A model generated the notes under the pieces. The model saw only the letters and a program-made list of their open reading frames with translations. It searched no databases and was not told the DNA's origin. A DNA stretch of 34,908 nucleotides, from positions 1 through 34,908 of the forward strand of contig CABXUA010000009.1 of assembly GCA_902515355.1 (NCBI GenBank), written 5' to 3'. Source of the DNA: an uncultured Pelagibacteraceae bacterium. Lineage in GTDB: Bacteria; Pseudomonadota; Alphaproteobacteria; Pelagibacterales; Pelagibacteraceae. Positions 1-34,908 of this stretch are shown here, in pieces. The position numbers and the translations under genes are program-made. Numbering within the stretch: the first letter of the stretch is position 1; every line of letters starts with the position of its first letter.

Positions 1-1
1 T

Positions 2-949
2 AATAAGTTAAGTATAAAAAAAATATCAACGCCTATAGGTGTAATAGGTGTAATTTATGAGAGTAGACCTAATGTAACTTCAGATGTTGCATCATTATGT
101 CTTAAGTCAGGAAACTGTGTAATTCTAAGGGGTGGTTCTGAAGCTTTTCATACTAACAAAATTTTATCGGATCTATTTAGAAAATCTCTGGCAAAAAATA
201 ATTTGGACAAAAACTGTGTTCAGTTTATAGATAGAAAAGATAGAAAGATTGTAAATTATTTACTTTCTGGAATGAGTAATTTTATAGATGTTATTGTTCC
301 TAGAGGTGGGAAGAATTTAGTTAAAAAAGTTCAAAAGTTTTCAAAAGTACATACAATTGGGCACCTAGAGGGTATTTGCCACGTTTATCTGGATAGTGCC
401 TCGAGTTTTAGTATGGCAAATAAAATAATACTTAATGCTAAAATGAGAAGAACAAGCATATGTGGGTCTTTGGAGACGTTACTAATAAATGAAAAACTTT
501 TAAAAACTTATGCAAAACCTATTATTAATTCTTTAATCGATTCTGGTTGTGAGGTTAGAGTTGATAAAAAAATAAACAAACTTTTCAAAAACAAACTTAA
601 AATAGCAAAAGAAAAAGATTGGAGTACAGAATATTTAGACTCAATACTATCAATTAAAACTGTTAGGAATGTTCATGAAGCATCATCACATATTTTAAAA
701 TATGGAACAATGCACACTGATAGTATTATAACCCATGATAAAAAAACGGCAAAAATATTTTTTAACAAAGTCAACAGTGCAATAATTATGCAAAATGTTT
801 CAACTCAATTTGCAGATGGAGGAGAGTTTGGCTTTGGAGGGGAAATCGGTATTTCTACCAACAAGCTTCCGCCTAGAGGGCCAGTAGGAATAAATCAACT
901 TACATCTTATAAATATATAGTTACTGGAAAAGGAATTATAAGAAAGTAA
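2..949 (+). CDS. proA: Gamma-glutamyl phosphate reductase (ProA), 3' part
   Basis: Catalyses NADPH-dependent reduction of gamma-glutamyl phosphate to glutamate-5-semialdehyde in proline synthesis (cytosol). The frame is open from base 2, so the gene enters from the left and about 315 codons are visible; the E. coli enzyme is about 417 aa, so roughly the first 100 residues are missing. A TTG at 203 lies inside the gene and is not the start. Before it I read PIGVIGVIYESRPNV and LKSGNCVILRGGSEA, both hallmark ProA blocks. The catalytic cysteine is in HLEGICHVYLD, and the C-terminal GGEFGFGGEIGIST and RGPVGINQLTSYK blocks are intact. It is followed 2 nt later by nadD, as in the alphaproteobacterial proB-proA-nadD order. 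No oddities apart from the truncation by the window edge. Confidence 0.96.
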   Translation, partial: NKLSIKKISTPIGVIGVIYESRPNVTSDVASLCLKSGNCVILRGGSEAFHTNKILSDLFRKSLAKNNLDKNCVQFIDRKDRKIVNYLLSGMSNFIDVIVPRGGKNLVKKVQKFSKVHTIGHLEGICHVYLDSASSFSMANKIILNAKMRRTSICGSLETLLINEKLLKTYAKPIINSLIDSGCEVRVDKKINKLFKNKLKIAKEKDWSTEYLDSILSIKTVRNVHEASSHILKYGTMHTDSIITHDKKTAKIFFNKVNSAIIMQNVSTQFADGGEFGFGGEIGISTNKLPPRGPVGINQLTSYKYIVTGKGIIRK

Positions 950-951
950 GA

Positions 952-1497
952 ATGATAACAAAATATTCTAATGCAATTGGAGTATTGGGAGGTAGTTTTG
1001 ATCCACCACATATGGGTCATTTAAAAATTTCTAAAATAAGTCTGAAAAAATTAAAATTACAAAAAATATACTGGGTGATAACAAAACAAAATCCTCTAAA
1101 AAAAAAACCTTACCTATCGTTAAATGAAAGAATTAAAAAATGTAAGATTATTTTAAAAAATAACAAAAAAATTGAATTAAAATACTTAGATGCCAAAATT
1201 AAATCTTCAAGAAGTATAAGGTTATTGAAGTATTTAAAATCAAGAAATAAAGATAAAAAGATTTTTTTAATCATAGGGTCCGATAATCTGATAAATTTCC
1301 ACAGATGGCTTAATTGGAAAAAAATATTAAATTTTTGTGAACTAGTTGTCTTTTCTAGAGAGGGATTTGACCAAAAAGCAAGAAAATCTGCCACAGTTAA
1401 ATACTCCGGAAATAAGCATATTATCTTTGTAAAAAATAAAAAAATAGATATTTCCTCGACTAAGCTAAGGAAATATTATAAGAAAAAAAATAACTAA
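952..1497 (+). CDS. nadD: Nicotinate-nucleotide adenylyltransferase (NadD)
   Basis: Adenylates nicotinate mononucleotide to deamido-NAD in NAD synthesis. The nucleotidyltransferase signature GGSFDPPHMGH (residues 13-23) carries the HxGH motif, and the C-terminal ISSTKLR block matches the family ISSTxIR motif. At 181 aa it is somewhat shorter than E. coli NadD (about 213 aa), mainly at the C-terminus. The ATG lies 2 nt after proA, and the TAA overlaps the rsfS ATG by one base (TAATG), which suggests translational coupling. An uninterrupted run of ten A (1098-1107) encodes lysines. Very lysine- and isoleucine-rich, like its neighbours. Confidence 0.94.
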   Translation: MITKYSNAIGVLGGSFDPPHMGHLKISKISLKKLKLQKIYWVITKQNPLKKKPYLSLNERIKKCKIILKNNKKIELKYLDAKIKSSRSIRLLKYLKSRNKDKKIFLIIGSDNLINFHRWLNWKKILNFCELVVFSREGFDQKARKSATVKYSGNKHIIFVKNKKIDISSTKLRKYYKKKNN

Positions 1498-1844
1498 TGG
1501 AAGTATCCAGAATAAAAAAAATAATTGAAAAAACATTAGATAGCAATAAAGCAAACAATATAATATCAATAGATTTAAAAAAGCACTCATACATAGCTGA
1601 TTACATGATTATAGCATCTGGTACATCCTCTAGACATTTACAATCATTGTCTGAAATATTAATTTTAGAACTAAAAAAAAATGGATGGAACGATTGTCGT
1701 ATTGAAGGAAAAGATAGTAGTGACTGGAAATTGGTTGATGCAATAGATATAATAGTTCATCTTTTTCATCCAGAGAAGCGAAAATTTTATGATTTAGAAA
1801 AAATGTGGTCAGAATCACTCCCGAAAGAAAAAGCAATGATATGA
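1497..1844 (+). CDS. rsfS: Ribosome silencing factor RsfS (YbeB/Iojap family)
   Basis: 115 aa, the normal size for the family. RsfS binds ribosomal protein uL14 and blocks subunit joining when nutrients run low. The characteristic stretch DYMIIASGTSSRHLQSL is present, followed by the conserved W-x-L-[VI]-D and [IV]VH region near the end (DWKLVDAIDIIVHLF). The start overlaps the nadD stop (TAATG) and the stop overlaps the ctpA start (ATGA). In many alphaproteobacteria rlmH follows rsfS directly; it does not here. Confidence 0.93.
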   Translation: MEVSRIKKIIEKTLDSNKANNIISIDLKKHSYIADYMIIASGTSSRHLQSLSEILILELKKNGWNDCRIEGKDSSDWKLVDAIDIIVHLFHPEKRKFYDLEKMWSESLPKEKAMI

Positions 1845-2983
1845 AAAAAATATTTTATATTTCAATTTGTGTCTATTTCAGTATTTTTGGAACTTCTTTT
1901 TCAAAAAATTCAGATGAATTTTATAAAAAAATTGATTTGTTCACAGAAGTTCTTGAAAAAGTCCAAAGTGAATATGTGGACGAAATAAATCAATCAGAAG
2001 TAATGGACTCTGCCATCAATGGCGTGCTTCAATCACTAGATCCTTACTCAGCGTACATGACGCCAGAATTATTTAGAGATATGCAGACAGATACAAAAGG
2101 TGAATTTGGAGGCTTGGGTATAGAAGTAGGCATGGAAGCAGGAGTGATTAAAGTGATAGCTCCTATCGATAATACACCAGCGTCAGAGGCTGGTATTAAA
2201 GCGGGTGATTACATTGTTAAAATCGACAATGAGCAGGTTCAGGGCAAATCTTTAATGGAAGCCGTAAAATTGATGCGTGGACCAGTTGGTTCAAAAATAA
2301 ATTTAACTGTGAGACGTAAGGGCAAAAAAAAAGCTTTGGAATTTAAAATAATAAGAAAAATAATTGAGGTAAAATCTATAAATGCCAAAATAATTGACGA
2401 TAAAAAAAAGATAGCTTATTTGAAAATAAAATCATTTAATGAAAATAGTGCTAAACAGCTTTTTGAAGAAATTAAAAAATTCGAAAAAAATAAAAAACCT
2501 GTGGGATATATAATCGATTTAAGAAATAATCCTGGAGGCCTTCTCACTCAAGCCATAAGTATAACTGACTTTTTCCTTGATAGTGGCGAAATAGTCTCTA
2601 CAAAGGGAAGAAGATTAATTGAAACAAGAAAATTTTTTGCAAAAAAAGGTGATGGAGTCAATGGTAAGCCAATAATTGTTATGATCAATGGTGGATCAGC
2701 TTCCGCCTCAGAAATATTAGCTGGAGCTTTAAAAGATCACAAAAGAGCAATTATTTTAGGTGAAAATACCTACGGTAAGGGTTCCGTTCAATCAATAATA
2801 CCATTAAAAAATGGTGGAGGAATGAGACTAACTATTTCAAAATATTATCTTCCATCAGGAAAGTCTATTTCTGAAGTTGGAGTAACACCAGATATCTTTG
2901 TAGAGGAAGCTGGTGATGATTTTAAAATTAACACTAAAACTGACAATCAACTAAATTACGCTATTAATTTATTTGTATCCTAA
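1841..2983 (+). CDS. ctpA: C-terminal processing peptidase, S41 family (CtpA)
   Basis: Periplasmic serine protease that trims or degrades envelope proteins from the C-terminus. I start it at the ATG at 1841 (MKKIFYISIC), which overlaps the rsfS stop as ATGA and gives a signal-peptide-like N-terminus (two lysines, then a hydrophobic stretch to about residue 20). A longer reading from GTG 1805 would add 12 unlikely residues. From that start (380 aa): an N-terminal helical region with SLDPYSAYM (65-73), a PDZ domain about 90-160, and the peptidase core. The catalytic Ser is S288 in GGSASASE and the Lys is K313 in YGKGS; their 25-residue spacing matches the family. The M23 peptidase (EnvC-like) often found just upstream in alphaproteobacteria is absent. 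Confidence 0.95.
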   Translation: MKKIFYISICVYFSIFGTSFSKNSDEFYKKIDLFTEVLEKVQSEYVDEINQSEVMDSAINGVLQSLDPYSAYMTPELFRDMQTDTKGEFGGLGIEVGMEAGVIKVIAPIDNTPASEAGIKAGDYIVKIDNEQVQGKSLMEAVKLMRGPVGSKINLTVRRKGKKKALEFKIIRKIIEVKSINAKIIDDKKKIAYLKIKSFNENSAKQLFEEIKKFEKNKKPVGYIIDLRNNPGGLLTQAISITDFFLDSGEIVSTKGRRLIETRKFFAKKGDGVNGKPIIVMINGGSASASEILAGALKDHKRAIILGENTYGKGSVQSIIPLKNGGGMRLTISKYYLPSGKSISEVGVTPDIFVEEAGDDFKINTKTDNQLNYAINLFVS

Positions 2984-2986
2984 TTT

Positions 2987-3457
2987 ATGAAGGACAAATC
3001 TCTACCGCTAAGAACAGGAGTGGGAGTAGCGGTATTAAATTCAAAAAATAGAGTTTTTGTTGGAAAGAGAAAAGATAATCCTATCGATAAATGGCAAATG
3101 CCTCAAGGCGGTGTTGATCCAGGAGAAACTCTTCTACAGGCAATGAAAAGAGAGTTGTTTGAAGAGACTAGTATTAAAAAAATCAAAATTTTAAAAGAGT
3201 TAGATTATTGGTTGGAATATGAATTGCCAGAAAATCTTGTAGGAATTATATGGCAAGGCAAATTTAGAGGTCAAAAACAAAAGTGGTTTGTTGTAAGATT
3301 TTTGGGATCAGATAGTGAAATTAACTTGAAAACAAAAAAACCAGAATTTATTGAATGGAAATGGCTAGAGATAAATAAATTACCCGATGTAATTGTGGAA
3401 TTTAAAAAAAATATTTATAAAACATTAGTTAAAGAATTGCAGAAATTTAAACTGTAA
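2987..3457 (+). CDS. rppH: Nudix hydrolase, RNA pyrophosphohydrolase (RppH)
   Basis: 156 aa. RppH removes pyrophosphate from the 5' end of mRNAs and so starts RNase E-dependent decay. The N-terminus LRTGVGVAVLN, KWQMPQGGVDPGE and a Nudix box at residues 41-63 (GGVDPGE, then RELFEETSI) are clear. The catalytic REUxEE glutamates are present, but the final Gly of the canonical box is Ser62. WFVVRFLG and the C-terminal EFIEWKWL also match RppH. The call as RppH rather than another Nudix enzyme rests on these blocks and on the ctpA-rppH-atpC neighbourhood. The last 11 nt overlap the 3' end of atpC on the other strand. Confidence 0.9.
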   Translation: MKDKSLPLRTGVGVAVLNSKNRVFVGKRKDNPIDKWQMPQGGVDPGETLLQAMKRELFEETSIKKIKILKELDYWLEYELPENLVGIIWQGKFRGQKQKWFVVRFLGSDSEINLKTKKPEFIEWKWLEINKLPDVIVEFKKNIYKTLVKELQKFKL

Positions 3458-3462
3458 TTTCT
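3441..3462 (+). terminator. Weak AT-rich hairpin at the rppH/atpC 3' overlap
   Basis: A perfect 7-bp inverted repeat (AGAAATT at 3441-3447, AATTTCT at 3456-3462) encloses an 8-nt loop. On the + strand it runs into TTT just after the rppH stop. The stem has a single G-C pair, so it is thermodynamically weak. It may do nothing, but it is the only hairpin with a following T stretch I found between the two converging operons. On the - strand no T tract follows. Confidence 0.22.
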
Positions 3463-3838
3463 TTTAGAGTATCTATTTTGTAAGACAAAATATATTTTTC
3501 TTTATCTTTGATATCCTTATTGTTAAAAGCTCTTTCGGCTTCCTGGATCATTGCATCAATTTCTTTTTTTGACATTTTTTTTACATTTTTTACAGACGAT
3601 GAAAGAATTAATAAGTTATTATTATTTAATTCAACTGTTCCTTCTTCTACAAAAAATTTTTCATCTCCTTTTTGTGATTGAGCTTCTATAAAACCTGGTC
3701 TTAAAAAAGTAACTAATGAGATATGATCTTTTAAAATACTCATAAGACCTTCAAATGATGGTATTGTTACCTGGTTAGTCTCTGATTTAAATATTGGTTT
3801 TTCTGGAGTTATTATTTCTAAATTAAAATTCTCAGACA

Positions 3839-3839
<1 letters not shown>
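3447..3839 (-). CDS. atpC: F1 ATP synthase epsilon subunit (AtpC)
   Basis: 130 aa epsilon subunit of the central stalk of F1Fo ATP synthase; it couples rotation and inhibits hydrolysis. The N-terminal beta-sandwich region is recognisable (LEIITPEKPIFKSE, TIPSFEGLMSILKDHISLVTFLRPG), followed by a helical C-terminal part rich in K/E. It is the last gene of the atpHAGDC set. Its ATG overlaps the atpD stop by one base (TAATG), and its 3' end overlaps rppH tail to tail by 11 nt. Confidence 0.93.
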
Positions 3840-6138
<2,299 letters not shown>

Positions 6139-6146
<8 letters not shown>

Positions 6147-7677
6147 TATTTTTTGTATTTTTATATTGTTCTATAATTTGAATTAAAGATTTTTCTGTAT
6201 TCTCCTCTAGTTTTCCTGAAGATTGAATATTCTCGAGTATCTCAGGTTTTTCACTTTTAATTTTTTCGATTAGGTTTTTTTCAAATGATTTTATCTTATT
6301 TAAATCTATATCATCTAAATATCCTCTCACTCCGGTAAATACTGAAACTACCTGCTCAGCGACTGTTAAAGGAGTGTACTGGTCCTGTTTTAAAAGTTCT
6401 GTTAATTTTGCTCCTCTATTTAATAGTTGCTGTGTAGAAGCATCAAGATCAGAACCAAATTGAGCGAAAGCAGCCATCTCACGATACTGGGCTAGCTCAA
6501 GCTTAATTGATCCAGCTACTTTTTTCATAGCCTTTATCTGTGCTGCAGAACCAACTCTTGAAACTGAGAGACCAACATTTACTGCCGGCCGAATTCCTTG
6601 GTTAAACAATTCAGTTTCTAAAAATATTTGACCATCGGTAATAGAAATTACATTCGTAGGTATATAAGCTGAAACGTCACCTGCTTGAGTTTCAATTATT
6701 GGCAAAGCGGTTAAAGAACCACCTCCTTTTTCATCACTTAGCTTAGATGCTCTTTCTAACAATCTACTGTGTAAATAAAATACGTCACCAGGATAAGCTT
6801 CTCTTCCTGGAGGTCTTCTCAATAACAATGACATTTGTCTGTAAGCAACTGCTTGTTTCGAAAGATCATCATAAATAATAAGTGCATGCATTCCGTTGTC
6901 TCGAAAATATTCTCCTATTGTACATCCAGTATAAGGAGCTAAAAATTGAAGAGGAGCTGCGTCTGAAGCAGTTGCAGATACTACGGTTGTGTATTTCATA
7001 GCTCCAGCATCCTCTAAGGTCTTAACAATCTGAGCTACTGTAGAACGTTTTTGTCCAATAGCTACATAAACACAATATAATTTTTTCTTCTCATCATCGG
7101 ACTCGTTAACTCTTTTTTGATTAATAATAGTATCTATGGCAACAGCAGTTTTTCCAGTTTGTCTGTCTCCGATAATTAGCTCTCGTTGACCTCTGCCTAC
7201 AGGAATTAAACTATCGATAGCTTTTAGACCTGTTTGCATTGGCTCGTTAACTGATTGTCTTGGAATAATTCCAGGTGCTTTTACTTCTACTCTTCTCCTT
7301 TGAATTTTATTTGAAAGATTTCCCTTGCCATCTATAGGGTTGCCAAGACCATCTACAACTCTACCTAACAATTCTTTGCCTACAGGTACATCTACAATTG
7401 AGTTAGTCCTCTTTACAGTGTCACCTTCTTTAATTTTTCTATCATCTCCGAATATTACTACCCCGACATTGTCATTTTCTAAATTAAGAGCCATACCCTT
7501 GGATCCATCGTCAAACTCTACCATCTCGCCTGCCTGAACGTTATCAAGTCCATAAACTCTAGCGATACCATCGCCAACTGAAAGCACTTTTCCTATTTCA
7601 GATACTTCAGCTTTTTCACCGAAACGTTTTATTTGCTCTTTTAACAATTTAGTAACTTCTGAAGGATTTATTTGCAT
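6139..7677 (-). CDS. atpA: F1 ATP synthase alpha subunit (AtpA)
   Basis: 512 aa regulatory nucleotide-binding subunit of F1. Walker A is GDRQTGKT at residues 170-177. [21 protein letters not shown], the [20 protein letters not shown] block and the arginine-finger segment [14 protein letters not shown] are all intact. The N-terminal crown begins with [16 protein letters not shown], typical of alphaproteobacteria. It starts 2 nt after atpH and overlaps atpG by 8 nt. The Fo genes (atpB, atpE, atpF) are not in this window, which fits the split ATP synthase loci of alphaproteobacteria. Confidence 0.97.
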
Positions 7678-7679
7678 TT

Positions 7680-8237
7680 TTAATTTTCCAACATTAATTT
7701 TTCATATTTTTTTAATTTATTTTTTATAGAGGTATCAATCATTAAACTGCCTATTTGAATTTTTACTCCTCCTATTAAATCTTTATCTACACTATGGTCA
7801 AAACTAATTGGAGATCCAATAGATTTTGATAATTCTAAACTTATGTTATTTAAATCATTTTCTGACAAATCTTTCGATGAAATTAAAGACGCTTTTAGCT
7901 CACCTTTTTTTTTTGATGAAAGTTTGAGAAAACTCTTAATAATTTTTTTTAAAAAAAATATCCTTCTTTTAGTTACTAAAACTAATAAAAAATTGTTTAA
8001 TATTGTGGAAAAATTCATTATTTTTGAAATATTTTGCATAACTTCTAACTGATTGGTTATTGAATGTGTTGGATTTTTTATGAAATTCTCTAACTCCTCA
8101 TTCGTATCGTAAATTGACAATAGTTCTTTAGTATTTTTTTCTATTATTTCGATTTCAGAATTTTCACTTGCTAGTTCGAAAAGAGCAAGTGCATACCTTT
8201 CAGAGGTTTCGGTAGAAAAAGATTTATTCGAGCTCAC
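7680..8237 (-). CDS. atpH: F1 ATP synthase delta subunit (AtpH)
   Basis: 185 aa subunit that links the F1 head to the peripheral stalk. The N-terminus [12 protein letters not shown] and the C-terminal [20 protein letters not shown] are family marks; the middle is diverged and lysine-rich. The start codon is GTG: the base triplet at 8235-8237 reads GTG on the - strand, an in-frame stop lies two codons upstream, and no ATG is available. An AGGA Shine-Dalgarno-like sequence (8244-8247) sits 6 nt before the GTG. It is the first gene after the longest spacer in the window and probably begins the atp transcript. Confidence 0.9.
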
Positions 8238-8323
8238 TATTTATCCTATACACGATTTTTGTTAAGATTAGATTGGATTTCGTATCATATGAAATTATCT
8301 CCTTCAAGACACTATAGTCACCC
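8238..8323 (-). promoter_or_regulatory. Candidate promoter and leader of the atpHAGDC operon
   Basis: This 86-nt gap between priA and atpH is the longest spacer in the window. Read on the - strand it offers TTGAAG (8302-8307), 17 nt, then TACGAA (8279-8284) preceded by TG as in an extended -10, and an AGGA ribosome-binding site at 8244-8247. An 8-bp perfect palindrome ACTATAGT (8311-8318) lies just after the priA stop. The -10 match is weak, so the exact promoter is a guess. The position at the head of the operon and the better base mixture than other gaps support a regulatory role. Confidence 0.35.
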
Positions 8324-10279
8324 TTAAGTAAAATTTATTGGATCAACATCAACTGTAAGTTTAATTTTTGATGAAATCTTGATTTTATCTAAAATTTTAG
8401 AGAGTTTTTTTTGAATAAATATCTCATTTTTTGATCTTAAAAGTAGTCTAGTCCTATACTTGTTTTTTAATCTAAATATTGGAGAATCAACGGGACCTAG
8501 AACTTCTAAATCTTCTATTCCTTGTATTTTTTGCTTTATTTCAGTAGCCCCCTTTAAACTTAACTCTTTTATTGATGAAGATATAACTATAGCAATTAAT
8601 CTTTGATACGGTGGTAAATTATTTTGCTTTCTTATAATTAATTCATTTTCTAAAAATTTTTCAGGATTTTTTTGTATTAGCTCTTTTAAAGTTTTATTAG
8701 ATGGTGTTACCGTTTGGTAAATTATTATTGATTGTGATGAAAATCTTCCTGCTCTTCCACTAAGTTGATTGTAAAGTTGAATATTTTTCTCAGTAGTTCT
8801 TAGATCATACCCCTTCCCTGAAAAGTCCGCATCAACGACAACTATACAATTTAATTTTGGAAAATTGAAACCTTTAGAAATCATCTGTGTACCAACTAAA
8901 ATATCAATTTCGTTTTTTTTTATTTTATCAAAAATATTCTTGCTTTCTTTTTTTTTAGTAAGATAATCACTAGAGAATATTTCAATTTTTTTTTGCGGGA
9001 ATTTTTCTTTCAATTCCTCATAAATTTTTTCTACTCCAGGACCATACATTCTGAATTCACAATTGCCTTTCGTCTTTGAGCATTTTTTATCAATAATTTT
9101 CTTTTGACCGCAATGATGACATATCAATTTATCAATAGATTTATGATAAGTTAAATAAATTGAACAATTTGAACAAGAATGTTTATACCCACATTCTTTA
9201 CAAATTAAGAACGGAGCATAACCTCTTCTGTTTAAAAAAAATAAAATTTGCTCATTCTTATTTAGGTATTGATTAACAATGTCTACTGTCTCATCGGTAA
9301 TATAGGAATTTTTATATTTCCTAAAATTTAAATTTATTATCTTAGTATCTGGTAATGGGAAATTCTCAAATCTCTTAAAAATTTTTGTATGGTTGTATTT
9401 TTTATTTTTAATATGATTAAAAGTTTCTAAAGATGGTATAGATGTTACCAAAATAATTGGAACTGACTCTATTGAAGCTCTAGTAATTGCCATATCCCTT
9501 GCATTATAAGTTAATCCTTCGTCTTGTTTATAAGAAGGATCATGTTCTTCGTCGACTATTATTAGACCAAGTTTTTTAAAAGGTAGAAATAATGATGATC
9601 TTGCTCCTATAACGAGATTTACTTCATTTTTAACAACGCCTTGCCAAATCTTTCTTTTGTTTTTAGGCGTTATTTTTGAATGCCAAATTGCTGGTTTGAT
9701 TCCAAAAAAATTAGAAAATCTCTCCTCAAATTGATTTGTTAAAAAAATTTCAGGCAATAAAACTAAAACTTGTTTTTGCTTGTTTAAAACTTGCTTGATT
9801 CGCTCAAAATAAACAAGCGTTTTACCTGATCCAGTAACACCTTGTAAAACTGAAACATTATATTTTTCTCCGAAAGTATTTAAATCTCTTAATGCTGTTT
9901 TCTGTTCTTCGTTTAGAAAATATTTTTTTTTTTTATTTTCTTCATGTGTAAAATTTTCTTTTTCAACCTTGGTAAGATTTTTAATATTTCCCAAACACAT
10001 TTTTAAAACCATACCTTTAGGCACCATATTGTATAATGAAAACCAATTGATAAATTGAATTAGTTTTTTACTAATTGAAAAGTTTAAAATTTTACAATTA
10101 ATATTTTTTATTTTAATTTTCTTATTTGTAGGCTGAATGTCATTCCATACAACTCCAATTTCTTTTCTTGAGCCAAAAGGAACTTCTATAAAGTCGCCAG
10201 GTTTAAGTTTTTTTTGCAAAATATTATTGTAGGTAAGTGGAAAATTAAAAATTTTTGGTAATAACACTGGAACTTTCAT
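8324..10279 (-). CDS. priA: Primosomal replication restart helicase PriA
   Basis: 651 aa superfamily 2 helicase that restarts stalled replication forks; shorter than E. coli PriA (732 aa), mainly in the N-terminal half. The N-terminal DNA-binding domain begins VPVLLPKIFNFPLTY. Walker A is GVTGSGKT (147-154), DEEH is at 243-246, and RRGYAP and GTQMISKGFNFP follow. Eight zinc-ligand cysteines are present (360, 363, 369, 372, 387, 390, 400, 407), but the last pair is spaced C-x6-C rather than the usual C-x2-C. Helicase motif III reads TSIPS instead of SATPS. A run of twelve A (9923-9934) encodes four lysines. The priA-atpH neighbourhood is common in alphaproteobacteria. Confidence 0.94.
   Translation of the reverse strand: MKVPVLLPKIFNFPLTYNNILQKKLKPGDFIEVPFGSRKEIGVVWNDIQPTNKKIKIKNINCKILNFSISKKLIQFINWFSLYNMVPKGMVLKMCLGNIKNLTKVEKENFTHEENKKKKYFLNEEQKTALRDLNTFGEKYNVSVLQGVTGSGKTLVYFERIKQVLNKQKQVLVLLPEIFLTNQFEERFSNFFGIKPAIWHSKITPKNKRKIWQGVVKNEVNLVIGARSSLFLPFKKLGLIIVDEEHDPSYKQDEGLTYNARDMAITRASIESVPIILVTSIPSLETFNHIKNKKYNHTKIFKRFENFPLPDTKIINLNFRKYKNSYITDETVDIVNQYLNKNEQILFFLNRRGYAPFLICKECGYKHSCSNCSIYLTYHKSIDKLICHHCGQKKIIDKKCSKTKGNCEFRMYGPGVEKIYEELKEKFPQKKIEIFSSDYLTKKKESKNIFDKIKKNEIDILVGTQMISKGFNFPKLNCIVVVDADFSGKGYDLRTTEKNIQLYNQLSGRAGRFSSQSIIIYQTVTPSNKTLKELIQKNPEKFLENELIIRKQNNLPPYQRLIAIVISSSIKELSLKGATEIKQKIQGIEDLEVLGPVDSPIFRLKNKYRTRLLLRSKNEIFIQKKLSKILDKIKISSKIKLTVDVDPINFT
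9923..9934 (-). repeat. A12 homopolymer inside priA
   Basis: Twelve T on the + strand, read as AAA AAA AAA AAA (four lysines, residues 116-119) in priA. It is the longest homopolymer I found in the window, and it lies in frame upstream of the helicase core of an important gene. Replication or transcription slippage here would truncate the protein. Confidence 0.9.
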
Positions 10280-10307
10280 GATCAGATTTTAATTAATATT
10301 ATATCAA

Positions 10308-11711
10308 TTAAAAATGAATTGATCTTTTATCAACAGCCAACGCTGCTTCTTTTATAGCTTCGGTATGTGTAGGATGGGCATGACAAGTTCTAGCTATATC
10401 CTCAGCGCTAGCTCCAAACTCCATAGCTAAAGCCATTTCTGCGATCATGTCACCGCAGTGAGGTCCTATTATATGAACACCTAAGACTTTATCAGTCTTA
10501 GAATCAGCGAGTACTTTTACAAATCCGTCTGTTTCATTATTTACTTTTGCCCTTGAATTGGCAAGAAATGGAAATTTACCTACTTTATAGTTTAAGTTTA
10601 ATTTTTTTAACTGTTCTTCAGTCTTTCCAACCGTTGCAACTTCAGGAGACGTATATATTACACCTGGGATAACGTCGTAATTAACATGGCCAGCTTGACC
10701 AGCTAATATTTCTGCTACCGCTATACCTTCCTCTTCAGCTTTATGTGCTAACATTGGACCTTTTATTACATCTCCTATAGCATAAATATTTTCTACAGAT
10801 GTTTGTAGTTTGTTGTTAACTTCTATTCTACCTTTGATGTCACTTTTTATTCCAACTTTTTTTAGATTTAAGCCATCAGTGTAAGGTTTTCTTCCAACAG
10901 AGACTAGGACTTTATCGCAACTCACATTTTCATTTTCTGATGTTTTGTTATTTGTATAATCAATAACAATTTTATTTTTATCAATTTTTACAGAATTTAC
11001 TTTATTATTAAGCTTAAAGTTAATACCTTGTTTTTTAAGAATTTTTTGAAATTCATTAGAAATTTCTCTATCCATTCCAGGAGTTATATGGTCTAAATAT
11101 TCCAAAACAGTTACTTTAGAACCAAGCCTAGACCAGACAGAACCCATCTCCAAACCAATGTAACCTCCGCCTATTACTATCAATTCTTTTGGCACTTCTT
11201 TAAGAGATAAGGCGCCTGTGGAAGAAACTATATTCTTTTCATCAATTTTCAATCCAGGTAATGAAGTTGATTGGGATCCAGTTGCTATTACAATATTTTT
11301 TGAATTATAGGTTGTTTTTTTTTCTCCTTCGCTAACTGTAACACCATTTGGAGAAGAGATTTCCCCTTTCCCTTTTATGTAAGTAACTTTATTTTTCTTA
11401 AACAAAAACTCAACGCCTTTTGTTAAAATTTGAACTGATTTATCTTTAGACAGCATCATTTTTTTAATATTTAATTTTAAGTCACTTATCTCTATACCTT
11501 GCTCGCTAAAATCTTTTTTTGCTTTACGGTAGTTATCTGACAAATTTAGCAAGCTTTTAGAGGGTATACATCCTACGTTCAAACAAGTACCCCCTAGTGT
11601 TCCTCTGGATTCTATACATGCAGTTTTAAGGCCTAATTGTGCTGATCTAATTGCACAAACATAGCCTCCTGGTCCGCCGCCAATGACTATTACGTCAAAA
11701 TTTTTTTCCAT
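10308..11711 (-). CDS. lpd: Dihydrolipoamide dehydrogenase (E3)
   Basis: 467 aa FAD enzyme that reoxidises the lipoyl arm of 2-oxo acid dehydrogenases with NAD. The FAD-binding GGGPGG is at residues 11-16, the redox disulfide is C43/C48 in GGTCLNVGCIPSK, a second nucleotide site GGGYIGLEMG is in the middle, and the catalytic His-Glu pair is in HAHPTHTE (H446, E451). It starts 1 nt after sucB, so it is most likely the E3 of the 2-oxoglutarate dehydrogenase complex; it could also serve pyruvate dehydrogenase or glycine cleavage. priA follows after 28 nt. Confidence 0.96.
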   Translation of the reverse strand: MEKNFDVIVIGGGPGGYVCAIRSAQLGLKTACIESRGTLGGTCLNVGCIPSKSLLNLSDNYRKAKKDFSEQGIEISDLKLNIKKMMLSKDKSVQILTKGVEFLFKKNKVTYIKGKGEISSPNGVTVSEGEKKTTYNSKNIVIATGSQSTSLPGLKIDEKNIVSSTGALSLKEVPKELIVIGGGYIGLEMGSVWSRLGSKVTVLEYLDHITPGMDREISNEFQKILKKQGINFKLNNKVNSVKIDKNKIVIDYTNNKTSENENVSCDKVLVSVGRKPYTDGLNLKKVGIKSDIKGRIEVNNKLQTSVENIYAIGDVIKGPMLAHKAEEEGIAVAEILAGQAGHVNYDVIPGVIYTSPEVATVGKTEEQLKKLNLNYKVGKFPFLANSRAKVNNETDGFVKVLADSKTDKVLGVHIIGPHCGDMIAEMALAMEFGASAEDIARTCHAHPTHTEAIKEAALAVDKRSIHF

Positions 11712-11712
11712 T

Positions 11713-13047
11713 TTATAAATTTAAAAATAATCTTTTGGGTTGTTCTAAGCTTTCTTTAACAGTTTTTAAAAAAGATACTGCTTCTTTCCCGTCTATAATT
11801 CTATGGTCATAAGACAATGCTAAGTACATCATGGGTCTAATAATTACATTCCCATCTTTTACAACTGGTCTCTCTATAATATTATGCATCCCTAGAACTG
11901 CGGATTGAGGAGGATTAAGTATAGGGGTTGAGAGCATAGAACCGTAGATTCCCCCATTACTAATTGTAAAAGTACCACCTTGTAGATCCTCAATCGTAAT
12001 TTTTCCCTCTTTCGCTTTTTGTCCTAACAATGAAATATTTTTTTCGATTTCTGCAAATGACATTTCGTCAGTATTTCTTAAGACTGGTACTACAAGTCCG
12101 CGGTCTGTACCGACAGCTATGCTTATATTATAATAATTTTTGTAAACTATTTCATCATTTTGTATTTCTGCATTTACTGCAGGATAATTTTTTAGTCCTA
12201 TTACGCAGGCTTTTACAAAAAAAGACATAAAACCTAATTTTACAGAGTATTTTTTTTGAAAGTCTTCTTTGTAATTATTCTTCATAGTGATGACTTCGTG
12301 CATATCAACTTCGTTAAAGGTTGTAAGCATAGCAGCATTCTCTTGTGCTTCTTTTAATCTTTTGGCAATAGTCATACGCAATCTTGTCATTTTAATTCTT
12401 TCTTCTAAACCATGAGCAATCTTTCTTTTAGAAGGAGAAGGACTAGCGCCCATTAAACTCATAATATCTTCTTTTAAAATAACTCCATTTTTTCCAGTTC
12501 CTTCAATTTCGTCGATGTTTAAACGGGACTCAGCAACCATTTTTCTCGCAGAAGGTGATAGTGTTTTCGTTTTATTGTTATGAAAATTGTTTAACACTAA
12601 AGGAGTTTCTTTTTTTAATTCAGTTTCTTCTGTCTCTAAAATGAGTGGCTTAACTTCCTCTTTAATTTTTTCTTGTCGTAAAACTAGAGGTTCAGCCATT
12701 GGTTGAGGTATAGGTTTTTGCTTAGGTGGGGGTTCTTTTTTTATTTTTCTTTCTTTTTCAGGCGGTGAGTATATTTTTTCCTTTTTATTCTGAGCATCTT
12801 TTGTAATTGATGCCTTACCTACTGAACCAAGTATAGATCCAACACTAACAGTTTGACCTTCGTTAACATTTATATTTTCTAAAGTTCCGTTTGATGGTGA
12901 TGGAACTTCAATATTAACTTTATCAGTTTCTAGCTCAACCAAAGGTTCGTCAGCAACAACCTTTTCACCTTTATTTTTAAGCCACTTAGATACAGTAGCT
13001 TCTGATACTGACTCACCTAAAGCAGGAACTAATATTTTTTCAGACAT
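11713..13047 (-). CDS. sucB: Dihydrolipoyl succinyltransferase, E2 of 2-oxoglutarate dehydrogenase (SucB)
   Basis: 444 aa. One lipoyl domain (about 1-77) with the lipoylated Lys43 in [11 protein letters not shown]. Then a Pro/Lys/Glu-rich linker (about 80-160) that repeats a PL[VI]L motif three times (120-123, 134-137, 149-152), an E1/E3-binding domain (about 162-200, [11 protein letters not shown]), and the catalytic core from about 215 to the end with H415 and D419 in DHRIIDG. The sequence [11 protein letters not shown] and the position between sucA and lpd identify the succinyl rather than acetyl transferase. Its ATG overlaps the sucA stop by one base. Confidence 0.96.
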
Positions 13048-15926
13048 TAATTAAACTTTCCTACCACCCTTTCTAATATTTCTTTTTGTTGCGCAAGATG
13101 TTTATTTAAATTTCCAGTCGCAGTTGACGCAGATGGTTTTCTACCAACATAATTTATTTTATCATTTTTTGATCGAATAATCTCTAAAGTTCTCTCAATA
13201 AAATGTCTCACGGTATTCCAAGCGCCCATATTTTTGGGCTCCTCCTGACACCAGTAATATTTCACGTCTTTTCTATACTTTTTTAAAACCTGACCGAGAG
13301 TTTTTACAGGAAAGGGGTATAATTGCTCAATTCTAATAAAAACTATTTCATCATTTTTTGTTTTTTCTCTAGCTTCAAGAAGATCGAAATAGATTTTACC
13401 AGAACACATAACAACTTTTTTTATATTTTTATTTTTTTTTAATTTTATTAGACCACTATTATCTAAGTATGCATTATCCTCAAGAACTCTATGAAATGAA
13501 TTTTTCTTGGTAAAGTCTTCTATATTAGACACACATTTTTTGTGACGTAATAAAGATTTTGGAGTCATTATGATTAAAGGTTTTCTAAAATCTCTGTGCA
13601 TTTGTCGTCTTAAAACATGAAAATAATTTGCTGGAGTTGTACAGTTTACAACCTGAATATTTTCCCCAGCACAAAGTTGTAAAAATCTTTCCATTCTCGC
13701 TGAAGAGTGTTCGGGTCCTTGACCTTCATATCCATGTGGTAATAACATTACCAATCCACTTGACCTTCCCCATTTATGCTCACTTGAGGTAATAAACTGA
13801 TCAATAATTACTTGGCCACCATTCGCAAAATCACCAAATTGTGCCTCCCATAATACAAGAGTTTCTGGTTCAGATAATGAATATCCAAACTCGAATCCTA
13901 AGACTGCTAGTTCTGATAAAAGACTATCAATAATTTCAAATTTTTTTTGATTTTTAGAAATATTATTTAACGGAATATACCTATCATGATTATCTTGATT
14001 TCTTAAAACAGAGTGACGTTGACTAAAAGTACCTCTGCCTGAATCTTGGCCTGATAATCTAACAGAAAACCCCTCGTTTAAAAGTGTAGCAAAAGCAAGT
14101 GACTCTGCTGCAGACCAATCAATAGGTAGGTTTGAAGTAAACATTTTATATCTATTTTGAAAAACTTTAACTAAAGTTTTGTGAATGTTAAAATTACTAG
14201 GCAATGAATTAATCTTTTTCCCAATCTTAATTATTTCATTTTTATCTACTCCGCTAACTGCTCTTTTGTCTTTTCCAAGTTCAGGCTTATATCTAGACCA
14301 TACTCCGTCCCACCATTTTAGGTCTGATTTATAATTTTTTGAGTTTTGAAATTCTTGATCCAAAAATATTTTGAACTGTGATTTTTTATTATCAATTTCA
14401 CCTGAGGAAAAATATCCCTCTTTAATTATTTTCTTACTATAAATATTTAGAGTGGTCGGATGAGATTTAATTTTTTTGTACATTATAGGTTGAGTGAAGG
14501 AAGGCTCATCTCCTTCATTGTGGCCATAACGCCTATAACAAACCATATCAATAACAACATCTCGATTAAATTTTTGTCTGAATTCAGTTGCAATTTTTGC
14601 ACAGTGAACCACTGCTTCTGGATCATCTCCATTAACATGAAAAATTGGAGCTTGGGCAAGTTTAGCTACGTCAGACGGATAGGGTGAAGATCTTGCAAAT
14701 CTTGGTGCTGTTGTAAAACCAATTTGATTGTTAACTATTATATGTATAGTTCCGCCAATATTGTGACCTGGTAATCCTGACATTGCAAAACATTCTGCTA
14801 CTATTCCTTGGCCAGCAAAAGCTGCGTCTCCATGCATTAAAACTGGAATAACTTTTTTTCTACCAGGGTCTTTGTGAAAAAATTGTTTAGCTCTAACTTG
14901 TCCAAGAACTACTGGATTAACTGCCTCAAGATGAGACGGATTATCTGTTAAACTTATGTGGACTAAGTTTCCATCAAATTCTCTATTAGCTGAAGCCCCT
15001 AAATGATATTTTACATCCCCCTCAAAATCTTTTTTTGAACTTACACTTTTCCCAAAAAATTCACTAAAGATTGCTTTAAAGGGTTTCAACATAACGTTAG
15101 CTAAAACGTTTAGTCTGCCTCGATGAGGCATACCAATTTTGATTTCCTTGGCTCCTAAGCTTCCTCCTTTTTTAATAATTTGTTCTAAAGCTGGGATAAG
15201 TGACTCACTCCCATCTAATCCAAATCTTTTTGTACCAACAAATTTTATATGTAAGAATTTTTCAAAACCTTCAGCCTCAATTATTTTTTTTAAAATTGCT
15301 TTTTTTCCGTTATCTGTAAAATGAATACCTTTTTCTTTTCCTTCTACCCTATTTCTTATCCATGCTTTTTCTTCGGGATCCCCAAGGTGCATAAATTCAT
15401 AGCCGATATTTGAACAATAAGTTTTTTTCAAAATTTCTAGAATTTCGGTTAAGGTAGCATACTGCTGTCCGAGTACCCCGTCTAAAAATATTTTTTTATT
15501 ATAATCTTGAGGTTTAAAACCATAAGTTTCAGGTTTTAATTCTGGGTGTTCTTCTCTTTTCTGTAAATTTAAAGGATCTAAATTAGCTATTAAATTACCT
15601 CTAATTCTGTATGCGCGAATTAACATGATTGCTCTAATAGAATTTTTAGTATCCTGATGTGTTATATCAGTTGCCTGTAAGTTTTCTTTGATATTTTCTT
15701 TTTGAATTATTTTATCTTTTTTTTGAGGAGACCAACTTGGTCCTTTTAGATCATTTACAATAGTTTCATTGTTTTCTTTAAGTCCATCAAAGAATAATTT
15801 CCAATCACGAGGCAATTTTTCAGGATTTGATAAATAATCTGAATAAAATTTTTCTATAAATGATGAATTAATTCCCGCCAGGAAAGATGTTTTTTTGTAT
15901 GTGTTATTATTTTTTGAAGATGACAT
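13047..15926 (-). CDS. sucA: 2-oxoglutarate dehydrogenase E1 (SucA)
   Basis: 959 aa thiamin-diphosphate enzyme that decarboxylates 2-oxoglutarate. The N-terminal E2-contact segment [11 protein letters not shown] (22-32), [14 protein letters not shown] (265-278) and the ThDP/Mg motif from [10 protein letters not shown] (365-374) to NNQIG (399-403) are in place; the C-terminal half has the [14 protein letters not shown] and [17 protein letters not shown] blocks and ends [12 protein letters not shown]. Length is close to other alphaproteobacterial SucA. It is separated from sucD by a 34-nt AT-rich gap with no recognisable signal. Confidence 0.97.
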
Positions 15927-15960
15927 TTTAGACTCTTATTTTAACATAAATTCTATAAAA

Positions 15961-16836
15961 TCAACCATTAAGTTTTTGATAAAGAGTTTTTCCAATATTT
16001 GCAGGTGACTCAGATATGATAATTCCAGCAGATTTCATCATTTCAATTTTGTTTTCAGCTCCTCCTTTGCCACCAGATATAATTGCCCCGGCGTGACCCA
16101 TTCTTTTTCCTTTGGGTGCTGTTAAACCAGCTATAAAACCTACAATTGGTTTTTTTATTTTTGATTTTTTTAAAAATTCACATGCCTCTTCTTCTGCGGA
16201 CCCACCTATTTCTCCAATCATAACTATTGATTTTGTTTCATCGTCTTTAAGAAACATATCTAAACAATCAATAAAGTTTGTCCCATTTATTGGGTCCCCA
16301 CCAATACCAATACATGTTGACTGGCCCATTCCGTTAGTTGTGGTTTGGGCTACTGCCTCATAGGTTAAAGTTCCAGATCTTGATACAATTCCAACTGAAC
16401 CTTTTTTATGAATATTGCCAGGCATTATTCCTATTTTACATTCTTCAGGTGTTATTATACCTGGGCAATTAGGTCCTATTAATCTACTTTTGCTTTTCTT
16501 AAGTTTCTGCTTAACCTTAATCATATCGATAATAGGTATGCCTTCAGTAATACAAACTATTAATTCTATTTTTGCTTCTATTGCTTCTATTATTGCTAAA
16601 GCTGCAAATTTTGGTGGGACATAGATCATAGATGCATTTGCATTAGTTTTCTTTTTTGCATCCTCAACAGTATTAAAAACTGGCAAATTTAAATGTGTTT
16701 GACCGCCTTTATTTGGTGTTACTCCTCCAACAAGCTGGGTTCCGTATTTAATCGCTTGTTCTGAGTGAAAAGTACCATGGGTTCCGGTAAATCCTTGGCA
16801 AATTAGTTTTGTAGTTTTATTAATTAAGATTGACAT
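15961..16836 (-). CDS. sucD: Succinyl-CoA synthetase alpha subunit (SucD)
   Basis: 291 aa. It binds CoA and carries the phosphohistidine that passes phosphate to the nucleotide. The CoA-binding Rossmann part begins [38 protein letters not shown] and [15 protein letters not shown] follow; the active-site His is H248 in [13 protein letters not shown]. The gene abuts sucC with no spacer. Complete, normal length. Confidence 0.97.
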
Positions 16837-17997
16837 TTATTTTATAGCTTGAACTATTTTATTTGCTGCATCATTTAGGTCAGTTGCAGACAATATTTTT
16901 AATCCTGATTTCTCCAATATTTTATTTCCTTGATGAAAATTCGTGCCAGCTAATCTTACAACTAACGGAACTTTTAGATCAGTCTCTTTGGCAGCTTCTA
17001 CTACACCTTGAGCTAAAACATCACACCTCATTATTCCTCCAAAAATGTTTATTAAAATTCCTTTAACATTTTTATCTGAAAGAATTAGTTTGAAAGCAGA
17101 GGCTACTTTGTCTTTTGAGGCTCCACCACCAACATCTAAAAAATTTGCTGGTTCTTGACCGTGTAGTTTTATTATATCCATTGTTGCCATTGCTAAACCT
17201 GCACCATTTACCATACAGCCAATAGACCCATTTAATTTTATGTAAGACAAATCATATTTGCTTGCCTCTATTTCAGAAAAATTCTCCTCATTCAAATCTC
17301 TTAATTTGAGTATTTCTGGATGTCTAAATAAAGCGTTATCATCAAAGTTTATCTTAGCGTCCAAACAAATTAAATTATCACTTTTGTCTATAACTAAAGG
17401 ATTTATCTCTATTAAAGTTGCATCTTTTTCTTTTAAAATTTTGAATAATTTTTCTATTAAATCAAAAGCATTTTTTTTTTGTTTTAATTTAAGATTAAAT
17501 GGTTTAATTATTTTTTCTATTTCTTCAGAGTCTAGTTTTTCTTTAAGGTCGACTTTTACAGTCGTAATTTTTTCAGGACTATCTTTAGCGACTTTTTCTA
17601 TATCTGTTCCCCCTTCATGACTACTTATAAATGCTATTTTAGAACTTTCTCTATCTACCAGACAGGATAAGTAAAATTCTTTCTTTACTTTAGTTGCTTC
17701 TTCGATGTAAAGCCTTTTTACTTCTCTGCCCTCAGGTCCAGTTTGTTTTGTGATTAATTTTTTTCCAAGTAGTTTTTTGGACTCAGATTCAAGCTCTTCG
17801 ATATTTTTAACTAATTTCACTCCACCGGCTTTTCCTCTACCACCTGCATGTATTTGGGCTTTCAAAACATATTCTTGAGTTTTTAAAAGACCTATTTTTT
17901 CTCTAATGTCTTTTAAATCAAATATTACAATTCCATTACCTGCTGGTACCCCGTATGTTTTTAATAATTCTTTGGCTTGGTGTTCGTGAATATTCAT
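16837..17997 (-). CDS. sucC: Succinyl-CoA synthetase beta subunit (SucC)
   Basis: 386 aa ATP-grasp subunit that binds the nucleotide and succinate. MNIHEHQAKELLKTYGVP, the KAQIHAGGRGKAGGVKL block, IEINPLV and the C-terminal CMVNGAGLAMATMDI and NIFGGIMRCDVLAQG blocks are all present. It heads the sucCDAB-lpd run. In many alphaproteobacteria mdh lies immediately upstream; here a glycan cassette separates them and the upstream gene is divergent. Ten consecutive A (17471-17480 on the + strand as T) encode KKN in the middle of the gene. Confidence 0.97.
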   Translation of the reverse strand: MNIHEHQAKELLKTYGVPAGNGIVIFDLKDIREKIGLLKTQEYVLKAQIHAGGRGKAGGVKLVKNIEELESESKKLLGKKLITKQTGPEGREVKRLYIEEATKVKKEFYLSCLVDRESSKIAFISSHEGGTDIEKVAKDSPEKITTVKVDLKEKLDSEEIEKIIKPFNLKLKQKKNAFDLIEKLFKILKEKDATLIEINPLVIDKSDNLICLDAKINFDDNALFRHPEILKLRDLNEENFSEIEASKYDLSYIKLNGSIGCMVNGAGLAMATMDIIKLHGQEPANFLDVGGGASKDKVASAFKLILSDKNVKGILINIFGGIMRCDVLAQGVVEAAKETDLKVPLVVRLAGTNFHQGNKILEKSGLKILSATDLNDAANKIVQAIK

Positions 17998-18054
17998 TAT
18001 AAGATAAATTTTTTAACATAAAAAAAATTATTTTTATATAAACTTTTTAAAACT
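17998..18054. promoter_or_regulatory. Divergent spacer between sucC and the GT2 gene
   Basis: 57 nt separate the ATG of sucC (- strand) from the GTG of the glycosyltransferase (+ strand); only 4 of the 57 bases are G or C. Since the flanking genes point away from each other, both transcripts must begin here or inside the opposite gene. TATA-like boxes occur on both strands (for example TATATAAA at 18036-18043), but at this composition they are not diagnostic, so I do not assign -10 or -35 elements. Confidence 0.35.
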
Positions 18055-18924
18055 GTGCCTAAATATTTATTTTTAATCCCTTTATATAATGATTGGAGGT
18101 CATTAAATTTACTATTAAAAAAGATAAACTTAGAATTATCAAAAAAAAAACGAGTAGCAGAAATAATTATATTAAATGATGCCTCAATTTCAAAAAAAAA
18201 AATATTTAAGAAACAACTTTTTTTTTTAAAAAGAATCAAAATAATCAATCTAAAAACAAATCTTGGTAGTCAGAAAGCTATATCAATAGGGTTGAAATAT
18301 GTTTCAAATTTAAAGAAAAATTTTATCATAACAGTTATGGACTCTGATGGTGAAGACGACCCATCTAAAATAAACGAAATGATTGATTCAGCTGAAAAAA
18401 CATCTGATCATATTATTGTTTCTTCTAGGACAAAAAGGAAAGAAATCTTAATTTTTAGAATACTTTATAGAATACATTTATTTTTAACTTTTGTTCTGAC
18501 TGGAAAATGGATTTCATTTGGCAACTATAGCTCTTTTGACAGTAAAAATTTATCAAAGTTACAAAAAAATAATAGTTCATGGTTTGCTCTCTCATCTACA
18601 ATTATTAAGAATTGTAAAATAAAAAATATTTATGCAGAAAGAAAAAAAAGATTCTTTGACAGATCTAAAGTAAGTTTTTTAAGTCTTTTTTTTCACTCTT
18701 TAAGAATAGTTTCAGTTTTCCAAAAAAGAGTTCTGGTAAATTCAATTTTATATATTTTTGTGCTATTTTTTCTCAACATTATTTTAGATAACTATATATT
18801 AATTGTTCTAATATTTTCCTTAATATTTATAAATGTATCTATATTAATTGCTAAAGAGTATTTAGAGCTGGATCAGTTTGATAGAAGAATAGATTTAATT
18901 GAGAATATAGATAAAATAAAATAA
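18055..18924 (+). CDS. GT2 glycosyltransferase, polyprenyl-phosphate sugar synthase type
   Basis: 289 aa. The N-terminal GT-A domain shows a FLIPLYND strand, NDAS (41-44), the N-x-G-x3-A block TNLGSQKAISIGL (68-80) and a DxD-type motif DSDGEDDP (96-103). The region 199-220 (KRFFDRSKVSFLSL) aligns by eye with the R-x-x-x-SK-x-x-x-x-x-L segment of dolichol- or undecaprenyl-phosphate sugar synthases (DPM1, GtrB, ArnC). Two hydrophobic segments follow (about 227-244 and 247-266), as in GtrB-like enzymes. It likely loads a sugar onto a polyprenyl phosphate at the inner face of the inner membrane; the sugar is unknown. The start is GTG, with an in-frame stop 12 codons upstream and no good ribosome-binding site. 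It is the only + strand gene of the cassette. Confidence 0.78.
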   Translation: MPKYLFLIPLYNDWRSLNLLLKKINLELSKKKRVAEIIILNDASISKKKIFKKQLFFLKRIKIINLKTNLGSQKAISIGLKYVSNLKKNFIITVMDSDGEDDPSKINEMIDSAEKTSDHIIVSSRTKRKEILIFRILYRIHLFLTFVLTGKWISFGNYSSFDSKNLSKLQKNNSSWFALSSTIIKNCKIKNIYAERKKRFFDRSKVSFLSLFFHSLRIVSVFQKRVLVNSILYIFVLFFLNIILDNYILIVLIFSLIFINVSILIAKEYLELDQFDRRIDLIENIDKIK

Positions 18925-18927
18925 ATT

Positions 18928-19557
18928 CTATAAATTTTTAAACATTACACTCAAATTTTTAAAAAATCTAATTTTTTTTCCAACAAGAATAAAATTAAAA
19001 TTTTTTATATAAAAATTTATTGCTCTTTGATCGAAAGACTCAACACTCAACGTATTGAATTTTTTAGATTTATTTAAAAGTTCAATAATATTTTTTAAAA
19101 AATAAGTTCCTATTCCTTTAGATTGGAACTCATCTTTAATTGCAAGCATGTTTAAATTTAAACTTTTTTCTATTATTTTTTTATTTTTTTTTGATATGAA
19201 AATTAAATCAAATTTAGAAAATGAAAAAAATAAATTTATGATTATTTTAATTCTTAATTTTTTAATTAAATTTTTTATTATTAAAAATTTAATTCTATTG
19301 AATTCCGAAACAAATTCATTGGGTTTATCTGTTAAAATTGCATAACCAATTATCTTATCTTTTAATGAGCAAGTATAAAAAAAGATATTTTTTGAAAAAA
19401 TAGAAATTTTTAAGAATTCAATAATTGTATTTTCATCTAATGCAGATAAAATCGCAGATGAATTTTCATGTTTTATTAAATTTATTACATCTTCATATTC
19501 TTTTTTTTGTAAATTTTCCCCCCTCAATTGAATTCTTATATTTTGAAATTTTTCCAT
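18928..19557 (-). CDS. GNAT family acetyltransferase
   Basis: 209 aa. The acetyl-CoA binding motif A is clear: LNMLAIKDEFQSKGIG (135-150), with Q145-x-x-G148-x-G150, followed by a helix, then LSVESFDQRAINFYIKNF, which is the usual motif B with a late asparagine and tyrosine. The N-terminal 90 residues are diverged and there is a basic, hydrophobic insert about 90-120. The substrate cannot be read from sequence; in this setting an amino sugar made by the neighbouring aminotransferase is a plausible acceptor. It ends 3 nt from the converging GT2 gene and begins 16 nt after the membrane glycosyltransferase. The last residues repeat FKNL, encoded by two copies of AAATTTTTAAA. Confidence 0.75.
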   Translation of the reverse strand: MEKFQNIRIQLRGENLQKKEYEDVINLIKHENSSAILSALDENTIIEFLKISIFSKNIFFYTCSLKDKIIGYAILTDKPNEFVSEFNRIKFLIIKNLIKKLRIKIIINLFFSFSKFDLIFISKKNKKIIEKSLNLNMLAIKDEFQSKGIGTYFLKNIIELLNKSKKFNTLSVESFDQRAINFYIKNFNFILVGKKIRFFKNLSVMFKNL

Positions 19558-19573
19558 TATAAAAATAATTAAA

Positions 19574-21157
19574 TCATCTTAGATCTTTACAATCTTTAAT
19601 CTTTAATCTTACAAGTTCAGGTCTTATTATTTCTTTTTTAAAACAATCTTGGGATAAATAATGAGTAACATATCTACTAATTTGATCTTCTCTTACCGGA
19701 AAGCCGTAGAATAGGTAAATGTTTCTAATTTCTTTGTTTTTTAGTCTGTTAATGAACATTTTTCTGTAAATACCATAATATTTATTATTTTTATCTGGAA
19801 AACTAATTGGGTCAAAGGTTCGACTAGTCGAATTAAGATTTTTTTCAATAATCGTGTCTAAAAATAAATAATTTGTTATCAGCATTATATTATTTCCATC
19901 GTTTTCAAAGGTTTTTATGCCAAATTTGATAAGGTTTATCTCTTGAATAGGATCTTTAAAGTTTGGCGATATCCAATTTAAATTTTTTAACCTATTATCA
20001 ATAAACTGTGCTGGGACAGATTTATTAAAATTTATATTTTTTAGTTCATGAAATTTCCTATCTTCATTAAATCTTAAGTGGTATTTGCTAGTAACAAAAA
20101 CATTCAAAAGAATAATTATAGAAAAAATTATGTTTTTATTTTTTATAGATAATTTATTTAAAAAATATATCCCAAAAATAAAATTTAAAGGTATTAGGAA
20201 AAAAATAAAAGTTTGATTTTTTGTTAAAATTTGATGAAAAATTAATGATATTGAGAATAAAAAAATAATAAGCAAAATATAAAAATTATCATTTCTAAAA
20301 AAATCTGTTCTTTTTTTTAAACATTCTATAAAAAAATAAATAAATGGGATAAATGAAAGTAATATAAATTTAAAATGATTTGCTAACCCAAAAATATTTG
20401 GTCCAAGATTTATATATCTTTCAGATCCAATAGACAGGGGAAAAAGTATATACTGTTTAAAAAATAAAGAAATTTCTATACTTTGTAATATAAAAAATAT
20501 TGCTAAAATTAAAAGAAAAGATATTGATCCAAAAAAGGGGTAGATCACGAACTTCATATTTTTTTTTATGAAAGCGCATAAAATTAATACAAAAGAAATA
20601 CAAATAATAATATAAGCTGCAGGCACTTGTTTTGATAAAAATGCAAAGCCGAAAATGTAAGGCAAAAAGAAGCAATAAATCAAATTTTTTTTTAGCGCCA
20701 AAATAAAAAAGTAAATTCCAATCAAAGATAAAAAAGTTGAATGATGATCTAGAAAAGGAGTCCCACTAGATGGATAAGCGAGAATTCCAATAAAAATACA
20801 AAAAACAAAAGTAATATGTTTGTTTACATCTAATAATCTAAAAATGTAAAAAGTGAAAATGGAGATTATTGAATTCATTAATGATGAATGGATTAAGTAA
20901 CTTTGCCAATCACTATTAAAAACTTTAAAAAAAAGTGCTTGTAAATAATCTATGAAAATTCCATGAACTATAAAAAAATCTCTTACTGGTAATTCATTAT
21001 TAAGTATTCTAAAACTAGAGTCAAAATGTAAGAAAGTGTCTAGAGGAAAAACTCCTTTGTTTGCGTAATAAAAATTAATATAATAACTTATAAAAAAAAT
21101 TAAAAATAAATAAAAATTTTCTAAAAAACTATTATTTTTAATTTTATAATTAGCCAT
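19574..21157 (-). CDS. GT-C type membrane glycosyltransferase (ArnT/PMT-like)
   Basis: 527 aa with about ten or eleven hydrophobic helices up to roughly residue 365 and a polar C-terminal region of about 150 aa. The first periplasmic loop carries PLD (38-40) followed by D46, and RILNNELPVRDFF (50-62), the pattern seen after helix 1 in GT-C enzymes that take sugars from polyprenyl-phosphate carriers. I therefore call it a candidate transferase acting on the outer face of the inner membrane. The specific family is not certain; a polytopic glycan protein of another kind remains possible. It starts directly after the aminotransferase gene with no spacer. Composition is extreme (F, I, L, N, K), and no homopolymer exceeds nine nt. 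Confidence 0.62.
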   Translation of the reverse strand: MANYKIKNNSFLENFYLFLIFFISYYINFYYANKGVFPLDTFLHFDSSFRILNNELPVRDFFIVHGIFIDYLQALFFKVFNSDWQSYLIHSSLMNSIISIFTFYIFRLLDVNKHITFVFCIFIGILAYPSSGTPFLDHHSTFLSLIGIYFFILALKKNLIYCFFLPYIFGFAFLSKQVPAAYIIICISFVLILCAFIKKNMKFVIYPFFGSISFLLILAIFFILQSIEISLFFKQYILFPLSIGSERYINLGPNIFGLANHFKFILLSFIPFIYFFIECLKKRTDFFRNDNFYILLIIFLFSISLIFHQILTKNQTFIFFLIPLNFIFGIYFLNKLSIKNKNIIFSIIILLNVFVTSKYHLRFNEDRKFHELKNINFNKSVPAQFIDNRLKNLNWISPNFKDPIQEINLIKFGIKTFENDGNNIMLITNYLFLDTIIEKNLNSTSRTFDPISFPDKNNKYYGIYRKMFINRLKNKEIRNIYLFYGFPVREDQISRYVTHYLSQDCFKKEIIRPELVRLKIKDCKDLR

Positions 21158-22411
21158 TTAATTTTTATACGTATAAAATTTGGCAATCTTTTTAACAATG
21201 TAAGTCATATACTCTTCTGTTATTTTATGATGATTAGGCAAACATATTATATTTTTTTCAAATCTTTCTGCATTTTTAGATTTATTTGTACCATTTTTAA
21301 AAATCTTAGCGCAATTTTTATAATGTATCATTTTTGTTTCAATTCCATCTTTGAGTAAAAATTTGTTTAATTTATCCTTATTTTTTACAATTATTGGAAA
21401 ATCATTAAAATTTTGAAAATTATAGTCTTTAATTGGAAAAATAAAAATTTGCTTAATTTTCTCTTTTTTAAAAAGCTTACTATATAAAATATTTTTTCTT
21501 TTTCTAATCTCATGATTGTTATTCCTAGAAACTCTGTCAATTAATTGAAGATAAACCATTTTTTTCGACAAATTAGAAATTCTAGAAAAATAAAAGCTTG
21601 GAAACTTTTCTTTTTTAAATTTTAAGCTAGGGTATAATAATTTAAGTAAAATTAAATTATTATTTAAGTGAGCATACCTAACTATTTTTAAAAAGAATAA
21701 TTCATAAAAGATTTTTACAGAAAGAGACTTCAAAATAAAATATATCATGCTTTGATTAAATAAAAGTTTTTTTGGAAATTTATTAAATTTCCTAAATTCT
21801 TGATTGGAAAATTCTAAAAATTTATAGTCGTTAGTTGCTACCCCTCCACCATAAAGAGCAGAAATATTTTTCATTATATTAAAACTGTTAAGCGAATAGT
21901 CGCCAATACTCCCTGCGTAAAATTTTTTATTATTTTTTATTGAGTAATTATCAAAATATATTGCGTTATCTTCTATAAGCAATATTTTCTTTTTCTTGCA
22001 CAATTTTTTTAATATGAAAGAATCTTTGCTGGAATTGAACATGTTTGTAAGAACAATACCAAGTGTTTTTTTATTAATTTTTTTGTTTAATTCTTTGATT
22101 AAAAAAAAACCATTTTTTTTATCTATCTCAGAAAATTTAATCTTATAATTCAAGTTTTTTGCAACATTAACCATTTCAGCTAAATTATAAGGATAAAATA
22201 TTATTTCATTCTTAGATGGATGCCTTTTTTTAAGAAATTTTAAAAGCAACATAAAACCAACTCTTAATTGACTAGTTAAAATAAAATATTTTTTTTTTGT
22301 ATTTTTTTTTAATATATTTTGAATTGCTATGCTTATATTTTTTTTTGATAAAAAGAACGAAATAATATAATTTTTAATCTTAAGATAAATGTTTATTCTG
22401 AAAAAACTCAT
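21158..22411 (-). CDS. DegT/DnrJ/EryC1/StrS family PLP aminotransferase-like protein
   Basis: 417 aa, fold type I PLP enzyme. LIEDNA (145-150) aligns with the family [IL]EDxA motif whose Asp (D148) contacts the PLP ring nitrogen. GSIGDYSLNSFNIMKNISAL aligns with SxGDxxxxSFxxxKxx, putting the Schiff-base lysine at K181, followed by GGGVATND. The tail ICLPNHHKITEEYMTYIV matches the family LPxHxxLT end. Family members usually transaminate keto-sugar nucleotides. The N-terminal 45 residues are unusually basic and hydrophobic. The sequence is strongly diverged, so the substrate is unknown. It overlaps the GMC gene by 4 nt (ATGA) and abuts the GT-C gene. Confidence 0.75.
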   Translation of the reverse strand: MSFFRINIYLKIKNYIISFFLSKKNISIAIQNILKKNTKKKYFILTSQLRVGFMLLLKFLKKRHPSKNEIIFYPYNLAEMVNVAKNLNYKIKFSEIDKKNGFFLIKELNKKINKKTLGIVLTNMFNSSKDSFILKKLCKKKKILLIEDNAIYFDNYSIKNNKKFYAGSIGDYSLNSFNIMKNISALYGGGVATNDYKFLEFSNQEFRKFNKFPKKLLFNQSMIYFILKSLSVKIFYELFFLKIVRYAHLNNNLILLKLLYPSLKFKKEKFPSFYFSRISNLSKKMVYLQLIDRVSRNNNHEIRKRKNILYSKLFKKEKIKQIFIFPIKDYNFQNFNDFPIIVKNKDKLNKFLLKDGIETKMIHYKNCAKIFKNGTNKSKNAERFEKNIICLPNHHKITEEYMTYIVKKIAKFYTYKN

Positions 22412-23865
22412 TTAGATAATTTTTTTCCTATCCTTCTTGCATTAGCTATTATAACCCCGAGGGGATATTTATTTTTTTTGAAATCAATCACTGACCCATC
22501 TACAATATAAATATTTTTATTATTTCGAAGTTGACACTCTTGGTTAACTGAAAGTCTACTTTTTACTTTTTTACATTCCATAGGTATAGTTCCAAAGTAA
22601 TGGTAATCAGCACCTACACCTGGGAAAAAATTTCTAAAAATTGGAAAAATTTTATTTTGAGATAATAAAAATTTAAAAATTTTTAATTGTTTTTCCTTTA
22701 AAATTTCGAGGGTGGGTTTTTCTCTAGAATAAACCTTAAATATTTTTCTTTTATTGTCCTTGCGTATATATAGATTGCTAAAACTTGAGTCTAAAAGTAC
22801 GTTGGAGAAAATTAATCTGTCTTTTACAAGATTTATAATAAATTTTAAGGGATATAACAGCCAATTAAGTTCTATTATTGAGTTTGTTATTAATTTATTA
22901 CCTGGGCGGAAATCAGCGGAAAAACTATTTTTTTTTGATCTACTTTTAATTTGAAATAATGAGGGTGTAAATGTAAGTGGACTTTTAATTTTTTCTTTAG
23001 AAAAAAAAACTGAAATTAATCTTGGATGATGTTTAATTTTTACTTCATTGTTAATATTTAAAAACTCCATTATAATTTTTGTCGTAGCTACAGTTCCACT
23101 TCCAAAAATTACTTTGTTGGCTAAAAAATTCTTAGTGTAATTATTTTTATCTTTGCACAAAATATTGATTTTGTTTTTGTTTTTAAAAATTTTCTCTACA
23201 TAACAATTATGAAATTTAATATCTTTATTCTTTAAATATCTTTTAAAAAAAACACTTGAGGTTAACTTATTTTCCTTTTCATTAATATCGCTTAAACTAA
23301 TTTTTTTTTTTATTTTTTTTTTCTTATGAATAAAAGCTAAAATTGGTTTATTTAAGTAATAATCAGATTTTTTTAATTTATTTAAAAACGAAATTTTATA
23401 AGGTATCTCATAATCATTATCATATTTAAATTTTTTACCTAATGTAATTTTTCCAATGAGTTTATTTTTTTTCAAAAATTCAAAAAAAGCTTTTTTTATA
23501 TCCTCAGCTGTTTTTTTTTTTAAATATGAAATATCTTCACTAATTTCTGAGTCCAATTGTAATCCCCAATAATTAGAAAGTCCGCCAAACTCAAGGCTTC
23601 CTAGTAATTTACAATTTTGGTCTATAGAAAATTTATTAGAAAAATAGTAATTTTTTGCTTTTGTAAAACTTTTTCCCATCTGAGTTGGTAAAAATTTAAT
23701 TGCATGATTGTTTCTCTCTTCGCTCTTGGACAAGTCTAAAGAAAAATCAGGCGATATAACATGAATTTTTCTTTTTTTTGATAAGTAAGCTTCAATAAAA
23801 TTCAGGCTTGCTAAACCGCTTCCAATAACTACTACATCAAGTCTTTCCGTTTCTATTGCTGACAT
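22408..23865 (-). CDS. GMC-type FAD oxidoreductase
   Basis: 485 aa. The N-terminal FAD-binding site DVVVIGSGLASLNFIEAYL has GSG at 15-17, and LEFGGLSNYWG resembles the GMC GGxSxxW segment. The C-terminus has the GMC pattern YHYFGTIPM with H422, IYIVDGSV (D456) and then YPLGVIIANARRIG. The second catalytic position, Asn or His before Pro in known GMC enzymes, is Tyr467 here. It probably oxidises an alcohol, likely of a sugar in this context. The gene begins 6 nt after mdh and overlaps the DegT gene by ATGA, suggesting sequential use of the two proteins. Three A tracts of 10-11 nt lie inside it (23301-23311, 23313-23322, 23511-23521). Confidence 0.74.
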   Translation of the reverse strand: MSAIETERLDVVVIGSGLASLNFIEAYLSKKRKIHVISPDFSLDLSKSEERNNHAIKFLPTQMGKSFTKAKNYYFSNKFSIDQNCKLLGSLEFGGLSNYWGLQLDSEISEDISYLKKKTAEDIKKAFFEFLKKNKLIGKITLGKKFKYDNDYEIPYKISFLNKLKKSDYYLNKPILAFIHKKKKIKKKISLSDINEKENKLTSSVFFKRYLKNKDIKFHNCYVEKIFKNKNKINILCKDKNNYTKNFLANKVIFGSGTVATTKIIMEFLNINNEVKIKHHPRLISVFFSKEKIKSPLTFTPSLFQIKSRSKKNSFSADFRPGNKLITNSIIELNWLLYPLKFIINLVKDRLIFSNVLLDSSFSNLYIRKDNKRKIFKVYSREKPTLEILKEKQLKIFKFLLSQNKIFPIFRNFFPGVGADYHYFGTIPMECKKVKSRLSVNQECQLRNNKNIYIVDGSVIDFKKNKYPLGVIIANARRIGKKLSK

Positions 23866-23871
23866 CTAGAA

Positions 23872-24828
23872 TTATAAGTTTTTATCGATTTTTTTGGCAG
23901 CTAGAAAAAGTTCTCTTACTGCATGAATTGATTTATCAAATTGTTTTTTTTCCAATTCTGACAATCTTAATTCTATAACTTTTTCCACTCCATTTTTTCC
24001 TATTTGTACTGGAACCCCGGCATATAAATCTTTTACTCCATACTCTCCATTTAAATATGTAGCACACGGAAGATGTTTTTTTAAATCTTTCAAATAGCTC
24101 TCTGCCATTTCTACGCCTGAGGCCGCAGGAGCATAAAAAGCTGAGCCTTTTTCCAAATATTTTACTATTTCTGCTCCACCTTTTTTTGTTCTTTCTATTA
24201 TTTCATCTATTTTCTCTTTTTTAATTTTTCCACTCTTAACGAATTCAGCAAGCGGTTTTTCATCAATGAATGTTTTGTCAATCATGGCAACCATGGTATC
24301 GCCGTGACCTCCAAGTACTAAAGATTTAATACTAGAAACTGGAACTTTGATCTCTTGGGACAAAAAGTATTTGAATCTAGAAGAATCTAAAATTCCTGCC
24401 ATGCCCACTACCTTATTTTTTGGAAGTCCTGAATATTTTTGTAGAGCCATAACAATAACATCTAATGGATTTGTTATGCATATTACAAAGGCGTCTGGAG
24501 AACTCTTTTTTATGCCGTTGGCTACATCTTTAATAATTTTGAGATTTATACCTAATAAATCATCTCTGCTCATACCAGGTTTTCTAGGAACTCCAGCAGT
24601 TATTATTATGACGTCAGAATTTTTTGTATCCTCGTAATTGCTAGTTCCGATCAAATTTACATTAAAACCATCAATAGGAGAAGACTGAGCAATATCCAAT
24701 GCTTTGCCTTTTGCAAACCCTTCAACTACATCAAATAAGACTACGTCGCCTAATTCTTTAATTGCGATTAGGTGTGCCAATGTTCCTCCAATTTGACCGG
24801 CTCCAATTAAACTTATTTTTTTATTCAT
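23872..24828 (-). CDS. mdh: Malate dehydrogenase (Mdh)
   Basis: 318 aa, LDH-like malate dehydrogenase of the alphaproteobacterial type. It interconverts malate and oxaloacetate with NAD. The Rossmann motif GAGQIGG is at 9-15, and D33 fits an NAD-specific site. The substrate loop is [10 protein letters not shown] with R82 and R88; D148, R151 and the proton-relay H175 in LGGHGD are all present. Arg82 at the specificity position supports malate over lactate. It lies 6 nt from mmsA upstream and 6 nt from the GMC gene downstream, so the cassette may be transcribed with it. Confidence 0.96.
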
Positions 24829-24834
24829 AATTCG

Positions 24835-26328
24835 TTATTTCATTGTAGGCATCGTAAATTCTGGATCTGATCTTACACCAGATGGCCAACGTGATGTCAT
24901 TGTTTTTAGTTTGGTATAAAATCTTACTCCTTCTGGTCCGTGCATATGCTGGTCTCCGAATAAAGATCTTTTCCAACCTCCAAAGCTATGAAATGCTACT
25001 GGTACTGGTATAGGTATATTTACACCTATCATTCCAATTTTTGCCTTGCTCGTAAAAGTTCTCGCAGAATCGCCGTCTCTGGTAAAAATACTTGCCCCAT
25101 TTCCAAACTCATGATTATTAACCAGTTCTAGTGCATCATCAAATTTTTTAACTCTTATTACAGATAAGACTGGTCCAAATATTTCCTCTTTATAAATTTT
25201 CATATCTTTTTTAACATGATCAAACAAACACCCGCCCATATAATATCCTTTTTCATACCCTTGAAGTTTAAGTTTTCTGCCGTCAACAACAAGTTTGGCT
25301 CCCTCTTTTACTCCAAGATCTACATATCCTTTTACTTTGTCTAAATGCTCTTTTGTAACTAAAGGTCCCATTTCAGATTTTTTATCCATACCAGGCCCAA
25401 CCTTTAGAGACTCTACTTTTTTACTTAAACTATTTACGAGTTTATCCCCTATATCTCCAACAGCTACTGCAACTGATTGTGCCATACATCTTTCCCCTGC
25501 TGATCCATATGCTGCGCCCATTAAACCGTTAACTGTTTGTTTCAAATCGCAATCTGGCATTACTACGCAGTGATTCTTTGCTCCCCCTAGTGCTTGAACT
25601 CTTTTTTCATTTTTTGCGCAGTTTTCATATATATATTTAGCTATCGGTGTGGATCCAACAAAACTCACTGCCATGATATCCTTGTTTTTAATAATCTCGT
25701 CTACAACCTCTTTATCTCCGTTAATAATATTTAGAACACCTTTAGGTAAGCCAGCCTCTAGGAAGAGTTCAGCTAATTTAATTGAACACGATGGGTCTTT
25801 TTCAGATGGTTTTAAAATAAAAGTATTTCCACAAGCAATGGACATTGGAAACATCCACATCGGAACCATAGCTGGAAAGTTGAATGGAGTGATACCTGCA
25901 CAAAGTCCTAAAGGTTGTCTAATTGACCAACTATCTACATCTGTGCCAACATTTTCAGTAAATTCGCCTTTTAGCATTTGAGGAATTCCACAAGCATATT
26001 CTACTACTTCCAAACCTCTGAGTAACGAACCTTTGGCATCCTCAAAAACTTTTCCATGTTCTGAAACAATAATTTTTGTTAATTCATCTGCATTTTTCTC
26101 TATTAGTTCTTTGAACTTAAACATTATTCTTGCTCTTTGAATTGGTGGTTTATTAGACCACAACTCGAATGCTTTTTTTCCGGAATCGACAGCTTTGCTT
26201 AAATCATCAGAGTTTCCTAAACGAAGTTCTCCGCTCTGCTCTCCAGTTGCAGGGTTATAAACTTTTCCAATTTTTTTTGAAGTGCCAGAAAACTTTTGCC
26301 CATCCACAAAATGTTCAATTGTTTTCAT
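24835..26328 (-). CDS. mmsA: CoA-acylating methylmalonate-semialdehyde dehydrogenase (MmsA)
   Basis: 497 aa aldehyde dehydrogenase family enzyme that converts methylmalonate or malonate semialdehyde to propionyl-CoA or acetyl-CoA with NAD. The nucleophile is C281 in GSAGERCMAQ. The general-base Glu of ordinary aldehyde dehydrogenases is replaced by Asn252 in GGAKNH, the diagnostic feature of the CoA-acylating MMSDH group. TPFNFPAMVPMWMFP and the C-terminal PVPVAFHSFGGWKRSLFGD match MmsA closely. It would serve valine, inositol, beta-alanine or thymine breakdown. It sits between sdhB (24 nt upstream) and mdh (6 nt downstream), inside the TCA run. Confidence 0.93.
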   Translation of the reverse strand: MKTIEHFVDGQKFSGTSKKIGKVYNPATGEQSGELRLGNSDDLSKAVDSGKKAFELWSNKPPIQRARIMFKFKELIEKNADELTKIIVSEHGKVFEDAKGSLLRGLEVVEYACGIPQMLKGEFTENVGTDVDSWSIRQPLGLCAGITPFNFPAMVPMWMFPMSIACGNTFILKPSEKDPSCSIKLAELFLEAGLPKGVLNIINGDKEVVDEIIKNKDIMAVSFVGSTPIAKYIYENCAKNEKRVQALGGAKNHCVVMPDCDLKQTVNGLMGAAYGSAGERCMAQSVAVAVGDIGDKLVNSLSKKVESLKVGPGMDKKSEMGPLVTKEHLDKVKGYVDLGVKEGAKLVVDGRKLKLQGYEKGYYMGGCLFDHVKKDMKIYKEEIFGPVLSVIRVKKFDDALELVNNHEFGNGASIFTRDGDSARTFTSKAKIGMIGVNIPIPVPVAFHSFGGWKRSLFGDQHMHGPEGVRFYTKLKTMTSRWPSGVRSDPEFTMPTMK

Positions 26329-26352
26329 TCTTTTTACTGATTAAATAAGCTT

Positions 26353-27126
26353 TTAAGTTGTTGCAAGCATTTTTTTTATAGAAGCTATAGCTTTTGCAGG
26401 GTTTAACCCTTTAGGACAAGAGTTAGTACAGTTCATAATCGTATGGCACCTATAGAGCTTAAGTTCATCGGCAACTTTCTTTAGCCTTTCTTTTTTATCT
26501 TCATCTCTACTATCTTCTATCCATCTATAGGCTTGCAATAAAACAGCAGGACCTAAATATTTATCGCCATTCCACCAATAACTTGGGCAAGAGGTAGAAC
26601 AGCAAGCGCACATTATACATTCGTAAAGTCCGTCTAGTTTTTCTCTTTCTTTTTTTGACTGAAGATTTTCTTTATTATCATCTTTTTTTGAAGTTTTTAG
26701 CCAAGGCTCAACTGATTCATATTGCTTATATAAAGTAGTAAGATCACCAATTAAATCTTTAACAACTTTTAAGTGTGGCAAAGGATAAATGTTTAAATCT
26801 CCTTTTATCTCTTCGTGAGGTTTAGTACATGCTAACCCATTTTTACCATTCATATTCATTGCACATGAGCCACATACTCCGTGAGCACAAGATCTTCTGT
26901 AAGCTAAAGATGGGTCGATTTCATTTTTTATTTTATTTAGTACATCTAATACTTTTGATTGACAATTTTTCATATCTACTTCGTACGTGTCAATTCTTGG
27001 ATTTCCTCCTACAGAAGGATCCCATCTATATACATTTACTTTTTTTAATTGTTTCGAACCGGTTTTATCCTTGTAAAGTTTACCTTTCACTACTTTTGAA
27101 TTTTTAGGTAAACTTATTTGCACCAT
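26353..27126 (-). CDS. sdhB: Succinate dehydrogenase iron-sulfur subunit (SdhB)
   Basis: 257 aa electron-transfer subunit of complex II. The [2Fe-2S] ligands are C80, C85, C88 and C100 ([12 protein letters not shown]). The [4Fe-4S] and [3Fe-4S] ligands lie in [14 protein letters not shown] (C170, C173, C176, C180) and in the [14 protein letters not shown] block (C227, C233, C237). The PSYWWN segment keeps the tryptophan near the quinone site. The ATG overlaps the sdhA stop by one base. The iron-sulfur chain looks fully functional, in contrast to the altered heme ligands of SdhC and SdhD. Confidence 0.97.
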
Positions 27127-28901
27127 TAGTAAATCCTCTCCTTTGGAGGAAAATATTGTACATCATTTGTTAATGTAGATCTATGAACTGGTCTGTACTC
27201 TATTCTTGATTTTTTACCATTACACCAGGATAAAGTGTGTTGCATAAATTTTTTATCATCTCTATTTGGAAAATCTTCCCTTGCATGAGCTCCTCTGCTT
27301 TCTTTACGATGATAGGCAGAGTCCATAGTAGTAATAGCTTGTCTTATTAAGTTATCAAATTCTAAAGTTTCAACTAAATCTGTATTAAATACTAATGATT
27401 TGTCTTTTACAGAAATTGACTCAATACCATCAAAAGGTTTTCGTATCTCGTTTAGTCCTTCCTTTAAGGTTTTTTCAGTCCTAAACACTGCACATTTAGA
27501 TTGCATTGTTTTTTGCATAGAAAGTCTTAGATCAGCAGTTTTATTACTTCCATTTCCATTTCTAAGATTATCAAATCTATCTAAACATTTGTCTGTTTCG
27601 CTATTAGATATTTCTTCATGAGGTTTGTTAGGTTTAATAAGTTCTGCTGCTCTTTTCGCAGCTGCTTTTCCAAAAACCACTAAATCAATTAAGGAATTTG
27701 ATCCAAGTCTATTTGCTCCATGAACTGAAACACAGGCTGCTTCACCGATAGCCATAAGACCTGGAACAGTTTTCTCAGATCCATTCATAGTTATTACTTC
27801 TGCTTTATAATTTGTAGGTATTCCTCCCATGTTATAATGAACGGTTGGAACAACAGGAATTGGTTCTTTGGTTACGTCGACGTTAGCAAATAATTTTGAT
27901 GATTCTGAAATACCAGGTAGTCTTTCCTCAATGATTTTAGGATCTAAATGGTCTAAATGAAGATGAACATGATCTTTTTCCTTTCCTACTCCTCTGCCTT
28001 CATTAATTTCTATCGCAATTGATCTACTCACAACATCTCTGGAAGCCAAATCTTTTGCTTTAGGAGCATATCTTTCCATAAATCTCTCACCTTTGGAATT
28101 AAGTAAATATCCTCCCTCGCCTCTCACTCCTTCTGATATTAAAGTACCGTGACCGTAAATACCAGTTGGATGAAATTGAACAAATTCCATATCCTGTAAA
28201 GGCAAACCAGCTCTCAAAACCATCGCATTTCCATCTCCAGTACAAGTATGCGCCGAGGTCGCTGAATAATAAATTTTTCCATAACCGCCCGTTGCAATGA
28301 TAGTAATATGAGATCTAAATCTATGAATTGTTCCATCGTTTAAATTCCAAGCTACTATTCCTTTGCACTCACCATTTTTCATTAAAAGATCTAAGGCAAA
28401 ATATTCTATAAAAAATTCTGTATTGTGTTTTAGAGCTTGTCCATACAAAGTATGGAGGATTGCATGGCCGGTTCTGTCTGCAGCAGCACAAGTTCTTTGA
28501 ACGGGCTCATTTCCATAATTTTTTGTCATTCCTCCAAAAGGCCTTTGGTAAATTTTACCATCTTCTGTTCTGCTGAAAGGTACTCCATATTTCTCTAATT
28601 CTAAAACGGCTCGTGGTGCCTCTTTACATAAATACTCTATACAATCTTGGTCACCTAACCAATCCGATCCTTTGACTGTATCGTACATGTGCCAACGCCA
28701 GTCATCTTCTCCCATATTGCCTAGAGCAGCTGAAATTCCTCCTTGGGCAGCGGAAGTATGACTTCTAGTTGGAAATACTTTTGAAACACAAGCAGTTCTT
28801 AAGCCTGCTTCGCTTAGACCGACTGCAGCTCTAAGCCCCGAACCTCCTGCTCCAAGAACTACTACGTCGTATTCATGGTCTATAATTTTATATGCGCTCA
28901 T
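27126..28901 (-). CDS. sdhA: Succinate dehydrogenase flavoprotein (SdhA)
   Basis: 591 aa catalytic subunit that oxidises succinate to fumarate with covalently bound FAD. The FAD site GAGGSG is at 17-22, and the flavinylated histidine is H48 in [32 protein letters not shown], the ASRDVVSRS segment with the active-site arginine, and [18 protein letters not shown] are intact. Length is normal. It overlaps sdhD by 4 nt (ATGA) and sdhB by 1 nt, so the four sdh genes form one translationally coupled unit. Confidence 0.98.
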
Positions 28902-29227
28902 ATACTTAATGTTAATATAATAACTATTGTTAATAATGGAATAGTTATAGCAAATAAATAGAGCAATACACTTGCGACATATTTAGTTTTTTGATCGTGA
29001 ATATAGTCCTCAAATATTTCACTAATACTCAATGCTGAGTAAAAAAAGGCAACAATCATTAAAAGTGACACCAAAAGTTTAGAGGGTTGAGTAGTAAAGA
29101 ATATTAGTACTTCTTCAAAGCTTTTATCATAAATAGAAATTAAACTTATCATGAACCACAGTAATAAAGGTATTAAAATAATCGAACTTACTTTCAAAAA
29201 TACCCATTTTTTTGTAGCGTTAATCAT
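28898..29227 (-). CDS. sdhD: Succinate dehydrogenase membrane anchor SdhD, heme ligand replaced
   Basis: 109 aa with three hydrophobic helices (about 11-32, 50-70, 83-106). The N-terminal [20 protein letters not shown] resembles the alphaproteobacterial SdhD start, and FEDYIHD (72-78) is the family signature. Y75 corresponds to E. coli Tyr83, which binds ubiquinone. The residue eleven before Asp74 is Tyr63 (codon TAC at 29039-29041 on the - strand). In E. coli the same position, eleven before Asp82, is His71, an axial ligand of heme b. Overlaps sdhC by 4 nt and sdhA by 4 nt. The identification is supported by position and signature; overall similarity is low. Confidence 0.88.
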
Positions 29228-29613
29228 TCAAATAATCCTGTTCCTAAAAAATAAATTATTAACGTTAATATAAATGACCCTAAAATAACCAATGCACCTG
29301 TTAATTTAGAAATTTTGAGATCAAAGCCATAACCAAAATCCCAAAACAAATGTCTAATTTCACTTAAAATCTGAAAGCTAAAAGACCAAGTTATTCCAAT
29401 AATTAAAAATTTTCCAAAAAAAGAAATTAAAAAGTTTCTAATAATTTCATAATTTTCTGTACCTAATAAAATTGTTGAAATCCAGAGACATATCAAGGTT
29501 AAGGTAATTATATTTATCACTCCAGTAATTCTATGAACTATTGAAACCAAAGATGAAATGTGCCAACTATAAATTTGTATATGGGGCGATAAAGGATTTT
29601 CTTTATTTTTCAT
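29224..29613 (-). CDS. sdhC: Succinate dehydrogenase cytochrome b556 subunit SdhC, heme ligand replaced
   Basis: 129 aa with three hydrophobic helices. The signature PLSPHIQIYSW and SIVHRITG (24-31) is typical; S24 and R28 match the E. coli quinone-site Ser27 and Arg31. EIRHLFWDFGY (85-95) matches the second signature. E. coli SdhC aligns without gaps over FFxKF to RH, and there the heme b ligand His84 corresponds to Gln81 here (codon CAG, 29371-29373 on the - strand). The gene overlaps the end of asd by 11 nt and sdhD by 4 nt. Confidence 0.92.
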   Translation of the reverse strand: MKNKENPLSPHIQIYSWHISSLVSIVHRITGVINIITLTLICLWISTILLGTENYEIIRNFLISFFGKFLIIGITWSFSFQILSEIRHLFWDFGYGFDLKISKLTGALVILGSFILTLIIYFLGTGLFE

Positions 29614-30604
29614 TTAGTTTTTTTATCAAAATTTCAGCGATCTGTACGGAGTTTAAAGCCGCTCCTTTTAATAAATTGTCTGAGACTATCCACATATTTA
29701 ATGCTTTTTTATTGGAATTATCTTTTCTAATTCTAGATACAAAAGTTAAATTATCTCCTTCAGCCTCAGCAGGTGTAATATAACCTCCGTCCTTGCGTTC
29801 ATCAACAACTTTACAGCCTGGCGCTTTTGATAATATTTTTTTCACTTTTTCTAAATCATATTCGTTTTCAAATTCAATATTAACAGACTCTGAATGAGAC
29901 GTTTTAACTGGCACTCTTACACATGTAGCTGTTAGCTCAATCTTTTTATCTAATATTTTTTTTGTTTCATTTTCCATTTTCCACTCCTCTTTGGTGTATC
30001 CATTATCAACAAATGTGTCTATGTGAGGTATTAGATTAAATGCTATTTGTTTTGTAAAATTTTTAGATTTTACAGTTTCTCCTTTAAGATAACTCTCTGT
30101 TTGACTAAACAACTCATCGGTTTGAGCTTTTCCAGCTCCTGAAACTGCTTGATAAGTTGAGACTACAACCCTTTTTATTTTATACTCTTCGTGAAGTGGT
30201 TTTAAAGTTAATACTAATTGAATTGTAGAGCAATTAGGGTTCGCAATAATATTTTTATGTTTTTTCAGCTCATAAGGATTTACCTCAGCAACTACTAAAG
30301 GAACATCTTTTTCCATTCTAAAATATTTTGAATTATCTATAATGATGCTTTTTTTTGAAGCTTTAGGAACCCATTCTTTGGCGATTTCACTTCCAGCAGC
30401 AAAAATGGTAATTTTTGCTTTTGAAAAATCATAATTTTCAAGTTGTTCTACTAATATTTCTTTTTTTTTAAAAGATAATTTTTTTCCAGCGCTTTTCGCT
30501 GATGCTACCAAAAAAAGATCTTTGACTTTAATGCTGGATTTCTCAAGCACTTCAATTATTTTTCTTCCTACGTTGCCGGTGGCACCGATTATTGCTAGAT
30601 TCAT
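29603..30604 (-). CDS. asd: Aspartate-semialdehyde dehydrogenase (Asd)
   Basis: 333 aa NADPH enzyme that reduces aspartyl phosphate to the semialdehyde leading to lysine, threonine and methionine. The N-terminal GATGNVGRKI is the nucleotide site; the nucleophile is C125 in ANPNCSTIQL; YQAVSGAGKAQTDEL and the RVPVKTSHSESV block with the catalytic histidine follow. It lies 13 nt after leuB, as in the alphaproteobacterial leuCDB-asd order, and its end overlaps the sdhC start by 11 nt. That overlap joins an amino-acid operon to the sdh genes. Confidence 0.96.
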   Translation of the reverse strand: MNLAIIGATGNVGRKIIEVLEKSSIKVKDLFLVASAKSAGKKLSFKKKEILVEQLENYDFSKAKITIFAAGSEIAKEWVPKASKKSIIIDNSKYFRMEKDVPLVVAEVNPYELKKHKNIIANPNCSTIQLVLTLKPLHEEYKIKRVVVSTYQAVSGAGKAQTDELFSQTESYLKGETVKSKNFTKQIAFNLIPHIDTFVDNGYTKEEWKMENETKKILDKKIELTATCVRVPVKTSHSESVNIEFENEYDLEKVKKILSKAPGCKVVDERKDGGYITPAEAEGDNLTFVSRIRKDNSNKKALNMWIVSDNLLKGAALNSVQIAEILIKKLNEK

Positions 30605-30617
30605 ATTAATAGTTATT

Positions 30618-31721
30618 TTATTTCAATTTTGAGATAATTGCATCACCCATATCACTGGTGGTAACTTCTTTTTTTCCATTTGACATTATGTCTTTTGTTC
30701 TTATGTCGTCATCTAATACTTTATGGACTGCTGTATCCAGCAAATCAGCTTCTTTTTTAAGATCTAAGGAGTATCTAAATGCCATTGATAAGCTTAATAT
30801 CGTTGCAATTGGATTTGCAACATTTTTACCAGCTATATCAGGAGCAGATCCGTGCACAGGTTCATATAAAGATCTCATTTTACCATTCTTATCTTTTGAA
30901 CCTAGAGAAGCTGAAGGCAACAAACCTAGAGACCCCGTTAACATTGCTGCTTCATCAGATAACATATCCCCAAATAAATTATCGGCTAAAATAATATCAA
31001 ATTGTTTTGGATTTCTTAAAAGTTGCATTGCACAATTGTCAGCTAGCATATGATTTAATTCGATTTTTTTAAAATCTTTATCTCTTAATTTTTGTACCTC
31101 TTCTCTCCATAGAACTCCGGCTTCCATTACGTTTGACTTTTCACAGGAAGTTACTTTATTTTTTCTTTTTTTTGCAAGTTCAAACGCAACCTTAGCAATT
31201 CTTTGTATTTCCCCAGTAGTATAAGAATGAGTGTTTATACCTTTTCTCTCATTATTTTCTATTGGCTCAATACCTCTTGGTTCGCCAAAGTAAATTCCTC
31301 CTGTTAACTCCCTAACTATCATAATATCTAAACCCGAAACTATTTCTGGTTTTAAGGTTGATGAATTAACGAGTTGTTTAAAGCATATCGCAGGTCTTAG
31401 ATTGGCGAACAATTTTAACTCTTTTCTTAATTTTAAAAGGGCTCTCTCAGGTTTTTTGGAAAACTCTAAATTGTCCCATTTGGGTCCACCACAAGCACCA
31501 AGAATTACCGCATCTGACTCTAAAGATTTATAAAAAACTTCATCAGTTATAGGTATTTTGTTTTCATCGATGGATGCACCGCCAATTAATTCTTCCTCAA
31601 TATCAAAATCTAAGGATTTGTTTTTATTAAACCACTCTATAATTTTTCTTACTTCTCTCATTACTTCTGGCCCTACTCCATCTCCAGGTAATAATAAAAT
31701 TTTTCTTTTATTTTTTGGCAT
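30618..31721 (-). CDS. leuB: 3-isopropylmalate dehydrogenase (LeuB)
   Basis: 367 aa from the ATG at 31721 ([20 protein letters not shown]); a TTG at 31733 would overlap leuD by 10 nt and adds four residues without support. The enzyme oxidatively decarboxylates 3-isopropylmalate in leucine synthesis. [10 protein letters not shown], the substrate loop [24 protein letters not shown], the Mg-binding [14 protein letters not shown] and the coenzyme segment [18 protein letters not shown] are all standard. It starts 2 nt after the leuD stop. Confidence 0.95.
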
Positions 31722-31723
31722 AC

Positions 31724-32320
31724 TTAAATCCAAGTTTTGGTTTGACTCATTTTGCTCTCAAAATTTTCAATGTTTTTAATCTTTTCAAGTGATAAAGCTA
31801 TATCGTCTAGTCCATTAATTAGACACTTTTTTTTAAATGGATCAAGATTAAATTTATAACTTTTATTTCCATAAATAATTAATTGATCTAATAGTTTTAC
31901 TTCTATACTGTGTTTTCTAGAAGAATATTCAGATAATTCTTTAATTGTTTTTTCATCTGTTACAACGGGAAGAATACCATTTTTAAAACAATTATTATAA
32001 AATATATCAGCGAAGCTCTCACTTATTATAACTCTTATACCAAAGTCAACTAAAGCCCAAGGTGCATGTTCTCTTGATGATCCACAACCAAAATTTTTTC
32101 CAGTAATTAATATTTTTGAATTTTTGTAAGGTTCTGAATCTAAAACAAATCCCTGAATCGGATTTCCTTTTTCATCGAATCTCATCTCATAAAATAAACT
32201 TTTGCCAAGACCAGATCTTTTGATTGTTTTTAAAAATTGTTTTGGAATAATTTTATCTGTATCTACATTCATTATTGGAATGCAAGCAGGTATACTTTTA
32301 ATATCTTTAAATTTTTCCAT
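31724..32320 (-). CDS. leuD: 3-isopropylmalate dehydratase small subunit (LeuD)
   Basis: 198 aa swivelling subunit of isopropylmalate isomerase. [15 protein letters not shown], the [19 protein letters not shown] signature, and [16 protein letters not shown] are present. The partner LeuC is encoded 1 nt upstream and LeuB 2 nt downstream, giving the leuC-leuD-leuB order of transcription. Normal length, no oddities. Confidence 0.96.
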
Positions 32321-32321
32321 T

Positions 32322-33725
32322 TTAATTATTAAATTTTCTCACATCAGACAAATGTCCATCAATGGCAGCTGCCGCAGCCATAGCCGGACTAACTAAATGA
32401 GTTCTTCCTCCTCTTCCTTGTCTTCCTTCAAAATTTCTATTGGACGTAGAGGCACAACGTTCTTTTGGCTTTAATTGATCCTCATTCATACCAAGACACA
32501 TTGAACAACCAGGTTCTCTCCATTCAAAACCAGAATTTTTAAATATTTTATCTAACCCTTCTTGTTCAGCCTGACTTTTAACAAGTCCAGAACCGGGAAC
32601 AACCATAGCATTTACGTGTTCTGCTATTTTTTTGTCTTTTAAAAGTTTAGCAGCTTCTCTGAGGTCCTGAATTCTTCCATTAGTGCAACTACCAATAAAA
32701 ACTTTATCGATTTTTATATCAGTCATTTTTGTATTAGGCTTTAAACCCATATAATCTAAAGATCTTTCCATAGCAGCTCTTCTATCACTATTTTTTTCTT
32801 TGTTTGGATCAGGAACCGAACCATTGACAGGAACTACGTCTTGTGGAGAAGTTCCCCATGTTACTTGTGGTACTACATTTTCTCCTTCGATTGTAACTGT
32901 TTTATCAAAATTACTATTTTGATCAGATTTAAGAGTGCTCCAATAATCTACGGCTTTATCCCATTTTTCTTTTCTTGGAGACATTGGTCGATCTTTTAAA
33001 TATTTAAATGTTTTTTCGTCTGGCTGTATCAATCCTGCTCGAGCTCCACCTTCTATTGTCATATTGCAGACTGTCATTCTTTCTTCCATGGTAAAATTTT
33101 TTATAACCTCTCCAGAAAATTCAATTACATAGCCAGTACCTCCTGCAGTGCCAATAGTACCTATAATTTTTAAAATAACATCTTTTGCAGTTACTCCAGC
33201 CGGAATTTTACCATTAACTTTTAAAAGCAAATTTTTTGATTTTTTTTGAATAAGAGTTTGTGTTGCTAAAACATGTTCAACTTCTGAGGTTCCAATACCA
33301 AATGCTAGCGCACCAAAAGCACCATGCGTTGCAGTATGACTGTCTCCACAGACTATTACTGTTCCAGGTTGAGTGAATCCTTGTTCGGGTCCTATAATAT
33401 GAACTATTCCCTGTCTTTTATCGGTCATATCAAATAAAGGAATTCCAAACTCAGCACAATTTTTTCTTAATGTATCAACTTGTATTTTTGACTCTTGATC
33501 ATTTATACCTTTTGTACGATCTGTTGTTGGAACGTTATGATCAGCTACGGCTAAAGTAAATTTTGGTTTTCTTACTTTTCTTTTTTGTATTCTTAATCCC
33601 TCAAAAGCCTGTGGACTTGTTACTTCGTGAACTAAGTGTCTATCTACATAGAGTAATGAAGTTCCATCAGATTGACTGTGAACAAGATGGTCTTCCCATA
33701 TTTTATCATACAGTGTTTTAGGCAT
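32322..33725 (-). CDS. leuC: 3-isopropylmalate dehydratase large subunit (LeuC)
   Basis: 467 aa aconitase-family subunit. The [4Fe-4S] ligands are C347 (VFIGSCTNG), C407 and C410 (GCSMCLG), the positions known for E. coli Leu[21 protein letters not shown] and the C-terminal [20 protein letters not shown] are characteristic. It follows rplS after 9 nt. There is no leader with leucine codons or an attenuator; the upstream gene is a ribosomal protein, so any leucine control must act elsewhere. Confidence 0.97.
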
Positions 33726-33734
33726 TTAAATATA

Positions 33735-34244
33735 TTATTTATTTTTTTCTTTATTAGATTCTTGTTTAGGAGACACTTTTTTTGTCTCTTTTTTGATTTC
33801 TTCTTTTTTTAAATCTTCAATTTTAACATCAGGAGAAACAATTGTTTCTTCTTGATTAGTAGATGAAACATCTAAGCCAATTTTTTTCTTAATTTTTTCA
33901 GCTATTCTAGCCGACTTACCTTTTCTGTTTCTTAAATAATAAAGTTTAGATCTTCTGACATCCCCAGATCTTATTACTTTTATCGAGTCCACAACTGGGC
34001 TATATAATGCAAAAGTTCTTTCAACACCTTCTCCAAAAGAAATTTTTCTTAAAGTAAATGAAGAATTTATATCTCTATTTTTTTTTGCAATACAAACTCC
34101 TTCAAAAAATTGAATTCTCTCTCTTTTACCTTCAACTATTTTAACGCCTACTTTAATAGTGTCGCCAGGAGCAAAGTCAGTGATTTTTTTGTTTGAGACA
34201 ATTTTTTTTACTGCTGCCTTATTTATCTCCTCAATATTTTTCAT
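33735..34244 (-). CDS. rplS: 50S ribosomal protein L19 (bL19) with a charged C-terminal extension
   Basis: 169 aa. The core (about 1-120) is clear: [13 protein letters not shown], the [13 protein letters not shown] block, [43 protein letters not shown]. coli L19 is about 115 aa; here roughly 50 extra residues follow, rich in K and E (for example [14 protein letters not shown]). Such tails are known in alphaproteobacterial L19. Its start overlaps trmD by 14 nt, in the familiar rimM-trmD-rplS order. Confidence 0.95.
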
Positions 34245-34908
34245 TTTTTTTCTCTTTAGTGTATTTTTCCCACAAATCTGGTCTCTGGCGTCGTGTTATA
34301 GCCTCTGATTGCGCTAAACGCCAGTCTTTAATTTTAGCATGATCTCCAGATAATAAGACCTCGGGAACACTTTTTTTCTCCCAAATTTGAGGTTTTGTGT
34401 ATTGAGGATATTCTAATAATCCATTTTCAAAGCTCTCATCCTTTTTTGACATATCATTTCCAAGTACATTAGGTAATAATCTTAAAATAGTGTCAATTAC
34501 TACAAAAGAAGCTGACTCTCCTCCAGACAAAATATAATCTCCTATACTGATTTCCTCTATATTTCTTGTGTTCAAAATGCGATCATCAACTCCTTCAAAA
34601 TGTCCGCATATTAAATTAATAGTTTTTTCTTTGGATAATTCTTTTGCAATTTTTTGATCAAATTTTTTTCCCTTTGGTGAAAGATAAAAAATTCTTTCAC
34701 CTTTTTTTATATTGCTGTCTATAGATTTTCCTAAAATATCCGCTTTTAAAAGCATGCCATTTCCACCCCCAAATGGAGTATCATCTACGGTCTTGTGTTT
34801 ATCTTCGGCAGAGTCTCGAATATTTACAGTTTCTAGATCCCATATTTTTTTTTCTAATGCTTTTCCATATAACCCTTTGCTCAAAGGACCAGGAAACATT
34901 TCTGGATA
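34231..34908 (-). CDS. trmD: tRNA (guanine-N1)-methyltransferase TrmD, N-terminus cut by window
   Basis: Methylates G37 of tRNAs next to the anticodon with S-adenosylmethionine. The frame is open to the right edge; the bases before the ATG at 34899 read Tyr-Pro-Glu, giving [12 protein letters not shown], which aligns with the FPEMF start region of TrmD. So that ATG is internal, and about ten residues are missing. [24 protein letters not shown] and the knot signature [12 protein letters not shown] are intact, as is [12 protein letters not shown]. Ends inside rplS (14-nt overlap). Confidence 0.96.

Follow-up and report, generated by a model that had tools for sequence, protein, structure and literature searches.

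A gene cassette between mdh and sucC

The window (the whole stretch of 34,908 nucleotides that was analysed) contains an insert of 5,874 bp in the gap between sucC and mdh (17998..23871). The site is bounded on the left, which is the upstream side for transcription, by mdh (23872..24828, minus strand; Pfam Ldh_1_N/C), and on the right by sucC (16837..17997, minus strand; ATP-grasp_2 and Ligase_CoA). These two genes flank the site in all genomes. An earlier note on this DNA had claimed five open reading frames between mdh and the suc genes, and we found its coordinates to be exactly right. GT2 (18055..18924, plus strand; Pfam Glycos_transf_2, 54 bits) resembles polyprenyl-phosphate glycosyltransferases of the GtrB/ArnC type; it begins with GTG and is divergent from sucC, 57 bp away. 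The other four genes are on the minus strand and encode a predicted GNAT N-acyltransferase (18928..19557; Pfam Acetyltransf_1, 32.1 bits), a GT-C membrane glycosyltransferase (GTC_A; 19574..21157), a DegT-family PLP aminotransferase with an insertion (21158..22411), and a predicted GMC-fold flavin oxidoreductase (22408..23865).

The insert is 21.5% GC, compared to ~32% for the flanking DNA; values range over 19-23% within the cassette and 30-36% in the flanks. Lysine, isoleucine, asparagine and phenylalanine together make up 42-52% of residues in the cassette proteins versus 21-32% in the flanking proteins, in line with the earlier note, which had called the cassette proteins far richer in these residues than the neighboring TCA genes. 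We found no terminator in the island, and promoter-like sites were no more common than in shuffled sequence.

The mdh-sucC gap is a genus-wide hotspot of variable content

We compared single-cell genomes of Pelagibacteraceae from one SAR11 genus, plus sister genera and the sister family. The single-cell genomes are 55-98% complete, so absences at the level of the genome are soft. We found 96 complete mdh-sucC intervals in the genus. Four were empty, with 3-14 bp including the mdh stop codon, and 92 were filled, with 0.9-8.5 kb in 34 different gene orders. The gap was also empty in the sister genera and sister family, where only a few bases separate the two genes; contiguity of mdh and sucC, taken as background in the earlier note, thus holds. 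The 34 filled architectures are mixes of glycosyltransferases, methyltransferases, oxidoreductases and aminotransferases. GTC_A, which diverges fast, was present in 91 of the 92 filled intervals, and the remaining modules occupied preferred slots around it. That is, GTC_A is the near-constant core of the site. The slot used by GMC-DegT in some genomes holds a non-homologous oxidase and a class III aminotransferase in two others (G162 and G192), and a pair resembling DprE1/DprE2, an FAD oxidase (FAD_binding_4) with an SDR, in another (G032).

These intervals support a variable glycan island at a fixed housekeeping site, as had been proposed. They do not support the five genes as one fixed module: GTC_A is nearly constant, GMC and DegT form a linked pair that is also found elsewhere, and GNAT is exchangeable. 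GC shifts at both edges of the insert could also be produced if a foreign contig had been joined to the TCA operon in assembly or binning. However, the same junctions, a median of 4 bp from mdh, were present in more than 90 independent single-cell assemblies, and we reject an artefact as practically inconceivable.

Cassettes are exchanged between species

We compared the relatedness of the insert genes to that of the flanks. The identities of mdh and sucC correlated with each other across the insert (r 0.67). In contrast, GTC_A, GT2, GTC_B, GMC and DegT were uncorrelated with the flanks (|r| ≤0.13, none significant). For example, G058 and G059 have sucC genes that are 97% identical, whereas their GTC_A sequences are just 31% identical and their gene content is different. 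The insert was uncoupled from flank relatedness among species that are too distant for SNP peaks at the boundaries to show. Because most insert genes ignore flank relatedness while mdh and sucC follow each other, we conclude that cassettes are exchanged between species.

A rival reading is that these are genes of a core operon that are inherited vertically and are just fast-evolving and AT-rich; a GTC_A gene is indeed found in almost all members of the genus. However, there are empty sites within the genus, content is patchy (7 changes needed on the flank tree for GMC, 23 for GT2 and 18 for GTC_B), and GTC_A is uncorrelated with the flanks. Based on the patchy distribution and the lack of flank correlation, we rejected vertical core inheritance, which now seems very improbable. 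We also checked for the outcome that had been set beforehand as counting against an accessory island, the same five genes everywhere with a core-like phylogeny, and did not see it.

Some insert genes do travel together. The relatedness of GMC followed that of DegT (r 0.91, p 0.001); that of GNAT was not correlated with either GMC or DegT in the 6 genomes compared. Sequence similarity correlated with the other modules present for GTC_A (r 0.33) and GT2 (r 0.52), compared to 0.09 for mdh and -0.01 for sucC. Joint transfer of neighboring genes can partly account for the correlation seen with GTC_A. A scan of IMG/VR with the GMC profile gave no viral relatives of GMC, so carriage by phage is unsupported.

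GTC_A has a GT-C fold and GT2 often occurs without GMC

GTC_A scored 26.8 bits to Pfam PMT_2, barely over the cut-off of 26.1. Its predicted structure (pLDDT 91) has the GT-C fold. The best match was to PMT (Z 19.6), with others to OST and ArnT (Z 16.5), and all 50 matches listed belonged to the GT-C superfamily or its GPI-transamidase relatives. After helix 1, D40 is nearly invariant and D60 is invariant among 36 homologues; these are candidates for the catalytic acidic residue of the first extracytoplasmic loop.

The best matches of the GT2 family profile were sll0501/GtrB (1e-22) and ArnC (1.6e-15). The motif DSDGED is invariant, and D96, D98 and D101, which include the DxD, are conserved throughout. 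Judged by this sequence similarity, GT2 probably makes a polyprenyl-phosphate sugar. The earlier note had GT2 loading the amino sugar. Of the 37 intervals with GT2, 30 have no GMC, and 3 of the 10 GMC intervals have no GT2. Thus, GT2 is not specifically the loader for the products of GMC, DegT and GNAT.

Identity of GMC and DegT

GT2, GNAT, GTC_A (as PMT_2) and DegT were recognized by Pfam as the earlier note had anticipated, but GMC_oxred_C scored 15.5 bits, under the curated cut-off of 24.6, so by sequence GMC was filed as GMC-fold only. The assignment is settled by the predicted fold: the model (pLDDT 76, pTM 0.84) aligned to GMC enzymes, including pyranose 2-oxidase and fructose dehydrogenase, with a VIA-align Z of ~24 over residues 4-485. 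The protein has an invariant GSGLS motif and a GMC fold with a Rossmann FAD-binding N terminus. H422 and N465 are invariant in 7 GMC homologues and are at the places expected for the catalytic pair by sequence position rather than superposition. From the modeled fold, GMC is likely a sugar alcohol oxidase or dehydrogenase. The GMC profile matched none of the PDB sequences, and the fold search was needed for identification. Homologues in the genome contigs were not found with a single-sequence scan and were found with an alignment. Among the other 336 Alphaproteobacteria genomes sampled there were just weak partial matches, in 6 genomes.

DegT is a clear member of its family (Pfam PF01041, 81.8 bits versus a cut-off of 19.8). 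K181 (the PLP lysine) and D148 are invariant and align with those of sugar aminotransferases, and the catalytic-lysine motif SFNIMKN is invariant. All 7 cassette DegTs contain a hydrophobic/basic, lysine-rich insertion of ~62 residues (residues ~203-264), and the most hydrophobic stretch of the protein is within it. In contrast, 16 ordinary SAR11 DegTs used as controls have 16-33 residues at this site, and their hydrophobic maximum is in the fold core.

GMC and DegT are linked and occur with putative N-acyl enzymes

GMC and DegT were together in 10 of 10 GMC intervals (p 9e-14), and GMC adjoined DegT at 23 of the 24 GMC loci with a visible neighbor. Among 101 genomes, the close DegT subfamily and GMC were present in one identical set of 7. 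The GNAT family was found in 12 of 169 genomes, all 12 of them GMC carriers. X12, a formyltransferase-like protein unrelated to GNAT, was found in 5 of 169 genomes, again all GMC carriers, and never with GNAT. X12 has no Pfam match; its best structural relatives by sequence are the sugar N-formyltransferases WlaRD, Rv3404c and PseJ, with weak matches (E 0.001). One genome (G178) has GMC and DegT in a fully assembled interval that contains a methyltransferase and neither GNAT nor X12. In another (G108), GNAT is missing at the mdh site and present at a second GMC locus.

The earlier note had suggested a test for co-occurrence of the five families and had proposed that GMC, DegT and GNAT oxidize, aminate and acylate a sugar. 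GMC and DegT are linked and GNAT is found only with GMC; GT2 is not confined to genomes with these three. The restriction of GNAT to GMC carriers and its replacement by X12 give independent support to a sequence of oxidation, amination and N-acylation, followed by transfer by the GT-C enzyme.

A model for the cassette

We think it fairly likely that the mdh-sucC gap is a replacement-type variable glycan island with a GT-C output step and, in this genome, amino-sugar tailoring. Cassettes would be exchanged through the conserved flanks. GTC_A would be the fixed output step: on the outer side of the inner membrane, it would take a sugar off its polyprenyl-phosphate carrier and attach it to a surface glycan, lipid or protein. 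The other cassette genes would tailor the sugar that it adds. The GMC flavoenzyme would convert a sugar hydroxyl to a carbonyl, DegT would aminate that carbonyl, GNAT would acetylate the resulting amine, and GT2 would make the polyprenyl-phosphate sugar. GMC, DegT and GNAT together probably build an unusual amino sugar of the cell surface. Weighing against the model are the Pfam score of GMC, which is under the cut-off, the lack of PDB matches to its profile, the weak formyltransferase match of X12, and the gene content of G178 and G108.

It is possible, with a lower probability, that GT2 first attaches an unmodified sugar to polyprenyl phosphate, that GMC, DegT and GNAT then modify this lipid-linked sugar at the membrane, and that the GT-C enzyme uses the product. 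The DegT insertion, absent from the ordinary DegTs, is a hint of modification on a membrane carrier. A hydrophobic-basic segment is also present in GNAT (8/8) and X12 (4/4), and DprE1/DprE2, which the pair in G032 resembles, act on decaprenyl-phosphate ribose. However, the hydrophobic segments are under transmembrane level (Kyte-Doolittle 1.5-2.3) and might be ordinary helices of an AT-rich genome, GMC has no clear segment of this type, some GMC intervals have no GT2, and nucleotide sugars are the usual route for oxidation and amination. More speculatively still, a membrane-tethered line of GMC, DegT and GNAT or X12 might make N-acylated amino sugars directly on polyprenyl phosphate and, being carried in a cassette that species can swap, diversify the SAR11 surface.

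The GMC-DegT pair is also found at other chromosomal sites, and at two of these (L105 and L112) it is beside a different GT-C family; the pair is thus not restricted to a single transferase. This would fit if the cassette modified a small acceptor or a lipid head group and made no donor sugar, with GMC, DegT and GNAT acting in the cytoplasm on an assembled glycan or lipid intermediate and the GT-C enzyme adding an unrelated sugar. Aminoglycoside enzymes do the same chemistry on an assembled pseudodisaccharide (PMC5461906). Against this, the GTC_A sequences that accompany GMC resemble one another more than expected (0.39 versus 0.34, p 0.004). Such similarity points to a shared substrate, but joint transfer is another way to explain it. 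We consider action on such an acceptor rather unlikely. The model that we prefer remains tailoring of the sugar that GTC_A transfers.

SAR11, the most abundant bacteria in the ocean, have extremely streamlined cells, and the surface variability known for them is attributed to the O-chain island located at the rRNA genes. If our model is true, a second, genus-wide, mix-and-match sugar cassette is a separate source of surface diversity. The cassette is short enough for single cells and long reads to cover it completely. It would therefore be useful for studying the origin of surface variation, its spread between species and its effect on attachment of phage. In addition, the linkage of GMC and DegT, with alternative N-acyl enzymes, is a testable prediction of a new amino-sugar route.

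Comparison with known systems

We found no description of the mdh-sucC island in the parts of the searched literature that we could consult, SAR11 papers included. The cassette appears to be a variant, at a site without a description in that literature, of a known type, the replacement flexible genomic islands for exposed glycans (Lopez-Perez et al. 2014, PMC4033161). Like those islands, it has a fixed position, here with empty and alternative forms, and gene sets that differ between relatives and are assigned a similar function in surface glycans. No integrase was seen, and the flanks are conserved as expected for homologous recombination. Unlike them, it is very small (0.9-8.5 kb) and is within a TCA-cycle operon. 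It also consists of a near-constant GT-C gene and accessory modules in slot-like positions, where those islands have clusters that are wholly different.

HVR2, the O-chain cluster of SAR11, occupies ~48 kb between the 23S and 5S rRNA genes (PMC2217521; PMC11898729). Both regions are hypervariable and contain cell-surface sugar genes between conserved core genes. In contrast to HVR2, the cassette is at mdh-sucC, is a few kb, and is without O-antigen polymerase or nucleotide-sugar epimerases; there are no rRNA genes in the window.

The Und-P-Ara4N pathway (ArnA/B/C/D/T) shares a DegT-type aminotransferase, an ArnC-like GT2 and an ArnT-like GT-C enzyme with the cassette, and the N-formyl step of ArnA is parallel to the N-acyl step, with GNAT replacing formylation in this window. 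However, the cassette has a GMC-fold flavoenzyme in place of the NAD-dependent oxidative decarboxylase of ArnA, and neither the bifunctional ArnA dehydrogenase/formyltransferase nor the ArnD deformylase is in the cassette.

Pairs for aminoglycoside C6' (KanQ/KanB, GenQ/GenB1, and AprQ) provide a precedent for the proposed reactions, in that they also combine a flavin or other dehydrogenase (FAD-dependent for AprQ) with a PLP aminotransferase that then acts on the sugar alcohol (PMC5461906). They differ in acting on soluble antibiotic precursors, and in the cassette the aminotransferase partner is of the DegT family. DprE1/DprE2 similarly couple flavin oxidation to a second enzyme and provide a lipid-linked sugar for GT-C enzymes, but they are not homologues of GMC and DegT, and they epimerize rather than aminate.

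A fixed insertion site between mdh and sucC

The window corresponds to contig C9 in a SAR11 genome of 765,861 bases and 28 contigs. Its five open reading frames between sucC (16837-17997) and mdh (23872-24828) lie exactly where the earlier note placed them, in an insert of 5,874 bp with about 21.5% GC, between flanks of 30-36% GC. We located mdh and sucC first in 101 relatives and later in the 169 available genomes of the window's genus; for 99 intervals the full length was measurable. Three genomes from two other genera of the family have only 8 bp between the genes, counting the stop codon, and in the sister family they likewise nearly touch. Within the window's genus, 4 of the 96 complete intervals were empty (3, 9, 9 and 14 bp) and 92 were filled with 0.9 to 8.5 kb of DNA, 98% of it coding. 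The junctions of filled intervals were tight, with median gaps of 4 bp on the mdh side and 41 bp on the sucC side. The gap is therefore a fixed site of insertion and not an isolated island or an accident of assembly.

One genome, G101, has a normal filled interval and also a second, almost adjacent mdh-sucC pair (contig C12, 6405-8526) that is only 67-71% identical to that of the window. This pair is likely on a contaminant contig.

Variable content and exchange between genomes

We found 34 non-empty architectures of the interval. The gene for the cassette's GT-C membrane glycosyltransferase (family GTC_A) was present in 91 of the 92 filled intervals and, among the 101 relatives, was confined to the window's genus; its median identity was 35%, compared to 82% for mdh. 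It was mostly preceded by methyltransferases (families MT11, MT23 and MT31) or by GMC and DegT, and followed by a GNAT or an FkbM methyltransferase. On the opposite strand came GT2 and then a second GT-C (GTC_B) with an 86-residue protein. This small protein (L091:2903-3160 and 26 intervals) has one N-terminal hydrophobic stretch and occurred only together with GTC_B (26/26). In rare forms, a FAD_binding_4 oxidase occupied the first slot, paired with a class III aminotransferase in G162 and G192 and, beside GTC_A in G032, with a short-chain dehydrogenase (L098:2811-4838). The latter pair resembles DprE1/DprE2 and, by analogy, could be a sign that SAR11 has a polyprenyl-phosphate pentose.

We compared relatedness of flanks and inserts across 92 genomes, which are too far apart to show SNP peaks at the boundaries. 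Identities of mdh and sucC correlated (r 0.67) despite the insert between them. GTC_A was uncorrelated with either flank (r 0.02, -0.04), as were GT2, GTC_B, GMC and DegT; MT11 and FkbM correlated moderately. The flank tree required 7 changes for GMC, 18 for GTC_B and 23 for GT2. Genomes G058 and G059 have SucC proteins that are 97% identical, GTC_A proteins that are only 31% identical, and different modules. The earlier note had proposed a strain-variable glycan island at a housekeeping locus, to be abandoned if the same five genes recurred at this place in all relatives with core-like phylogeny. Comparison across the genus and its relatives bore out the proposal: the site is fixed, and its content is patchy and, for GTC_A, GT2, GMC and DegT, uncoupled from the flanks.

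The encoded proteins

The family assignments made from the sequence were largely recovered with profiles: GT2, GNAT, PMT_2 and DegT exceeded Pfam cut-offs, and GMC fell below. A GMC model built from seven sequences (pLDDT 76) aligned over its full length, at Z about 24, with the sugar-oxidising enzymes pyranose 2-oxidase, C-glycoside oxidase and fructose dehydrogenase, and this predicted fold confirmed the GMC identity. The GT-C model (pLDDT 91) matched GT-C enzymes, including PMT (Z 19.6), oligosaccharyltransferases and ArnT (Z 16.5). GtrB (sll0501) and ArnC were nearest to the GT2 family profile. Elsewhere in the window, an Rfam match to RF02800 (Rickettsia sRNA47; 64.2 bits; 2519-2831, minus strand) is antisense to a ctpA-like peptidase gene and probably reflects conserved protein-coding sequence.

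GMC and DegT are paired, with alternative candidate N-acyl enzymes

GMC and DegT occurred together in 10 of 10 intervals, never one alone (p 9e-14). The relatives with the GMC protein are all single-cell genomes of uncultured Pelagibacteraceae. The named ones, which overlap partly with the numbered genomes of the genus, gave 28 GMC loci; DegT adjoined GMC at 23 of the 24 with a visible neighbour, at mdh-sucC and other sites. The sole exception, L115, comes from AG-325-E13, where DegT does accompany GMC at a second locus, L123. The two loci are incomplete and complementary, one with GMC and GNAT and no DegT, the other with GMC and DegT and no GNAT. The close DegT subfamily and GMC had identical distributions (the same 7 of 101 genomes), and divergence of one protein parallels that of the other (r 0.91).

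The GNAT family was present in 12 of 169 genomes (p 8.5e-13) and the formyltransferase-like family X12 in 5 of 169 (p 2.4e-5), every one a GMC carrier. No genome had both (mutual exclusion among 22 GMC carriers, p 0.0096). X12 retains the formyltransferase motifs N-x-H and D-x-G, and its best PDB profile matches were sugar N-formyltransferases, albeit weak (E 0.001). Five GMC carriers had neither enzyme: in G017, G157, G177 and G205 the contig breaks off close to GMC, and in G178 the block includes a methyltransferase. If GMC and DegT make an amine, then two unrelated N-acyl enzymes substituting for one another beside the same pair would be expected. The pattern supports the steps first suggested for the trio of GMC, DegT and GNAT: oxidation, amination and acylation.

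The five genes are not the single fixed module envisaged in the earlier note. GMC-DegT are paired and GNAT is restricted to GMC genomes; GTC_A is nearly universal in filled intervals, and GT2, assigned earlier to the trio's route, is not tied to it, as 30 of the 37 intervals with GT2 lacked GMC.

A proposed pathway

In the pathway that we favour, GMC would oxidise a sugar hydroxyl, DegT would aminate the oxidised sugar, GNAT would acetylate the product, and GT-C would move it from a polyprenyl-phosphate donor to a surface molecule. A flavin or other dehydrogenase acting on sugars with an aminotransferase is established in aminoglycoside pathways (PMC5461906). The set of modules in an interval is tracked by the sequences of GTC_A (r 0.33) and GT2 (0.52) to a much greater degree than by the adjacent mdh (0.09) or sucC (-0.01). 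This tracking fits substrate matching; joint transfer of neighbours would give the same sign.

A lysine-rich, hydrophobic insertion of 61-62 residues is present in all 7 cassette DegTs, at about residues 203-264. In 16 ordinary DegTs, taken from these genomes or from sister genomes, the corresponding stretch is 16-33 residues long. Hydrophobic-basic stretches also occur in GNAT and X12, and in all three proteins the hydrophobic stretches are below transmembrane strength. Judged from sequence, they suggest membrane contact, and hence that the substrate might be a lipid-linked sugar.

Related gene sets at other sites

A second variable sugar-gene island lies between the pyruvate kinase and GAPDH genes (L247:224-8900 in G054; also L248, L249 and L250). 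In G044, G052, G054 and G057, all without the window-type GMC, it holds GTC_B, GT2, a more distant DegT that bears an insertion, and a flavoprotein-like protein of 306 residues with no Pfam family. In G054 it also encodes a clear formyltransferase (PF00551, 53 bits). The 306-residue protein shares the motifs GSGxS and GGNxNIWGG with the GMC family. Because the profile comparison of the two was marginal, this island supports, and does not prove, an independent recurrence of a trio-type gene set.

At two further loci (L112:536-5308 and L115:9382-12991), GNAT-GMC(-DegT) with another GT-C family lies by fumC and a mazG-like gene; with fumC, another gene of central metabolism adjoins a sugar cassette. 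In G021, a GT2-GMC-DegT-GNAT-methyltransferase-GT-C block (L105:5399-12825) lies between rlmB-like and NAD-kinase-like genes; the mdh-sucC site of that genome holds MT11 and GTC_A, not this block.

Relation to known islands

Surface variability of SAR11 has been placed in HVR2, the O-chain island between the 23S and 5S genes (PMC2217521; PMC11898729). We found no mention of mdh-sucC as a variable island in the SAR11 literature searched. The island is new relative to that literature, which excluded subscription papers and preprints. We regard the mdh-sucC cassette as a small, modular replacement island in a TCA operon that carries a probable, new amino-sugar module. Its inserts behave like replacement flexible genomic islands, for which transfer through homologous recombination in the flanking sequences has been suggested (PMC4033161).
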